Assembly (NCBI RefSeq): GCF_000422445.1 | Contig: NZ_KE383837.1 | Location: 806,001 to 870,000, forward strand | Length of the DNA stretch: 64,000 nucleotides | Reading direction: 5' to 3' | From: Paenibacillus assamensis DSM 18201 | GTDB taxonomy: Bacteria > Bacillota > Bacilli > Paenibacillales > Paenibacillaceae | In this document: positions 1 through 64,000 of the stretch, piece after piece | Position numbering within the stretch: the first letter of the stretch is position 1 | Layout of the letters: each line of letters opens with the position of its first letter | Translations under genes and position numbers: made by a program | The notes under the pieces: generated by a model | The model's input: the letters and a program-made list of their open reading frames with translations, nothing else | What the model was told of the DNA's origin: nothing | Database searches by the model: none

Positions 1-54
1 TGGTTGGTTTGGTTGGTTTGGTTGCTTCGGGTACTTCAACTGCTTCGGCTGCTT
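1..54. repeat. 9-bp periodic low-complexity tract at window edge
   Basis: The first 54 bases read as six degenerate 9-mers, from tggttggtt (twice) through tggttgctt, cgggtactt and caactgctt to cggctgctt. A 9-bp period would keep frame as a tripeptide repeat. All three plus frames and at least one minus frame (Glu-Ala-x then Lys-Pro-Thr) stay open here. It may be the end of a low-complexity gene lying to the left, but no start, stop or ribosome site decides this. Confidence 0.4.
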
Positions 55-64
55 CAATTCGCGT

Positions 65-247
65 TAACGGATGCCACAGAGGCTATTTTGCATATATTTA
101 GCGGTTTTCAAATGTAACGGGTACCAGAGAGCTTATTTCACAGATTAAACAGTGTTTATCCCCTAAATGACCAAAATAGGCTCTCTCACGACCGTTAAAT
201 ATCAAATAGGCTTGATTTTGTCAAAATAGCCGCAATAGCGCCCGTTA
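65..247. repeat. Cluster of four 26-bp interspersed elements in two orientations
   Basis: A 26-bp sequence beginning TAACGG and ending near AGAGGCTATTTTG occurs at 65-90 and, degenerate, at 115-140. Its reverse complement, beginning CAAAATAG and ending CCGTTA, occurs at 172-197 and 222-247. The direct pair and the inverted pair face each other, so a transcript of either strand could fold into a long imperfect hairpin. No gene covers it. It resembles the intergenic repeat families of Paenibacillus genomes, but I cannot name the family. Confidence 0.6.
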
Positions 248-310
248 GGCTAATCTACACGTCAGTGGTGTATCATTTTCCCAGCATGTTGTGCCCGTGC
301 CATATTGCAT

Positions 311-520
311 CATGCTGTCACCATACTACATACAGTTGCACCATACCTCATCATGTTTCACTACACTACACCCTACTGCACCATACCGCTCCATGTTTCA
401 CTACACTACATCCTACTGCACCATACCGCTCCATGTTTCACTACACTACACCCTACTGCACCATACCGCTCCATGTTTCACTACACTGCATCCTACTGCA
501 CCATACCGTATCATGTTGCA
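311..520. repeat. 40-bp minisatellite, four near-perfect copies plus flanking degenerate ones
   Basis: Units at 351-390, 391-430, 431-470 and 471-510 are 40 bp each and differ at only a few positions. Each has the order catgtttca, ctacactaca, cctactgca, ccataccgct. A degenerate copy precedes at 311-350, and a partial copy follows to about 520. Forty is not a multiple of three, and the array begins just past the stop codon of the oxidoreductase gene, so it is unlikely to be coding. The open frames across it are a composition effect. Confidence 0.9.
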
Positions 521-528
521 TCATATTA

Positions 529-1506
529 CTACCGGATACGAATCATATTCCCCGTCCTTGCCGATTCGTTCGCTGCTTCCATCATTCGGCTTAGATCAAT
601 CGCCAACGCCATATTATCTCCTTCGTGCTTCGTACCTAAAATACGATCAATCCATTCATCGTACATAGAGCCATTCGGTTCAAGCAGTTCCATCTGCTTA
701 GATGTGCCATCTGCATTACGAAGGATGAGCTGGCCTACGTTATTTTCCATTGTATAAAGTAAGCTCGCCTTTGTACCATGAAGCTCAATCGTATACGGCG
801 AACCTCCTGTTACGAAACCAGTTTCCGCTATACCGATAACACCGTTGTCAAAGTGAAGCAGCGCTGCTGCATGGTCTTCTACTTCACGATCGGTGACGTA
901 TCCATAAGCAGCGGAAATGCCCTGTGGTAAACCAGCCAGAAGTCGGATAAGATACATCGGATGGCAGCCAAGATCAATCATCGCACCCCCGCCGCATTCC
1001 TTCATGCTGTAAAAGTGCTCAGGCAGCCAGCCCGCTATCGCTCCATTATGAGCAAGACGAACACGAATCGCGGTCAATCTCCCAACCACACCAGATTTCA
1101 CAAAATGATCCAACGAAATCCCTTCGTGCTCATATCGACGTTTGAGCGCAACTGTTAAAACAACATTGTAGAGCCGCGCTTGATCGGCCAATTCAGCAGC
1201 ACCTGCACCAGTTATGGAAAGCACTTTTTCTGTAAATACATGCTTCTTTGCATGAATAGCATGTTTAATAATATTATCATGCATATCAGTAGGAGTTGTA
1301 ACGACTACAGCATCAATATCAGGACGAGCGAGCAGTTCATCAAGAGATGGAATAAAAGGTACACCATATCGCTCGCCATACGCGGCACCGCGTTCCGTAT
1401 TCTCATCCCATATCGCTACTACTTCTGTCTCAGCATGATTGCGAAATGCCTCTGTATATTCCTCAGCATGGACATGCCAATAGCTTAGTACTGCAACTCT
1501 GATCAT
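529..1506 (-). CDS. Gfo/Idh/MocA family NAD(P)-dependent oxidoreductase
   Basis: A 325-residue protein with an N-terminal Rossmann fold (about 1-120) and a C-terminal alpha/beta substrate domain. The family oxidises or reduces sugars, inositols and related polyols in the cytoplasm. The usual Glu-Lys-Pro of the active site appears as Glu93-Lys94-Val. The later signature reads Asp178-Leu-Gly-Cys-His182, but the Asp three residues after the His is Tyr185. A ribosome site (AGGAGGAA) lies 6 nt before the ATG. It follows the opp terminator closely, so it either has its own promoter overlapping that hairpin or relies on read-through. Substrate is unknown. The stop codon sits beside the 40-bp minisatellite. 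Confidence 0.9.
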   Translation of the reverse strand: MIRVAVLSYWHVHAEEYTEAFRNHAETEVVAIWDENTERGAAYGERYGVPFIPSLDELLARPDIDAVVVTTPTDMHDNIIKHAIHAKKHVFTEKVLSITGAGAAELADQARLYNVVLTVALKRRYEHEGISLDHFVKSGVVGRLTAIRVRLAHNGAIAGWLPEHFYSMKECGGGAMIDLGCHPMYLIRLLAGLPQGISAAYGYVTDREVEDHAAALLHFDNGVIGIAETGFVTGGSPYTIELHGTKASLLYTMENNVGQLILRNADGTSKQMELLEPNGSMYDEWIDRILGTKHEGDNMALAIDLSRMMEAANESARTGNMIRIR

Positions 1507-1524
1507 CGATTGTTCCTCCTTGAG

Positions 1525-1576
1525 TAAAAATAAAAAGCCTTCCTACAAGTAATAGTCTACTTAATAGGAAAGCCTC
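1525..1576 (-). terminator. Intrinsic terminator of the opp operon
   Basis: On the minus strand an 11-bp stem (AGGCTTTCCTA paired with TAGGAAGGCTT, two G-U pairs) is extended by an inner AAGTA/TACTT pairing and followed by TTTTTATTTTTA. It lies just after oppF and 20-70 bp before the oxidoreductase start. Confidence 0.8.
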
Positions 1577-1622
1577 TACACAACAACTATAATCATAGCT
1601 ATCAGTTAGACCAAATAGAGAT

Positions 1623-2594
1623 CTAGTTAGCTACAAGATGACAAGCAACAAAATGACCGCTTCCTACATCTTGGAACTGTGGAACTTCGGACTTACATCT
1701 TTCCACCGCATATGGACAACGCGTATGGAATTTGCAGCCGCTTGGCGGGTTCGCCGGGCTCGGAATGTCACCCTGTAGAACGATACGTTCCGATTTGCGG
1801 GTTGGGTCCGGCACTGGAATCGCAGACATCAACGCTTGTGTATACGGATGCAGTGGACGACTGAACAATTCCTCACGCGGTGCCAGCTCTACCATTGAAC
1901 CCAAGTACATTACACCTACACGGTTACACAAGTGCTCTACAACGGACAAGTCATGGGAGATGAACAAGTACGTTAAGTTCTTTTGTTCCTGCAAGTCGCT
2001 AAGCAAGTTAATGATTTGCGCCTGAATCGACACGTCCAAAGCTGATACCGGCTCATCCGCAACGATAAATTGAGGGTTCAACGCTAACGCACGAGCGATA
2101 CCGATACGTTGACGCTGACCACCTGAGAACTCATGCGGATAACGATCGATATGATACGGTGCCAAGCCGCAAAGAGTCAAAATTTCCTTTACGTAATCAC
2201 GCACATCTTTCTTCGACATAATCGCGTGGTCAACAAGCGCTTCACCGATCGCTTCACCGACTTTAATACGCGGGTTCAAAGAACTGTACGGATCTTGGAA
2301 TACAAGCTGCATCTCTGGGCGTAGCTTACGCAGCTCGGCTTTCTTCAAGGCATGAATGTCTGTACCATTGAAAAACACTTGACCTTCCGTTTTCTCCAAC
2401 AAGCGAAGAATCGTACGCCCTGTCGTAGATTTACCACAACCAGACTCTCCTACTAGTCCAAGCGCTTCCCCTTTATTTAACGTAAAGGATACATCGTCTA
2501 CTGCTCGTACATTTCCAACTGTTTTTCCGAAAATACCACCTTGGATAGGGAAGTATTTCTTTAGATTCTTGACTTCCAACAATGGTGTTGTCAT
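1623..2594 (-). CDS. oppF: Oligopeptide ABC transporter ATP-binding protein OppF
   Basis: A 323-residue ATPase of the peptide/nickel ABC class. It energises peptide uptake at the membrane together with OppD. Walker A is GESGCGKST (49-57), the ABC signature begins FSGGQ (156-160) and Walker B is IVADEP (177-182). The C-terminal oligopeptide-transporter extension has the cysteine pattern [14 protein letters not shown]. The start is an ATG overlapping the oppD stop as ATGA, behind GGAGGGG. It is the last gene of oppABCDF and a strong terminator follows. Dipeptide (Dpp) and App systems are close relatives, so the exact substrate range is not fixed. Confidence 0.9.
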
Positions 2595-3574
2595 GAAACT
2601 TCCCCTCCTTTTTCATACAACCAGCAAGCTGCTTTATGTTTATTCTCATATGTCGTTAAAATAGGTGGTTTCTCCACACATAGAGACATGCAGTGCTCAC
2701 AGCGTTCGTTAAAGTAACAGTTGTTACCCAACTCAACAGGGTTCGGCACTTGTCCCGGAATCGTATACAGACGATCTTGACGCTGATTAATGATCGGCTT
2801 CGCACGCATCAACCCTTGTGTGTATGGATGTTTCGGATTCGCAAACAATTCATGAACAGGTGCTTCTTCGATCACTTTACCTGCATACATAACGACTACA
2901 TGATCTGCCATCTCAGCTACAACACCCAAGTCATGCGTAATCATCATAATCGCTGTATTAAACTCGCTCTTAATATTGCGCATCAAGTCAAGAATCTGTG
3001 CTTGAATCGTAACATCCAATGCCGTTGTCGGCTCATCAGCAATAAGCAGCTTCGGATCACAGCTTAACGCAATCGCTATCATAATACGCTGACGCATACC
3101 ACCAGATAACTCATGTGGATAGGAATCGAAAATTTTCGCCGCACGCGGGATACCTACCAGCTCAATCAATTCAATCGCACGCTTCTTTGCATCTTTGCGA
3201 GTCATGCCTTTATGAATTAAGAGCGGCTCTGTAATTTGATCCCCAATTGTTAATACTGGGTTCAAAGATGTCATTGGTTCTTGGAAAATCATTGCGATTT
3301 CGTTACCACGAATATGACGCATATCACGCTCTTTCAAAGTTAACAAGTCTTGACCTTTATATAAAATTTGACCGCCTTCTGTTTTTCCTGGTGGAGAAAC
3401 AAGACGCATGAGTGACATTGCTGTAACACTCTTACCGCAGCCCGATTCACCTACAACACAAAGCGTTTCGCCTTCTCTAATGGAGAAGCTTACGTCATTA
3501 ACTGCCTTTACTACACCTGAACTTGTGTAGAAGTTAGTCCGCAAATTACGGAATTCAATTAGATTATTTGCCAT
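2591..3574 (-). CDS. oppD: Oligopeptide ABC transporter ATP-binding protein OppD
   Basis: A 327-residue ABC ATPase, partner of OppF. Walker A is GESGCGKSV (42-50), the signature begins LSGGM (156-160) and Walker B is LLIADEP (176-182). The C-terminal cysteine-rich oligopeptide domain contains CERCEHC-like spacing ([11 protein letters not shown]). The start ATG follows AGGGGAACGTT. It lies 9 bp after oppC and overlaps oppF by 4 bp, which indicates coupled translation. OppD and OppF usually form a heterodimer, and both are intact here. Confidence 0.9.
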
Positions 3575-3583
3575 AACGTTCCC

Positions 3584-4513
3584 CTACCTCTTCGATTTCG
3601 GATCAAGTGCATCACGTAAGCCATCGCCCATTACGTTAATAGCGACAACAGTGATAAAAATACATACGCCTGGTGGAATCCACAGCCAAGGACGCTTCTG
3701 GAACTCTATCATCGAGTTCGCTGCAGAAATCATATTCCCCCATGATGGTGTTGGTGGCACAACACCCAAGCCCAAGAAACTTAGTACTGACTCTGTCAAA
3801 ATCCCGTTTGCTACCGATAGTGTGGCAACAACGATAATGATAGGAACGGTATTCGGGAGCAAGTGACGGAATATTTTACGACGGTCACGTAGACCTAGCA
3901 CTTCCGCTGCTTGCATAAATTCTTGTTCACGAAGCATCAGGATTTGACCACGTACGAGACGTGCTAAGCCTGGCCAACTTAAAAATCCGATAATAAACAT
4001 AACGAGATAAATCCGATTTGCCGGGTCCATCTTCAACTCTGACAATGCCGCGCCAAGAATAATAAGGATTGGTAAACTCGGGATCGACATAATAATATCT
4101 GCCAATCTCATAATGATCGTATCGACCCATCCGCGATAATAACCTGCAATTGCACCGAGTGTACTGCCGATCGCGACCGATACCATCATCGCAACGATAC
4201 CAACTAATAACGATGTTCTACCTGCTAACATAACTCGCAATAAGACATCTCGTCCTACTTTATCGGTTCCTAGCCAATGCTGAGCACTAGGTGGCTTATT
4301 TCCGTTGCGAACATTCATCGCGTCATTTATCGAATAAGGTGATAGCAATGGACCGACGAAACAGAAAAGAAACATTAATATGAGTACTACAAAACCTGCC
4401 ATCGCAAGTTTATTTTTTCTCATTTCACGTAGAGCCAATCTCCATGGAGAAGCTGGCTTCTTAGTAGGCGGCTTTACTTCCACCGCATTGGAACGAACAA
4501 CTGCTTCAGACAC
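3584..4513 (-). CDS. oppC: Oligopeptide ABC transporter permease OppC
   Basis: A 309-residue inner-membrane permease with an N-terminal cytoplasmic segment, a first membrane helix near residues 38-60, the OppC N-terminal domain and the BPD transport domain with five further helices. The coupling-loop EAA motif lies near QAAEVLGLRDRRKIFRHLLPN. I chose the GTG at 4513 because AAAGGGG lies 8 nt before it; a TTG six bases upstream is too close to that site. It is 15 bp after oppB. It pairs with OppB to form the peptide pore. Confidence 0.88.
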   Translation of the reverse strand: MSEAVVRSNAVEVKPPTKKPASPWRLALREMRKNKLAMAGFVVLILMFLFCFVGPLLSPYSINDAMNVRNGNKPPSAQHWLGTDKVGRDVLLRVMLAGRTSLLVGIVAMMVSVAIGSTLGAIAGYYRGWVDTIIMRLADIIMSIPSLPILIILGAALSELKMDPANRIYLVMFIIGFLSWPGLARLVRGQILMLREQEFMQAAEVLGLRDRRKIFRHLLPNTVPIIIVVATLSVANGILTESVLSFLGLGVVPPTPSWGNMISAANSMIEFQKRPWLWIPPGVCIFITVVAINVMGDGLRDALDPKSKR

Positions 4514-4528
4514 TAGCAATACCCCTTT

Positions 4529-5485
4529 CTATTTCATACGAACACGTGGATCTGCAACACGATACAATAAGTCCGCGATAACGTTTCCAATAATAGTCAA
4601 GAAAGCGATAAAGAACGTATAACCCAGCATGAGGAAGTAGTCACGAGCATTGATTGCATTCAAGAAAATACTTCCGATACCTGGCCAGTTAAAGATCTTT
4701 TCTGTTATCATCGCCCCTGCAAATAGTCCCGGAATCTCAAACCCTAGCAATGTAATCGCCGGAATTAATGCATTACGCAAGGCGTGCTTGAATATAACAG
4801 TACGTTCTTTTAAACCTTTTGCACGTGCTGTACGTATAAAGTCCTGCTTGATTACATCAAGCATACTCGTACGGAAATAACGAGTTAATCCACCAACGTT
4901 CAACGCTGTGAGGACGATTACAGGCAAGAACATATGCTCAATGACATCCCATATGTGAGCCCATCCTTCATAGTTGGCCCCTGTCGTAATCATACCGCCA
5001 ACTGGGAATATTCGATTATCAACAGCGAAGAACTTAATCGCGAGTAACCCGATAAAGAATGATGGCAATGACATAACTGCAAATACTAAAAATGTAATTA
5101 GTCCATCATAGAAAGAGTGTTGGCGTACTGCTGAAAATACACCTACAAATATCGCTATCGTCCAACTGAAGATCAATACAACTCCAGCAATCAATACAGA
5201 GTTCCATACATAACGATCAATAATCGTGGTAACAGGCTGTTTATGTTGAATGGAATATCCTAAATCACCAGTTGCGACACCTTTCGCCCACTTTAAATAT
5301 TTAATATGAACAGGGTCAGTCAACCCGTACATTTCTTTTAATTCTGCCGCGCGCTCTTTCGAAATAGTTGGATTCGAATCTACGAAGTTACCTGGAATCA
5401 GGTGGAAGATTAGAACCAATACGATTGACACCCCGATTAGTGTCGGGATCGTCTGCAAGAGGCGACGAATGACTTGAGTTGTCAT
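4529..5485 (-). CDS. oppB: Oligopeptide ABC transporter permease OppB
   Basis: A 318-residue permease with the typical OppB/DppB start (helix in the first 30 residues, then the motif LIPGNFVDSNPTIS) and a BPD transport domain of five helices. The EAA-like coupling loop is FIRTARAKGLKERTVIFKHALRN. The start ATG follows TAGGAGGAAAATTTT. Separated from oppA by 83 bp that contain a perfect 10-bp hairpin, suggesting different transcript or protein levels for the binding protein and the membrane complex. Confidence 0.9.
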   Translation of the reverse strand: MTTQVIRRLLQTIPTLIGVSIVLVLIFHLIPGNFVDSNPTISKERAAELKEMYGLTDPVHIKYLKWAKGVATGDLGYSIQHKQPVTTIIDRYVWNSVLIAGVVLIFSWTIAIFVGVFSAVRQHSFYDGLITFLVFAVMSLPSFFIGLLAIKFFAVDNRIFPVGGMITTGANYEGWAHIWDVIEHMFLPVIVLTALNVGGLTRYFRTSMLDVIKQDFIRTARAKGLKERTVIFKHALRNALIPAITLLGFEIPGLFAGAMITEKIFNWPGIGSIFLNAINARDYFLMLGYTFFIAFLTIIGNVIADLLYRVADPRVRMK

Positions 5486-5516
5486 AAAATTTTCCTCCTA
5501 GCTCTAATAAACCTAA

Positions 5517-5544
5517 ATGCTCAGCCAAAAAATCGGCTGAGCAT
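5517..5544 (-). other. oppA-oppB intercistronic hairpin
   Basis: A perfect 10-bp stem (atgctcagcc / ggctgagcat) with an 8-nt loop. No T-run follows on the minus strand, so it is not a full intrinsic terminator. In binding-protein-first ABC operons such hairpins commonly stabilise the upstream message or attenuate downstream expression. That role is inferred here. Confidence 0.7.
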
Positions 5545-5568
5545 CGGGCATACTGCACTGTGCTACTA

Positions 5569-7323
5569 TTATTGAATTTCAATAACTGGCGTATCAAACG
5601 TGAAGCGTTTGTATGGTGATACATCGAAACCTTTTACGCGAGCGTTTGCAGTCAATGTATCACGACGTTGGTACAAGTAGATGTGTGCAACTTCTTCGTT
5701 CGCAATTTGATAAATTTCTTTGTAGTAAGCTTTACGCTTATCAAGATCGAATTCTTCGTTTGCAAGTTTGAACAATTCATCTACACGTGCATTTGAGAAG
5801 AAGTAATCATTTTGGTTACCACCAGTACGTAACGTACCTTGTGCCGTCTGCGGGTTAGGTGTTAGACCAACTGCCAAGAATACCATCTCGAAGTCGCCTT
5901 TTTTCACTTTATCCTGCAATGCGTTGAAATCCATTTGATCTGGAACGAACTCGATTCCTAGCTTCGCATAATTTTCTTTAGCGATTGGGATCAATACTTC
6001 ATTTACTGCGTTCGGTGTGGAAGCTGTAAATGTAATCTTGAACTTCTTGCCGTCCTTCTCACGAATTCCGTCAGCGCCTTCTTTCCAACCTGCTTCGTCA
6101 AGCAACGCTTTCGCTTTCTCAAGATCGTAATCGTACTTGTTCACTTCATCTGTGTAAGCCCAAGATACTTTGGACTGAGGAACGTTAACAACGTCTGCTA
6201 GACCTTGGTAAACACCATCAACGATTTCTTGACGCTGCAAGCCGTACACCAATGCTTGACGTACTTTCTTGTCTTTGAAGCGCTCGTCTTTATGGTTCAA
6301 ACCGATATAGCCATAACCATTCGTTGGGTTCAACGTAAGGTCAGCGAATTCCAGTGATTTAATTGCTTCTACGTTATCCAAAGATGCAGAGATATTAGTT
6401 TCACCATCAGTGTCGCCCGTTTGAACAAGCTGCATATTCGTTTCTTCTGTTGTTACTTTGTAGATCAAGTTAGGAACTTTAGGTGCACCCTTGAAGTAGT
6501 GTTCATTCGCTTTAAATACAACCTCTTGTCCTGCTACAAACTTCTCTAATTTATATGGACCAGCACCGACTGGCTTCGTGAATGTATCTTTCATCTTACT
6601 CAAGTCGCCTGGTTTATAAGCAGCTCCATAAACGTGTTTAGGCAAAATACCTGCAACACCAAATACGTCCAACGCTAGTACAGATGGTGTTTCCAATGTA
6701 ACTTCAAGCGTCTTAGGATCAACTACTTTAATACCTGAAATTGATTGAGCTTTGCCTTCTTTGTAATCTTTTGCCCCTACAATTGGTGCATAAGCATAAG
6801 CATCAGTTGGTCCATCATAAGATTTGTCATAGAACAATGTAAATGTAAATGCTACGTCTTCTGCTGTTACAGGTTTACCATCACTGAATTTTGCGTCTTC
6901 CAAAGTAAATGTAAGTGTCTTTTTATCTTCAGATACTTTGTAATTTCCTAGACTTGGAGCATACGTACCGTCTTTTTGAACTTGCAAAATGCTAGCAAAT
7001 ATTGTTTCAGTAACATATACATCATATGCAATTTCAGAATATTGCGGGTGGAATACACCAGAAGGTGCAGGCATACCAACAATGACAGTATCCTTACGAG
7101 CTGTTGCATTTGCTGGGGATTTGCTAGGATCAGTAGCTTTGATTGTACCTTCTGTTACTAGCTCACCCTCTGCAGGTGTTTCTCCTGCATTTTCACCTTC
7201 AGCTGGTGTCTCTACTTTTGTTCCTGGGTCAGCTGGTTTGGCAGCATCTCCGCCGCCGCAAGCAGACAAGATTAAAGAAAATGCCATTACTGCACTAAGC
7301 AAAATTAATAGTTTCTTTTTCAT
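5569..7323 (-). CDS. oppA: Oligopeptide-binding lipoprotein OppA (SBP family 5)
   Basis: A 584-residue extracellular solute-binding protein that captures peptides for OppBCDF. The signal peptide (1-21) ends in the lipobox Leu-Ser-Ala-Cys22, so it should be lipid-anchored on the outer face of the membrane. Residues 26-60 form a Pro/Glu/Thr-rich linker containing a repeated ETPAEGE. The family-5 binding domain follows (about 75-580), including the family signature near FTFTLFYDKSYDGPTD. The ATG follows AGGGGGATAAGG. It is first in the operon; a 425-bp AT-rich leader lies upstream. Confidence 0.92.
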   Translation of the reverse strand: MKKKLLILLSAVMAFSLILSACGGGDAAKPADPGTKVETPAEGENAGETPAEGELVTEGTIKATDPSKSPANATARKDTVIVGMPAPSGVFHPQYSEIAYDVYVTETIFASILQVQKDGTYAPSLGNYKVSEDKKTLTFTLEDAKFSDGKPVTAEDVAFTFTLFYDKSYDGPTDAYAYAPIVGAKDYKEGKAQSISGIKVVDPKTLEVTLETPSVLALDVFGVAGILPKHVYGAAYKPGDLSKMKDTFTKPVGAGPYKLEKFVAGQEVVFKANEHYFKGAPKVPNLIYKVTTEETNMQLVQTGDTDGETNISASLDNVEAIKSLEFADLTLNPTNGYGYIGLNHKDERFKDKKVRQALVYGLQRQEIVDGVYQGLADVVNVPQSKVSWAYTDEVNKYDYDLEKAKALLDEAGWKEGADGIREKDGKKFKITFTASTPNAVNEVLIPIAKENYAKLGIEFVPDQMDFNALQDKVKKGDFEMVFLAVGLTPNPQTAQGTLRTGGNQNDYFFSNARVDELFKLANEEFDLDKRKAYYKEIYQIANEEVAHIYLYQRRDTLTANARVKGFDVSPYKRFTFDTPVIEIQ

Positions 7324-7746
7324 GACCTTATCCCCCTAATCAATCTAAATAATAAATAATCATCGAATTGCATATCTATAACCTGCTAGAATTATAGAAT
7401 CTGCCGTTTTCTGCCTCTCCCACTAAGGTTTCGAACATCGGTCAAATCGTATCGTAACCCTAGTTCCATAAGCAGGAAACGAATATTTTTCATAATACTA
7501 CTTGATAATTAGGCTTTTGTAAATCCCCATGTGAGCTTTATTTTTCAATTCTAGCACCACTTTTTGATAACATTTTTTTATCGATCATACAGTCCCCCAA
7601 TGTTAAAAATATGTAATGTTATTAATGAAAGTAAATAAAATGGACATTCGTCCTCTATGAGGAGACACTATTATTCTCTTGTCCTCTTTGAAAGTGCATT
7701 TTTCTATTTACATAAAATTTGCATACTTTTTGCATATTACATTTAC
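7324..7746. other. AT-rich intergenic region upstream of oppA
   Basis: No gene or RNA is recognisable. It must contain the opp promoter on the minus strand. A TATAAT-like -10 lies at 7391-7396 (minus), but no matching -35 hexamer sits at the right distance. A short palindrome TCCTC-TAT-GAGGA lies at 7651-7663. Regulation by a nutrient repressor would be expected for opp genes, but no site can be assigned. Confidence 0.4.
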
Positions 7747-7748
7747 AT

Positions 7749-7788
7749 AAAAAAACCTTGGGTTCTAAATGCTAGAAACCCAAGGTTT
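7749..7788 (-). terminator. Terminator of the polysaccharide deacetylase gene
   Basis: On the minus strand a stem AAACCTTGGGTTTC / AGAACCCAAGGTTT closes over a short loop and runs directly into TTTTTTTATG. It lies 27-66 bp after the stop codon of the deacetylase. Confidence 0.85.
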
Positions 7789-7814
7789 GATAATAGAAAT
7801 AATATCCTATTTAA

Positions 7815-9188
7815 CTAAGTAGCACTAGGTGCTTTCTTAACCGCGTGCTCTGAACTAAGCAGCGTTTGCTCCTGCTTATTCGCTTCATATACAAATGATT
7901 TTCCATACTTTGAAAGAAGTGTATGACGTGACATAATGATAAGCTTTGGAACAAGCTGCTCCGTATGATTGCGGACTCGGTTACTGCCAGAAGGATGAAT
8001 AATACGCATAATAAGTCTCAAATAATGCTTACTTGCCCATGCGAATATACTTTTAGGTAAATCCTTAACCGTAAACCCAAATTGCTCCGGGCCTCTATTA
8101 ATCATACTCACGCCGTAGAGCGCTTTGAACTCTGCATTCACCTCTGGGTGGGATTGAACGTAATCTGCCAGCTCTGGCAGTGTGCGCTCTACATCTCGGA
8201 TCATGTGTATGGCAATTTGCATCATGTTGCGAGAGCGTGTTCCGATCTCATACAGTCTGCGATTGTCGAAATGAATCTCCAACACTTTATCGTCCTGCCT
8301 CAGAACGGTTCCATCATCCATCGTTACTGGCTCTCCATGATAGGGACGCATTCTAAAGTGGAAGATCGGCTGCTCCGGATTCGTCGTTTTCATACCGAAC
8401 AACATATGAAATACTCGCTCATAACCAAGCCATGCGCTCACAATGATACGCTTTAACCAGGATGGATTGCGAACTTTATCAGCATCTGTAGCACGAATTA
8501 ATTCATCTACACGCACACAGCGCAAATCTTTCTGCTTCGCATCCTGAAGGAATCGTTCCAACGCAATTAGCATATTGGCTGGCGCACCCGCATCTGCTCC
8601 AAATGTTAACCCGCAGTCATGCAGCAGCAGTACTTCTCCGCCACGACAGCATTTGGCCATGCGCTTGTATAAACGATCCGCTCCGACTTTCTTGCGCCAA
8701 TCGTTGAACATGGCAGACCATAGTATAATTTGGATATGACCTAATCTGTTGAAATCGAATAAATTTACAATTCCCCAAGGAGGTCGATAATAAATGGGGC
8801 GTTTGCCTGTTATCGACTCGATAATATTAGATGTCTTTTCTATATGCTGCCTTACTGTTTTCGGACGCATAAACCAGTTAGTCTTATGAACATAATTATG
8901 AATGCCTATGAGGTGGCCTTCATCATGCATGCGCTTCAACAACTCTGGGCATTTCTCAGCTTGAATGCCTAGAACGAAAAAAGTAGCTTTAGCATTATAT
9001 GTTTTTAATAAATCAAGAAGTTGAGCAGTATATACAGGGTGCGGCCCATCATCGAACGTTAGAGCAAGGTCCCTATCTGATTTCCCTTTCTTGAATACTC
9101 TAAATCCAAAAAGACGACTGATAACACCTGGAATAAATGCGTAAAACGTTAAGATATAAAAAGACCACAATAATATGAATTCTATCAT
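7815..9188 (-). CDS. Membrane-anchored polysaccharide deacetylase with YkoP-like C-terminal domain
   Basis: A 457-residue protein with one N-terminal membrane helix (about 3-25) and a NodB-type deacetylase domain (about 36-230). The catalytic motifs are Thr-Phe-Asp-Asp-Gly-Pro (44-49), the metal-binding His97-x3-His101 and RPPWG (135-139), then LLHDCG. The family removes acetyl groups from peptidoglycan or chitin-like sugars outside the cell. The following 220 residues lack NodB motifs and resemble the YkoP-like region found after some Bacillales deacetylases; that match is from memory. I chose the ATG at 9188 because ACGGGGAAA precedes it. An in-frame ATG 39 bp upstream has no ribosome site and would put 13 polar residues before the anchor helix. 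Confidence 0.85.
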   Translation of the reverse strand: MIEFILLWSFYILTFYAFIPGVISRLFGFRVFKKGKSDRDLALTFDDGPHPVYTAQLLDLLKTYNAKATFFVLGIQAEKCPELLKRMHDEGHLIGIHNYVHKTNWFMRPKTVRQHIEKTSNIIESITGKRPIYYRPPWGIVNLFDFNRLGHIQIILWSAMFNDWRKKVGADRLYKRMAKCCRGGEVLLLHDCGLTFGADAGAPANMLIALERFLQDAKQKDLRCVRVDELIRATDADKVRNPSWLKRIIVSAWLGYERVFHMLFGMKTTNPEQPIFHFRMRPYHGEPVTMDDGTVLRQDDKVLEIHFDNRRLYEIGTRSRNMMQIAIHMIRDVERTLPELADYVQSHPEVNAEFKALYGVSMINRGPEQFGFTVKDLPKSIFAWASKHYLRLIMRIIHPSGSNRVRNHTEQLVPKLIIMSRHTLLSKYGKSFVYEANKQEQTLLSSEHAVKKAPSAT

Positions 9189-9374
9189 TCGTGTTTCCCC
9201 GTTTCTACATGTCATTATGGCTTCCATTCATTGTATCATATCAGTAAAAAAATAGGCAGATGATTTCATTTTCGTGTAGAATGAGTACATACAATCAATA
9301 GTAGCAAGACCTGTTCTTAGATGGGACTGCAAGCAATATGTTAAGTAAATATTAAGGAGGAGACCAATCCAGCC

Positions 9375-10529
9375 ATGTTGGCATTTTACCGTAAATATTG
9401 GAAGACCGTTTTTGATATTGCACTAGTTGTTCTAACTGTCTATTTAATTATGTTTGCATTCAGTCGATTATACGCGATTGCGGCACCAATATTTTTAGCG
9501 CTTATTATTTTCTGGATTATTGAGCCGCTTGCTCGTAAATTATCACGCAGAGGAATACCGAAGTCTATCGCCTCCGCACTATCTGTCATGCTGTTTGTAC
9601 TTGTCATTCTTGGTTCGCTCATTGCAGCAGGAATCATATTCACGCAGCAAGTTGGGGATATCGTCAGTTCAATCCCTACTCATCAAGAAGCAATAGTCAA
9701 ACAAATTGGCCAGATTTCATCATTTTTACAAGACAAATATCAAGATCTGCCCGGAGACGTAGCAGCTAAAATGAATACGTATTTCCAAGACTTCGCTTCC
9801 AAAGCAGCACAATGGATGACGAGCTTTCTCAACTGGCTTGTTACCCACGTCGCTTCCTTCTCTACCTTTGTGATGAATTTTGGAATCGCCGTCGTGCTTG
9901 CTTACTTCCTGAGCACAGAAATCGAATCTTGGAGAAAAATTACGCAAGAAAAAACGCCTAAAACATTTAAAAATGCATTCGTATTCCTAAAAGAGAATGT
10001 ATTTCGAGGTATCGGTGCTTATCTCAAAGCACAGCTCAAACTAATATCGATTACATTTACTCTCGTCTTTATTTCATTAACAATATTGGACGTTGGACAT
10101 GCTTTTACAATCGCCTTGTTATCTGCATTATTTGATATTTTGCCATTGCTGGGCGTACCTGTTATTTTTGTACCATGGATTATTTATATGTTCATTGTCG
10201 GCAATACGACAATGGCAATATGGCTAACTGTAGTTCTTGCAGTCACCATGGCTACTCGCCAGTTCCTTGAACCGAAGATTACAGGTAATACACTTGGTGT
10301 GTCTGCTTTCACGATGCTGTCGTTTATGATTGTATCGTTATCCTTGTTTGGTGTTGCTGGACTTATTTTGGCGCCAATTTTACTCATCTTGCTCAAAGCT
10401 TTATACGATCAAGGGTATTTCCAACGATGGATTCGTATGCCTGTTGATGAGTTCGACTCAAATCCTCTCGTACCGAGCACTGAGCCTGATGCCGAACCAA
10501 GCACATCTAATCAAGAAAATACAAAGTAA
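9375..10529 (+). CDS. AI-2E family transporter (YtvI/YueF-like permease)
   Basis: A 384-residue polytopic membrane protein of the AI-2E/PerM superfamily. Three helices lie in the first 85 residues, then a hydrophilic stretch (about 95-160) and five or more helices from 160 to 355, including the loop LFDILPLLGVPVIFVPW. The C-terminus is acidic and low-complexity. The substrate is not predictable; members have been linked to ion or small-molecule export rather than AI-2 itself. The ribosome site TTAAGGAGG is 14 nt before the ATG, which is longer than usual. Divergent from the deacetylase and followed by its own terminator. A second paralogue lies at 26116-27186. Confidence 0.88.
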   Translation: MLAFYRKYWKTVFDIALVVLTVYLIMFAFSRLYAIAAPIFLALIIFWIIEPLARKLSRRGIPKSIASALSVMLFVLVILGSLIAAGIIFTQQVGDIVSSIPTHQEAIVKQIGQISSFLQDKYQDLPGDVAAKMNTYFQDFASKAAQWMTSFLNWLVTHVASFSTFVMNFGIAVVLAYFLSTEIESWRKITQEKTPKTFKNAFVFLKENVFRGIGAYLKAQLKLISITFTLVFISLTILDVGHAFTIALLSALFDILPLLGVPVIFVPWIIYMFIVGNTTMAIWLTVVLAVTMATRQFLEPKITGNTLGVSAFTMLSFMIVSLSLFGVAGLILAPILLILLKALYDQGYFQRWIRMPVDEFDSNPLVPSTEPDAEPSTSNQENTK

Positions 10530-10560
10530 ACCGCACATCTAATGCGGTTCAAATTGTCGA

Positions 10561-10599
10561 GAAACCCTGTATTTTTATAAAATATAGGGTTTCTTTCGT
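10561..10599 (+). terminator. Terminator of the AI-2E transporter gene
   Basis: Stem GAAACCCT-GTATTTT / AAAATAT-AGGGTTTC with a 3-nt loop, followed by TTTC. It lies 32 bp after the stop. Confidence 0.75.
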
Positions 10600-10879
10600 G
10601 TTTTACAATACTATAATGACTTGGCAGCTGCCATAACTTTTGTCAACGTTTCTCTCCCTAAAGTTCAATACACTGTTATGCATGACAGAATCAGCTCGTC
10701 CCTGACAATTCACGATTGGAAATAAGTGTAGACACATCAATATATTCCACGCAAATTGCAATACTAACAACGTGTCTGCCTAGTAACTCATAGGTATGTA
10801 AAATTCAGCTACCTATCCTCTGTCACAATTGTTCACCAACCCTTAGCTTAGTTACAATATCCCCGCTCCATGTCATCTC
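10600..10879. other. Intergenic region between convergent genes
   Basis: No coding or RNA signature is seen. A 7-bp inverted repeat (ATAGGTA / TACCTAT) lies at 10790-10816. The flanking genes converge and each has its own terminator, so no promoter is required here. Confidence 0.4.
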
Positions 10880-10909
10880 AAAAAAAAGACACCCCCTATA
10901 GGAGACGCC
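10880..10909 (-). terminator. Terminator of the class B PBP gene
   Basis: On the minus strand GGCGTCTCC-TATA-GGGGGTGTC (9-bp stem with G-U pairs) is followed by eight T. The hairpin begins directly after the TGA stop codon. Confidence 0.85.
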
Positions 10910-10910
10910 T

Positions 10911-12764
10911 TCACTGTTGTTCTGCTTTCTCATAAGCAGCAAGCAAATCCATCACTTCACCAAATACCGAAGTTGCAATATGAGGTTGTGAGGCTTTACT
11001 GATTTCATTTTCGGACACAACCGCAACCGCATAACGAGGCTTCTGTGTCGGACCATACCCAACGAACCAGCTATGCAGCTTATTCGTACCGTAAGCTTCG
11101 CTTTGAGCGGTGCCACTCTTCCCCGCTAGTTTCCACAATCGATGGCGCAACTGCTGGCCGGTCCCTTCTTCAATAGTGCCCCTCATCCATTGCTGCAATA
11201 ACCTCGTCGTTCTAGGCAGCAATTGCTGTTCACCGCTAACTTCCGTCTTAAATTCCATCATCGTATGTCCTCTGGCATCCGTTGCCTTCGTAACAAGACG
11301 AGGATGACCTGTACGACCATGATGAAGCAAGGTTACAATTGCATTCGCTGCTGCAAGCGGAGTAACTCTCACATCGCGCTGACCAATAGCACTCTGCGCT
11401 CGCACCCCTCCATCTATAGCCCCACTTCCATTGTCATCGTGAGCAATACTGAAGACCCGCCCCTCCTGCTCCTGCGGAGCATGTGCAAGCGCTTTATGGC
11501 CTAACCCATCGGAGGATATTAAGCCAGCCTTGCCTGTAAAGCCAAGCTTGTCAGCATATTGCTGAATCTGCACTGCGCTGAGTCGTTCCCCTAATTGAGC
11601 AAATACGACATTGCACGACTGTTCAAAAGCTTGCTCCAGTGTCAATTCGCCATGCCCTTCTTTATGCCAACAAGATAAACCATATCGCCCGTATTGTCCT
11701 GTACATAGAAACTTCTCTTTCGGGGATACCTTTCCCGTTTCAATAGCAGCGGCGGCGGTAACAAGCTTGAATACGGAACCTGGAGGAAGCGCAGTTACCG
11801 CCTGATTGTTCCAGTCCGTGTGCTCCGGTTCAATATGCTGTGGATCGTACCGAGGCAAAGAGACCATCGCTACAATATCGCGTGTCTGCACATCCAATAC
11901 AACAACCGCGCCACGATGAATTCCTTTTTGACGCATAATCCCATCGATCGCCATATGAAGTTTCATATCAGCCGTCGTATGCAGCATTAGCGGATAATAC
12001 GGATTATGCGGACGACTAACCCGAACATCAAGCCCTTTCAAAGGGGTTTGCAAAGCATCTGTATAGTGCAAATAGGTATGCGTGCCAATGCTTTTCAATA
12101 ACGGTTGGAATGATTGTTCCAACCCAGCTGCCCCTGTTCTCATGACTGAATCATTATCCACTGATGTTACTTGCTCATCCGATGCCAGCAGGCTCGTATA
12201 GCCGATCCAATGCGGAGTCTCTGTTCGATACGGATAAGGCTGTGCATAAGGGAGAATTCGAACACCATTCCATTTTTGCAGCTTCACATCTTTTATTTGT
12301 GATGTATTCAACAATAATGGTGTTTCTATCTTCTTTAATCCACTACCTACCTCGTGCGAGTTCCTGACACTTGCCACAAACGGTTCTTTTGCCTGTGTCC
12401 ATTGTTCAACAAGCTTCTGTTCCTTCATATTCAGCCATGCAGATATCGTTCGGATTGCTTGACGATCAAGTGATTGTCGATTAACAGGAAAAAGCACTAG
12501 CACATCTGCCTGTTTCCCCGTCAGCACCCGTCCCTTGCTGTCTACAATTCGACCACGACCATCATCGAGTACTATCCCTTTTTCTCGTTGAACGATGGAG
12601 CGACTTACGACCGATCGTTCACGATTATCCATTTTTCCTCCAAATAGCTGAAGATAAGCTAATCGAACCCCATACAGTAGCAAAATACAGCTAAGTAGGA
12701 GTCCCGCTATTTGAATACGGCCCCATCTTTCTTTATAAGACTCAATTTCTGTACGTCTGCTCAT
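10911..12764 (-). CDS. Class B penicillin-binding protein (PbpI/YrrR-like transpeptidase)
   Basis: A 617-residue monofunctional DD-transpeptidase that cross-links peptidoglycan outside the membrane. A single membrane anchor lies at about 17-38, then the PBP dimerisation domain, then the transpeptidase domain from about 250. Catalytic motifs are Ser-Val-Phe-Lys in PPGSVFK (near 328), Ser-Cys-Asn (near 382) and Lys-Ser-Gly-Thr (near 546). There is no PASTA domain, which argues against SpoVD/PbpB. In B. subtilis a PBP of similar type, YrrR/PbpI, lies near yrrO and mltG, so orthology is likely but not proven. Single-gene transcript, ended by a hairpin abutting the stop. Confidence 0.87.
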   Translation of the reverse strand: MSRRTEIESYKERWGRIQIAGLLLSCILLLYGVRLAYLQLFGGKMDNRERSVVSRSIVQREKGIVLDDGRGRIVDSKGRVLTGKQADVLVLFPVNRQSLDRQAIRTISAWLNMKEQKLVEQWTQAKEPFVASVRNSHEVGSGLKKIETPLLLNTSQIKDVKLQKWNGVRILPYAQPYPYRTETPHWIGYTSLLASDEQVTSVDNDSVMRTGAAGLEQSFQPLLKSIGTHTYLHYTDALQTPLKGLDVRVSRPHNPYYPLMLHTTADMKLHMAIDGIMRQKGIHRGAVVVLDVQTRDIVAMVSLPRYDPQHIEPEHTDWNNQAVTALPPGSVFKLVTAAAAIETGKVSPKEKFLCTGQYGRYGLSCWHKEGHGELTLEQAFEQSCNVVFAQLGERLSAVQIQQYADKLGFTGKAGLISSDGLGHKALAHAPQEQEGRVFSIAHDDNGSGAIDGGVRAQSAIGQRDVRVTPLAAANAIVTLLHHGRTGHPRLVTKATDARGHTMMEFKTEVSGEQQLLPRTTRLLQQWMRGTIEEGTGQQLRHRLWKLAGKSGTAQSEAYGTNKLHSWFVGYGPTQKPRYAVAVVSENEISKASQPHIATSVFGEVMDLLAAYEKAEQQ

Positions 12765-12881
12765 ACAACCATCCGTTCCATTCTATCCAATTCATTAGTT
12801 ATTATTATTTCTTAGAAAAATACATCTCAAACGATAGTATCCCATACTTGTTACTATTATCGCTGCTGCAAAGCACGCCAA

Positions 12882-12933
12882 TAAAGAAAAAGACCGCCCA
12901 GCCGCCATTTCTCCATGGCTTTGGACAGTCTTT
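12882..12933 (-). terminator. Terminator of the chemoreceptor gene
   Basis: On the minus strand AGACTGTCC pairs with GGGCGGTCT around an inner AGCCATGG-type fold, then TTTTTCTTT follows. It lies about 40 bp after the stop codon. Confidence 0.75.
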
Positions 12934-12969
12934 ATAGTGATATATGCAACTGGTACAAAATGTAGCAAT

Positions 12970-15084
12970 TTACTGCTCAACGATACTGAACTGCTTCAGT
13001 CTATCTTGCAAATCATTAGATACTTGCTCCAGCTCATTTGAAAGCTCCACCAATCGATTGGACACAAGCATCTGTTCATTACTGAGCGAAGCTACTTCTT
13101 CAGACGTAGCTGAAGACTGTTCTGCAACCGCACTGACATTAGACATCGCCTCCGTCATAATCCGCTGAGATTGATCCAATTCATTAACTGCTGAAGTTGC
13201 TGAATCAAGCTTTTCAAATAGGGCAACCATTTGCGATTCTACCCCATGGAATATCATATCGGCTTCCTTCACTGCCCCAAGCTGCTCACGGAATATCGGG
13301 TAAGCTTCTCCTAGCATGGTTACCGTCTCATCCACTTCACGCTGAATACTTGCCGTAATCTGGCCAACCACTTCAATAGATTGTTTGGATTGATCCGCTA
13401 GACCCCGAATTTCGTCCGCTACGACCATAAAGCCCTTTCCAGCCGCACCAGCTCGCGCAGCCTCAATCGCTGCATTAAGCGATAAAATATTCGTCTGTTT
13501 CGTCATCTGATTGAGCAAATCAAGAATTTGACGAACCGATTGCGTACTGTCTTTCAGTGCGTCAACCTTCGCCACTAAGGAACGAACAATATGCTCAGTT
13601 GCAGCCGTTTTTGTACTTAGTTCATTCATATAGCTAGTACCCCTCTGACTTTGCTGCTGCACTTCAGTAGCTGCGTGAAACATGTCTACGTTCATTTCAA
13701 TGACTTGCTGCATTTTGTTCGTCGTTTGTTCACTGCAATCATTACTGCGTTCAGCTTCCACAGCTAGACTAGCCGCTCCTTTTGCGATTTCCTCAGTAGC
13801 CAGCGCAATTTCCTTGGCAGAAGATGCAGTACTACGAGAAGCTTCCCCTAACTGTCCGGCAGTAAACAGAACAGCTTGAGCAGACTCATCAGTCCGTTGC
13901 ACAAGATCCTTAATCCGCTCCATCATCGTATTGAAGCTTGTGCTTAACTGTCCGATCTCATCATTGGAGCGGTGCTCCATATGAAGACCGAGTTTACCCT
14001 CAGCACCTTCCATCATAAGATCACGCAATCGCTGGAGCGGCTTGCCAACCATTCTCATCACGTAATATCCCAATAAAGCCGCTACAATAATGCCGAGCCC
14101 AACCGAGATCCAGGTAACATTACGAATCGAATTGGTCTCTTTCACAATCGATTGCACGGGTGTAAATCCGTTCAATATCCACCCTGTCTCACGTGAAACA
14201 AAATAAGAGCCTAACAATTGACCGTACTCGGGACTGTCCACGATTTGCTTCCCAGAAGCCGCCTTAGCTTGTGGCTTTAGCTGAATGGTAGGGGCCTGAC
14301 CCAGCTTGCTTAGGTCATTATCTAAAATAAGCTTACCCTTTGCATCTACAATTTGGATGAATCCACCTTGACTTTGATCCCATTTCAAATGATCAGCCAA
14401 CGATTGCACGTATATTTCCATTACCAAAACGAACTGAGGCTCATTCGTTTTTATATCATTGACAAGACGAGCCAGCGAAAAAATAGGCTTCGGACTTTGC
14501 TCCGCAACGCCTTTAGCACTCGATGGAATCCACACCGGCTGGCCCTTCTTGTTAACCGTTTCTTTGAACCAATCCTTTTCCCTAGCCGTAGATAACGCAT
14601 CAAAAGGTGTGCCAGCTGTAAAGATAGGAGTGCCATTGTTCTCTAGCGGAATAAAGAACATCGAAAACAGCGTGTTATTTCCAAAAACGTAGCCTTTCAA
14701 TTCAGATTCGATATGCTTCGTTTGTTCAAACAATTCGAATGAATTGCTTTTATCCCCTCGGTACACATTCGACAAGTTCATAAGCAGCTGCTTATCAAGG
14801 AGTACTTGATTCGAGACTTTCACGCTGCTGTTGAACAATAGATCGAGCTTTTCTCCAGCTTGAATCAGCGTTTGTTGCTGAGACAGCGACAACTGTTCTT
14901 CTACAATCGTTCTCGAGCGATCATATGAAAATAAACCAATACTTACAACTAGCAACGTTACACTTACTAAGAAGATGATGAATAACTTTACCCCTACTGA
15001 GCTAAGCGCTTTCAATTTCAGAATATCCCCCTTATTCTGCACGATTAACGACGGACTCGTATCTTTTTTTCTTTTCAAGCGCAT
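12970..15084 (-). CDS. Methyl-accepting chemotaxis protein with extracellular Cache-type sensor
   Basis: A 704-residue chemoreceptor. Membrane helix 1 is at about 30-52, an extracellular ligand domain of about 270 residues follows (double-Cache-like, inferred from length and the segment EKDWFKETVNKKGQPVWIPS), helix 2 is at about 323-345, then HAMP (345-398) and a long cytoplasmic coiled-coil signalling domain. The hairpin tip carries the conserved TNILSLNAAIEAARAG and GFMVVADEIRGLADQS segments that contact CheA and CheW. AAGGGG lies before the ATG. Monocistronic with its own terminator. The ligand is unknown. Its position between the PBP gene and the alaS operon differs from B. subtilis. Confidence 0.92.
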   Translation of the reverse strand: MRLKRKKDTSPSLIVQNKGDILKLKALSSVGVKLFIIFLVSVTLLVVSIGLFSYDRSRTIVEEQLSLSQQQTLIQAGEKLDLLFNSSVKVSNQVLLDKQLLMNLSNVYRGDKSNSFELFEQTKHIESELKGYVFGNNTLFSMFFIPLENNGTPIFTAGTPFDALSTAREKDWFKETVNKKGQPVWIPSSAKGVAEQSPKPIFSLARLVNDIKTNEPQFVLVMEIYVQSLADHLKWDQSQGGFIQIVDAKGKLILDNDLSKLGQAPTIQLKPQAKAASGKQIVDSPEYGQLLGSYFVSRETGWILNGFTPVQSIVKETNSIRNVTWISVGLGIIVAALLGYYVMRMVGKPLQRLRDLMMEGAEGKLGLHMEHRSNDEIGQLSTSFNTMMERIKDLVQRTDESAQAVLFTAGQLGEASRSTASSAKEIALATEEIAKGAASLAVEAERSNDCSEQTTNKMQQVIEMNVDMFHAATEVQQQSQRGTSYMNELSTKTAATEHIVRSLVAKVDALKDSTQSVRQILDLLNQMTKQTNILSLNAAIEAARAGAAGKGFMVVADEIRGLADQSKQSIEVVGQITASIQREVDETVTMLGEAYPIFREQLGAVKEADMIFHGVESQMVALFEKLDSATSAVNELDQSQRIMTEAMSNVSAVAEQSSATSEEVASLSNEQMLVSNRLVELSNELEQVSNDLQDRLKQFSIVEQ

Positions 15085-15251
15085 CGCTATACCCCTTCCT
15101 CTTCCTAAGCAGATAGGTAAATCTAGGTATTAAGTCACATGTCATATGTAGTTCGTTGTCCAGCTTGGTAAATCCTTCATGATTCGTCGAGCTTTTAAAA
15201 AAATGATGTCCATTTATTCCGAAATAACAGCAAATTGTCGGTTCTTACCTT

Positions 15252-15283
15252 AAAATAAATAAACCCTTGCTCGTAAGCAAGGG
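15252..15283 (-). terminator. Terminator of the alaS-mltG-trhP operon
   Basis: On the minus strand a perfect 8-bp stem (CCCTTGCT / AGCAAGGG) with a 4-nt loop is followed by TTTATTTATTTT. It lies about 100 bp after the trhP2 stop. The 295-bp gap between trhP2 and the chemoreceptor gene shows nothing else recognisable. Confidence 0.8.
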
Positions 15284-15379
15284 CCTATTTCTGTGATTCA
15301 GGGTGAAAAATGTATGGTTACTGATAACTCAATAGTTCGGTTCAAAAGTTTATTGCACAGAGCTATCAGCATTTTGTTG

Positions 15380-16702
15380 TTAGCGATTCTTTTTGCGCAT
15401 CATATCAAAGTACTTCACCGGCTGATCTACCTTCACTTTGACATATTGCAGCGGATGACGAGCCGCATCCAACGAATTGCCTTTCTCATCATAAATGGCC
15501 TCAATCGTCTGCTTAAAGAAGAATCCTTTAGGACCAAAGAACTCTACTTCTGTACCAGGCTTAAAGTGATTGCGCTGCTGAACAGTTGCCAGCTTCGTCT
15601 CTGGATCATAGTCAATGACAAGTCCTGCAAAATCATATGGCACAGCCTTCTCTTCAGGCTCATAAATATGATCTTCGTGATCGGGCTCTTCATAGAAGAA
15701 GCCTGTATTGACTGGACGGTTCGCCGCCTTATTCATTTCTTCAACCCATTCTGGCTTCAACTCATACTGTTCAGGGTCCGCCATATAAGCATCGATCGCT
15801 TGACGATACACATTAATAACCGTTGCGACATAATGAATCGACTTCATTCGACCTTCTACCTTGAAGCTATCTACGCCAGAGTCTACAAGATCAGGCAAAT
15901 GATCGATCATGCACAAATCTTTGGAACTCATCGCGAATGGATTTTGCTCCTCTTGGAATAATGGCAGCTGTGTAATTCCTACCTTGAATGGCTCCAATGC
16001 AGGCTTCTGTTCCATATCCTCAGCATCAGCACGGTCATCCTCGAACAGGTCATATCTCCAACGACAGGATTGACAGCATCCGCCTCGGTTGGAATCACGG
16101 TCGGTGAAGTGATTGGACAAGACGCAGCGTCCCGAATAAGAGGAGCACATCGCACCGTGAATAAATGCTTCAATCTCCACGTCCACTTGCTGCTTAATTT
16201 CTGCAATTTCTTGCATGCTCGTCTCACGAGCCAGTACCACGCGAGGCGCCCCTTCATTTTTCCAAAACTGCACCGTTTGCCAGTTGGATACAGATTGCTG
16301 TGTGGACACGTGAACTTCAAGCCCAGGCGCTACACGTTGAGCTGTCTCGATTATGACTGGGTCAGCTACGATAATCGCGCTAATGCCGACTTCCTCCAAA
16401 TTTCGAAGGTAGTCCTCCAATCCATCAATATCCTCATTATGCGCGTAAATATTCGTCGCAACGAATACTTTCGCACCATATTTATTAGCAAATTCTACCC
16501 CTTCGCGCATTTCCTCAAAGCTAAAATTGTCTGCGTTTGAACGCAAACCATATTTTTGACCTCCGATGTAAACCGCATCCGCTCCATAATGAATCGCAAA
16601 CTTAAGCTTCTCAAGGTTGCCTGCGGGAGCTAGCAGTTCCGGCTTATCCAGCCGGTTACGCTTGCCAAAGTATTTCCGCTCATGCTTCATTGTTGTTGTC
16701 AT
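15380..16702 (-). CDS. trhP2: U32 family tRNA U34 hydroxylation protein TrhP2 (YrrO-like)
   Basis: A 440-residue U32 peptidase-family protein. With its partner it is needed to make 5-hydroxyuridine at the tRNA wobble position; B. subtilis YrrN and YrrO were named TrhP1 and TrhP2 for this. The N-terminal TIM-barrel-like region starts ELLAPAGN. A cysteine cluster fits an iron-sulfur site: Cys186, Cys193, Cys209/210 and Cys213. The C-terminal region (about 350-435) is the U32 beta-barrel extension. The start ATG follows GGAAGGGAG, which overlaps the end of trhP1. Last gene of the alaS operon. Confidence 0.85.
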   Translation of the reverse strand: MTTTMKHERKYFGKRNRLDKPELLAPAGNLEKLKFAIHYGADAVYIGGQKYGLRSNADNFSFEEMREGVEFANKYGAKVFVATNIYAHNEDIDGLEDYLRNLEEVGISAIIVADPVIIETAQRVAPGLEVHVSTQQSVSNWQTVQFWKNEGAPRVVLARETSMQEIAEIKQQVDVEIEAFIHGAMCSSYSGRCVLSNHFTDRDSNRGGCCQSCRWRYDLFEDDRADAEDMEQKPALEPFKVGITQLPLFQEEQNPFAMSSKDLCMIDHLPDLVDSGVDSFKVEGRMKSIHYVATVINVYRQAIDAYMADPEQYELKPEWVEEMNKAANRPVNTGFFYEEPDHEDHIYEPEEKAVPYDFAGLVIDYDPETKLATVQQRNHFKPGTEVEFFGPKGFFFKQTIEAIYDEKGNSLDAARHPLQYVKVKVDQPVKYFDMMRKKNR

Positions 16703-16722
16703 ACGCTTTAGCTCTCCCTTCC

Positions 16723-17664
16723 TTAATACATTTGCTCTTTATAGAAAAATCCGAATGACAGTTCACGTTCAGGGTCTTGCACCTCTCGGATACGCTCCAG
16801 CCATTGCTCATTGAATTGATAGCTTTGCGGATCCTCTGCATATCGATCAATCGCTTCGCGATACACACGAACGACCGTTTCATTGTAATGCAGCGGCTTC
16901 AATAGCGTTTCAATTTTGAATGAATCGAGCCCTGCTTCAAGCAGCAGCTTCAAATCCTCTATTATACATACGTCATCTGAGCTCATTACATAAGTACCAT
17001 GTTCATCCTCATAAACAGGGTATTTCTCATCCTGACGTTCCTGTTCGATTAAAAATAACTTGCGTTCAATCCCGACTTCTTCAAGGCGAGCCTCTTTGCC
17101 AAGATGACGCATATAGTGCTGAAGAAGATGACGCTTGGAATGATAAATATTCGTCATTCCATGTACTTGTACTTCGACTTCCATATCTGGAAGCTCGCGC
17201 TTCATCTCTTGCACCTGCTCCATATTCAACTCACGCGCCAATACCATGCGGCTTGCACCGCGCTTCTGCCAGTAGCGAGCTGTTGCATAGTTCGTCGACG
17301 TCATCTCAGCGTTCCAGAACAGCTGTGTATTCGGCGCAGCATCCTTCGCGATCATCAATATCGCAGGATCTCCATAGACAATAGCATCTACACCGACGCG
17401 TTCCAGTTGTGCCAAGTAGTCAGGCAGTTCCTTCATCGTATCATTGTGAAACAGCTGGTTAACTGCCACATAGAGCTTCGCATCATACTCGCGCACGATT
17501 GGCATCGCTTCCTCAATATGCTCAATGGTCATCGCCCCTGGTAACCGCAGGCCGTACTTAGGTTCTCCCACGAGAACAGCAGTAGCACCTGCTTGAAGCA
17601 GACGTTGTACTTCAGTAATACTGCCTGCTGTTACAAGCAGCTCCGGCTTCTTACTCATCCTCAC
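16723..17664 (-). CDS. trhP1: U32 family tRNA U34 hydroxylation protein TrhP1 (YrrN-like)
   Basis: A 313-residue, shorter U32-family protein matching YrrN in length and order. It shares the barrel with TrhP2 (start ELLVTAGS, then ATAVLVGEPKYGLRLPG) but has no cysteine cluster at the equivalent site (VHGMTNIYHSKRHLL) and no C-terminal barrel. It is therefore probably the non-catalytic partner of TrhP2. It lies 20 bp before trhP2. In B. subtilis the methyltransferase gene trmR (yrrM) sits between mltG and yrrN; here only 150 bp of non-coding DNA does. Confidence 0.85.
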   Translation of the reverse strand: MRMSKKPELLVTAGSITEVQRLLQAGATAVLVGEPKYGLRLPGAMTIEHIEEAMPIVREYDAKLYVAVNQLFHNDTMKELPDYLAQLERVGVDAIVYGDPAILMIAKDAAPNTQLFWNAEMTSTNYATARYWQKRGASRMVLARELNMEQVQEMKRELPDMEVEVQVHGMTNIYHSKRHLLQHYMRHLGKEARLEEVGIERKLFLIEQERQDEKYPVYEDEHGTYVMSSDDVCIIEDLKLLLEAGLDSFKIETLLKPLHYNETVVRVYREAIDRYAEDPQSYQFNEQWLERIREVQDPERELSFGFFYKEQMY

Positions 17665-17814
17665 ACCACTTTCCTCTCATTACATAAGCATGTCTCTCTA
17701 TATAACCGTAATACGACCCCATATTCCATGAATAATAGCATTGCTTTTTCACAATGTGAGGCCGTTTACATATTCAACGTCTAGTGATTGCAGCTGTTAA
17801 CAGCTTTCTAAAGA

Positions 17815-18867
17815 CTATTGCTTTTTACTTTTTTCAATATTTCTCTGATGTTCCTCATACGTTTTGGCAAACAAATGAGTCGAAGTTCCATCTTTCTTCG
17901 TCACATAGAACAAATATTCCGAAGCTTCCGGCGACAATGCTGCAGTGAGCGATGAAAGGCTTGGGCTTGCAATTGGTCCTGGTGGAAGCTTGTCCACTTT
18001 GTACGTATTATAAGGACTATCAATTTCTAAGTCTTTATAGAGCAAACGTTCTTTTTGCTTATCCAAGGCATATTGGACAGTAGCATCAATTTGAAGACGC
18101 ATTTTATCGTCAATCCGGTTATAGATAACACCAGCCACTAATGCTCGCTCCTCATCAACAACAACTTCACGCTCTACTAATGAGGCTACTGTGAACAGTT
18201 CATGAACCGTTAAACCACGATCTTTTAGCTGCTGCTCCCAGTTCGGAATTTGTGTGAAGCGATTCTCCGTCTCCAACAACATACGGTTTACGATATCTTG
18301 AGCTGTACTGCCCATTTTCAATTCATAGGTCTCCGGGAATAAATACCCTTCCAACGGATGTTTAAGCTTCGTATCCTGCGGGATAAGGAATGGCGTGGAA
18401 TTTTCTTTTTGGAGCAGCTTCGCCGTCTCTGCTGCTGCTGTTAAAAATTCGTCCTTCTTAACAATTCCTTCTTTCGCCAGCTTGTCCGCCATTTGTTCAA
18501 TCGTGAACCCTTCAGGAATCGTAAAGCGTACGCCTTCCTGCTTAACGACTTCTCCTCCATTCAGTTTCGCGATAATCTCTTCGTAAGTCATTCCTGGTTT
18601 AAAGGAATATTCTCCTGCCTTAAATTTGCTGCCTTCTCCGTTCCATTTCAAATACGTTTTAAAAAAGCTAGCATTTTTAATAAGGCCTTGTTCTTCTAAT
18701 TGCTGTGCAATTGTAGATGTACCCGTACCACTCTCAATCACCACGCGTACTTCTTCGTTTTTCGCTGCGACTGGTTGTAGACTGCTCCATACATACCAAC
18801 CTCCACCAGCTGCAAGAAGCAATACAGCTAGAAAAAGAATGGAGACGATTTTTAATCCTGACTTCAT
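17815..18867 (-). CDS. mltG: Endolytic transglycosylase MltG
   Basis: A 350-residue membrane-anchored YceG-family lytic transglycosylase that cuts nascent peptidoglycan strands. One N-terminal helix (about 5-25) is followed by a LysM-like region and the catalytic domain. The region ASLVEREVVVDEER carries the catalytic Glu, followed by GVIYNRIDDKMRLQID and the C-terminal SPYNTYKVDKLPPGPIASPS signature. I chose the ATG at 18867 because GGGAGAG lies 7 nt upstream; an in-frame ATG 81 bp further out would put a polar stretch before the anchor. It lies 88 bp after the second DUF1292 gene. Confidence 0.9.
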   Translation of the reverse strand: MKSGLKIVSILFLAVLLLAAGGGWYVWSSLQPVAAKNEEVRVVIESGTGTSTIAQQLEEQGLIKNASFFKTYLKWNGEGSKFKAGEYSFKPGMTYEEIIAKLNGGEVVKQEGVRFTIPEGFTIEQMADKLAKEGIVKKDEFLTAAAETAKLLQKENSTPFLIPQDTKLKHPLEGYLFPETYELKMGSTAQDIVNRMLLETENRFTQIPNWEQQLKDRGLTVHELFTVASLVEREVVVDEERALVAGVIYNRIDDKMRLQIDATVQYALDKQKERLLYKDLEIDSPYNTYKVDKLPPGPIASPSLSSLTAALSPEASEYLFYVTKKDGTSTHLFAKTYEEHQRNIEKSKKQ

Positions 18868-18955
18868 GATATCACTCTCCCACATGGAAAAAAGAGCGGT
18901 ATGCCCGCCCTTTTCAATATTATTACAATGTGCAATTACTTTCCACAATCAACAT

Positions 18956-19255
18956 TTACTGCTCTTCTTCAAGCTCATCGGAAAATGCAACTTCATCATA
19001 AAGCTCCAATACATTCTCCCACTCTTCATCATCTTCAATCGTCTCAAGCTGCGCTTCACCTTGAGCGTTATCTGTGATACGAAGTACATCTATTTCGCCG
19101 TCTTCGTCTTGAACAACGGCATAAGCCTTAGCTTCTATTTGAAATTCCGCAAGCAAGTCAAAGATGCGACTTGTACCTTGTTCATCTGTCATTTCCAACG
19201 ACGTACCAAACGCCGATGAAATACGATCGATAAATTGCAGTTTCTGTTCACTCAC
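18956..19255 (-). CDS. DUF1292-like acidic small protein (second copy)
   Basis: A 99-residue, strongly acidic cytoplasmic protein. It shares the YrzB/DUF1292 layout with the gene directly upstream: a central beta-rich core (KAYAVVQDEDGEIDVLRI) and an acidic ending with DDEEWENVLELYDEV, parallel to EDEEEWNIVEETFNTL in its neighbour. It begins at a GTG behind GAGGAG and follows the first copy by 3 bp. Function is unknown. The adjacent pair suggests a local duplication with divergence, and the shared transcript with ruvX and mltG is typical for DUF1292 genes. Confidence 0.8.
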   Translation of the reverse strand: MSEQKLQFIDRISSAFGTSLEMTDEQGTSRIFDLLAEFQIEAKAYAVVQDEDGEIDVLRITDNAQGEAQLETIEDDEEWENVLELYDEVAFSDELEEEQ

Positions 19256-19258
19256 GTC

Positions 19259-19549
19259 TTATATCTCCTCGGAATCCACTAGCGTATTGAATGTCTCTTC
19301 GACGATATTCCACTCTTCTTCATCTTCGATAACGAACAGCTTCAAGTCATCTCCGTCTTCTTCATAGCGGAATGCGTATACTTCTTCAGAATCCTCTTCA
19401 TCACTCGCTTCAACAGGGACAACCATCATGTACTTATTGTCGGACCCGTCTACTTCAAACTTCATGATGACTTCGAATTCTTCTTCATTGCCCTCATCAT
19501 CAGGAATGTAGATAATTTCTGGCTCTTCGTGTTGTTTATCGTTCGTCAT
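19259..19549 (-). CDS. yrzB: DUF1292 family protein YrzB
   Basis: A 96-residue acidic protein of the DUF1292 family, usually found between ruvX and mltG in Bacillales. The core IIYIPDDEGNEEEFEVIMKFEV is typical. No membrane helix or catalytic motif is seen and no function is established. I prefer the ATG at 19549, 7 nt after GAGGGG, over a GTG 15 bp upstream that overlaps the ruvX stop. It is immediately downstream of ruvX. Confidence 0.87.
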   Translation of the reverse strand: MTNDKQHEEPEIIYIPDDEGNEEEFEVIMKFEVDGSDNKYMMVVPVEASDEEDSEEVYAFRYEEDGDDLKLFVIEDEEEWNIVEETFNTLVDSEEI

Positions 19550-19560
19550 GTTCAAACCCC

Positions 19561-19977
19561 TCACCTTCTAGATTGATAGTCGAGATAATTCTGCAAAATT
19601 ATAGTGGCCGCTATTTTGTCAACGACCTGTCTTCGTTTCTTGCGACTAACGTCAGCCTCAAGCAATGTCCGCTCAGCAGAAACGGTGCTCAAGCGCTCAT
19701 CCCACAGGTGAACGGGCAGTCCCAACGATTGTTTCAATGTCTCGGCGAAAGCGATGCTGATTTCGCCGCGTGGGCCGATCGTGCCGTTCATGTTCTTCGG
19801 AAGACCGAGAACAATTTCTTCAACCCCGTGCTCACGCACGAGAGCTTCCAAGCGACGCAAGTCATCCTCAGGGCTGCGACGCACAATAACTTCTAGACCT
19901 TGTGCGGTCCAACCCATTGCATCGCTTACTGCGACACCGATCTTGCGATCCCCATAATCCAATCCAATCAGTTTCAT
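19561..19977 (-). CDS. ruvX: RuvX/YqgF family RNase H-fold nuclease
   Basis: A 138-residue protein of the RuvX (YqgF, YrrK) family, a putative Holliday-junction resolvase also implicated in rRNA processing. The N-terminal metal-binding segment is GLDYGDRKIGVAVSD, with the expected first Asp. The middle motif is VLGLPKNMNGTIGPRG and the C-terminal region LWDERLSTVSAERTLLEADVSRKKRRQVVDKIAA carries the remaining acidic residues. The ATG follows AGGAGAAGACG. It sits between ireB and yrzB in the conserved alaS operon order. Confidence 0.92.
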   Translation of the reverse strand: MKLIGLDYGDRKIGVAVSDAMGWTAQGLEVIVRRSPEDDLRRLEALVREHGVEEIVLGLPKNMNGTIGPRGEISIAFAETLKQSLGLPVHLWDERLSTVSAERTLLEADVSRKKRRQVVDKIAATIILQNYLDYQSRR

Positions 19978-20037
19978 CGTCTTCTCCTACCGCCGCTTAT
20001 GGCAAGTTCGTGCGCCTTATAACCAACACACGATAAG

Positions 20038-20298
20038 TTAGCGATGGTGTTTCAGGTAGAAACGAACCAACTCTTCAATAAGTTCATCGCGTTCTTTCTT
20101 ACCCACCATGCTTCGAGCGTTGTTATGACGCGGAATGTAAGCGGGGTCTCCCGAGAGCAGGTAACCGACGATTTGATTGATTGGATTGTACTCTTTCTCC
20201 ACCAATGCATCATACACAGACAACAAAATCTCTTGACTAGATGCCTCTTGCTCTTCTGGCTTCACATTGAACTTCATTGTCTTATCCATAGAATTCAT
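20038..20298 (-). CDS. ireB: IreB family regulatory phosphoprotein (YrzL, DUF965)
   Basis: An 86-residue small protein of the IreB/YrzL family. In Enterococcus, IreB is a substrate of the IreK Ser/Thr kinase and affects cephalosporin tolerance. The N-terminus is Thr/Ser-bearing ([12 protein letters not shown]), and the conserved core [25 protein letters not shown] is present. The ATG at 20298 lies 6 nt after GAGGTG; a GTG 9 bp upstream lies inside that ribosome site. It is located directly after alaS, as in other Bacillota. Confidence 0.9.
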
Positions 20299-20382
20299 CG
20301 TCGACACCTCGCTTTATTCTTATCATAACACATACCCGGCAAAACAAGAAATTATACCTTTTTCATCATTTCAGACAGGTGC

Positions 20383-23013
20383 TTAAGCACCTGCCTGCTG
20401 ACTTACCAACTGCTCAACGAGCGCAAGCGCTTCGCTCAGCTTCTCGGCATTCTTGCCTCCGGCCTGTGCCATATCTGGACGACCGCCGCCGCCGCCGCCA
20501 GCTGCAGCAGCAATCTCTTTAATCATTTTACCCGCATGGAAGCCCTGTTTAACTAACTCTGGAGCGACCGATACGACAAAGTTAACTTTGCCTTCACTTG
20601 CAGCACCAAGTACGATAATCGCTTGTTCCAACTTCGTCTTCAGCTCATCCGCTGTCGTACGAAGCGCATCCATGCTTCCAGCGTTCACTTGCGCCGTCAA
20701 CACTTGCACACCTGCAACCGTACGTACTTGATCTGTCAATTGCCCCGCTTCCATACTGGAAAGCTTCGCTAATAACGATTCGTTTTCACGTGCTAGTTCT
20801 TTCTCACGTGCGAACATCGCCTCAACACGTTTAGGCACATCCGTAACATTGGACTTGAGCAGGCTCGCAGCTTGCTTCAACACTTCCAATTGTGCCTCCA
20901 TATATTGATACGCATTACGACCTGTAACGGCTTCAATTCTTCGTACACCAGATCCAATTCCGCTCTCGCTTACGATTTTGAATAGACCAATTTCAGATGT
21001 ATTGTTTACGTGACAGCCACCGCACAGCTCAATGCTGTATTGACCAACTTGTACGACGCGAACGACGTCACCATATTTCTCGCCGAACAACGCCATTGCG
21101 CCCATCGCTTTCGCTTCATCAATCGATTTCAATTCGATCTTAAGCGGAGTGCCCTTCCAAATCTGTTCGTTCACACGACGCTCGATATCTGCCAATTCTT
21201 CAGGCTTAATGCTGCCTAGGTTCGTGAAGTCGAAACGAAGACGCTCGGTTTGCACCAAAGAACCTGCTTGGTTAACATGCTCGCCAAGTACGTCCTTCAA
21301 CGCTTGATGAAGCAAGTGTGTAGCCGTATGGTTTTTAATGATGTCTTCACGCTCTACACGAGCTACAGCCGCTTCGATTGTCATTCCTTCACGCAGCACG
21401 CCTTCTTCTACTGTTACGATATGAACATGTTGGCCATGCGGTGCTTTTTTCATATTTTCAACACGAGCTACAAGACCAGTGTCTGTCAACACACCCGTAT
21501 CGCTTACTTGTCCACCGCTCTCTGCATAGAACGGAGTACGATCAAGGATGACTTGACAAGTTTGACCTGCAGACGCTTCCTTAACTAGCTCGTTGTCAGC
21601 GATGATCGCCAACACCGTGGAAGATGTTACATACTCATCATAACCAACGAATTCGCTTTTAGTCGTAAGGTCAGCAAGTGGCCCACCTTGTACGTTCATG
21701 CTCTCAGTCACTTGACGTGTGGAACGTGCGCGTTCGCGCTGCTCTTCCATGGACGCATCGAAGCCTGCGCGATCAACCGTCAAACCATGCTCTGCCGCAT
21801 ATTCTTCCGTCAAATCAAACGGGAATCCGTAAGTGTCGTACAATTTGAACGCATCAGGCCCGCTAATTTGCGTGCGTCCTTCTTTCTTCGCAGCTGCTGC
21901 CATTTCAGAAAGAATCGCAAGACCGTCAGCAAGCGTCTCATGGAAACGCTCCTCTTCGTTCTTAATTACCTTTTCAATGAACTCACGCTTCTCTACTACT
22001 TCTGGATAGTGAGCACCCATTACATCGCCAACTGTCTTAACAAGCTCAACCATGAATGGACGGTCCATACCAAGCATTTTTCCGTAGCGTACAGCACGGC
22101 GAAGCAAGCGGCGAACAACATAACCGCGACCTTCGTTAGATGGCAACACGCCATCCCCAGCTGTAAATACAACCGTACGAATGTGGTCCGCAATTACTTT
22201 GAACGCGACATCCAATTCTGGATTTTCTTTATATTTTACGCCTGCAATACGGCTTGTCTCTTCAATAATCGGCATGAACAAATCCGTATCGAAGTTCGAA
22301 TCCACATCCTGCAAAATGGAAGCGAAACGCTCCAAACCTGCGCCTGTATCGATGTTCTTATTCGGTAGCGGTGTATAGCTGCCGTCTTTGTTATGGTTGA
22401 ACTGGGAAAATACCAAGTTCCATACTTCTAGGTAGCGCTCATTTTCACCACTTGGGTAGTTTTCTGGATCGTTAGGATCTCCATACTTCTCACCACGGTC
22501 ATAGAAGATTTCCGTACATGGTCCGCAAGGTCCTTCACCAATATCCCAGAAGTTGTCTTCCGTCTTAATGATATGATCAGCTGGTACGCCAATCTTCTCA
22601 TTCCATAGCTTGTAAGCTTCCTCATCTTCAGGGAATACTGTGACATATAGACGGTTAGCATCAAAGCCAATCCACTTTTTATCTGTCAAGAACTCCCACG
22701 CCCATTCAATCGCTTCTTCTTTAAAATAATCTCCAATAGAGAAGTTTCCGAGCATTTCGAAGAACGTATGGTGACGACGAGTTTTACCTACGTTTTCAAT
22801 GTCGTTTGTACGAATACATTTTTGCGAGTTCGTAATACGCGGATTGTCAGGCATAACACGTCCGTCAAAATACGGTTTAAGCGGTGCCATACCCGCGTTA
22901 ATCCACAACAAGGATGGATCGTTATGCGGTACGAGCGATGCGCTCGGTTCGATATGATGTCCTTTACTCTCGAAAAATTGAAGCCATTTAGCACGAATGT
23001 CACTTGCTTTCAT
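20383..23013 (-). CDS. alaS: Alanine-tRNA ligase AlaRS
   Basis: An 876-residue class II synthetase that charges tRNA-Ala and edits mischarged Ser/Gly. The aminoacylation domain (1-about 370) begins with the canonical SKGH and [15 protein letters not shown] segments. The editing domain carries [11 protein letters not shown] and CGGCHV, which supply the zinc-type His/Cys residues. The C-Ala domain holds a glycine-rich [15 protein letters not shown] segment. The ATG follows AGGAGGAATCCTTC. Expression is controlled by the T-box leader upstream. It is the first gene of an eight-gene operon ending with trhP2. A caggtgctt/aagcacctg palindrome covers its stop codon (20376-20393). Confidence 0.96.
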
Positions 23014-23049
23014 GAAGGATTCCTCCTATGACGTTATGTTCTATATAGT

Positions 23050-23402
23050 TGCGTAAAAAAATAAAAATCGCCCCTGACAAATGCAGGGACGATTAAATAT
23101 CGCGGTACCACCCTGGTTATCGCTTGGCGTACATGCTGGGCATGCAACTGTAGTCGCATCGAACAAGCACGATGCAAGACTATACATAAAGCGATCTCCT
23201 CGACGTTGATAACGGGTTCGACCCGGTGAAGTTCATTCACACTCCGTAACTAGCGTTCAGCGGCACTTCATGGTGAAGATTCTTACAGCCTATATATAGC
23301 GTATACGCCATACAAGGAATCTTCTCTCTGGACCAAGGGCTGCGGCTTACTCGGTTTCATCTACGTTTTGACCAATATTTTGACCAATAAAAGTATCGTT
23401 AA
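23050..23402 (-). promoter_or_regulatory. Alanine-specific T-box riboswitch of the alaS operon
   Basis: The minus-strand leader holds the invariant T-box AGGGTGGTACCGCG (23100-23113). An intrinsic terminator at 23055-23094 (AATCGTCCCTG / CAGGGGCGATT then TTTATTTTTTT) lies between the T-box and the gene. Stem I shows the AGTAA loop-E half (23347-23351 region) and, on its 3' side, GAAC followed by GCT at 23252-23254 and then A. GCU is an alanine codon, matching the regulated gene. Uncharged tRNA-Ala should stabilise the antiterminator and raise expression of the whole operon. Confidence 0.93.
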
Positions 23403-23408
23403 TTATTT

Positions 23409-23437
23409 AGTATAATTAGCTAACGGAACGTTGTCAA
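23409..23437 (-). promoter_or_regulatory. Sigma-A promoter of the alaS operon
   Basis: On the minus strand TTGACA (23432-23437) is followed by exactly 17 bp and TATACT (23409-23414). It lies just past the stop codon of the SLH gene and starts the T-box leader. Confidence 0.88.
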
Positions 23438-23446
23438 ACCCCGTTA

Positions 23447-25858
23447 TTAGCGACTTCCACCCTGAGAAGAACTCGTTAAATAACCGACCTCTTGAAGCAC
23501 ACGTTGCAGCATAACCGCACCTTGCGCACGAGTAGCATCGCCTTGAGGAGCAAACGTTTTAGCAGTAAGACCTGAAATGAGTCCCGCTTCTACTGCTTTG
23601 GCTACATCCCGCTTGGCGTAGGAGCTTATTTTACTCCGATCCGAGAACTTCTCAGCAGCAGAACCGCCTTCCGGTAACGGTTGACCAGCAGCATTCATGA
23701 CACGAACGAGCATCATCGCCATTTGTTCACGAGTAACCGTCTGATTTGGACGGAACGTACCATTACTGTATCCGCTAATAATGCCTGCTTTAGAAGCTGC
23801 CCCAATCATACCTGCCATTGGATGTGAATCACGAATATCATGGAATTGCGCTGCACCAGTCTGATCCGGCTTCAAGCCAAATGCTCGAGCGAGCAGTACA
23901 GCGAATTGCGCCCGTGTCAGCTTTTGTTCTGGCGAGAAGCGGTCATTGGATGTTCCTTCAATAATAAACTTCGAGGCAAGCGTCTCAATGGACGCACGCG
24001 CCCAATGCGAGCTCGTATCATGGAAGGACTTGTTGCGCTCTGCTAGTGCGACGCTAATATTGGACTTGCCAGTAAACTTCACCAACGTAATTCCACGCTC
24101 TACTTTGATTGTATTTGCCGTGTATAAGATCCGATCAACGTTAGAATCGTATTGAATCGCAGATAAATGCCTTGGATGATAAACTGACGTTAAGCGGTAA
24201 GCATGCTGGACATCCGCTGTGATCGTACGTGGTGCCTTGCCATCTACAAAGGAATACAAGGTAAACTTATGAGGACTGATAAGCTGGCGTGCACTGAGCT
24301 GACTAAGCTTCTGAGTCAGCTTAGTTAAAGCTGGTTCTTCCTCCACATGAATAGCTACCCATATCGAAGAATCATTTGCCCACTCGGTACGGATGCCTGT
24401 GTAATTCAGGTTATTTAGCGGAATCGAATAAACCGCATCCTTGAATTTAAGTGAAAACTTAGCTCCACTAGCCTGCTTCGCTGCTGTCTCTAGAACTTGC
24501 AGCGGAATAACGATGATTCCACTGTTCTCTGTGACTGGAACTTCATAGATAACATGTTTAGCAGCGCTGCTCTTGGCTGCATACTCAAGTGCAGAAGCGA
24601 AATGATCCTTATGGAGTACATAACGGTTGCTTGGCACTGCACTGATGTGAGACGGGGATTGCGCTGATTGTTTGACAGCTGAATTCTGATTCAGCGTATA
24701 GATACCATGTTCAAGCAACCACTCATATGGGGCATCCGTAAGATGCGCTGGACGATTACCCGCCCCTGGCGTGTTTGGCTGACCTGGTGTACCCGGATTA
24801 CTTGGGTTACTTGGTGTACCCGGCACTCCACCTGGCCCCCCTGGCCCCCCTGGCCCCCCTGGTCCTCCTGGGCTGCCGGGATTTCCTGGATTACCCGGTG
24901 GTTTGCCTGGTACACCGGGATTACCGGGTTGACCTGGATTCCCTGGCTTGCCAGGCTGCTCTGGTGTGCCCGGTACTCCTGGTTTGCCTGGGGCAGGGGC
25001 ATCAGGCTTGCCCGGTTGGCCAGGTGAATGCGCACCATAAATAACAGGAACTTTTACTAATGCCGCGAGACGATTGCCTACTATATCTTCTAATGGCGCT
25101 TGGCCGGGATTGTAACTTAACGTAATGGTATCATTATGTTGTGCTTGCTGCTTAAGTTGGATAGTCACGATGTTAGCATTGGAAGTGAGGCTGCTTAAAC
25201 CTAGAGGCTGATTATTACGATATACATGGAATTGCTGTAAGGCAGTCAGAGTTACAGGCTTAAGTCTTTCTGAAAAAACAAGCGTTACGACATTGTCTCT
25301 CATCGCAGCTTGGCTAAGTACAGGTGGAGAAGTATCATTGCCAGCTTGTGTCCTAAACACCCAATCTCGATCATAAATCCCTACAAAGTCACCAACGTTG
25401 CTGCGGAATGTACCATAATCGATCCATACCGTATATTCTGTATCTGGATTTAATGTTGTTCCCACATGCCATTCGATAGATCGATTGTTGTTCGTTATTT
25501 TAACGCGAGCATCACTGACCGGAATTCGTTCCACATCGTCTCCCATCAAAGTTCGAATCGCTAGCTCGCCATTTCCCTTTACAACCGCCTGATCGAAAGT
25601 AAGCTGAAGCACTGGCCGCGTGCTCACTTGTTGTGCGGCTCTCGCTGGAGCCATATTAACTAATCGTACCGCTTTCCAACTATTTGCCGCTGGTCCTACT
25701 GATGCCATTTCTGGGGAAGTATTCGTAGAGGAATTATTCGGCGACAACGGTTCTGCATTCGCGATAGTCGAGTCTTCTGGTGCAGCAGAAGCTGCCAGCG
25801 GGTGCAATACCACCCAAGCAGATACGGCAAATACGAAGCATGATCTTAATAATTTCAC
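23447..25858 (-). CDS. S-layer homology domain protein with Ig-like domains and collagen-like tract
   Basis: An 803-residue secreted cell-wall protein. The signal peptide (about 1-25) ends Ala-Ser-Ala-Ala. An SbsA/Big_5-type Ig-like domain (about 62-170) and a second beta-sandwich of the SwmB-like type (about 175-275) follow. Residues about 277-368 are Gly/Pro-rich, largely Gly-x-y triplets, with a GGP run encoded by a 9-bp DNA repeat. About 240 residues of unassigned sequence then lead to three SLH repeats (about 611-790), which anchor proteins to pyruvylated wall polymer. The GTG start follows GAGGAG. No terminator separates it from the alaS promoter. The ligand or structural role is unknown. 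Confidence 0.88.
24825..24880. repeat. 9-bp tandem repeat encoding Gly-Gly-Pro
   Basis: The unit ctggccccc recurs about four times with a degenerate continuation (ctggtcctc), inside the collagen-like tract of the SLH gene. The period is a multiple of three, so copy number can vary without a frameshift. Confidence 0.75.
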
Positions 25859-25953
25859 TACTTATTTCACTCCTCGCACATTTACAAATATTTCTTGTAA
25901 CTTATATAGACGAACTAAATTGCATTTTGTTGTGCTTTTCCAGCAAATAATTG

Positions 25954-25968
25954 GTGACAATTTGTCAC
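25954..25968. promoter_or_regulatory. Perfect 15-bp palindrome upstream of the SLH gene
   Basis: GTGACAATTTGTCAC is symmetric around its central T. It lies about 96 bp before the SLH start codon, in a region where a TATATA-type -10 is visible at about 25905. Its position suits an operator. No regulator can be named. Confidence 0.45.
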
Positions 25969-26033
25969 ATCGCACTCCAACCATTTCTCTCCCCTTGTTC
26001 TTCTCGATTGTAAATAGAAAACATCACAATTGC

Positions 26034-26068
26034 AGCAAAAAAAGCTGTTCGACTACATGAACAGCTTT
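26034..26068 (-). terminator. Terminator of the YrrI-like permease gene
   Basis: Perfect 10-bp stem (AAAGCTGTTC / GAACAGCTTT) with an 8-nt loop, followed on the minus strand by TTTTTT. It lies about 50 bp after the stop of the permease. Confidence 0.85.
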
Positions 26069-26115
26069 CTCCTCTAAATATTTGACACCTTTAAGCCGTG
26101 CAGCTAAGTTATTCA

Positions 26116-27186
26116 CTACAACGTTCTACGCCTTACGAAGTACGTAAATACATGTTGGAGCACTACCTTCAGCGCCGCGAAGAAAGGTACTGCCAATATT
26201 AAACCGACCACCCCAGCTATTTCACCGCCTACAAGCAAAGCGAAAATGATCGACAACGGATGCATATGAAGCGTTCTGCCTACCACTTGTGGGGATATCA
26301 CATTCCCCTCTAATATTTGACAAGCCGTATTTACCAGAATAACCATCAGCATCATCTTGAATGAAATAGTTGAGGCAACAATCAAAGCAGGAGCCGCCCC
26401 AAAATAAGGGCCTAAATACGGAATAATATTAAATATCGCCACCATCAAAGCCAACAGCAATGCATAAGGCATACCAATCAACCAATAACCGATATAAGCC
26501 AGCACCCCAATAATGACACAAACGAGAAACTGTCCACGAATATAACTGCCGAGCGCAGCATCAATGTCTTTGAACATCATGACAAAATGCTTGCGGTGGC
26601 TTCTAGGCACATAGGCAACTACCGTTCTTTCAAACACATCGAAGTCTTTTAAAATGTAAAAAATAAGAAACGGAACGATTAGTGCAACAAACAGCATATT
26701 AATTGTCGCACCAATATTGTCTATAAAATGAGTAATTCCTTTGCTCATCCGTTGTTCCAGCATAAACATCCATTCATTCATACCCGTCCGAAGCGTTGGC
26801 GGCATTAACGATGACTGACTAAGTCCATTCATAAATCGCTCCGCCTTCGCATTCAATTGCGGCATCTGTTGATTCAATTCTTCAAGCTGAGTCAACAGCA
26901 TAGGAATGGCGTTCATAAGAATGATGGTGACTGAGAAAACAAATACAGCATAGATGAGCAGCACCGCAATCGTACGGGGTACTTTGCGATCATTTAACAA
27001 CGATACAATTGGATTAAGTACATAAGCAATAATCATAGCCAAGAAGAAAGGCGCGAATATTGCTTTAAAAAACGTATACAAATGTCCAATAACGGGACGC
27101 AATAAATACAGCATATATAAAATAAGCAACCCGAGAAGCATATAAATGCCGTATACGAACAATTTATTTTTTAACAAACGCTCCAC
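26116..27186 (-). CDS. AI-2E family transporter (YrrI-like)
   Basis: A 356-residue polytopic membrane protein with helices near 10-30, 34-60 and 70-95, a hydrophilic segment (95-155) and five to six helices to residue 345, including IFNIIPYLGPYFGA. The length and position close to alaS match YrrI of B. subtilis. The start is a GTG with only a weak GGAG 11 nt upstream. It is separated from alaS here by the SLH gene. Substrate is unknown. Confidence 0.85.
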   Translation of the reverse strand: MERLLKNKLFVYGIYMLLGLLILYMLYLLRPVIGHLYTFFKAIFAPFFLAMIIAYVLNPIVSLLNDRKVPRTIAVLLIYAVFVFSVTIILMNAIPMLLTQLEELNQQMPQLNAKAERFMNGLSQSSLMPPTLRTGMNEWMFMLEQRMSKGITHFIDNIGATINMLFVALIVPFLIFYILKDFDVFERTVVAYVPRSHRKHFVMMFKDIDAALGSYIRGQFLVCVIIGVLAYIGYWLIGMPYALLLALMVAIFNIIPYLGPYFGAAPALIVASTISFKMMLMVILVNTACQILEGNVISPQVVGRTLHMHPLSIIFALLVGGEIAGVVGLILAVPFFAALKVVLQHVFTYFVRRRTL

Positions 27187-27236
27187 TGCTTCTCACACTC
27201 CATCTGGACATGCATTCACAGTAGAGTATATGTCAT

Positions 27237-27722
27237 CTACATCAAAAATAAACCGTCAGGATTTCCATGGGATAACTTCCAAATTCGCTGATTGTCACTC
27301 CCACGATAACGCAATTCCGGTCGTCTTCGCTCTTGCAAGAACGGACCGTCTACTAGCACATCTATATAGGTAAGCAGCTCATTCATATCTACAGTTCCAT
27401 TTTGCTGAATATATTCCAGCGTATATCCCGTATAAGCCCAAATGTGACGTCCTGCCTCACGGAGAATGCACGCTAACCTTTTCACTTCACGTGCTTGCAT
27501 AAACGGTTCTCCGCCAGATAAGGTAACATCCGTAAGCGGATTGGACAATAGCTCAGCAGCCGCTTCCTCTACACTAAGCACTTCACCAGCTCTCATATTC
27601 CATGACTGCGGATTATGACAGCCTTCACACCGATGGGGACATCCGCTCAAAAAAATAACCGAGCGTAACCCTTCACCGTCTACAACACTATCATGCACAA
27701 AAGACAACACACGCAAGCTCAT
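27237..27722 (-). CDS. nrdG: Anaerobic ribonucleotide reductase activating protein NrdG
   Basis: A 161-residue radical-SAM enzyme that generates the glycyl radical on NrdD. The [4Fe-4S] motif is in GCPHRCEGCHNPQSW (Cys-x3-Cys-x2-Cys), and a Gly-rich TLSGGEPF segment for S-adenosylmethionine binding follows. The start ATG overlaps the nrdD stop as ATGA, so the two proteins are translationally coupled. It works only under anoxic conditions because the cluster and radical are oxygen-sensitive. Confidence 0.93.
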   Translation of the reverse strand: MSLRVLSFVHDSVVDGEGLRSVIFLSGCPHRCEGCHNPQSWNMRAGEVLSVEEAAAELLSNPLTDVTLSGGEPFMQAREVKRLACILREAGRHIWAYTGYTLEYIQQNGTVDMNELLTYIDVLVDGPFLQERRRPELRYRGSDNQRIWKLSHGNPDGLFLM

Positions 27723-29671
27723 CTATGCTTCACCCGCTCCTGCTCCTCTGCTTGCTTCGCCCGATTCCATTTGCTCATATCCCCTACCAAATAGCCTGTA
27801 ATTCGCCGTATGCGTTCAATATTCATCTCAGGAGCTTCACAAGCTGGACAATTACTATGAATGATCGCTTGATATCCACAAGTGCGGCAGCGATCAACAG
27901 GATGATTAATGGAACCATAGCCGATTTGATGCTCTGCCATCGCGCGCACAAGTCGATCCAGCGCTTTTATATTACCAACTACCGCGCCATCCAGCTCGAC
28001 ATAGGTAATATGTCCACCATTGCATAGTTCATGGAAGGGTCCTTCGATGCGAATTTTATCAAATGCTTTTAAGCTGTAGTACACGGGTACATGATACGAA
28101 TTGGTGTAGTACTGTCTATCCGTCACTCCAGCTATATTCCCAAAATCAATGCGGTCTTTTTTTACGAACTTGCCTGAGAGCCCCTCAGCGGGAGTAGCAA
28201 TAAGAGAAAAATTCAACCCTGTCCGCTCCGCCGTCTCGTCCATTCGTTTACGCATATGACGAATAATACGCAGCCCCAGCTCATGAGACGATTCAGATTG
28301 GCCGTGGTGGCTGCCTACTAGCTGAGTTAATGCCTCAGCAAGACCAATAAAGCCAACGCCAAGCGATCCTTGTTTCAACACATCTGCTAACGCTTCATCT
28401 GGCGCCAACTGCTCACTTCCACGCCAAACTCCCTGACGCATGAGGAAGCTAAAATCTTTAGCTCGCTTCTTACTTTGGAATTGCAAACGTTCAAGCAGTT
28501 GACGCTCTGCAACGTCCATTAGCGAATCTAGCATCAAGAAAAAATGTTCCACGTCGTCTGCCAGCAAACTAAGCCTAACTAGATTCAACGAAGTAAAGGA
28601 TAAATTGCCTCGCCCCAAAGCCGTTTCTTTCCCGTTCACATTTCCCATCACTCTAGTACGACATCCCATATAGCAGGCTTCAGACTCAGGTGTTCCATCA
28701 TCATATTGCGCGTTAAAAGGTGAATCTAAAAACGCGAAGTTCGGAAAAAGGCGCTTGGCCGTTGTCTCTAACGCTAGCTCATACAAATCACGATTCGGGT
28801 CACCTTCGTTAAAATTGACCCCAGACTTAAGCTTAAATATTTGTATCGGAAAAATAGGTGTCTCCCCGTTACCAAGACCAGCTTGGGTAGCCAGCAACAG
28901 CTGCTTCACTAATAATCTGCCAAAGCGAGATATGTCCGTCCCATAATTAATCGAAATAAAAGGAACTTGTCCACCACCGCGCGAGTGCATGGAGTTCGAG
29001 TTGTGAATGAAAGCTTCACAAGCTTGATAGACATCGCGCTCTGTCCACTGCCACGCAAGGGATTCAACTTGATTAGGCTCAGAAAGTGGCAGTTGTTCCA
29101 ACACGCCGCAATGACGTATATAGGTTTTTTCTACATAGGGAGCCAAATCATAATCAAACATCGGATACGCTTGTCCGCCATGCTGCTGATTTTGATTCGC
29201 CTGCAAAATGATCGATGCCAAGGCCATCGCACTCTTTATGTCTTTAGGCTCTCGCATATGTCCATGACCTGTATTGAATCCACCGCGCAGCATTTGTCCA
29301 AGTGGAATTTGACAGCAAGTTGTCGTTCCTGTTGCATAATAGTCTAGATCATGCGGATACAACAGATTGCTTTCCATTGCCTCTCTAGCCTCTGCCGTGA
29401 GCAAATGATGCATGGCATACCAGCGCGCGCTTTCACTAGCCATTTTCCCCATAATGCCCATAGGTGAGCGACCGTCCACGTTCGCATTTTCCTGCATCAA
29501 ATCTTGATCCGAACCATCAACGATGTCATCTAAGGACTTCATTAATTTTTCCTGGTCCAGCTGTTGCTGGTTTGTATGTTTATGAATAGATGGAAAGCGA
29601 TGAGTCGACCTAGATTGGCCTGTATCTCCCGCTGACATCGAATCTTTTTTAGATGTAAGTAAAGTGGTCAT
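27719..29671 (-). CDS. nrdD: Anaerobic (class III) ribonucleoside-triphosphate reductase NrdD
   Basis: A 650-residue glycyl-radical enzyme that reduces NTPs to dNTPs without oxygen. The substrate-radical cysteine lies in CYMGCRTRV, the C-terminal zinc site is CRTC-x10-CPAC, and the glycyl-radical loop is RRITGYLVGD near the C-terminus. The catalytic domain begins at about residue 46 (SLDDIVDGSDQDLMQENAN). The N-terminal allosteric ATP-cone (about 90 residues) found in many relatives is absent, replaced by a 45-residue polar leader. The ribosome site AGGGGCGGG precedes the ATG. Two NrdR boxes cover its promoter. Confidence 0.94.
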   Translation of the reverse strand: MTTLLTSKKDSMSAGDTGQSRSTHRFPSIHKHTNQQQLDQEKLMKSLDDIVDGSDQDLMQENANVDGRSPMGIMGKMASESARWYAMHHLLTAEAREAMESNLLYPHDLDYYATGTTTCCQIPLGQMLRGGFNTGHGHMREPKDIKSAMALASIILQANQNQQHGGQAYPMFDYDLAPYVEKTYIRHCGVLEQLPLSEPNQVESLAWQWTERDVYQACEAFIHNSNSMHSRGGGQVPFISINYGTDISRFGRLLVKQLLLATQAGLGNGETPIFPIQIFKLKSGVNFNEGDPNRDLYELALETTAKRLFPNFAFLDSPFNAQYDDGTPESEACYMGCRTRVMGNVNGKETALGRGNLSFTSLNLVRLSLLADDVEHFFLMLDSLMDVAERQLLERLQFQSKKRAKDFSFLMRQGVWRGSEQLAPDEALADVLKQGSLGVGFIGLAEALTQLVGSHHGQSESSHELGLRIIRHMRKRMDETAERTGLNFSLIATPAEGLSGKFVKKDRIDFGNIAGVTDRQYYTNSYHVPVYYSLKAFDKIRIEGPFHELCNGGHITYVELDGAVVGNIKALDRLVRAMAEHQIGYGSINHPVDRCRTCGYQAIIHSNCPACEAPEMNIERIRRITGYLVGDMSKWNRAKQAEEQERVKHR

Positions 29672-29694
29672 CTATTTCCCGCCCCTTCTTTTAA

Positions 29695-29744
29695 ACACTA
29701 TATATAGTATGCATACATAAAATAAATCACAATATGTATTATGT
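29695..29744 (-). promoter_or_regulatory. nrdDG promoter covered by two NrdR boxes
   Basis: ACACTATATATAGTAT at 29695-29710 matches the published NrdR-box consensus (acaCwAtATaTwGtgt) at 15 of 16 positions. ACAATATGTATTATGT at 29729-29744 matches at 13 of 16. On the minus strand a -35 TTGTGA (29727-29732) and a -10 TACTAT (29704-29709) are 17 bp apart, so the boxes cover both promoter elements. NrdR bound to ATP/dATP should repress nrdDG. Confidence 0.85.
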
Positions 29745-29770
29745 CACACTTAAAATCACAAAATTAAACA

Positions 29771-29802
29771 ACAAAAAACCTGATCGCATAATAGCAATCA
29801 GG
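29771..29802 (-). terminator. Terminator after the zinc-ribbon gene
   Basis: On the minus strand CCTGATTGC / GCGATCAGG (9-bp stem, one G-U pair) is followed by TTTTTT. It probably ends the cymR-iscS-PRC-zinc ribbon transcript. Confidence 0.8.
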
Positions 29803-29815
29803 CCTGTTTGTTAAC

Positions 29816-30031
29816 TTATGTAGAGGCTGGTGCCCCTGTATACGCAGTATCTGTCCATTCATCACCGAAAAATAGATCATCTAGCGAGCTGAGTGTTCCA
29901 TCTTCCTCTACTTGATAAACCGACATTTTCTCACCATTCACTGTTAGTTCAATAAAGCATCCCCAGCAGTAAAATTGGTGAGCACCTATTTTGCCGATGT
30001 CTTTCGAGTTGCAGTTCGGGCATTGCAGCAT
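29816..30031 (-). CDS. Small zinc-ribbon protein of unknown function
   Basis: A 71-residue protein with two Cys-x2-Cys pairs (CPNC near residue 4 and CWGC near residue 22), which would bind one zinc ion, followed by a short beta-rich and acidic tail. I do not recognise a named family. It lies 51 bp after the PRC-barrel gene and just before a terminator, so it is probably the last gene of the cymR transcript. Confidence 0.75.
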   Translation of the reverse strand: MLQCPNCNSKDIGKIGAHQFYCWGCFIELTVNGEKMSVYQVEEDGTLSSLDDLFFGDEWTDTAYTGAPAST

Positions 30032-30082
30032 ATGTTCACCATTCCGTCCCTATAATATTGCGCATTAGGGATTGCAGCCAAT

Positions 30083-30583
30083 CTATTGGTGCTCTGGCTT
30101 GAGGTCATGAAGCAGAATCGCATGTTCTCCTATCTGCATCCGGCTTGTTCCATCAATGCGCTGCCTTCCTTCCAGAAGGTCGGATATTAATCCGTCTGTA
30201 ATTTCCAGTCCTACTATCGTATTGCCCATATCTGGCTGAAAATAAACATCAGCAACCCAGCCTAACTGCGTTCCCTCTAGCGTTAGCAATGGAATGTCTT
30301 TCAATCGCTTCGAACCGTATAAAAATGACCACTCTTGCTGCTCTACGATCTCTTCTCCTCGTTCAATGACAGATGCACTCGGAATAAATACGGCATCTTC
30401 ACCACAAGCCGCCAGTTGCTCCCATTGAATAACTGCAGCTTGACGATGAAACATGCCGCCCTCTTCCAACTCCAGATGAGTCAGCATCCATTGTGCCGAT
30501 ATCCATATATCTTTGACCTTAGATACTCTTTGTCCTGTCGTAATATCATAGATCGGCAAGCCAATGAGCTCCAGCAACTTCAC
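30083..30583 (-). CDS. PRC-barrel domain protein (YrrD-like)
   Basis: A 166-residue protein with two PRC-barrel units. The first begins LIGLPIYDITTGQRVSKVKDIW and the second begins LKDIPLLTLEGTQLGWVADVYF. PRC barrels often bind partners or RNA, and the function of this group is not established. YrrD of B. subtilis has the same architecture and lies in the same iscS/mnmA neighbourhood. I chose the GTG at 30583 because GGAGGAGGAG lies 4 nt upstream; a TTG 36 bp earlier lacks a ribosome site. It follows iscS by 78 bp. Confidence 0.82.
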   Translation of the reverse strand: MKLLELIGLPIYDITTGQRVSKVKDIWISAQWMLTHLELEEGGMFHRQAAVIQWEQLAACGEDAVFIPSASVIERGEEIVEQQEWSFLYGSKRLKDIPLLTLEGTQLGWVADVYFQPDMGNTIVGLEITDGLISDLLEGRQRIDGTSRMQIGEHAILLHDLKPEHQ

Positions 30584-30661
30584 AATGCTCCTCCTCCAGC
30601 GAGACGCCGAGCTTGACAACTCGCAAGTGAACTTGCAGCACGCATCCGCTTGAGGAACAGC

Positions 30662-31837
30662 CTATCGGTTCGTTCTGCTGCGCAGACGTTCCGCAATTCC
30701 CTTTATTCGCTCAATGGCTTCGTGCGCTTGCTCTTTAGTATTGCCCAATCCAAAGCTAAATCGCACAGCCGTCTTCATTCGCTCAGGCTCAAGCTTCATG
30801 GCCTTCAGCACATGGGATACTTCCAAGGAGCCAGACGTACAAGCTGAACCGCTGGCAGCCATTACGCCTGCCATATCCAAGTTCATTAACATCGTTTCCG
30901 TCGGAATATCTAAAAAACTTACATTTAGAACATGAGGTAATCGTTCTGTAGGATGACCATTTAGCACGATTCGATCTTGGAAGCACTCCCTAAGCTCCTC
31001 CCAGAACATCTCCCTGATTGCACTAAGCTCTTCACGCTTATTCGACAACTGACTGTATGAACACTGAACAGCTTCAGCAAAACCTGCTATGGCAGCTATA
31101 TTTTCGGTTCCTGCACGACGCTTACGCTCTTGGCTTCCCCCATGAATTAGCGGTTCCCACTGGACGCCTTGACGAGCATACAACAACCCAATCCCTTTCG
31201 GACCATTCACCTTATGTGCAGAAAAACTCGCAAAGTCTATTGGCATCTCATGCAAGTTAAGTTCCATCGCTCCCAGTGCCTGGACCGCATCTGTATGCAT
31301 CACAATGCCACGCTCACGTGCAAGCCGGCCAATGGCTGCGATAGGCTGAAGCGTGCCTACTTCGTTATTTCCCAGCATGACGCTTATTAAGCAAGTATGC
31401 GGTTCAATTGCGGCCGCAACCGCATCTATATGAATACGGCCTTCATGATCAGGCTCCACTCGAGTAACAGAAAAGCCTATACGTTCTAACTGTTCAATCG
31501 GATGCAGTACAGCATGATGCTCAATCGTTGTCGTAATAATGTGCGGCATAACAGAGCTGCCTTCGCGTTTTGCTTTGAACCATGCTGCCCAAGCAGCACC
31601 AAAAATAGCTGTATTGTTACTCTCGCTGCCGCCACTCGTAAAAATAAGCTCTTGAGCCGAGCAGCCAAGCATAGCCGCAAATCGATCCCGAGCTTGATTA
31701 ATAACTGCTCTTGCTTCTCTTCCCGACGCATGTATGCTGGAAGGGTTTCCATAATTATGCGCCATGCGCATCATCACATCATTGGCATCAGGATGCAGCG
31801 GCGTCGTAGCCGCATGATCTAAATAGATTCGCTCCAT
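30662..31837 (-). CDS. iscS: Cysteine desulfurase (IscS/NifS class, YrvO-like)
   Basis: A 391-residue PLP enzyme that takes sulfur from cysteine and passes it, as a persulfide, to MnmA and other acceptors. The PLP lysine is Lys209 in SAHKVNGPKG. The persulfide cysteine is Cys333 in SGSACTSGS. Other conserved parts are YLDHAATTP at the start and TSGGSESNN. The ATG at 31837 starts like the family (MERIYLD); a GTG 12 bp upstream is an alternative. It follows cymR by 24 bp, an arrangement shared with B. subtilis cymR-yrvO. Its usual partner mnmA lies beyond cymR on the other strand. Confidence 0.92.
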   Translation of the reverse strand: MERIYLDHAATTPLHPDANDVMMRMAHNYGNPSSIHASGREARAVINQARDRFAAMLGCSAQELIFTSGGSESNNTAIFGAAWAAWFKAKREGSSVMPHIITTTIEHHAVLHPIEQLERIGFSVTRVEPDHEGRIHIDAVAAAIEPHTCLISVMLGNNEVGTLQPIAAIGRLARERGIVMHTDAVQALGAMELNLHEMPIDFASFSAHKVNGPKGIGLLYARQGVQWEPLIHGGSQERKRRAGTENIAAIAGFAEAVQCSYSQLSNKREELSAIREMFWEELRECFQDRIVLNGHPTERLPHVLNVSFLDIPTETMLMNLDMAGVMAASGSACTSGSLEVSHVLKAMKLEPERMKTAVRFSFGLGNTKEQAHEAIERIKGIAERLRSRTNR

Positions 31838-31861
31838 CTCTTTATTCACTCCATATGTCCG

Positions 31862-32281
31862 TTAAATATAGAACATATAACTGTCTTGACTGCCTTCATC
31901 TTTAAAGTTAATCAAGTCAGCCAGCATCGTCGTATCCAACACTTGTGCAATGCTATCACGAATACGCACCCACAAATCACGTTTCGCTGGATCATCCTCT
32001 TCCGTAAAGTCCACTGGTGAAATCGGACCTTCCAACACACGAATGATTTCGCCTGCACTCAATGTCTCTGGCTCCCGTGCAAGTATATATCCTCCATACG
32101 CACCACGAATACTTTTGACCAAGCCTGCGTTGCGCAGTGGAGCAATTAATTGCTCTAAATAATGCTCAGATAGTTGATTTTTGTCAGCTATACTTTTTAA
32201 GGATGTTGGCCCTTCGCCATAGCTTTTTGCCAATTCCATCATAATTGTTAAGCCATAGCGGCCCTTGGTAGAAATTTTCAT
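31862..32281 (-). CDS. cymR: Rrf2 family regulator CymR of cysteine metabolism
   Basis: A 139-residue winged-helix Rrf2 protein. The helix-turn-helix covers about residues 22-50 (SLKSIADKNQLSEHYLEQLIAPL) and the wing is VKSIRGAYGGYIL. It has no cysteine, so it cannot carry an IscR-type iron-sulfur cluster and also lacks the single cysteine reported for CymR. CymR with cysteine synthase represses sulfur-uptake genes. Assignment rests on length and the neighbouring iscS. The ATG follows GGGGTG. Confidence 0.85.
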   Translation of the reverse strand: MKISTKGRYGLTIMMELAKSYGEGPTSLKSIADKNQLSEHYLEQLIAPLRNAGLVKSIRGAYGGYILAREPETLSAGEIIRVLEGPISPVDFTEEDDPAKRDLWVRIRDSIAQVLDTTMLADLINFKDEGSQDSYMFYI

Positions 32282-33702
<1,421 letters not shown>

Positions 33703-33761
33703 TAGTTTGTAGCGATAGTTATATCGTTCATGCCTTGTACAGCAGCATAACTAGAAACAAA

Positions 33762-33829
33762 ATAAAAAAGCCGCATCTCTTCTGCACAGTGGTAAAACCC
33801 AGTGCAGAGGAGCAAGCGGCTTTTCTTTT
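33762..33829. terminator. Bidirectional terminator between mnmA and the CorC-type gene
   Basis: Outer stem AAAAGCCGC / GCGGCTTTT and inner stem TCTGCAC / GTGCAGA. The plus strand continues TTTTCTTTTG and the minus strand continues TTTTTTATTTTG, so it can stop transcripts from both sides. Confidence 0.85.
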
Positions 33830-33927
33830 GTAGAAACGCATCGTAATGATTTTTTATAAGTTCAGTATTCATCATCTTATTAGTAGACAATTATCAACAA
33901 TTATCATTTCATCAGACAAACCTATCA

Positions 33928-35262
33928 TCAAGCAGTTGAAACCGACTCCAAGGATTGTTCGGGTGCCATCACCCTCCTTATGAGAAGCCTTGTAATACGG
34001 AGATGGTACGTTTCCTCAATAACAAACTCCCATCCCCCGTCTGACATAATAATTTGACCTTTTTTCGGGGCATCTACTTGGGCATAAGCCCAGCCTCCGA
34101 TTGTATCGAAATCATCTGAGACAATGTCGACATTGAAATAAGCTTTCACAGCTTCAATCAACATCATGCCGTCAACCGAAAATACATGCTCATCACGCTT
34201 CACAATTTGAGGCAATTCTTCGTCGAACTCATCTTGAATTTCGCCTACAATCTCCTCCATAATGTCTTCAAGCGTAACTAGTCCCGCTGTACCGCCATAC
34301 TCATCAATTAAGACAGCAATTTGCATGCGGTTCTTCTGCATCATCTTCATAAGCGCACTAATTGACATCGACTCAGGAACACTTAATATCGGGCGAATCA
34401 CTTGACGGATGTCATCAACTTCATCCGAAACTTTGACTAAGTCCTTCAGATGAACAAAGCCAATAATGTTATCCTTATCTGGATCACATACCGGATAACG
34501 GGTATGCATTTCTTCGAAGGCTGTGTCTTTGTTCTGCTCGAACGAATCTGCCGTATACAAACAGACCATATCCGTTCTCGGAATCATAATTTCCCGTGCG
34601 TGCGTCTCGGAGAATTCAAAGATATTGTCCATTAAAGCAAGCTCAGTATTATCAATAAGACCGCTTCTATGGCTCTCTTTGACTAAAATGCGTATTTCCT
34701 CCTCCGTATGGGCAGAATTATGCTCGGTTACATGCTCTACTCCAACAAGGCGAAGCAGACGGCTCGAAATTCCATGTAACATCCATATGAAGGGATACAT
34801 CAACTTGTAAAATACTGTTAGCGGCATTGCAGCCCATAAAGTCACTTTTTCCGCATTGCGAACAGCGAGAGACTTCGGCGCCAACTCACCCAATACAATG
34901 TGAACAATCGTAATAAGCATAAAGGCAATTGCCGTTGCAATCGTGTGTATGACAAATGGAGTTGCTCCGATTGAACTTAGCGGTTCATACAGCAATCTTG
35001 CCACCGTATGCTCCCCAATCCAACCTAGACCAAGCGAAGCAATCGTAATGCCTAACTGACAAGCCGACAAATACGCATTCAGGTTGTCAGTCAAATGCCG
35101 GGCAAACTTGGCCCTTGCATTACCTTCCTGCGCGAGCGCATCGATCCGACTTCCCCGTACTTTGACCATTGCAAATTCCGCAGCAACGAAGAAGCCGTTC
35201 AACAATACTAGCAACATGACTAACAACAATCCCCATATTATGGGTAACGGGTCACTACTCAA
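33928..35262 (-). CDS. CNNM/CorC-family membrane protein (hemolysin family)
   Basis: A 444-residue integral membrane protein. The N-terminal CNNM (DUF21) domain has four helices (about 8-30, 60-85, 95-125, 135-155). A CBS pair follows (about 210-335, with IPRTDMVCL and VLIDEYGGTAGLVTLEDIMEEI), then a CorC/HlyC-type C-terminal domain (about 350-430). The family is linked to Mg2+ export or homeostasis. The start is a TTG with AGGAAAG 4-5 nt upstream and GGAGGTG further out. A promoter at 35342-35369 drives it. No M-box Mg2+ riboswitch is seen. Confidence 0.87.
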   Translation of the reverse strand: MSSDPLPIIWGLLLVMLLVLLNGFFVAAEFAMVKVRGSRIDALAQEGNARAKFARHLTDNLNAYLSACQLGITIASLGLGWIGEHTVARLLYEPLSSIGATPFVIHTIATAIAFMLITIVHIVLGELAPKSLAVRNAEKVTLWAAMPLTVFYKLMYPFIWMLHGISSRLLRLVGVEHVTEHNSAHTEEEIRILVKESHRSGLIDNTELALMDNIFEFSETHAREIMIPRTDMVCLYTADSFEQNKDTAFEEMHTRYPVCDPDKDNIIGFVHLKDLVKVSDEVDDIRQVIRPILSVPESMSISALMKMMQKNRMQIAVLIDEYGGTAGLVTLEDIMEEIVGEIQDEFDEELPQIVKRDEHVFSVDGMMLIEAVKAYFNVDIVSDDFDTIGGWAYAQVDAPKKGQIIMSDGGWEFVIEETYHLRITRLLIRRVMAPEQSLESVSTA

Positions 35263-35341
35263 TAGACTTTCCTATCCACCTCCCATGACGTGGACAGGTG
35301 CACCTCCTCTTAAATGAAATGAACACTGCTTTGTACCTAAC

Positions 35342-35369
35342 ATTATAAATCATCTGGCACAAGCGTCAA
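35342..35369 (-). promoter_or_regulatory. Sigma-A promoter of the CNNM/CorC gene
   Basis: On the minus strand TTGACG (35364-35369), 16 bp, then TATAAT (35342-35347). It lies about 80 bp before the TTG start. Confidence 0.75.
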
Positions 35370-35498
35370 ATCGAACACAAGCTTTATAACTTAAAGAATA
35401 GGTTAGCAGCACCTCCTACAAGTGAATTAACACATTTATATTCACTGTAAGCCGCGTCCTATCCCAATAAAATGCGATAACTCGTACTTAGGATCTTA

Positions 35499-35807
35499 CT
35501 ACTCCTCTGAAGCGTAACGAATTGCCTCCTGCAATAGCCCGATAATATGCTCATCATCACATGAGTAAAGCATGTTTTGTCCTTCTCTCCGATATCTTAC
35601 GAAACGGTAGGCACGCAGTGTTTTAAGTTGGTGAGACACCGCTGATTGAGATAATTGCAGAGCATCTGCAATTTGATTGACCGCACATTCTTCGTTAGCA
35701 AGCAACGTAAGAATACGAATTCTAGTTGGGTCACCCAACGCCTTAAACGTTTGTGACACACGTTCCAACACTTCAGGCCCCCAGGCCTTTTCCTGCAATA
35801 GTTCCAT
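35499..35807 (-). CDS. ArsR/SmtB family transcriptional regulator
   Basis: A 102-residue winged-helix repressor. The start ALGDPTRIRILTLL and the recognition region NQIADALQLSQSAVSHQLKTLRAYRFVRYRREGQNMLY are typical. The C-terminal helix has Asp-x-His (DDEHIIGLL), as in CzrA-type Zn2+ sensors, but the second half of that site, usually His-x2-His, is Arg and Ser/Glu (AIRYASEE). Metal sensing is therefore uncertain. The one cysteine in the NEECAVNQ stretch replaces the CxC of ArsR. No obvious metal exporter is adjacent. Confidence 0.88.
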   Translation of the reverse strand: MELLQEKAWGPEVLERVSQTFKALGDPTRIRILTLLANEECAVNQIADALQLSQSAVSHQLKTLRAYRFVRYRREGQNMLYSCDDEHIIGLLQEAIRYASEE

Positions 35808-36065
35808 CGTTCACGACTCCTATTCTGAGCATATATGTATTGTGCATCAAATAATCCTTGACCGCAAACTACGACAAAGATTTATAGATACAGCAAGTTA
35901 TTTATAGGGTGTCCGATGTTGTCTGAACATATCCGCATACTTGGACAACGAAAATTTATACATGTATAAATATAAGTTAAACACTCATTTGTTCATTTAT
36001 TCAAACATAGTAGAAAAAGTTTCAGCTGCGTCTTTCAAGTTCATAAATACAGTAATGCAGTACAA

Positions 36066-36431
36066 TTACAATAAGGCTTTCCCAGCAGCAAGCCCCAATG
36101 CAGCCACGACGGTTGTTGCTATTGCCGTACTAAGTATATAAACCCCGAAATAAAAGGTATTTCGACTTTCCCATAATTTAAGCGCTTCTACTCCGAAAGT
36201 AGAAAAAGTGGTGAATGCACCACAAAACCCTATCGCCAATAGATGGACAAGAAACTCAGGCAGTATTGATGCGCAGCCAATAATGAAACCCAATAAATAG
36301 GATCCTGATACATTAATAAACCATGTAGGCCAAGGTACCGCTTGAGAGCAGCGCTGTCCGAGCCAAGCACCCAGTGTATAGCGTGACCATGCACCCGCTG
36401 CACCGCCAATAGCAATCCACAGCCAACTCAT
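36066..36431 (-). CDS. crcB: Fluoride channel subunit CrcB/Fluc (second of pair)
   Basis: A 121-residue, four-helix membrane protein of the Fluc family that exports F-. The conserved Gly-x-Arg-Tyr segment (GAWSRYTLG), the asparagine motif FINVSGSYLLGF and the TFSTFGVEAL phenylalanine/threonine track are present. The ATG at 36431 follows GGGAGGA and overlaps the stop of the preceding crcB as ATGA. Two tandem copies usually make a heterodimer with opposite topologies. Confidence 0.92.
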   Translation of the reverse strand: MSWLWIAIGGAAGAWSRYTLGAWLGQRCSQAVPWPTWFINVSGSYLLGFIIGCASILPEFLVHLLAIGFCGAFTTFSTFGVEALKLWESRNTFYFGVYILSTAIATTVVAALGLAAGKALL

Positions 36432-36829
36432 GTTGATTCCTCCCATGATCTATTCTGCATTCCACAACGATATCCTGCTGCTGCAGCTCCAATTCCTAGT
36501 GCAATCGTCAATACTTGATAAATAACAGCAGTAAGCATCCGATTCATCTGTATGAGTTGGACCGTTTCTAACGCAAATGTAGAGTATGTTGTAAATGCTC
36601 CAGCACATCCTGGACCAATAAATGCCCTCCAATATGGAGATAGGCTTTGCCTGCAACTTATCCTAGCAGTAAACCAACCCAGCAAAGCTGCCCCGAAGAT
36701 ATTAATAAACAGCGTGGTATAAGGAAAACCCATCACACTATCAAACGGATCAATTAAACTTATGCCATATCGTAGTAACGCGCCGATCATTCCTCCTGCA
36801 GCAACTGCTATTCCTACTACCTTCATCAT
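36428..36829 (-). CDS. crcB: Fluoride channel subunit CrcB/Fluc (first of pair)
   Basis: A 133-residue Fluc protein with four helices. It has GALLRYGISL, LFINIFGAALLGWF and FTTYSTFALETV, which match the Arg, Asn and Phe-box features of the family. I chose the ATG at 36829 because AAGGGG lies 10 nt upstream; an open frame extends 33 codons further but encodes a polar leader unlike the family. It starts 130 bp after the rarA stop. No fluoride riboswitch is recognisable upstream. Confidence 0.9.
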   Translation of the reverse strand: MMKVVGIAVAAGGMIGALLRYGISLIDPFDSVMGFPYTTLFINIFGAALLGWFTARISCRQSLSPYWRAFIGPGCAGAFTTYSTFALETVQLIQMNRMLTAVIYQVLTIALGIGAAAAGYRCGMQNRSWEEST

Positions 36830-36959
36830 GCGAGCATCGCCCCTTGATTTAATACTGCTACAGATTGATTCATCTTTTGAAGCCGCGCTAGATAAATCAT
36901 CAATCAAGTTATAGGATACAAGCCTCACTTTTGATGATCCCGATTAACTTATTATCCCA

Positions 36960-38267
36960 TTACTTATTTCTGCGCAGCTGCTGGTTTATTTTCATTTTCG
37001 CTTCTGTCCCTTGATCAGTTGCACTGAAAAAGACACGTTTACGAATAGAATCCGGCAAATACTGCTGTTCTACATAATGTCCGGGGTAATCATGCGGATA
37101 CATATATCCTTTATGTCCTAATTTATCCGCACCTTTATAATGAGTATCCCGCAAATGAAGAGGCACGTCTGCAGATTTCACCTCATCCATAGCCATGCTA
37201 ATTCGCTGTAAGGCAACAGGTATCGAGTTCGACTTCGGACTTTCGACAGCAAATAATATTGCCTGGGCAATAATATACTTAGATTCCGGCCAACCAATAC
37301 GATGATAAGCTTCCAACGCACTTACGGCCTGAACCATCGCTTGCGGATTAGCCAAGCCAATATCCTCACTACATGCCACTGTTAGTCTTCTTATGAATGT
37401 CATTGGGTCCATGCCAAGCTTGTCTACCGCGTACATGAACCAAAACAATGCAGCATCACTTGAACCACGTATACTTTTATGAAAAGCAGACAGCACATCA
37501 TACTGCGTTGATTCATCTGCTTGAACGATAGGTTGGCGCACGGACTCCTCTGCTACTTGCAAATCAACACGAACAGTCCCATCTGACTGAGGCGTTGTCG
37601 TCATCGCTGCCAATTCCAAAGCATTCAATGCTCGGCGTATATCACCATTTGCCATGGAGGCAATATGCTGAAGCGCCTCTGGATCAACTTCCAAGGGCAT
37701 AAAGCCTAAGCCTCGTTCACGATCCTGCATCGCATGCTTCATAGCAACGATACAATGCTCCGCTTGAAGCGGTTGTAGCTGAAACAGAGTAGATCTGCTA
37801 ATTAAAGCTCCGTTCACATGGTGGAACGGATTTTCTGTGGTCGCCCCAATAAAAATAATCGTCCCCTTCTCTACGGCAGGCAGCAATGCATCCTGTTGAG
37901 AACGATTAAAGCGGTGCACTTCATCTAAGAATAAGGTCGTCTTTGTTCCATATAAAGTTTTGTTGCTCTCTGCCTTCTCAATCACTGCGCGGACATCTTT
38001 AACTGAGGCATCTACCGCATTCAAACGCACAAATTCACCTTGCGTTCTCTCTGCTATGATGTTGGCAAGCGTCGTCTTACCGCATCCAGGCGGCCCATAC
38101 AATAGGATAGACGACACTCGATCCGCCTCAATCGCACGCCGCAGCAAGCGATTAGGGCCAATGATATGTTCTTGCCCTACGTATTCATCCAGCGTCCGCG
38201 GCCGCATCCTATCCGCTAACAGGCGCATAGTCGGTTGTTGTTCTTCTTGCATGCTGAATAAATCCAC
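36960..38267 (-). CDS. rarA: Replication-associated recombination protein RarA (MgsA)
   Basis: A 435-residue AAA+ ATPase of the clamp-loader family acting at stalled forks. The Walker A is GPPGCGKT (58-65), Walker B is TLFLDEVHRF (near 112) and sensor 1 is IIFIGATTENP. The C-terminal tetramerisation region includes MTFIRRLTVACSEDIGLANP and ends with the family motif HYKGADKLGHKGYMYPHDYPGHYV. The start is a GTG 5 nt after AGAGGG. It lies downstream of tcdA, as yrvN does after yrvM in B. subtilis, but a terminator separates the two here. Confidence 0.94.
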   Translation of the reverse strand: MDLFSMQEEQQPTMRLLADRMRPRTLDEYVGQEHIIGPNRLLRRAIEADRVSSILLYGPPGCGKTTLANIIAERTQGEFVRLNAVDASVKDVRAVIEKAESNKTLYGTKTTLFLDEVHRFNRSQQDALLPAVEKGTIIFIGATTENPFHHVNGALISRSTLFQLQPLQAEHCIVAMKHAMQDRERGLGFMPLEVDPEALQHIASMANGDIRRALNALELAAMTTTPQSDGTVRVDLQVAEESVRQPIVQADESTQYDVLSAFHKSIRGSSDAALFWFMYAVDKLGMDPMTFIRRLTVACSEDIGLANPQAMVQAVSALEAYHRIGWPESKYIIAQAILFAVESPKSNSIPVALQRISMAMDEVKSADVPLHLRDTHYKGADKLGHKGYMYPHDYPGHYVEQQYLPDSIRKRVFFSATDQGTEAKMKINQQLRRNK

Positions 38268-38355
38268 GTTGTCCCTCTTCTCCGTTTCAATTTCTTAATT
38301 TGATTTTATCATAGAACCATCATGCACTCCACACAATAAGAACAAGCGTTCTGAA

Positions 38356-38415
38356 ATAAAAAACCCTTTCTGATTAACATCGGCCACAATGGCCAACACC
38401 AATTACCAGAAAGGG
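38356..38415 (-). terminator. Terminator of the hisS-aspS-tcdA operon
   Basis: On the minus strand CCCTTTCTG / CAGAAAGGG encloses a second stem GGCC-ATTGT-GGCC and is followed by TTTTTTATTT. It lies 30-90 bp after the tcdA stop. Confidence 0.85.
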
Positions 38416-38444
38416 AGTCTACAAACTTTAAAACATACTTACCT

Positions 38445-39200
38445 TTATGAAGGGTACTCTACGGTCTTCAACATATCCTTAACAACTTCGCTTACCATAA
38501 TTAGCCCTGCTACAGGTGGAACAAATGCATTACTTGCCGGCGGCTGCTTTACTTTGCGACGATCAGGTGCATTTTCAGGAACAATCTTCTCTGTAACATC
38601 AACACGAGGTTTCATCGGCTCTTCCGTAGAGAAGACAACCTTAACCCCTTTTTTGATTCCTTCTTTACGAAGTTTTTGACGGATAACACGTGCAATTGGG
38701 TCAACTGTCGTCTTCGAAATGTCCGTAACTTGGAAGCGTGACGGATCCATCTTATTCGCAGCACCCATGCTAGAGATAAGCGGAATTTTACGCTGCAAGC
38801 ATTCTTTGATCAAGTGAATTTTGTATACAATCGTATCCGATGCATCAACCACATAATCCAACTCGTATTTAAATAATTCCTCATATGTCTCTTCCGTATA
38901 AAACATATTCAAGGCTATTGCATCACAATCCGGGTTAATTAACTTAATGCGATCTCGCATGAGTTCCGCTTTTTTCTGACCAACTGTCGTCGTCAAAGCA
39001 TGAATTTGACGGTTCAAGTTCGTAATATCTACAACATCTTTATCGATCATAATAATGCGGCCTACACCTGTACGCGCTAGCGCTTCCGCAGCGATAGAAC
39101 CTACGCCACCGATACCTAGAACAGCTACTGTGCTGTTCTTCATCTTTTCAATCCCTTCAGGACCAATAGCCAACTCCGTACGTGAAAAAGCATTCAGCAT
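38445..39200 (-). CDS. tcdA: tRNA threonylcarbamoyladenosine dehydratase TcdA (YrvM-like)
   Basis: A 251-residue E1-like ATP-dependent enzyme that cyclises t6A37 of ANN-decoding tRNAs. The nucleotide-binding motif is GIGGVGSIAAEALARTGVG (about 31-49), followed by IDKDVVDITNLNRQ with the adenylation Asp, Asn and Arg residues. The C-terminal region ending SNAFVPPVAGLIMVSEVVKDML is typical of YgdL/CsdL. AGAGGAGG lies 8 nt before the ATG. It is the third gene behind the hisS T-box; a 210-bp spacer with a hairpin separates it from aspS. Confidence 0.92.
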   Translation of the reverse strand: MLNAFSRTELAIGPEGIEKMKNSTVAVLGIGGVGSIAAEALARTGVGRIIMIDKDVVDITNLNRQIHALTTTVGQKKAELMRDRIKLINPDCDAIALNMFYTEETYEELFKYELDYVVDASDTIVYKIHLIKECLQRKIPLISSMGAANKMDPSRFQVTDISKTTVDPIARVIRQKLRKEGIKKGVKVVFSTEEPMKPRVDVTEKIVPENAPDRRKVKQPPASNAFVPPVAGLIMVSEVVKDMLKTVEYPS

Positions 39201-39262
39201 AAAAAACTACCTCCTCTATTTACTCATCATTCACATGTTTTCATTCGCTTTAAACACATAAC

Positions 39263-39310
39263 AATCTCCCTCAAACAGCCAGAACATAAGGCCGCATAGA
39301 GGGAGATTGA
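39263..39310 (-). other. aspS-tcdA intercistronic hairpin
   Basis: An 11-bp perfect inverted repeat (caatctccctc / gagggagattg) with a 26-nt spacer. There is no T-run, so it may modulate rather than end transcription between aspS and tcdA. Confidence 0.6.
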
Positions 39311-39409
39311 GATATATCTGTATACATCGCGCAAGCATGTGTTAGTTATCCTAGCTTCTCACTAGTTCGCCCCGATGCAATTCATTGCAGTAGCATAATG
39401 CTCTTACGA

Positions 39410-41224
39410 TTACTCTGTTTCAGTAGCAGCTGCAGCTTGCTCTTCTGCTGCCTTTTCCTTCTTCTTCACTGTAGTCTTGATGCTGAGCTGGTGCAGCTGT
39501 GCGAAATCTACCTCGCTCGGCGCATTCACCATCAAGTCTGTTGCACTTGCCGTTTTAGGGAATGCGATCGTCTCACGCAAGTTTGTTGCGCCAGCCAATA
39601 GCATCACAAGACGGTCAAAGCCGAATGCAACACCGCCGTGTGGTGGAGTTCCGTATTCGAAAGCATTCAACAAGAAGCCGAATTGCTCTTGCGCCTCTTC
39701 CGGAGAGAATCCAAGTGCTTGGAACATCTTCTCTTGTACTTCACGCTTGTAAATACGCATCGAACCGCCACCTACTTCGTATCCGTTCAATACGAGGTCA
39801 TACGCTTGTGCACGAATTTGACCTGGGTCTGTGTCGAAGAATGGAACGTCTTCTTCGATTGGCCGTGTGAATGGATGATGCTCTGCTACATAACGTTTCG
39901 CTTCTTCATCGTAGCCAAGCAATGGGAAGTCCACAACCCAAGCAAACTTATAATTGCTGTCGTCGATAAGACCAAGACGACGGCCGATATGCAGGCGCAA
40001 GTTGCCAAGTACGTCAGCTACCACTTTCTTCGTATCTGCGGAGAAGAGCAACAAGTCGCCTTCTTCAGCGCCAAGACGCTCGCGAAGTGCTTCGATTTCC
40101 TGCTCGTTGAAGAATTTCACGATTGGTCCTTTGAATTCGCCGTCTTTCACTTGAATCCAAGCCAATCCTTTCGCACCGTAGCGTGCTGCAAATGGTCCAA
40201 GATCATCGATCTCTTTACGGCTCCATGTGCCGCAGCCCTTCGCGTTCAAACATTTCACCGCGCCACCTTTTTCGATGACAGAAGCAAATACTTTAACGCC
40301 AGACTCAGCAACGATATCTGCTACATCAACTAGCTCTAGGCCAAAACGAAGGTCTGGCTTGTCAGAACCGTATTTGTCCATCGCATCCTTATACGTAATA
40401 CGTTGGAATGGTGTTGGAATATCTGCACCAACTGTTTCTTTAAATAAACGAACCATAAGGTTCTCCATCATTTCAAGAAGCTGATCTTGCGTCAAGAACG
40501 AAGTCTCGATATCAACTTGTGTAAATTCTGGCTGACGGTCAGCACGCAAGTCTTCGTCACGGAAGCAACGAGCAATTTGGTAGTAGCGCTCAAGGCCAGA
40601 TACCATGAGAAGCTGCTTGAAAATTTGTGGAGATTGCGGCAATGCATAGAACTCACCTGGATGCACACGGCTTGGTACCAAGTAATCACGTGCACCTTCT
40701 GGTGTGCTCTTCGTCAAGATTGGCGTCTCTACTTCGATGAACTCTTGCTCATCAAGGAAATCGCGGAAAATTTTAGCTGCTTTAGAACGCATCATAAGCG
40801 TCTTTTGCATTTCCGGACGACGAAGATCCAAATAACGATATTTCAAACGCAGAGATTCATCAATTTCAATTCCGTCTTCAATGAAGAACGGAGGATTTTT
40901 CGCTGCATTCAATACTTCAATCTCAGTAACACGAACTTCAACTTGTCCTGTAGGCAAGTTTGCGTTTACTGTTTCTGCATCACGTTGAACGATTTCACCG
41001 CGAACTGCAAGTACGTACTCATTACGAACTTTATCACCGATCTCAAGTGCTTCCTTCGAGAAATCTGGGTTGAAAACGATTTGTACAAGACCACTGCGGT
41101 CACGCAAATCCACGAACAACACTCCACCCAAGTCACGACGACGTTGTACCCAACCGTTCAATGTAACTGTTTCACCAATGTTTGCAGTCGTTAACGTACC
41201 GCATTGATGCGTTTTAACTAACAT
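39410..41224 (-). CDS. aspS: Aspartate-tRNA ligase AspRS
   Basis: A 604-residue bacterial-type class IIb synthetase. An N-terminal OB-fold binds the anticodon (about 1-105). Motif 2 is [18 protein letters not shown], followed by the GAD insertion domain (about 290-415). Motif 3 includes [15 protein letters not shown]. The C-terminal tail is Ala/Glu/Lys-rich ([18 protein letters not shown]). I chose the ATG at 41224 after GGGGTGG; a GTG 9 bp upstream lies within that site. It follows hisS by 104 bp that include a GCGCACTTT/AAAGTGC hairpin. Confidence 0.94.
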
Positions 41225-41328
41225 AATAGCCACCCCAATTTATAAAATGTAAAGCTGTTGAAAAACCTTTATTTTCAAGCACTCTGGCACTTTGTGTACG
41301 AAAGTGCGCTTCACTTCCTTGCTCGTTT

Positions 41329-42585
41329 CTATTGCTTTGTTGATTTCAGCGCTTCCACGAGCTGTTCAATCTTAACGAACTGCTGCTCGCCAGCTTGTAA
41401 ATCTTTCAAAGCAATCTCACCGCGCTCAAGCTCGTCGTCGCCCAAAATAGCTGCATAACGTGCTTTCATTCGGTCAGCAGACTTCATCATCGCCTTCATC
41501 TTACGGCCTTGGTAGTCTTTTTCACCAGACAATCCATTTACACGCAAATGATGAAGAATCTTCGTCGTCTCCTGCTCTGCTTTCTCACCTAGAGCAACCA
41601 AGTATACATCTAGCGGAGGAGCTTGCTTAATCGCTACTTCTTGCTTCTCCAGCAACAATGCGATACGCTCCATTCCGATACCGAAGCCGATACCAGGCTG
41701 TTCAGGTCCGCCAATATCAGCCACAAGACCGTTGTAGCGTCCGCCGCCGCCCACTGTATCAATAGCACCGATACCTTGTGCCTTATATTCAAATGCCGTA
41801 TGCGTATAGTAGTCGAGTCCACGCACCATACGATGGTTCACTTCATACTCAACGCCCATTGCATCCAAGTGCCCCTTCACTTTCGTGAAGTGTGTCGCAC
41901 ACTCTTCATCTAAACTGTCAAGAATAGACGGAGCAGCTGTGAACTTGTCTTGGTCAACTTTACAGTCAAGTACTCGAAGCGGATTACGCTCCATACGGGA
42001 CTGGCAGTCTTTACACAATGTTTCTTTCATTGGCATCAAGAAATCAAGTAATGTTTGACGATAAGCAGCACGGCTTGCTGCATTACCGACGGAGTTTATT
42101 TCTACTTTCACACCGCTCAAGCCAACTTCTTTCATAAACTGGTAGCCAAGTGCAATAATTTCAGCATCCAAGCTAGGATCTACAGCACCGAACGCCTCTA
42201 CACCGAACTGGTGAAATTGACGATAACGTCCTGCTTGCGGACGCTCATAACGGAACATTGGCGCAATGTAGTAAAGTTTCGTTAAATCAGGCTCACCGTA
42301 CAATTTGTTCTCTACATAAGCACGAACGACACCTGCTGTATTTTCTGGACGGAGCGTCATACTGCGGTTGCCCTTGTCGACAAATGTGTACATTTCTTTT
42401 TCTACGATGTCTGTCGTATCACCAACTCCACGTTTGAACAATTCTGTTTGCTCAAAAATCGGTGTACGAATCTCTTTGTAATTGAAACGACGGCACAAGT
42501 CACGAACCGTTTCTTCGACACTTTGCCAAATCTCTACCGTACCAGGAAGTAAGTCCTGTGTACCAGTCGGCTTCTGGAATGCCAT
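41329..42585 (-). CDS. hisS: Histidine-tRNA ligase HisRS
   Basis: A 418-residue class II synthetase. It begins with [10 protein letters not shown] and motif 1, motif 2 is [18 protein letters not shown], and the histidine-specific segments are [15 protein letters not shown] and GGGGRYNGL. The C-terminal anticodon domain covers about 325-415. The ATG at 42585 lies 8 nt after AGGAGGG; a GTG 9 bp upstream overlaps it. It is the first gene of hisS-aspS-tcdA, controlled by a T-box. Confidence 0.95.
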
Positions 42586-42607
42586 ACTGCTCACCCTCCT
42601 ATATGCA

Positions 42608-42990
42608 TAAAAAAACTCCCGTCCCGCGCTGCATCAAACAACGCATAGGGACGAGAGATTGGTTGTGTCCATTCACCCGTGGTGCCACCCACATTCCGGA
42701 AAGCCGGATCATGTTCTGAATGATGATCCTGTTAGCTAATTCCGCTTCATTCGCGTATAACGTCCGCTCCACGCCTAACGGCTACCGCTGACATCACCTA
42801 CTAAGAGCAAAATGCTCATGCAGCAATGCGTTTCGCCGTCGGTTCTCGGGGGTGTCATTCATTCGTCCTGCGCCAAGACCCTTCCAGCCTAGGGGTCTAT
42901 CTCTGATAACGAGGGTGTCGAATTACTTGTTCCCGTCACTGAATCTCAACTATAAATGTGTTGCACAGATGTACTACACTTCGATATATA
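42608..42990 (-). promoter_or_regulatory. T-box riboswitch of the hisS-aspS operon
   Basis: The minus-strand leader has the T-box GGGTGGCACCACGGG (42676-42690) and a terminator at 42608-42657 (CTCTCGTCCC / GGGACGGGAG then TTTTTTT). Stem I starts with the AGTAA half of loop E and a CAGAGA distal motif. On its 3' side GAAT is followed by GACAC at 42852-42856. Read in the usual register the specifier is GAC (Asp), and shifted by two bases it is CAC (His). Both fit the operon, which encodes both synthetases. Confidence 0.88.
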
Positions 42991-42996
42991 AAGAAC

Positions 42997-43025
42997 ATTG
43001 TAATAACCGATACGATGAAAGTCAA
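42997..43025 (-). promoter_or_regulatory. Sigma-A promoter of the hisS-aspS operon
   Basis: On the minus strand TTGACT (43020-43025), 17 bp, then TACAAT (42997-43002), immediately upstream of the T-box leader. Confidence 0.85.
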
Positions 43026-43053
43026 GCTTATGAGCGTGGAAATAAACGAACAA

Positions 43054-43080
43054 GAAAAAAACCTGCACCACTGTGCAGGT
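43054..43080 (-). terminator. Terminator of hemZ
   Basis: On the minus strand ACCTGCAC / GTGCAGGT with a 4-nt loop, then TTTTTTT. It lies about 110 bp after the hemZ stop and 29 bp before the hisS promoter. Confidence 0.85.
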
Positions 43081-43189
43081 TATCAATAAGATATATTCTT
43101 AAAAGGGGGTCATGTGTTTAGTATAGGCCTGCTACATTAAAGGAACATGAAGCAATGATTACAAACATATTACAATTTAGAAAGCGCTT

Positions 43190-44770
43190 TTAGAACATAC
43201 CTTTCATCATGTCGATCTTCTTCTGTGTGACTTCTTTATAATTATCATTGTACACTTTCGGCTCTTTCGGATTCGCGTAGCGCGTAATCTCCCCAGTAAC
43301 AGGGTGTACCCACTTTGTCGTTGCGCCGCAGCCTAACCCTACAATGGATTGTATCTCTTCAATAATTAAAATGTTATACAAACTCTCCATACCAGGTAAA
43401 GCATATCCCACGTTTTCGAGATTTCCTAAAATGTTTTTTTGTCGATACAAATAATAAGGCTCATAGCCATGGTCATCTGTCCAATCACTTGCCGCCTGCA
43501 TCATAGCACCGATTTCTTCACGTCCTGCTACTTTGAATTTCTCCTCACCGCGATGCTTGGTCATCTCAGACGCACGCTTGAACGACAGCGTATGCACAGT
43601 GAGTGATTCTGGCATCAACTTTTGTGTTTCATTCAAAGTATGCTGGAATTCAGGTAGCCCTTCACCAGGCAGTCCGATAATAAGATCCATGTTAATGTTG
43701 TTCATGCCCATTTCTCTAGCAAGCTGATACTTATCAATCGTCTCTTCTACACTGTGATGACGACCAATAATATCAAGCGTTTCCTGAGTGTAGGACTGTG
43801 GATTGATGCTGATTCGATCAATGCCCCATTTATCCAGTACAGCAAGCTTCTCTGGTGTAATCGTATCTGGACGGCCTGCCTCCACCGTAATTTCACGAAC
43901 TTGCTCCACATCAGGGAACGATTCATATACCTCTTCGTAGAGCATATCCATTTCTTCAGCAGTGATGCTCGTAGGTGTGCCTCCGCCAAAGTAAATCGTT
44001 GTAATACGCACGCCTCGCTCTTTCAAGAAACGGCCAACTTCGCGAATTTCATAATGCAGTCCACCAAGGAACGAATCGACAGAGCCCTGACGACCATTAA
44101 TATCATATGCAGGGAACGTACAATACGCACATTTCGTTGGGCAGAAAGGAATGCCAATGTAAATGCTCAATTCTTTTTGCAATTGATCCAGATCAGGCAA
44201 TGCGGTTAGTTGACGGTCAACGATACGTTCCATCAATGCGATTTTTTCATCTGTAATCAAATAGTCTTCCTTAAGCATCTGACGTGATTCCTCGCTGGAA
44301 AGCCCACGGCGACGAGCATCATGTCTTAGCTTAGTTGGACGAACGCCAGTCAGTATTCCCCACGGCTGCTCCAACCCGCTCCACTCCGTCATTAGAGCAA
44401 GCATAGCATGACATAGACCGTTTTTCACTTGCTTGCGGTACTGCTCATAGCTTGAGCCTGCTTCGACATAACGTTCGTGATTCGTTGTATACGTTTGAAG
44501 CTGTCCTTCGGCATCTCGAGCTAACATCTTCCCTTTCAACTGTAAAGTACGAGCTACCTTAACAGTCTCCCCTGATATCAACTCACCTGCATGATCATGA
44601 ATGGACAGTACGATGCCCATTTCATAACCTTCTTTTTCTACATTGCTAACAAGCTGTTCTTCATCCACAGATAATGAATATTCAACCTGCGGCTGTTCCA
44701 CATATAACTGTATTAGATGGACGAGCGAGCGCTCGAAAGCAGACTCGTTCGCACTTAACCATACACGCAT
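43190..44770 (-). CDS. hemZ: Coproporphyrinogen III dehydrogenase-type radical SAM protein HemZ
   Basis: A 526-residue HemN-family protein. A long N-terminal extension (about 1-170) typical of HemZ precedes the radical-SAM core. The [4Fe-4S] motif Cys-x3-Cys-x2-Cys lies in FCPTKCAYCTFPAY near residue 215, followed by IYFGGGTPTSI and the substrate-side segments GLPGEGLPEF and TVHTLSFKRASEM. HemZ is proposed to act in anaerobic haem synthesis; some HemN relatives have other roles, so the substrate is inferred. GGAGG lies before the ATG. Monocistronic. Confidence 0.88.
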   Translation of the reverse strand: MRVWLSANESAFERSLVHLIQLYVEQPQVEYSLSVDEEQLVSNVEKEGYEMGIVLSIHDHAGELISGETVKVARTLQLKGKMLARDAEGQLQTYTTNHERYVEAGSSYEQYRKQVKNGLCHAMLALMTEWSGLEQPWGILTGVRPTKLRHDARRRGLSSEESRQMLKEDYLITDEKIALMERIVDRQLTALPDLDQLQKELSIYIGIPFCPTKCAYCTFPAYDINGRQGSVDSFLGGLHYEIREVGRFLKERGVRITTIYFGGGTPTSITAEEMDMLYEEVYESFPDVEQVREITVEAGRPDTITPEKLAVLDKWGIDRISINPQSYTQETLDIIGRHHSVEETIDKYQLAREMGMNNINMDLIIGLPGEGLPEFQHTLNETQKLMPESLTVHTLSFKRASEMTKHRGEEKFKVAGREEIGAMMQAASDWTDDHGYEPYYLYRQKNILGNLENVGYALPGMESLYNILIIEEIQSIVGLGCGATTKWVHPVTGEITRYANPKEPKVYNDNYKEVTQKKIDMMKGMF

Positions 44771-44880
44771 GTAATCCTCCTAATTGTTGTTGCCTGTACA
44801 AAACGATGCAACTTTACAAAAATAAAAGCAGTCGGCGCATGAAAAGCTCAACAGACTACTAGTAATAACAATAGTGCACA

Positions 44881-44917
44881 ATAAAATACGCGCTCATCAA
44901 ATGAGCGCGTATTTTAT
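44881..44917 (-). terminator. Terminator of the 139-residue hypothetical gene
   Basis: A near-perfect palindrome: AAAATACGCGCTCAT / ATGAGCGCGTATTTT with a 3-nt loop. The A/T ends supply a short T-run on either strand, so it may work both ways. Confidence 0.75.
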
Positions 44918-44976
44918 ATTTGAATCCGTATTGTATCACAAGTAGTATCGATAATCGAGCTTTCTACTAAGAAAAG

Positions 44977-45396
44977 CTACTCCACATATGCACCTTGGCG
45001 ACGAAGAAGTTTGAGTGCCTCGATATAATGATTTACATCCACCTTAACGGAAATGGCATAGCTTAAGTCATCAGGTGCTTGCTCACGTTCTTCTGGATAA
45101 CGTTCATCCTCAACAATTCCAGGTACCTGTCCCTCACTTTGCTCAGATCGCTCTGTTTCATCATTGTTAATGACAACGCCTACACCCGATCCTGCAGGGT
45201 GCATCGCACTGCCTCCTGCATAGCTGACTCCACCCGGATTGGATGGAATAGGTGCCAACAGCAACTGTCCTTGTCCAAATGGCTCTTCAAGACGACCAAT
45301 CTCAATGTGCTGTTGTTGTATCCCTAAACTTATAAGTGGAATACGCAACGATTCTGCTTCGTTCTCTGTTCGTGTGTAAGCTTGTATATGTTTCAT
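44977..45396 (-). CDS. Hypothetical protein with Gly/Pro-rich centre
   Basis: A 139-residue protein I do not recognise. The N-terminal 50 residues look like a small alpha/beta unit (KHIQAYTRTENEAESLRIPLISLG). A Gly/Pro/Ser-rich stretch follows (GQLLLAPIPSNPGGVSYAGG), then an acidic linker (80-110), and a C-terminal segment (SYAISVKVDVNHYIEALKLLRRQGA) that resembles the end of a ferredoxin-like fold. The two ends together suggest a split FlaF- or YfhS-like sensor fold, but no family is claimed. I chose the ATG at 45396, 8 nt after GAGGTG, over one 6 bp upstream. Confidence 0.7.
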   Translation of the reverse strand: MKHIQAYTRTENEAESLRIPLISLGIQQQHIEIGRLEEPFGQGQLLLAPIPSNPGGVSYAGGSAMHPAGSGVGVVINNDETERSEQSEGQVPGIVEDERYPEEREQAPDDLSYAISVKVDVNHYIEALKLLRRQGAYVE

Positions 45397-45541
45397 ATTC
45401 ATGTCACCTCTACTGTATGAGAATAACGTGCAGCTGCAAATTGCTTATTCTCTAATACCCATGAGATAACAAATATGAAACGGCCTGTAACATAATCCAA
45501 TCAAGCTTATCACCTATAACTCCGACTATTACTTATTTTAC

Positions 45542-45688
45542 TTAACGACGATGATTGGGTTGTTCTCTTCTAGATTGAACCGCTATCGGGTCAGCATCTG
45601 CTAATTGATTAGCCTGCTCTTTGAGCAGCCCACCTGCAATCATTGCTTGACTATACTGAATCGCTAATTGCTGTAATGAGTGTCGCAT
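45542..45688 (-). CDS. Small hypothetical protein, 48 residues
   Basis: An ATG at 45688 lies 8 nt after AGGAGC and opens a 48-codon frame ending in TAA. The protein starts MRHSLQQLAIQYSQAMIAGG and ends in Arg/His (NHRR), with a likely amphipathic helix in the first 32 residues. It fills an otherwise empty 360-bp gap between dtd and the 139-residue gene on the same strand. No family is recognised. The coding call rests on the ribosome site, position and strand. Confidence 0.55.
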   Translation of the reverse strand: MRHSLQQLAIQYSQAMIAGGLLKEQANQLADADPIAVQSRREQPNHRR

Positions 45689-45757
45689 GAAATCCGCTCC
45701 TATATCTATGATGTAACTAGATGTTAGTATGCGTATTTGAACGTCTGCTATACATGC

Positions 45758-46207
45758 TTAGGAACGAGGAGGGCTATCAAGCAAAAGAGTGACAGGTCCC
45801 CAGTTCGTAAACGTTACATCCATATTGGCACCGAACACTCCGGTTTCTACACGGAGCCCATGGCTTCGCAATCGCTGATTAAATTGCTCATACAAAAGCT
45901 CTGCCTTATCAGGGCGCGCTGCACTTGTAAAGCTTGGTCTCTTGCCACTGCGACAATCTCCGTACAGGGTGAACTGTGAAACAGACAATATCGAGCCTTG
46001 AATATCTTGCACAGATAAATTCATTTTCTCCGCTTCATCTTCAAAAATTCTCAATCCTGCTATTTTATCAGCTAGCCAATTTACATCCTGCTCAGTATCC
46101 TCATGGGTCACTCCTACCAGAAGCATAAGTCCACGATCAATTTGACCAACCACTTGCTTATCCACCACTACTTTTGCTTCCTTCGAACGCTGTACGACAA
46201 CTCTCAT
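45758..46207 (-). CDS. dtd: D-aminoacyl-tRNA deacylase Dtd
   Basis: A 149-residue enzyme that removes D-amino acids (and glycine mischarged on tRNA-Ala) from tRNA. The active-site motifs are SQFTLYGD (77-84) and NWGPVT (135-140), the latter matching the cross-subunit Gly-Pro motif of the DTD dimer. The ATG at 46207 lies 9 nt after GGAGGG; a longer reading frame starts 57 bp upstream without a ribosome site. It follows relA by 133 bp, the same order as in B. subtilis. Confidence 0.94.
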
Positions 46208-46340
46208 CAGACTTATCCCTCCGTATATATAGATAGAGCCACCCCATTTGGGGCGGCCCAGCACAATAGTTTGAATATTTCATTTATCCGTGTTATTTCA
46301 CATATAAACGACTCGATCCAATGATCGTAACATACTCGCT

Positions 46341-48536
46341 CTAGTTCATTATCCGTTGCACGGTATAAACGTCTTTAACGCGCTTAATCTTCTCTACAAC
46401 AGACTGTAAATGCTCCGTATTGCGAATCAATACCGTCATATGAATCATAGCCAGCTTGTTCTTGTCAGAACGGCCTGATACAGCCGCAATGTTTGTCTTA
46501 CTCTCGGATACTATTTGCAGCACCTCGTTCAAGAAGCCACGACGATCCATACCTGTAATTTCGATATCGACGCTGTAATTTGCTTCAATGGATTCTTCCC
46601 ATTCCACTGCAATGATACGAGCTGCTTCCTCCCCCTCCATCTCTTTGCGAAGGTTTAGACAATCTGTTCGGTGAACGGATACGCCACGGCCTCGTGTAAC
46701 ATAGCCGACGATGTCATCTCCAGGAACAGGGTTGCAGCAGCGCGCAAAGCGAATCAGCATATTATCTACGCCTTTAACACGAACACCGTTCGTCGGTCTC
46801 GGCTTCCTTTCCGATTCCCGCCTCACTTCTTTCACGTCTTTGCTCAGTTCGATCTGAGCTGCTTCTTCCGCTTCCTTGCGCAGCTTCTCCGTGAGCTTCG
46901 TGCATACTTGCGCAGCCGTCAAACCGCTAAAGCCAACTGCGGACAGCATATCTTCCGTGTCGTTAAAATTAAACTTTTTAGCTGCTTCCAACAACTTTTC
47001 TTCGTTCATCCACACTTGGGAATCCAACGACATACGCTTCAGCTCACGCTCAATGAGATCGCGACCTTTTTGTACGTTTTCTTCCCGCTTTTCTTTCTTG
47101 AACCACTGCTTAATTTTGGTCCGCGCATGAGAGGATTGCGCAATCTTGATCCAGTCTGCACTTGGTCCATAAGAATGTTTGGACGTCAAAATTTCAATAA
47201 TATCGCCTGTCTTAAGCTTATGGTCAAGTGGAACGATACGTCCATTTACCTTAGCGCCTATTGTACGGTTACCTACCTCCGTATGAATGCGATAAGCAAA
47301 ATCAAGCGGCACAGAACCACTAGGCAGCTCGATGACTTCACCTTTAGGCGTAAATACGAAAACAAGGTCAGAGAAAAAGTCCATCTTCAATGTTTCAACG
47401 AATTCGCTTGCATCCTTCGTTTCTTGCTGAAGATCAAGGATTTCACGCAGGAATGTCATCTTCTCTTCAAAACTGCCCCCTACAGAAAGTGCAGCATTGC
47501 TTCCGCTTCCTTCCTTGTATGCCCAGTGAGCCGCGATACCGTATTCAGCTGTACGATGCATGTCCCATGTACGAATTTGAACTTCAGTCGGCTCCCCAGT
47601 CGGGCCAACTACAGTCGTATGCAGGGATTGGTACATATTTGCCTTTGGCATGGCAATATAGTCTTTAAACCTGCCTGGCATAGGCTTCCATAAAGTATGG
47701 ATAATACCTAGCGTAGCATAGCAATCTTTAATATTGTCTACTAAGATTCGAATCGCAAGCAAATCATAAATTTCATTGAACTGCTTGTTTCTCATCGACA
47801 TTTTCTTATACACACTATAAATGTGCTTCGGTCGCCCAGACAGATCCGCTTCGATTCCCATCTCATTTAGCTTTTCTTTAATCCGCACGATAACATCTTC
47901 GATGTACTGCTCACGCTCAGCACGCTTTTTATGCATTAAGTTAGCAATACGATAATACTGCTGCGGATTCAAGTAGCGAAGTGCAATGTCCTCCATCTCC
48001 CACTTGATTGCGGAAATACCAAGACGATGTGCAATCGGACAAAAAATCTCCATTGTCTCATAAGCAATACGACGCTGGCTCTCCTCCGATTGGAACTTCA
48101 ACGTACGCATATTATGAAGGCGGTCTGCTAGTTTGATTACAATGACTCGGATGTCATTGGCCATCGCGACGAACATTTTGCGATAATTCTCGTTCTGCTG
48201 CTCTTCCTTAGAACGGAATTGAATCCGCTCCAGCTTCGTCAGACCGTCAACGAGCATTGCACAAGTCTCACCAAATTGTTCACGAATTTCATCAAGCGAT
48301 ACAGACGTATCCTCAACGACATCATGAAGCAGCGCAGCCACAACAGAAGTAGGATCCATCTGCATGCCTACGACAATATCCGCTACCGCGATCGGATGTA
48401 AAATATAAGGTTCTCCTGATTTACGCACCTGCCCGTGATGTGCCCGATCCGCAAATTCATACGCTTCACGAATTCGTTTCAAATCCGGTTCTTTCATATA
48501 GGCAGAAGCCTTATTCATTAAATGGTCGATGCCCAT
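46341..48536 (-). CDS. relA: Bifunctional (p)ppGpp synthetase/hydrolase RelA/SpoT
   Basis: A 731-residue stringent-response enzyme. The order is an HD hydrolase domain (about 25-180, motif LLHDVVEDT), a synthetase domain (about 235-345, with YQSLHTTVVGPTG), TGS (about 395-455), a helical and zinc-finger region with CCNPVPGDDIVGYVTRGRGVSVH, and a C-terminal ACT domain (about 655-730). Both catalytic halves look intact. The ATG at 48536 has AAAGGA about 14 nt upstream. A good promoter lies at 48607-48635. Confidence 0.95.
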   Translation of the reverse strand: MGIDHLMNKASAYMKEPDLKRIREAYEFADRAHHGQVRKSGEPYILHPIAVADIVVGMQMDPTSVVAALLHDVVEDTSVSLDEIREQFGETCAMLVDGLTKLERIQFRSKEEQQNENYRKMFVAMANDIRVIVIKLADRLHNMRTLKFQSEESQRRIAYETMEIFCPIAHRLGISAIKWEMEDIALRYLNPQQYYRIANLMHKKRAEREQYIEDVIVRIKEKLNEMGIEADLSGRPKHIYSVYKKMSMRNKQFNEIYDLLAIRILVDNIKDCYATLGIIHTLWKPMPGRFKDYIAMPKANMYQSLHTTVVGPTGEPTEVQIRTWDMHRTAEYGIAAHWAYKEGSGSNAALSVGGSFEEKMTFLREILDLQQETKDASEFVETLKMDFFSDLVFVFTPKGEVIELPSGSVPLDFAYRIHTEVGNRTIGAKVNGRIVPLDHKLKTGDIIEILTSKHSYGPSADWIKIAQSSHARTKIKQWFKKEKREENVQKGRDLIERELKRMSLDSQVWMNEEKLLEAAKKFNFNDTEDMLSAVGFSGLTAAQVCTKLTEKLRKEAEEAAQIELSKDVKEVRRESERKPRPTNGVRVKGVDNMLIRFARCCNPVPGDDIVGYVTRGRGVSVHRTDCLNLRKEMEGEEAARIIAVEWEESIEANYSVDIEITGMDRRGFLNEVLQIVSESKTNIAAVSGRSDKNKLAMIHMTVLIRNTEHLQSVVEKIKRVKDVYTVQRIMN

Positions 48537-48606
48537 AGGACTCGTCTCGATTCCTTTCTATCCGGGTCACTTAGTTAACCCAGCCCTGTTTACAGATTAT
48601 CCTATA

Positions 48607-48635
48607 ATTATGCCTTTGAACCGTAGTGACGTCAA
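48607..48635 (-). promoter_or_regulatory. Sigma-A promoter of relA
   Basis: On the minus strand TTGACG (48630-48635), 17 bp, then CATAAT (48607-48612), about 70 bp before the relA start. Confidence 0.7.
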
Positions 48636-48828
48636 TGGTCAACCACAGTTGAACCTCATCCTTTTTGTCAAACAATGTCGAAATATGAGCTAGTATATGG
48701 AAAAATAGAAGTGGGTGTTATATTTTTTGACATGAACTTGCAAAATATACTTGCTTTCTACACCCCCTGCGATGTAAATTATATAGTTAGAATTTATCAA
48801 TGAACGTTATTAAAGGAGTGCATAGGCA

Positions 48829-50106
48829 TTGCAACGCGAAATCCAAGTGTTGGATAAACCACCATTACTACCAGGACTTATGCTTAGTTTGCAGCATTTG
48901 TTCGCCATGTTCGGATCGACCATCCTCGTACCAAATTTATTCAACGTCGACCCAGGCATCGTTCTACTTATGAATGGCCTTGGCACTTTGCTTTACCTTA
49001 TTCTTTGCCGCGGACTTATTCCCGCTTATCTCGGCTCCAGCTTTGCCTTTATTGCTCCAGTAACCATCGTATTAGCTGGACACGCCGAGAACTACTCTAA
49101 AGCACTTGGTGCCTTTATCGTATGCGGCCTTGTATTTGTTGTTGTCGCTCTAATCGTAAAATGGATCGGCACACGCTGGTTAGACGTATTATTCCCTCCC
49201 GCAGCAATGGGAGCTATCGTAGCGGTTATTGGTCTAGAGTTGATTCCGGTAGCAGCAGGTATGTCTGACTTTATTCCAGGTCAAGATGGAGTCATTGATC
49301 CTGCGAACGTGAAATTAGCACTTCTTACATTAGGTGTTACGGTTATTGGTACGGTTATGTTCCGCGGTTTCCTCAAGATCATTCCAGTCCTCATCGGAAT
49401 TATTACAGGTTATGTAGCTGCTTACTTTATGGGTGTAATCAATATGGATAGTGTTGCGAATGCGCCCCTTTTCAAATTGCCGACGTTCACATATCCAGAG
49501 TTCGATATGACAGCCATCCTCATCGTATTGCCTGCGGCACTTGTCGTAATCGTTGAACATGTAGGGCATCTCATGGTTACAAGTAATATTGTAGGCAGTG
49601 ACCTATCCAAGAAACCAGGACTTCATCGTTCTTTGCTTGGTAACGGTATATCGACCATTATTTCTGGATTTCTCGGTTCAACACCGAATACAACATACGG
49701 CGAAAATATCGGTGTTATGGCGTTAACACGCGTATATTCTGTCTATGTTATCGGAGGGGCAGCGGTTATTGCAATCGCGATGTCATTCCTAGGTAAGGTC
49801 TCCGCGCTTATCGCTAACATTCCTGTAGCTGTTATGGGCGGCGTATCATTGCTGTTATTCGGTATCATCGCTGCATCAGGTTTCCGAATTTTGATTGAAT
49901 CTAAAGTTAACCTCGGGAATCCAAAAGACATGCTGCTTACAACACTCGTTATTGTCATCGGAATTAGCCATGCACAACTGAAGATTGGGGATGTCGAGCT
50001 AAAAGGAATGGCATTGGCGACAGTACTCGCAATCGTATTGAATCTATTTTTCATCATCATTGAAAAGCTCGGACTATCGAATGACAAGGAACCAACTTCG
50101 CATTAA
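48829..50106 (+). CDS. uraA: Uracil permease (NCS2/UraA family)
   Basis: A 425-residue nucleobase:cation symporter with about 14 membrane segments. The start PLLPGLMLSLQHLFAMFGSTILVP is characteristic of UraA/PyrP. The substrate-contact Glu segments are VVIVEHVGHLM and, in the later half, STPNTTYGENIGVMALTRV, which is typical of uracil transporters rather than xanthine/urate ones. The start is a TTG 8 nt after AAAGGAGTG. It is divergent from relA and convergent with apt, with which it shares a terminator. No purine riboswitch or PyrR-type attenuator is recognised upstream. Confidence 0.9.
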   Translation: MQREIQVLDKPPLLPGLMLSLQHLFAMFGSTILVPNLFNVDPGIVLLMNGLGTLLYLILCRGLIPAYLGSSFAFIAPVTIVLAGHAENYSKALGAFIVCGLVFVVVALIVKWIGTRWLDVLFPPAAMGAIVAVIGLELIPVAAGMSDFIPGQDGVIDPANVKLALLTLGVTVIGTVMFRGFLKIIPVLIGIITGYVAAYFMGVINMDSVANAPLFKLPTFTYPEFDMTAILIVLPAALVVIVEHVGHLMVTSNIVGSDLSKKPGLHRSLLGNGISTIISGFLGSTPNTTYGENIGVMALTRVYSVYVIGGAAVIAIAMSFLGKVSALIANIPVAVMGGVSLLLFGIIAASGFRILIESKVNLGNPKDMLLTTLVIVIGISHAQLKIGDVELKGMALATVLAIVLNLFFIIIEKLGLSNDKEPTSH

Positions 50107-50120
50107 TCCTTGCTTCATCA

Positions 50121-50166
50121 AAAAGAACCTTCGACCCACTTGTTTGTGGATTGAAGGTTCTTTTGT
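50121..50166. terminator. Bidirectional terminator between uraA and apt
   Basis: AAAGAACCTTC / GAAGGTTCTTT stem with an inner CCAC / GTGG pairing. T-runs follow on both strands (TTTTGTTT on plus, TTTTTG on minus). The outer stem matches the terminator at 61566-61611. Confidence 0.88.
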
Positions 50167-50212
50167 TTATCATTTCATTCAACGCAAAGCAGCGCCAAAC
50201 GTATAATTTCGA

Positions 50213-50725
50213 TTAATAAGTAACAAGGGAGTGAACGTCAACACCATTAAGCTTCTCACGGCCATCCAAGTAGCCAAGCTCGATAAGGAATGCTGCTCCC
50301 ACAACTACTCCGCCCAATTGCTCAATCATTTGAATTGTAGCTGCAATAGTGCCGCCTGTTGCCAATAAATCATCAGCAATTAGTACTTTTTGACCTGGTT
50401 GAATCGAGTCGCGGTGAATGGCAAGCTTGTCCTTACCGTATTCTTTACCATAGTCCGCTTCCACTGTATTGCCAGGAAGCTTACCGCTCTTACGGATCGG
50501 CACAAAGCCTTTACCCATCATAAGAGCAAGTGGAGCACCGATAACGAAACCACGAGCTTCTGGACCCGCGATCAAGTCGATCTCTTTATCTTCTACCATT
50601 TTTTGAATGGATTCAATCGCCTCGCGATAAACATCACCGTCTTTTAGCAATGTTGTAATGTCTTTGAAGCGAATGCCCGGCTCTGGAAAGTCCGGAATAA
50701 CACGAATATACTCTTTGAAATCCAC
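50213..50725 (-). CDS. apt: Adenine phosphoribosyltransferase
   Basis: A 170-residue salvage enzyme converting adenine and PRPP to AMP. The PRPP-binding motif is [13 protein letters not shown], the N-terminal [18 protein letters not shown] is canonical, and the hood loop [15 protein letters not shown] is present. The start is a GTG 7 nt after AAGGAGG. It lies downstream of recJ, and a TTAATCAG/CTGATTAA hairpin (50745-50764) lies between the two. The recJ-apt-relA order of B. subtilis is interrupted here by uraA. Confidence 0.95.
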
Positions 50726-50836
50726 GAGAGTTCCTCCTTGACGGTTAATCAGTAAGCTGATTAATCAAATATACATAATCATAATAACAATAACCTCAGC
50801 TATTTCGTAGAGGGATTTCATTTAACCCTATCTATT

Positions 50837-53236
50837 TCACGCAGTTGACACCTGTTGAGACTTATTACTGCCCCAAAGCGACAATAACCGTTCTGCCAAC
50901 TGCTCAGAGGCTGCTTCATTCCATAATGACTCCCAGCGACTTATCGTATCCCATCGCTTGTAATGCTCGGAGGATTCCAATGACGTCTTCTGCGGCTTCT
51001 CCACAATTTCGTAAGTACCACCCGTTGCATGCTCGCTGAACGTAACGAAACCTAACTCTGCGAATACGTTCATCAAGTACTCCCACTCACGCGGAGATAG
51101 ACCCGACTTGTGAGCTAACGATATTCGTGTACCTTCATCATTCAGCCATGATCCTAACTGTTTGCAAGCAGCAAAGGCAGGAATGATTCGTTCACGGGCA
51201 GGTGGTCTAATCCCCTTCTCAAAAGGCTGACGATTCAATATAACATGAATTCGTTCTACATGCGAGAAGCGCTGTGCCCATTGCTCCCAGACGGACTGAT
51301 CATCAGGAATTGAGCTGATCACAAGATCGCGTATTGCCTTATCCTCTTGATTAGGCTGACCATTAACCATGCTAGTCCATCTTACAAAGGTTTCCCCTGC
51401 ATAAACAGTCGCCTCTTCAGGCGTTGTTAGCCATGCAACAGGACCACGCCCTAAAGATTCAAGCTTGCGTGCCAGCTCTACCGCTGCCACAACAGGTTCT
51501 TTTGTACCCCTAAGATCAATAAGTTGGACATGATTAATACGAATATCTTTCAGCATTAATTGTGGACGGCGCGAACCATTCCATTCATTAATAGACAATT
51601 CACCCAATACATCCACTTGAGCAAGCGGTGAAATAATATCTGATAACTCTCCTCGCTGAAAAGCCACCGCATCCAATGTAGCACGGTCTTGCGATAACAT
51701 CAACTTTAAATGTTGGCCTTCTTTTCCCATCGTACGCTTATCTTGTATAGAAGCATCACGAATAACGATTCGAGGCTGTGGATTTCCCATGCCAAATGGC
51801 TCTAAACGGCCTAACTCGTCTATTACTTGAAGAGGCACATCCTTCAGCGTACATACTGCATCAACATCCGTACACGGAACAAAATGCTCAGGCGTAAGCT
51901 GCGATTGCGCAATAACCTGCATCTTCTGTTCTAGCTCAGGTAGCTTATTAATAGCTATTGTCATCCCCGCAGCTGCATGGTGACCGCCATAATGTTCAAA
52001 AAGATCTGCACAATCCGTCATCGCTCCGTACAAATCAAAACCGTCAATGGAACGAGCTGAACCTTTACAAAGTCCTTTTTCGGAATCAATTCCTAAAATA
52101 AACGTAGGACGATAATAACGATCTACCAACTTAGATGCAACGATCCCAATAACACCAACATTCCATTCTTCATTTGCCAAAACGATAACAGAAGGAACTT
52201 CCCCGCCATTTGCCTCGATTTTAGCTGCCATCTGCTTCTCAGCTTCCTTGACAGTTACGTCAACAATCTTTTGGCGTTCTTTGTTCAAACTATCCAGCTC
52301 TTCTGCCAAAACTTTTGCTTCTGCCAAGTCATCTGCGATAAGCAATTTAACTGCCAAATCAGCGTGAGCCAAGCGACCACTAGCATTAATGCGAGGCGCC
52401 ATCGAAAACGCAATATTTGTAGCTACAAGCTGATTACGATCAACCCCGCCTATGTCCAACAACGCTTGAATGCCCGGATAGATCGTTCGTTTCATTCGTT
52501 GTAATGCTTCACGAACAATGATACGATTTTCGCCTACCAATGGCATTAAATCTGCAACTGTACCAATAGCAGCAATCTCCAACAAATGCTCTGGCGCTTT
52601 GCCTAATAAAGCATGTGCGAGTTTAAAGGCAACACCGACGCCCGCCAATCCTTTGAATGGATACGGGCATGTCGGAAGCTTAGGGTTTACTAATGCATAG
52701 GCTTCTGGCAGCAATGCAGGCGGTTCATGATGATCGGTAACGACAACATCAATACCAAGCTGCTTCGCATAAGCGATCTGATCCACAGCACTTACACCAG
52801 TATCGACCGTTACAATTAAGCTCACACCCTGATTTTTGGCTAAATCGAGTGCAGCATTGTTTAAACCATACCCTTCATTCGCTCGGTGCGGAATATAATA
52901 GTCAAAATGAGCTCCTAACTCTCTCATGACAAAAACCATAAGAGATGTGCTGGAAACACCATCTGCATCATAGTCCCCGTATATGCGAATATGCTCCTTC
53001 TGTTCTACCGCTCGATGAATCCGCTCTACCGCTTCCTTCATTCCAGCTAACAGATAAGGATCATGAACAGCCTCTAAATTATCATAAAGGAAACTGTGAA
53101 TACCGTCTCCATCTTCGATGCCTCGAACGATTAGCAGCTTGGCTAAAAGCGGAGAAATCCCTGCTTCGACAGCTAGCTGTTCAGCTCTTTGTTCTGACAC
53201 TTCTGCACAGCGCCAACGAGTTCGTGATTGAAGCAT
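50837..53236 (-). CDS. recJ: Single-stranded-DNA exonuclease RecJ
   Basis: A 799-residue 5'-3' exonuclease for recombination and mismatch repair. The DHH phosphoesterase domain holds DYDADG, VDTGVS and TDHHE (about 75-150). The DHHA1 domain follows (about 350-450, with YGGHHAAAGM), then an OB fold. The last 200 residues form the extra C-terminal domain common in Bacillales RecJ. I chose the ATG at 53236 because AAAGGAG lies 6 nt upstream; the ATG 18 bp further out starts before that site. A candidate promoter is at 53369-53397. Confidence 0.93.
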   Translation of the reverse strand: MLQSRTRWRCAEVSEQRAEQLAVEAGISPLLAKLLIVRGIEDGDGIHSFLYDNLEAVHDPYLLAGMKEAVERIHRAVEQKEHIRIYGDYDADGVSSTSLMVFVMRELGAHFDYYIPHRANEGYGLNNAALDLAKNQGVSLIVTVDTGVSAVDQIAYAKQLGIDVVVTDHHEPPALLPEAYALVNPKLPTCPYPFKGLAGVGVAFKLAHALLGKAPEHLLEIAAIGTVADLMPLVGENRIIVREALQRMKRTIYPGIQALLDIGGVDRNQLVATNIAFSMAPRINASGRLAHADLAVKLLIADDLAEAKVLAEELDSLNKERQKIVDVTVKEAEKQMAAKIEANGGEVPSVIVLANEEWNVGVIGIVASKLVDRYYRPTFILGIDSEKGLCKGSARSIDGFDLYGAMTDCADLFEHYGGHHAAAGMTIAINKLPELEQKMQVIAQSQLTPEHFVPCTDVDAVCTLKDVPLQVIDELGRLEPFGMGNPQPRIVIRDASIQDKRTMGKEGQHLKLMLSQDRATLDAVAFQRGELSDIISPLAQVDVLGELSINEWNGSRRPQLMLKDIRINHVQLIDLRGTKEPVVAAVELARKLESLGRGPVAWLTTPEEATVYAGETFVRWTSMVNGQPNQEDKAIRDLVISSIPDDQSVWEQWAQRFSHVERIHVILNRQPFEKGIRPPARERIIPAFAACKQLGSWLNDEGTRISLAHKSGLSPREWEYLMNVFAELGFVTFSEHATGGTYEIVEKPQKTSLESSEHYKRWDTISRWESLWNEAASEQLAERLLSLWGSNKSQQVSTA

Positions 53237-53301
53237 ACCATTCTCCTTTAACATTCATTTGCAGTTAACCTCGATGTTAACTTGCGCCTCATTTAACACA
53301 T

Positions 53302-53331
53302 CTGAGCCGCGTCTAGGTAGACGCGGCTCAG
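53302..53331 (-). other. Perfect 13-bp hairpin in the recJ leader
   Basis: CTGAGCCGCGTCT / AGACGCGGCTCAG with a 4-nt loop. No T-run follows. It lies between the recJ promoter and start codon, so it could end secDF transcripts imperfectly or shape the recJ leader. Confidence 0.65.
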
Positions 53332-53368
53332 CTACAGATGGAAGCTTTCATGAACAGACCGACACAGC

Positions 53369-53397
53369 ATTCTACCTGTGCTCAGTGTGTGCATCAA
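53369..53397 (-). promoter_or_regulatory. Candidate sigma-A promoter of recJ
   Basis: On the minus strand TTGATG (53392-53397), 17 bp, then TAGAAT (53369-53374). Confidence 0.5.
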
Positions 53398-53422
53398 GCA
53401 CCAAAACTATCACATATATTGA

Positions 53423-54337
53423 TTATACTTCTTGCGGCTTGCGATTGTTAGGCTTTTTGTCGCCTGCACGTTCGCGAAGCACAACCCATAATGGGCTAGC
53501 AATAAAGATTGAAGAGTAGGCACCGAATGCCAAACCGATTACGATTGCAAGCGAGAACATACGAATCGACTCACTACCGAAGATAAGTAGACATAATGCC
53601 GTAACAAGAACAGTAAGCATCGTATTAATCGTACGTGTTAGCGTCTGGTTCACACTTGAGTTAACTAGTTTGTCCAAATCGCTGCGATTACGAAGTTTCG
53701 CAAAACGAAGGTTCTCACGAATACGGTCAAAGATAACGATCGTATCATTAATAGAGAAACCGATGATCGTTAATACCGCAATAATAAACGGAAGGTTAAC
53801 CTCTAAGTTGAAAATGGAGAACACGCTAATAACCATAAACGCATCATGCAGCAAAGCAACGATCGCTGCAATCGCGAATCTCCATTCAAAGCGAATACTT
53901 ACGTAAATGATAATACCTATTGAGGCAATCAATACGGAGTAAATCGCGTTACGCTGAAGTTCACGAGCGATTTCCACATCCACAATATTTACTTCAATAG
54001 AAGAGCCAGGAGAAAGTTTTTCAATATCTTTCTTCAACTGAGCCTCTTCAGTATCAGCTAGAACCTCGGTGAATCGGATAGCCATACGCTCACTACCCTC
54101 TGTAATAACAGGGGGCTTCTCAAGTTTATAGCCAGCCAAAGCTTGTTCCATTTGCTGCTTACTGATTGGTTGCTTCAAGGTGATATCGACATTGGTTCCT
54201 GAGCTGAAGTCAACCCCGTAGTTCAATCCGCGGAACGCTAAAGTTCCAACACCAAGAAGTGTAATGACGATCGAAAAGATGAAGAAGTATTTACTTACCT
54301 TCATGAAATCGAAATTGTAACTAGTCTTAAAGTTCAC
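53423..54337 (-). CDS. secF: Protein-export membrane protein SecF
   Basis: A 304-residue RND-type component of the Sec translocon. Helix 1 (about 15-35) is followed by the extracytoplasmic P1-like domain (35-130), then five helices. The conserved GLNYGVDFSSGT and FSINDTIVIFDRIRENLR segments identify SecF. I chose the GTG at 54337, about 10 nt after AAGGAG; a GTG 9 bp upstream sits too close to that site. It overlaps the secD stop by 11 bp. B. subtilis fuses the two as SecDF, whereas here they are separate genes. Confidence 0.92.
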   Translation of the reverse strand: MNFKTSYNFDFMKVSKYFFIFSIVITLLGVGTLAFRGLNYGVDFSSGTNVDITLKQPISKQQMEQALAGYKLEKPPVITEGSERMAIRFTEVLADTEEAQLKKDIEKLSPGSSIEVNIVDVEIARELQRNAIYSVLIASIGIIIYVSIRFEWRFAIAAIVALLHDAFMVISVFSIFNLEVNLPFIIAVLTIIGFSINDTIVIFDRIRENLRFAKLRNRSDLDKLVNSSVNQTLTRTINTMLTVLVTALCLLIFGSESIRMFSLAIVIGLAFGAYSSIFIASPLWVVLRERAGDKKPNNRKPQEV

Positions 54338-55607
54338 GGATTTCACTCTCCTTCACACCAAAGTAAGACGGCTTGTTGAGCTTATTGCTTCTCACAAGCA
54401 GCTGCAAGAATATGCGGGAGAGGAATACATTTGTGAAAATACTTATAACAACAGTAAGCATCATAATAAACGCAAAGCCTTTAACTTGGCTTTCGCCCAG
54501 AGCGTACATAACTCCACCAGCAATGATCGTAGTTACGTTTGCATCAAGAATAGTACGGAACGAGCTCTTGGAACCCGCTTTAACTGCAGAAGAAACGGAT
54601 TTCCCTGCACGCATTTCTTCACGAATACGCTCGTACGTAATAATGTTCGCATCCACAGCCATACCAAGACCCAATACGAATGCCGCAATACCCGGCAAAG
54701 TAAGCGTCGTGTCTGACAACCAGAATACAACGAAATGAAGCCAAATAAATAGAATCAAGGAGAAGCTAGCAATAATACCAGGCAAACGGTAGTAAATTAA
54801 CATAAAGAGCAATACCAATACCGTACCAATGACACCTGCTTTGATCGTTTGATTCAATGAAAGCTGTCCTAGGGAAGCGGATACGCTCTGCGTGTACTTC
54901 TCTGTCAACTTGAGCGGCAAAGAACCTAGGTTAATCGTGTCTTTAAGCTCATTTGCTTCTTCCTGACTTCCTTGTCCTGTAATCGTAGCCTCAGTACCTG
55001 TGATCGGGAATTGTACACTTGGTGCTGAGATCAATTTCTCATCCATAAAAATAGCTAATTGATTGCGTGCTTGTGTCGGATCTGGATTAGCTAGTTTAGA
55101 AAGCCTTGTCGTAATTTCTCCGAACTTCTGACCATCTTTTAGTTTAATTGCGACAACAGGTCTTCTCAACTCATCAGAAATGACCGAAGCGCCGCCTTCA
55201 ACAAAATCCGTTCCTTTTAATTCAACTTTACAATAATCCGTTGGGCTTTTACATCCATCGGAGCTGCGGAACGTGAGGACAGCTGGACTTTTCAGTTTCT
55301 TACGAACGGTTTCCTCGTCCTGAACGTCTGCCAATTTAACACGTATACGGTTAGAACCTTCCGTCGTTATTTCTGGCTCACTTGTTCCTGTTGCATTAAT
55401 ACGTTTCTCCAAGCTTTTAGCGGTCTGTACGAGCGCATCTGGAGTCACCTGTCCACCTGGTTCAAGAGGTGAAGCTTCATATAAAATTTCGAAGCCACCC
55501 TTCAAATCTAGGCCTAGGTGAATCTTGTTGAGGATCGTAGGGCTCGTCCAAATAATAATACCAAGCGATACGACCACGATGAACAAGAACGTCATCACCC
55601 TTTTCAT
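54327..55607 (-). CDS. secD: Protein-export membrane protein SecD
   Basis: A 426-residue partner of SecF that uses the proton gradient to pull exported proteins. An N-terminal helix (5-25) and the LGLDLKGGFEILYE motif precede the large extracytoplasmic domain (about 35-240), then six helices follow. The membrane motifs IAAFVLGLGMAVDANIITYERIREEM and FRTILDANVTTIIAG carry the conserved Asp residues. GGGGACGAT lies before the ATG. A strong promoter sits at 55643-55671. Confidence 0.94.
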   Translation of the reverse strand: MKRVMTFLFIVVVSLGIIIWTSPTILNKIHLGLDLKGGFEILYEASPLEPGGQVTPDALVQTAKSLEKRINATGTSEPEITTEGSNRIRVKLADVQDEETVRKKLKSPAVLTFRSSDGCKSPTDYCKVELKGTDFVEGGASVISDELRRPVVAIKLKDGQKFGEITTRLSKLANPDPTQARNQLAIFMDEKLISAPSVQFPITGTEATITGQGSQEEANELKDTINLGSLPLKLTEKYTQSVSASLGQLSLNQTIKAGVIGTVLVLLFMLIYYRLPGIIASFSLILFIWLHFVVFWLSDTTLTLPGIAAFVLGLGMAVDANIITYERIREEMRAGKSVSSAVKAGSKSSFRTILDANVTTIIAGGVMYALGESQVKGFAFIMMLTVVISIFTNVFLSRIFLQLLVRSNKLNKPSYFGVKESEIREL

Positions 55608-55642
55608 ATCGTCCCCATTCCCCTTTCATGTTCAATATTCCT

Positions 55643-55671
55643 ATTATATCGACGGTCAAAAAACGAGTCAA
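55643..55671 (-). promoter_or_regulatory. Sigma-A promoter of secDF
   Basis: On the minus strand TTGACT (55666-55671), 17 bp, then TATAAT (55643-55648), 36 bp before the secD start. Confidence 0.85.
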
Positions 55672-55697
55672 TTTTTCATTAATCGCCTTAGTCACCG

Positions 55698-55730
55698 CAA
55701 AAAAAGCCTCACCTTATGAAAAGGGAGACC
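55698..55730 (-). terminator. Terminator overlapping the 3' end of comN
   Basis: On the minus strand GTCTCCC pairs with GGTGAGGC (one bulge, one G-U) and is followed by TTTTTTT. The hairpin begins inside the last codons of comN and the T-run lies after its stop. Confidence 0.65.
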
Positions 55731-55980
55731 CTTTATAGGCAGCCATCGTTGCATAGTTCATAAACTGTGTCGTCCTAAGCGACAAAATATCGTTCACGAT
55801 ACGATGAAGCGCAGGCTCTTCTGCTTCTTTTTTGTATCGTGCACTCACACATTCCCATATGTCCTTATCCGTCACATGCTCATAACCTAGCAAATGAAAT
55901 TCTTCTGCTTTGCTCTGACAGAGAAGCTCGATATCTTGATCTAAGATGCTACTGATCCGCCCTTCCAAAACTTGATCCAT
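55714..55980 (-). CDS. comN: ComN-like post-transcriptional regulator (YrzD)
   Basis: An 88-residue cytoplasmic helical protein. In B. subtilis ComN acts on comE mRNA and binds DivIVA. The central segment EEFHLLGYEHVTDKDIWECVSARYKK is typical of the family. The assignment also rests on position between spoVB and secDF. GGAGAGG lies about 10 nt before the ATG. Divergent from spoVB. Confidence 0.8.
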   Translation of the reverse strand: MDQVLEGRISSILDQDIELLCQSKAEEFHLLGYEHVTDKDIWECVSARYKKEAEEPALHRIVNDILSLRTTQFMNYATMAAYKGSPFS

Positions 55981-56134
55981 AACGAAAGCCTCTCCTTCTT
56001 TTCCTTCTTTTCCTTCTTCAATTCATCACTGCCATTGTAAATTCGCGCTAAACCGGTCATGTTCCTGCTTGCCATCGTTAATTGAAACAAAAAAAGCCTG
56101 CACATGTCCAATCGGACAACTGCATACATATGAA

Positions 56135-56152
56135 TACAACAAATATGTTGTA
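56135..56152. promoter_or_regulatory. Inverted repeat upstream of spoVB
   Basis: TACAACA-AATA-TGTTGTA, 30 bp before the spoVB start. It may be an operator or a short leader hairpin. A sigma-E promoter would be expected for spoVB, but no clear -35/-10 pair is found. Confidence 0.4.
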
Positions 56153-56181
56153 CAAGTCTGCCCTTAAGCGAGGGATTGAAA

Positions 56182-57768
56182 ATGAAAAAGCAAACCTTCA
56201 TCCAAGGAACACTCATCTTATTTGCAGCAGGTTTATTAAATCGAATACTTGGCTTCATTCCCCGCATTACACTACCTCGTATCATTGGGGCAGAGGGGGT
56301 TGGCCTTTATCAGCTCGGGTATCCATTTCTCCTCGTTATGCTAACCATTATAACAGGTGGCGTTCCACTTGCGGTTGCAAAATTAGTAGCTGAGGCAGAT
56401 TCAGTTGGGAATCAACAGCGTGTCCGTAACATAGTGCGTGCAGCATTATGGATGACAAGCTCTGTTGCTGTTGTCCTAACAGTTACCTGCTTACTGTTAT
56501 CATCGTGGATTACAACACATGTACTGACAGATAGCCGTGTCTATTACACCTTCCTCTTTATGACGCCAAATATTATGATTATTGCGGTTGCCTCTGTACT
56601 GAGGGGCTACTTTCAGGGCAAACAAAATATGATACCGACGGCTGCATCTCAAGTAACCGAAACGATTGTTCGAATTGTAACCGTCATTGGAGGCGCGTAT
56701 TTGCTGCTCCCATATGGGCTGGAATGGGCGGCTGCTGGGGCAATGCTTGGGGTCGTTGTAGGTGAACTGAGTGGCTTGTTAGTGCTTGTGCTGCAGTGGC
56801 GTCGTCACCATAAGAAAAAGGATAATAACACCGACTCTATAGTCAAAGACATTCCCTATACACAACCTATGGAACCAGAGCGTCCCGCTTGGCGCAGCCT
56901 CGTACGAATCGCCATTCCTGTAACAGGTGGCAAGCTAATTGGCTCTTTATCCTACTTGCTGGAATCGATTACGATTGCACGCAGTCTTGCTGCTGCCGGA
57001 ATTGTAACTGCAGTGGCTACGGCTCAATACGGTGCTTTACAAGGCATGATCATTCCTATTTTGCTGCTGCCAGGTGCATTAACCTATTCTTTGTCCGTAT
57101 CATTAGTCCCCTCTTTATCCGAAGCTTACGGACGAAAAGATATGGTCACCATTCATATACGCATGCATCAAGCAATCCGCTTAGCTTTAGTGAGCGGTGC
57201 TCCCTTTGCCGTCGTTATGTATATACTGGCATTGCCGCTGTGCAGTGTACTCTATGACGACATTTCAGTAGCACCCATGCTGCAGTGGATGGCTCCGGTA
57301 GCTATTTTTATATACTTGCAAGCCCCTTTGCAAGCTGCATTACAAGCACTTGATCGACCTGGAACAGCACTCATGAACACTTTTGTAGGTGCAATTGTGA
57401 AGTTAGGACTCATTATCCAGCTCGCATCAATGCCCCATCTTGGCATTCAGGGCGCTGTCATCGCTATTAATGTTAATATAATGATCGTCACACTCCTTCA
57501 CGGATGGAGCCTTATTCGAACGTTTAAAATAAAAATTCCGTGGATCGACTTTGCTAAAGTTGGCGTGGCAATGATTATTATCGCTGGTGCCATTCAAGCA
57601 ACGTATCAACATTTTCCACTGACCAACTCTGTATTTATTCGCTTAAGTGCAGCATGCCTTGTAGGACTATGCCTCTATGTTGCTTTGCTTATTATGATGA
57701 AACTTATCGATCGAAACGACATAACCCGCCTGCCCCTTATTGGACGTTTTCTTTCTAGTCGTACCTAA
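56182..57768 (+). CDS. spoVB: Stage V sporulation protein B (MOP-superfamily flippase)
   Basis: A 528-residue polytopic membrane protein with about 14 helices of the MATE/MOP superfamily, related to MurJ-type lipid II flippases and required for spore cortex formation. The start GLLNRILGFIPRITLPRIIGAEGVGLYQLGYP and the later PLQAALQALDRPG are typical of the polysaccharide-transport group. A hydrophilic cytoplasmic insertion lies near 210-240 (HHKKKDNNTDSIVKD). The ATG at 56182 lies 7 nt after GAGGG; a TTG 6 bp upstream is too close to it. Confidence 0.9.
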   Translation: MKKQTFIQGTLILFAAGLLNRILGFIPRITLPRIIGAEGVGLYQLGYPFLLVMLTIITGGVPLAVAKLVAEADSVGNQQRVRNIVRAALWMTSSVAVVLTVTCLLLSSWITTHVLTDSRVYYTFLFMTPNIMIIAVASVLRGYFQGKQNMIPTAASQVTETIVRIVTVIGGAYLLLPYGLEWAAAGAMLGVVVGELSGLLVLVLQWRRHHKKKDNNTDSIVKDIPYTQPMEPERPAWRSLVRIAIPVTGGKLIGSLSYLLESITIARSLAAAGIVTAVATAQYGALQGMIIPILLLPGALTYSLSVSLVPSLSEAYGRKDMVTIHIRMHQAIRLALVSGAPFAVVMYILALPLCSVLYDDISVAPMLQWMAPVAIFIYLQAPLQAALQALDRPGTALMNTFVGAIVKLGLIIQLASMPHLGIQGAVIAINVNIMIVTLLHGWSLIRTFKIKIPWIDFAKVGVAMIIIAGAIQATYQHFPLTNSVFIRLSAACLVGLCLYVALLIMMKLIDRNDITRLPLIGRFLSSRT

Positions 57769-57794
57769 CGGCGACGGGCCTCATAGGAAATACG

Positions 57795-58649
57795 TTAACG
57801 TGAAGGTTTAGGATCCATTTTGTCTACAAAAATGCGTCCCCGATGATCGATAGAACAAAAGAACACATCTTTAAATTCGTGAGCTCCTTTTTGCTGGATT
57901 TGATTTTTCAACCAAAATCGTGTCTTCTCGATCTTTTCTAGATTAGAATCCATCACACGACCATCCATAATAAGCGGCAAAGGAAGCGATGTAAACTTAA
58001 TGCGATCCGGATGCTTTAACACAGGTTGGTCCTTTTCATGCATCGTGCTGCTTGTGTTCATGTTAAATGCGATCTCCGCACTCATTTCATTATCTGTATT
58101 TTTTTGTGACATGCTGGTACTTGCCTGCGTGCCAGAACGAGCGCTGCTCTCCTCATCATCATTGGAGGCCAAGACTTGTTCACCGCCGGTACTACCAGCA
58201 TGTTCTTTTAGGAACACGGTTAATTTCCCTGTTGGCTCCAAAATAGCGAACTGAACGTCTTGAACACTGTCTATCCCCTGCTCTCTAAGCTGAAGCATTA
58301 AATCGTCCAAATTGTAGCGTTGTTTACGCATTTCCTCGCGGTTAAGCTGTCCTTGATTAATAATAAAGCTCGGATTCCCATCAAAGAAACAGCGTATCCG
58401 TCTATTTTTCATAGCCAGTAAAGCTAAACCGATTTGGATCAGGACGAGTACCGCCATCGGCACTAAACATTCCCAAATAGGCTTATGGGCATCCTCAATA
58501 CCAAATACAGCAATTTCAGCAATCATAATCGAAATCACTAAGTCGAAAATAGACAGCTTTCCAATTTCCCGCTTCCCCATTAACCTCATAACACTAAAAA
58601 CAGCAAAATACATCAATATTGTACGGAAAACAAGTGTACCAAATACCAA
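57795..58649 (-). CDS. DUF421 membrane protein (YrbG/YetF family) with acidic insertion
   Basis: A 284-residue protein with three N-terminal helices (about 5-25, 35-55, 60-80) and a cytoplasmic DUF421 domain (CFFDGNPSFIINQGQLNREEMRKQRYNLDDLMLQLREQGI). Function is not established; some YetF proteins affect spore membranes. Between residues about 145 and 215 it has a Ser/Thr/Asn/Glu-rich, low-complexity insertion (SNDDEESSARSGTQASTSMS) that makes it about 65 residues longer than B. subtilis YrbG. The start is a TTG 7 nt after AGGAGG. Confidence 0.85.
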   Translation of the reverse strand: MVFGTLVFRTILMYFAVFSVMRLMGKREIGKLSIFDLVISIMIAEIAVFGIEDAHKPIWECLVPMAVLVLIQIGLALLAMKNRRIRCFFDGNPSFIINQGQLNREEMRKQRYNLDDLMLQLREQGIDSVQDVQFAILEPTGKLTVFLKEHAGSTGGEQVLASNDDEESSARSGTQASTSMSQKNTDNEMSAEIAFNMNTSSTMHEKDQPVLKHPDRIKFTSLPLPLIMDGRVMDSNLEKIEKTRFWLKNQIQQKGAHEFKDVFFCSIDHRGRIFVDKMDPKPSR

Positions 58650-58784
58650 TGAGATACCTCCTCACAGCCTTAATCCGATATCTAGAAAGGAGAGAGCTTC
58701 TTCAACAGGTATTCTCACCGTAGCCATCCCTTAACATACGAATCAAATTCATGAAAAGTTTACCCATCCAACTACTGCCACGTA

Positions 58785-60092
58785 TTAGCCAACAAGCAGA
58801 AGCAAATATACAGTCGCAATAAGAAGAGACAGCAACGTAATCGGTGCTCCTATTTTTAAAAACTCCCAGTAGCTGAATCCCTTGCCTTCCCGCTTTGCCA
58901 TTCCCGATACAATTACGTTCGCCGATGCTCCTAGCACCGTTCCATTCCCACCTAGACATGCGCCTAATGCTAACGCCCACCACAGCACATTCGTTTCATT
59001 AGGATCGGTCACTCCCATTTGCACCCCTACATCTTGAATTAGAGGTATCATCGTAGCTACAAACGGAATATTATCAATTGTTGCGGAAGCAATTCCTGAT
59101 ACCCATAACACAAACATCGTAGTGTTCAACATATCCCCTTTCGTTACATCAAGAGTCAGCCTCGCAAGTTGTTCGATGATACCGACTTCCACCAAGCCTC
59201 CAACAAGAATAAATAAGCCGATAAAGAAAAATATCGTCACCCACTCCACATGACTGAACGCTTCTTCAATTTCCCTTTCGGATTGCGTACATAGCAATAT
59301 AGCTGCCCCAGCTAAAGCAATGACAGATGGCTCGATGTGTACAACAGAATGCAGCGCAAATCCAATAATCGTCATGACAAGGACAGACACAGATTTCATA
59401 ACTAGCCGTTTATTTGTAATATAATCCTCTGCGGATAGTTTCATCAGCGCTTCCTTTTGCTTCTCCCCTACTTGCAACTGCTTCCGATATAAAAGAACAA
59501 GTACAAGCATTACAACAACCATAATAACAATCGTTACAGGCGCTAAATATTGCAAAAACATATTAAACGTTAAATGTTTATTAGCTGATCCAATCATAAT
59601 ATTAGGCGGATCTCCAATCATCGTTGCTGTTCCACCGATATTGGCACTAATAATTTCTGCAATAAGATATGGCACTGGATTGATTTGCAAAATACGTGTA
59701 ATAGAGAACGTAATCGGCACCATTAACAACACAGTTGTTACATTATCCAAAAATGCCGATCCAAGAGCTGTTAACGACGACATAATAATGAGGATACGTA
59801 TCGGTCTTCCTTGTGCTTGCTGTGCGGCCTTTACTGCTGCATATTGAAAAATCCCACTCTTGTTTGTAATGTTTACAAGTATCATCATACCGATTAACAA
59901 GAAAATGGTGTTCCATTCCACATGCCTCGTAAAGGCGAGTTCAGCTGGAACAATATGCAAAATCAACATGACAGCAGCACCCAATAATGCGATCACAGCA
60001 CGGTTCATTTTCTCCGTAATGATAATGGAATAGGTGAATAAAAATACAATGATCGCAGCAGTCACCTGCCACGATTGATCCATATGTTCCAT
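58785..60092 (-). CDS. ArsB/NhaD-type (SLC13-like) ion permease
   Basis: A 435-residue membrane protein with about 11 helices of the ion-transporter superfamily that includes ArsB, NhaD and the mammalian P protein. Paired motifs AFLDNVTTVLLMVPITFSI and ATIDNIPFVATMIPLI are the two pseudo-symmetric halves, each with the conserved Asp-Asn. GTATMIGDPPNIMIGSAN is a family signature. Substrate may be Na+/H+, arsenite or an organic anion and cannot be fixed. The ATG follows AAGGGGAAG. No clear terminator follows; it lies 135 bp before yrbG. Confidence 0.87.
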   Translation of the reverse strand: MEHMDQSWQVTAAIIVFLFTYSIIITEKMNRAVIALLGAAVMLILHIVPAELAFTRHVEWNTIFLLIGMMILVNITNKSGIFQYAAVKAAQQAQGRPIRILIIMSSLTALGSAFLDNVTTVLLMVPITFSITRILQINPVPYLIAEIISANIGGTATMIGDPPNIMIGSANKHLTFNMFLQYLAPVTIVIMVVVMLVLVLLYRKQLQVGEKQKEALMKLSAEDYITNKRLVMKSVSVLVMTIIGFALHSVVHIEPSVIALAGAAILLCTQSEREIEEAFSHVEWVTIFFFIGLFILVGGLVEVGIIEQLARLTLDVTKGDMLNTTMFVLWVSGIASATIDNIPFVATMIPLIQDVGVQMGVTDPNETNVLWWALALGACLGGNGTVLGASANVIVSGMAKREGKGFSYWEFLKIGAPITLLSLLIATVYLLLLVG

Positions 60093-60212
60093 CTTGTCTT
60101 CCCCTTTTCTAGGTAAGTGTGAATTCGTATGATGTGATCGCTATATCTTTGTACTATTTCCTATAGCTTGCCCATACGATGATACAAACAGAATGTCAGA
60201 GGGAGGATTTTT

Positions 60213-60617
60213 ATGAACGCAATGCAGCGCTTTAGCTCAGGTAAGTTAAGCCATCCGTTATTAGCTGGGATCGGCTATGCTCTTTTATGGCTGGCCATTG
60301 GTGCTCTAGCCCTTTCTATCTTGTTAGTTGCCACCTCTACGCAAGAAGACAACCTGACCAAGTACAGCTACTTTGTCCACGGCTTTGCTTTACTTATCGG
60401 TGGTTGGACATCAGGGAAACGCAGTGGGAGAAAAGGCTGGTACTACGGAGGACTCACAGGCATACTATACGCATTGCTTGTGTTTATCATTGGTTTTCTA
60501 GCATTAGATATGCAATGGGATGCGATGAAATGGATTGCGTTAGCAGCATCATTTGGCTTATCTGCACTAGGTGGTATATTCGGGGTTAATGTAAGCAAAG
60601 ACAGTAAATCCAAGTAA
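60213..60617 (+). CDS. TIGR04086 family membrane protein (YrzE-like)
   Basis: A 134-residue protein with four predicted helices (about 18-42, 52-70, 77-100, 105-125). The segment GWTSGKRSGRKGWYYGGLTGILYALLVF is typical of the YrzE/TIGR04086 family, found between yajC and spoVB in Bacillales. Function is unknown. GGGAGGA lies 5 nt before the ATG. Confidence 0.85.
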   Translation: MNAMQRFSSGKLSHPLLAGIGYALLWLAIGALALSILLVATSTQEDNLTKYSYFVHGFALLIGGWTSGKRSGRKGWYYGGLTGILYALLVFIIGFLALDMQWDAMKWIALAASFGLSALGGIFGVNVSKDSKSK

Positions 60618-60706
60618 TGGGAGTCGTACTTGGTGTGTTCCTATTCTCGGTATGATATACTATGGGAGGCTCATACATTATTTCGTACTAGAATTAGGGG
60701 GATACT

Positions 60707-61555
60707 ATGGTACTTTTTGAATCGATGCAGACGGTCGCTATCTGGTCCGTTGTATTCATTCTATTGCTTGCATGGATTGGATCTGGCAAGCAGCCGATCT
60801 ACATCATTCGTTCATTTGTCAAACTTATTATTCATTCACGGCCATTTCTTATCGCCTTTGTTTCATTTATGTTACTTCTTGTCATTAATAAATATCAGTT
60901 AGATTTAGAAGCAATGATGTCTATTTCTTGGGACTTCACTCCCTTGATTTATCAAATAGAAGGCCAGTTTGTCTATCATTTGCAGCAGTTTTTTGAGCAT
61001 CCTGCTTTAACGCCTATACTTGCTTTTTTCTATTTAGTTATATTCCAAGCGATTATTATCGCTTCTATAGGAGTCTATGCCGCTCGCGGACTTACTTCGT
61101 TCGCGGTCGCTATCTGTTACGCTATTACCTTTAACTATATTATTGCGTTGCCTTTTTATTTCTGGGTTCCAGTTGATGAAGTATGGTCTTATGCACCTTC
61201 GGGCGTATCTTTTCTTATGCTGGATACTTTCCCGACGTTTGAAGAGAACTACCGGGCATTTTCAGGACTCGACAATTGCTTCCCGAGCTTGCATACATCC
61301 ATTTCTGCTACAGTCGCAATCGTAGCCTGGCGCTCAGGCATTCGCAGATGGATATGGATTGCTTGCCCAAGTGCCGTTATCATTATTTTCTCCATCTTCT
61401 ATCTCGGCATCCACTGGGTATCGGACATGTTCGCAGGACTTGCGCTTGCCGCAGCATGCAGCTGGATTGGGTTTAAACTTGCGGGTATTTCCACGTCCCG
61501 CTCCAATGCTACAATTAGCATAGAGCAGCAAGCTAGCCGCTCCTTAGCTGATTAA
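60707..61555 (+). CDS. PAP2 superfamily phosphatase
   Basis: A 282-residue membrane protein with about six helices. The phosphatase motifs are Pro-Ser-Leu-His (in NCFPSLHTSIS) and the third motif YLGIHWVSDMFAGL with the catalytic His and Asp. The arrangement resembles membrane lipid phosphatases and inositol phosphorylceramide synthase-like PAP2 proteins. Likely substrate is a lipid phosphate on the outer leaflet, inferred only from the fold. AGGGGGATACT lies before the ATG. It is an accessory gene relative to the B. subtilis order. Confidence 0.87.
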   Translation: MVLFESMQTVAIWSVVFILLLAWIGSGKQPIYIIRSFVKLIIHSRPFLIAFVSFMLLLVINKYQLDLEAMMSISWDFTPLIYQIEGQFVYHLQQFFEHPALTPILAFFYLVIFQAIIIASIGVYAARGLTSFAVAICYAITFNYIIALPFYFWVPVDEVWSYAPSGVSFLMLDTFPTFEENYRAFSGLDNCFPSLHTSISATVAIVAWRSGIRRWIWIACPSAVIIIFSIFYLGIHWVSDMFAGLALAAACSWIGFKLAGISTSRSNATISIEQQASRSLAD

Positions 61556-61565
61556 TTGGAATAAT

Positions 61566-61611
61566 AAAAAGAACCTTCTAATCCACCAAGTGGAATAGAA
61601 GGTTCTTTTGT
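61566..61611. terminator. Bidirectional terminator between the PAP2 gene and yajC
   Basis: AGAACCTTCT / AGAAGGTTCT with an inner TCCAC / GTGGA stem, followed by TTTTG on plus and TTTTTATTAT on minus. Its outer stem and tail match the terminator at 50121-50166. Confidence 0.88.
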
Positions 61612-61617
61612 CATCTA

Positions 61618-61944
61618 CTAAGCTTTAGCAGCTTCTTCAGTAGAACCTGTAGAGATAACATGGCTGATTGCATTGCGATCAAATGTCATCTTCGTAACAT
61701 CATTTACACGAATCACAACAATATCGTCAGTGATTTCGAGGATATGCCCGTGAAGGCCACCGATCGTTACAATTTTATCGCCTTTTTTCAATGCACCAAG
61801 CATCGCATTACGCGTTTTTTGCTTTTTCTGTTGCGGACGAATCAACAAGAAATAAAAGACCGCGAACATCGCACCGAATGAAAGCACCATTCCCCAAATG
61901 GAACCGCCAGCAGCAGGAGCTGCAGCTAAAAGAAGTTCATTCAT
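61618..61944 (-). CDS. yajC: Preprotein translocase subunit YajC
   Basis: A 108-residue single-helix membrane protein that accompanies SecDF. The helix (about 15-37) is followed directly by the canonical FLLIRPQQKKQK and a soluble domain with [25 protein letters not shown] lies before the ATG. It is downstream of tgt by 81 bp, in the conserved queA-tgt-yajC order. Confidence 0.95.
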   Translation of the reverse strand: MNELLLAAAPAAGGSIWGMVLSFGAMFAVFYFLLIRPQQKKQKTRNAMLGALKKGDKIVTIGGLHGHILEITDDIVVIRVNDVTKMTFDRNAISHVISTGSTEEAAKA

Positions 61945-62025
61945 GATAAAATCCCCTTTTCATTTTAAATCTATGTACGGACCCCTGATCACTGCATCAG
62001 CAACCAGGACCTTCCACGCAACCAA

Positions 62026-63171
<1,146 letters not shown>

Positions 63172-63203
63172 TCATCCTAACTATTATCGAATTTCAACTA
63201 TAA

Positions 63204-64000
63204 TTATTTATAAATGAACATTGCATCTCCGAAGCTGAAGAATCGATACTGTTCTTTAATCGCTTCTTCATAAGCCTTAAGAATGCATTCTCTACCTGCT
63301 AGGGCACTTACTAACATCACAAGTGTAGACTTAGGCAAATGGAAGTTCGTTAACAACGCATCTACAAGTTGGAACTCGTAACCCGGATAAATAAAAATAT
63401 CGGTCCAGCCGCTGCACGCTTGCAGCTCTTGGTTCGAATGCTGTTGTGCAGCTGTCTCCAATGTACGTGCTGATGTCGTACCTACAGCGACAACACGTCC
63501 GCCTTGCTGCTTCGTCTCACGTATAAGCGCTGCCGTTTCTCCAGAAACCTCATAGTACTCAGCATGCATCACATGGTCTTCTGTTCGTTCCGCACTCATT
63601 GGACGAAATGTTCCCAATCCCACATGCAGCGTTACATAAGCGATTCGCACACCTTGCTGTTGGATCTCATCTAAGAGCTCGGTAGTAAAGTGAAGACCAG
63701 CCGTTGGTGCCGCTGCCGAACCCTCATGCTTCGCATATACCGTCTGATAACGCTCTCGATCCGAAAGCTGTTCTTTAATGTAAGGCGGAAGAGGCATTTC
63801 CCCCAACCGATCTAGAATTTCTTGAAAAATGCCTTCATACTCAAAACGCAGTACACGTGCTCCCATATCGCGCTCTTCTGTAACGACAGCTTTCAGCTCA
63901 TCTCCGAATTGAACAACTGCACCCAGCTTCATTCGCTTCGCTGGCTTTACAAGTGCTTCCCAGCAATTATCTTGCTCTTGCTTCAGCAGCAGCACTTCAA
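63204..64000 (-). CDS. queA: tRNA preQ1(34) S-adenosylmethionine ribosyltransferase-isomerase QueA (partial)
   Basis: The last 265 or so codons of queA; the gene runs off the right edge, so the N-terminal 75-80 residues are missing. The enzyme turns preQ1-tRNA into epoxyqueuosine-tRNA using the ribosyl group of AdoMet. Visible signatures are [37 protein letters not shown] and [14 protein letters not shown]. The frame stays open to the edge with EVLLLK, as in the family. It precedes tgt on the same strand. Confidence 0.95.

Follow-up and report, generated by a model that had tools for sequence, protein, structure and literature searches.

The window, by which we mean the whole 64 kb (64,000 nucleotides) of Paenibacillus assamensis DNA that was analysed, contains on its minus strand an open reading frame of 803 codons that starts with GTG and fills positions 23447-25858 exactly. 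This frame encodes an SLH-domain surface protein. Its product opens with a probable signal peptide, judged by eye from the sequence (about residues 1-27; 25778-25858), which is followed by two Ig-like domains that Pfam assigns to Big_5 (residues 63-170; 25349-25672) and to SWM_repeat (residues 175-251; 25106-25336). Beyond these lie a Gly-x-Pro tract that is evident from the sequence (about residues 278-369; 24752-25027), a central domain without a catalogued family for which AlphaFold2 models are suggestive of a GAIN/ZU5-like fold (residues 370-610; 24029-24751), and three SLH repeats (about residues 609-803; 23450-24034) that Pfam recognises as three stretches with E 4.5e-38 and that match the solved SLH trimers 6bt4 and 3pyw. 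All of these features are read from the minus strand. Within the tract, Tandem Repeats Finder reports an array with a period of 9 bp, 4.6 copies and 93% match (24831-24871, minus strand), one of five arrays in the 64 kb, and when the array is read in frame each 9-bp unit is one Gly-Gly-Pro triplet. A sequence-only reading of this DNA had described two Ig-like domains, a 9-bp DNA repeat and three SLH repeats, and Pfam and Tandem Repeats Finder recovered all of them. Comparison with three sister species gives dN/dS values of 0.07-0.20 for the N-terminal part of the gene, the central part and the SLH part, so that purifying selection acts on each of the three parts that can be compared. We also note a 40-bp tandem array of 4.3 copies with 94% match elsewhere in the window, at positions 337-508.

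The downstream neighbour is alaS (20383-23013, minus strand), and the upstream neighbour is an open reading frame for an AI-2E-family membrane protein (26116-27186, minus strand), presumably a yrrI-like one. Between the SLH gene and alaS, Rfam places the T-box leader of alaS (23082-23372, minus strand; 66 bits, E 2e-13). The match spans all 219 model positions, and a default Rfam scan misses it because its score lies under the gathering score of 93. There is also a promoter-like site at 23437-23409 with 11 of 12 matches, sites of this kind being no commoner here than in shuffled sequences. Since both the T-box leader and the promoter-like site follow the SLH gene, alaS is probably under its own control.

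Distribution and descent of the gene at the alaS site

We located alaS in 60 relatives and read its upstream context in 57 of them (G031, G046 and G053 were left out), some of the stretches being shorter than 9.8 kb where contigs end. An SLH gene occupies the site in 15 of the 19 genomes of the genus (the P. alvei group) and in none of the 38 genomes outside it. Among the latter, alaS and the AI-2E gene are side by side in 26, separated by no open reading frame of 150 codons or more, an arrangement like the one that the sequence-only reading gave for alaS and yrrI in B. subtilis; 8 have other open reading frames between them, and 4 have no AI-2E gene in the stretch. Two genomes of the genus (G003 and G009) carry unrelated open reading frames at the site, by eye one methyltransferase-like and one transposase-like, and in a third (G010) the site is not scorable, since only about 490 bases of contig precede alaS. 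In G018 the AI-2E gene lies 322 bases from the alaS frame and the last 14 codons and the stop of the SLH gene stand between them; this relic (L069:9069-9113) reads VRLKRMLEQIEYLG, is identical to P. alvei at 13 of its 14 residues and is found with E 0.007 in that stretch. Because the terminal codons and the stop remain, we read the absence of the gene from G018 as a deletion.

A tree was built from the central and SLH parts of 14 of the 15 alaS-linked copies (the split copy of G015 was omitted), 15 second copies from the genus and 11 rows from the family. All 14 alaS-linked copies group together, set apart by a branch whose support is 98/100. The copies that bear the tract form a clade on a long branch (0.97), and its placement among the alaS-linked copies is weakly supported (80/58). 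The second copies were labelled "met" after an adjoining open reading frame that we take to be metK, a neighbourhood that was viewed by eye in the window's own genome only (L120), and they are not one group, because they need two changes on the tree. Given the presence of the gene across the genus, the relic in G018 and the single tree group, the SLH gene most likely reached the alaS site once, in or before the ancestor of the genus, and was lost at least once. The sequence-only reading had presented the gene as inserted beside alaS; the sharing of the site by 15 of 19 genomes, the grouping of 14 copies on the tree and the 14-codon relic speak against a new insertion there, and we rejected a recent mobile-element insertion on the first two of these grounds.

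The locus belongs to the P. alvei group and is close to P. arenosi. Over about 12.7 kb round the gene, the DNA is 95% identical to that of P. arenosi and 89% identical to that of the next two, and the related loci, ten in all, come from P. arenosi, P. agilis, Paenibacillus sp. SC116, P. profundus, P. alvei, P. aquistagni, P. dendritiformis and others. We note that two genomes carry, upstream of the alaS-linked gene and on the opposite strand, an additional SLH gene about 1500 codons long; that of G002 (L070:676-5283) is subtilase-like by eye, and that of G011 is the second open reading frame of L071 (791-5299 of the turned stretch).

Long and short stalks and the Gly-x-Pro tract

Ten of the 15 alaS-linked proteins are of a long form (1112-1168 aa) in which no Gly-x-x run reaches five, and an eleventh copy, in G015 (a contig that matches P. 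dendritiformis G25-126), is split over two frames (L078:5036-8513), which may reflect decay or an assembly error. The short form with the tract is limited to the window, P. arenosi, P. agilis and SC116. The long protein of P. alvei DSM 29 (locus L127, 1112 aa), the one long alaS-linked form that was scanned with Pfam, shares with the window protein its site beside alaS, its tree group and its order of signal peptide, Big_5, SWM, central domain and three SLH repeats, but it contains three Big_5 and four SWM stretches and no Gly-x-Pro tract. The central domains of the alaS-linked long proteins are 29-30% identical to that of the window. The second copy in the window's own genome (G000:C6, L120:4175-8563, 1462 aa) also combines Big_5 and SWM repeats, the central domain and three SLH repeats, but it lies at another site, has six Big_5 and four SWM stretches and no tract, and its central domain is 24% identical to the window's.

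In the short form, the Big_5 domain finds its best match in the Big_5 that comes first in the long forms (10 of 10), and the SWM domain in the last SWM (9 of 10; 8 of 10 for SC116). Because the match to the last SWM is only slightly better than those to the other repeats, which score close to it, the identity of the lost repeats is unsure. The usual stalk in the genus is a string of Ig-like (Big_5 and SWM) repeats, and these comparisons suggest that in the ancestor of the four species most of this Ig stalk was probably lost, with the first Big_5 joined to what appears to be the last SWM, and a Gly-x-Pro tract gained. The simplest route would be an internal deletion of Ig-like repeats together with growth of the linker before the central domain, the two steps coming in either order; on this route a short linker would have grown into about 90 residues of Gly-x-Pro, partly through slippage of the 9-bp repeat. 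An extended proline-rich chain measures about 0.3 nm per residue and an Ig-like domain about 4 nm; the roughly 90 residues of the tract could span the reach of about five lost Ig-like domains.

It is in the tract that the four species differ in length. Between the motifs YGAH and EWLLEH they have 101, 95, 93 and 94 residues, outside this stretch all four have 702 (P. agilis after subtraction of 7 residues of an upstream start), and every indel in their alignment falls inside it. Consecutive Gly-Gly-Pro triplets in the array number 4, 1, 1 and 2, and P. agilis and SC116 have one extra Gly-Gly-Pro elsewhere in the tract. The confinement of indels to the tract stretch agrees with the slippage that the sequence-only reading had proposed, and its expectation of a labile tract length was borne out in this comparison between species. 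Length changes of this kind could also mean that the protein serves chiefly as a component of a structural scaffold and that the tract is a neutral, tolerated by-product of slippage, the more so as no conserved binding motif is apparent in it. We consider this unlikely, if conceivable: the three-residue period of proline has been retained in the four species despite changes at other positions, and the span from flank to flank is held at 93-101 residues, an argument that, with four species, is not strong.

Proline is more regular than glycine in the tract. When the tract is tiled into triplets set on proline, with 5-9 residues falling outside the tiling, the four species have 28, 26, 26 and 27 proline-ending triplets, a count that is partly by construction because the tiling is anchored on proline, and glycine comes first in 22, 20, 18 and 20 of them. 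The longest run of proline-ending triplets is 11, 11, 15 and 13, and that of glycine-starting triplets, uninterrupted, is 8 in the window and 6 in each of the three sisters. The sequence-only reading had described a Gly-x-y tract here, and glycine runs of this length do not make a clean one. Six to eight triplets per species have proline and lack glycine (EQP, SNP, NTP, DAP, NRP, STP, TVP and ANP), and one triplet in every tract species, GGV, keeps glycine and drops proline. None of the 26-28 proline-ending triplets per species has proline in the middle (X) position in any of the four species, and PG occurs 23, 21, 19 and 20 times in the tract, which amounts to roughly 20 X-Pro-Gly sites in each chain.

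Five consecutive Gly-x-Pro triplets, sought as a DNA pattern, occur in 5 of the 19 genomes of the genus, and in the four tract genomes they are restricted to the alaS-linked SLH gene. The count by itself is not special, because a backward control pattern matches too (2, 4, 2 and 0 times in the four tract genomes, 7 times in G004 and once in G012); what is special is the confinement to this gene. The sole other place with the pattern in the 19 genomes is G006:C1:2072418-2072461, the minus strand of which reads, by eye, GEPGQPGEPGEPGEP.

The tract shares with bacterial collagen-like proteins of the Scl and BclA type a Gly/Pro period of three and a varying number of repeats. Those proteins are described as needing glycine at every third residue and as preferring proline in X and threonine in Y (PMC8968730), whereas in the alaS-linked tract proline stands in Y and recurs more regularly than glycine. 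The Pfam Collagen model (PF01391) finds no match on the coding strand of the tract, either at E up to 1 in a protein scan or at E up to 10 in a genome search that gave 52 matches, an absence that the composition filters of HMMER render less than decisive. At the place of the tract the model does score 30.7 bits on the opposite strand, in a match that contains a TGA stop; we rejected this as a by-product of the tract DNA, because GG-NNNN-CC encodes Gly-x-Pro on either strand. Matches in the PDB to collagens and to a spindle fibril (8zxl) were likewise rejected as signs of a true collagen, being composition-driven alignments whose best domain scores 16.4 bits with a bias of 45.2.

Apart from the opposite strand of the tract, nine open frames in the window's own genome lie over the Pfam Collagen cut-off. 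The make-up of five of these nine was read, from sequence stretches that overlap, and these five loci have Gly-x-y runs of up to 139 triplets, with proline in 3-66% of X positions and 0-7% of Y positions and with Y occupied mainly by Thr, Ala or Gln. We note that seven collagen-like frames over the cut-off form a cluster at G000:C1:338753-373302; a spore-surface role is known for collagen-like proteins and may apply to these.

Might the tract nonetheless be a real collagen, that is, a short triple helix whose Y-position prolines are hydroxylated by the organism's own prolyl 4-hydroxylase to give a stiff trimeric rod? The genome carries a prolyl 4-hydroxylase-like gene (L151:1697-2338, plus strand, contig C9), whose product is very like the Bacillus enzyme in PDB entry 3itq (E 9e-99), and 7 of the 8 genus genomes searched contain the Pfam family. 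The Bacillus enzyme is described as hydroxylating (PPG) peptides and favouring the Y position (PMC8968730). Because the genome carries such an enzyme, the Y-position prolines of the tract, at some 20 X-Pro-Gly sites per chain, the type of site that the enzyme favours, could be hydroxylated, and this would favour a triple helix. However, the enzyme family does not serve as a marker of the tract, since it occurs also in three of the four tract-less genomes tested (G002, G004 and G017), and the tract itself has uninterrupted Gly-x-x for only 6-8 triplets, 6-8 glycine-free proline triplets per species and no proline in X. Its coding strand finds no Pfam Collagen match, and no trimerisation domain was identified in the protein. 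Gly-Gly-Pro is, moreover, a poor former of triple helices. We regard a true collagen as quite unlikely.

The tract is likelier to be a proline-rich extended linker or spacer than a collagen triple helix, a reading that we base on the placement and regularity of its proline, which differ from those of the collagens of the same genome, and on the failure of Pfam Collagen to match its coding strand. The words "collagen-like" and "fibrous" in the sequence-only reading are doubtful, proline being steadier than glycine and Pfam Collagen passing over the tract yet matching nine other frames, and the label "collagen-like" should be dropped pending a test.

The central domain

Residues 370-610 match no catalogued family or solved structure by sequence, in keeping with the region of about 240 residues that the sequence-only reading had left unassigned. 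A Pfam scan of the full protein gave no match to them at E up to 1, a scan of these residues alone gave nothing but Tudor at E 0.17, and there was neither an NCBIfam match nor a PDB sequence match by profile. We considered a catalytic central domain and rejected it, the relevant Pfam and NCBIfam matches being single and weak (E 0.02-0.2, one member each), which is no proof of absence; the common catalytic domain that would have told against the sequence-only reading did not appear by sequence in the Pfam, NCBIfam or PDB searches. A profile built from 23 examples, several of which, though not the four from the tract clade, are cut short at the C-terminus, detects the domain at E values no greater than 1e-5 in 49 of the 60 genomes sampled from the order; the open frames that carry it are 340-2214 residues long. 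Among the matches listed in a search with the full protein, those that cover the central domain continue into SLH repeats.

AlphaFold2 modelled the domain of the window with pLDDT 88.5 and pTM 0.86 and that of P. alvei with pLDDT 87.2 and pTM 0.86, although the two models are not independent because the same ten sequences underlie both. In structure alignments the top matches are GAIN domains (CELSR1, with Z 7.8 for the window model and 8.1 for the P. alvei model, CD97 and BAI3), where a Z near 8 can reflect merely a common arrangement. Also at the top are ZU5 domains (of ankyrins for both models, of NLRP1 for the window model and of UNC5b for the P. alvei model) and axonemal chains of unstated nature (Z 6.5-7.7). 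Glycoside-hydrolase accessory domains rank below GAIN and ZU5, the dextranase rows starting at Z 4.3 for the window model and 5.7 for the P. alvei model. Plain Foldseek returned nothing with E below 0.001; an adenovirus fibre head comes first in its list, in which GAIN domains, at E 0.016-0.019, are mixed with glycoside-hydrolase domains. Pfam ZU5 is not among the matches of the 23 members of the central-domain set. We regard a GAIN/ZU5-like fold as suggestive only.

The GPS region of receptors has been described as a homologue of ZU5, and ZU5 domains are also described from bacterial surface proteins, where they have been proposed to cleave themselves (PMC3482391). The ranking of GAIN and ZU5 structures first by both models could accordingly be taken to mean that the central domain is itself autoproteolytic and cuts the stalk from its anchor, freeing the ectodomain. 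This seems to us extremely improbable. The His-x-Ser/Thr/Cys motif at which GAIN domains are cleaved near their C-terminus occurs in the last 25 residues of 0 of 23 rows, some of which are shortened there, Cys is present in none of the 23, and a His-x-Phe-Thr/Ser in the middle of the domain is found in just 7 of them; the Foldseek result also weighs against it. The central domain is probably a non-cleaving structural base domain.

Wall anchoring and the protein as a whole

That the protein is an SLH-anchored surface protein, as the sequence-only reading had it, is well supported at the level of sequence. Each SLH repeat has the Arg of a TRAE-type motif (TRAQ 648, TREQ 709 and TRAQ 776), motifs of this type being those of characterised P. 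alvei SLH proteins (PMC6081394), and the csaB pyruvyltransferase gene (TIGR03609, over cut-off) is present in all four tract-bearing genomes. SlhA of P. alvei CCM 2051T is, like the window protein, an SLH-anchored surface protein with a C-terminal SLH trimer, and its knock-out impairs swarming and biofilm formation (PMC3776848, PMC6081394). SlhA has, however, a CBM6 module and a gene that lies between wall-polymer genes and spaA (PMC3776848), whereas a Pfam scan found no CBM match in the window protein, the gene of which is sited at alaS. Because SlhA affects swarming and biofilm in P. alvei, adhesion or matrix organisation would be the natural function to expect of the window protein by analogy, which is an expectation and not a result.

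Other modular proteins of the genus Paenibacillus resemble the window protein in part. ChiW of Paenibacillus sp. FPU-7 is described as a modular protein that combines Ig-like domains with an SLH region and a Gly-Ser-rich low-complexity spacer loop (PMC5132251), but it also carries two GH18 domains and is an enzyme, and Pfam matches no catalytic domain in the window protein. We considered whether CmoA of Paenibacillus sp. NAIST15-1 might be the same protein and rejected it; CmoA has vWFA and IPT/TIG, and the portions of the source that describe it make no mention of SLH (PMC5072692). In the open-licence literature we found no report of a collagen-like/SLH fusion of this kind.

The protein is thus an ordinary kind of SLH-anchored stalk protein with an exchanged stalk. 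The explanation that we favour, and think probably correct, is that of a wall-bound SLH protein whose Ig stalk was mostly swapped for a Gly-x-Pro spacer in four sister species. On this explanation the protein would be secreted and held to the wall by its three C-terminal SLH repeats, with pyruvylated secondary cell-wall polymer as their ligand. The SLH anchor would bear a compact base domain of mostly beta structure, the stalk would carry the N-terminal Ig-like tip outward, and the tract would serve as an extended, flexible spacer of polyproline-II type that preserves reach, rather than as a collagen triple helix. A bolder combination would make the uncatalogued GAIN/ZU5-like domain a wall-side base under Ig stalks in Paenibacillales and the Gly-x-Pro tract a rod, in one clade, that is hydroxylated by the organism's own enzyme, giving a bacterial hydroxyproline stalk; we hold this combination to be very unlikely. 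GAIN domains sit beneath Ig or cadherin stalks in the adhesion receptors of animals.

The favoured explanation, of a stalk exchanged on a wall-bound protein, would make this locus a same-site example of the replacement of a folded Ig-like stalk by low-complexity Gly-x-Pro, one in which four species can be compared with ten long relatives. Hydroxylation of the tract, if shown, would make it a candidate natural substrate of a bacterial prolyl 4-hydroxylase. For the order as a whole, the analysis brings to light a conserved and uncatalogued domain adjoining SLH anchors, which a profile detects in 49 of the 60 genomes sampled.
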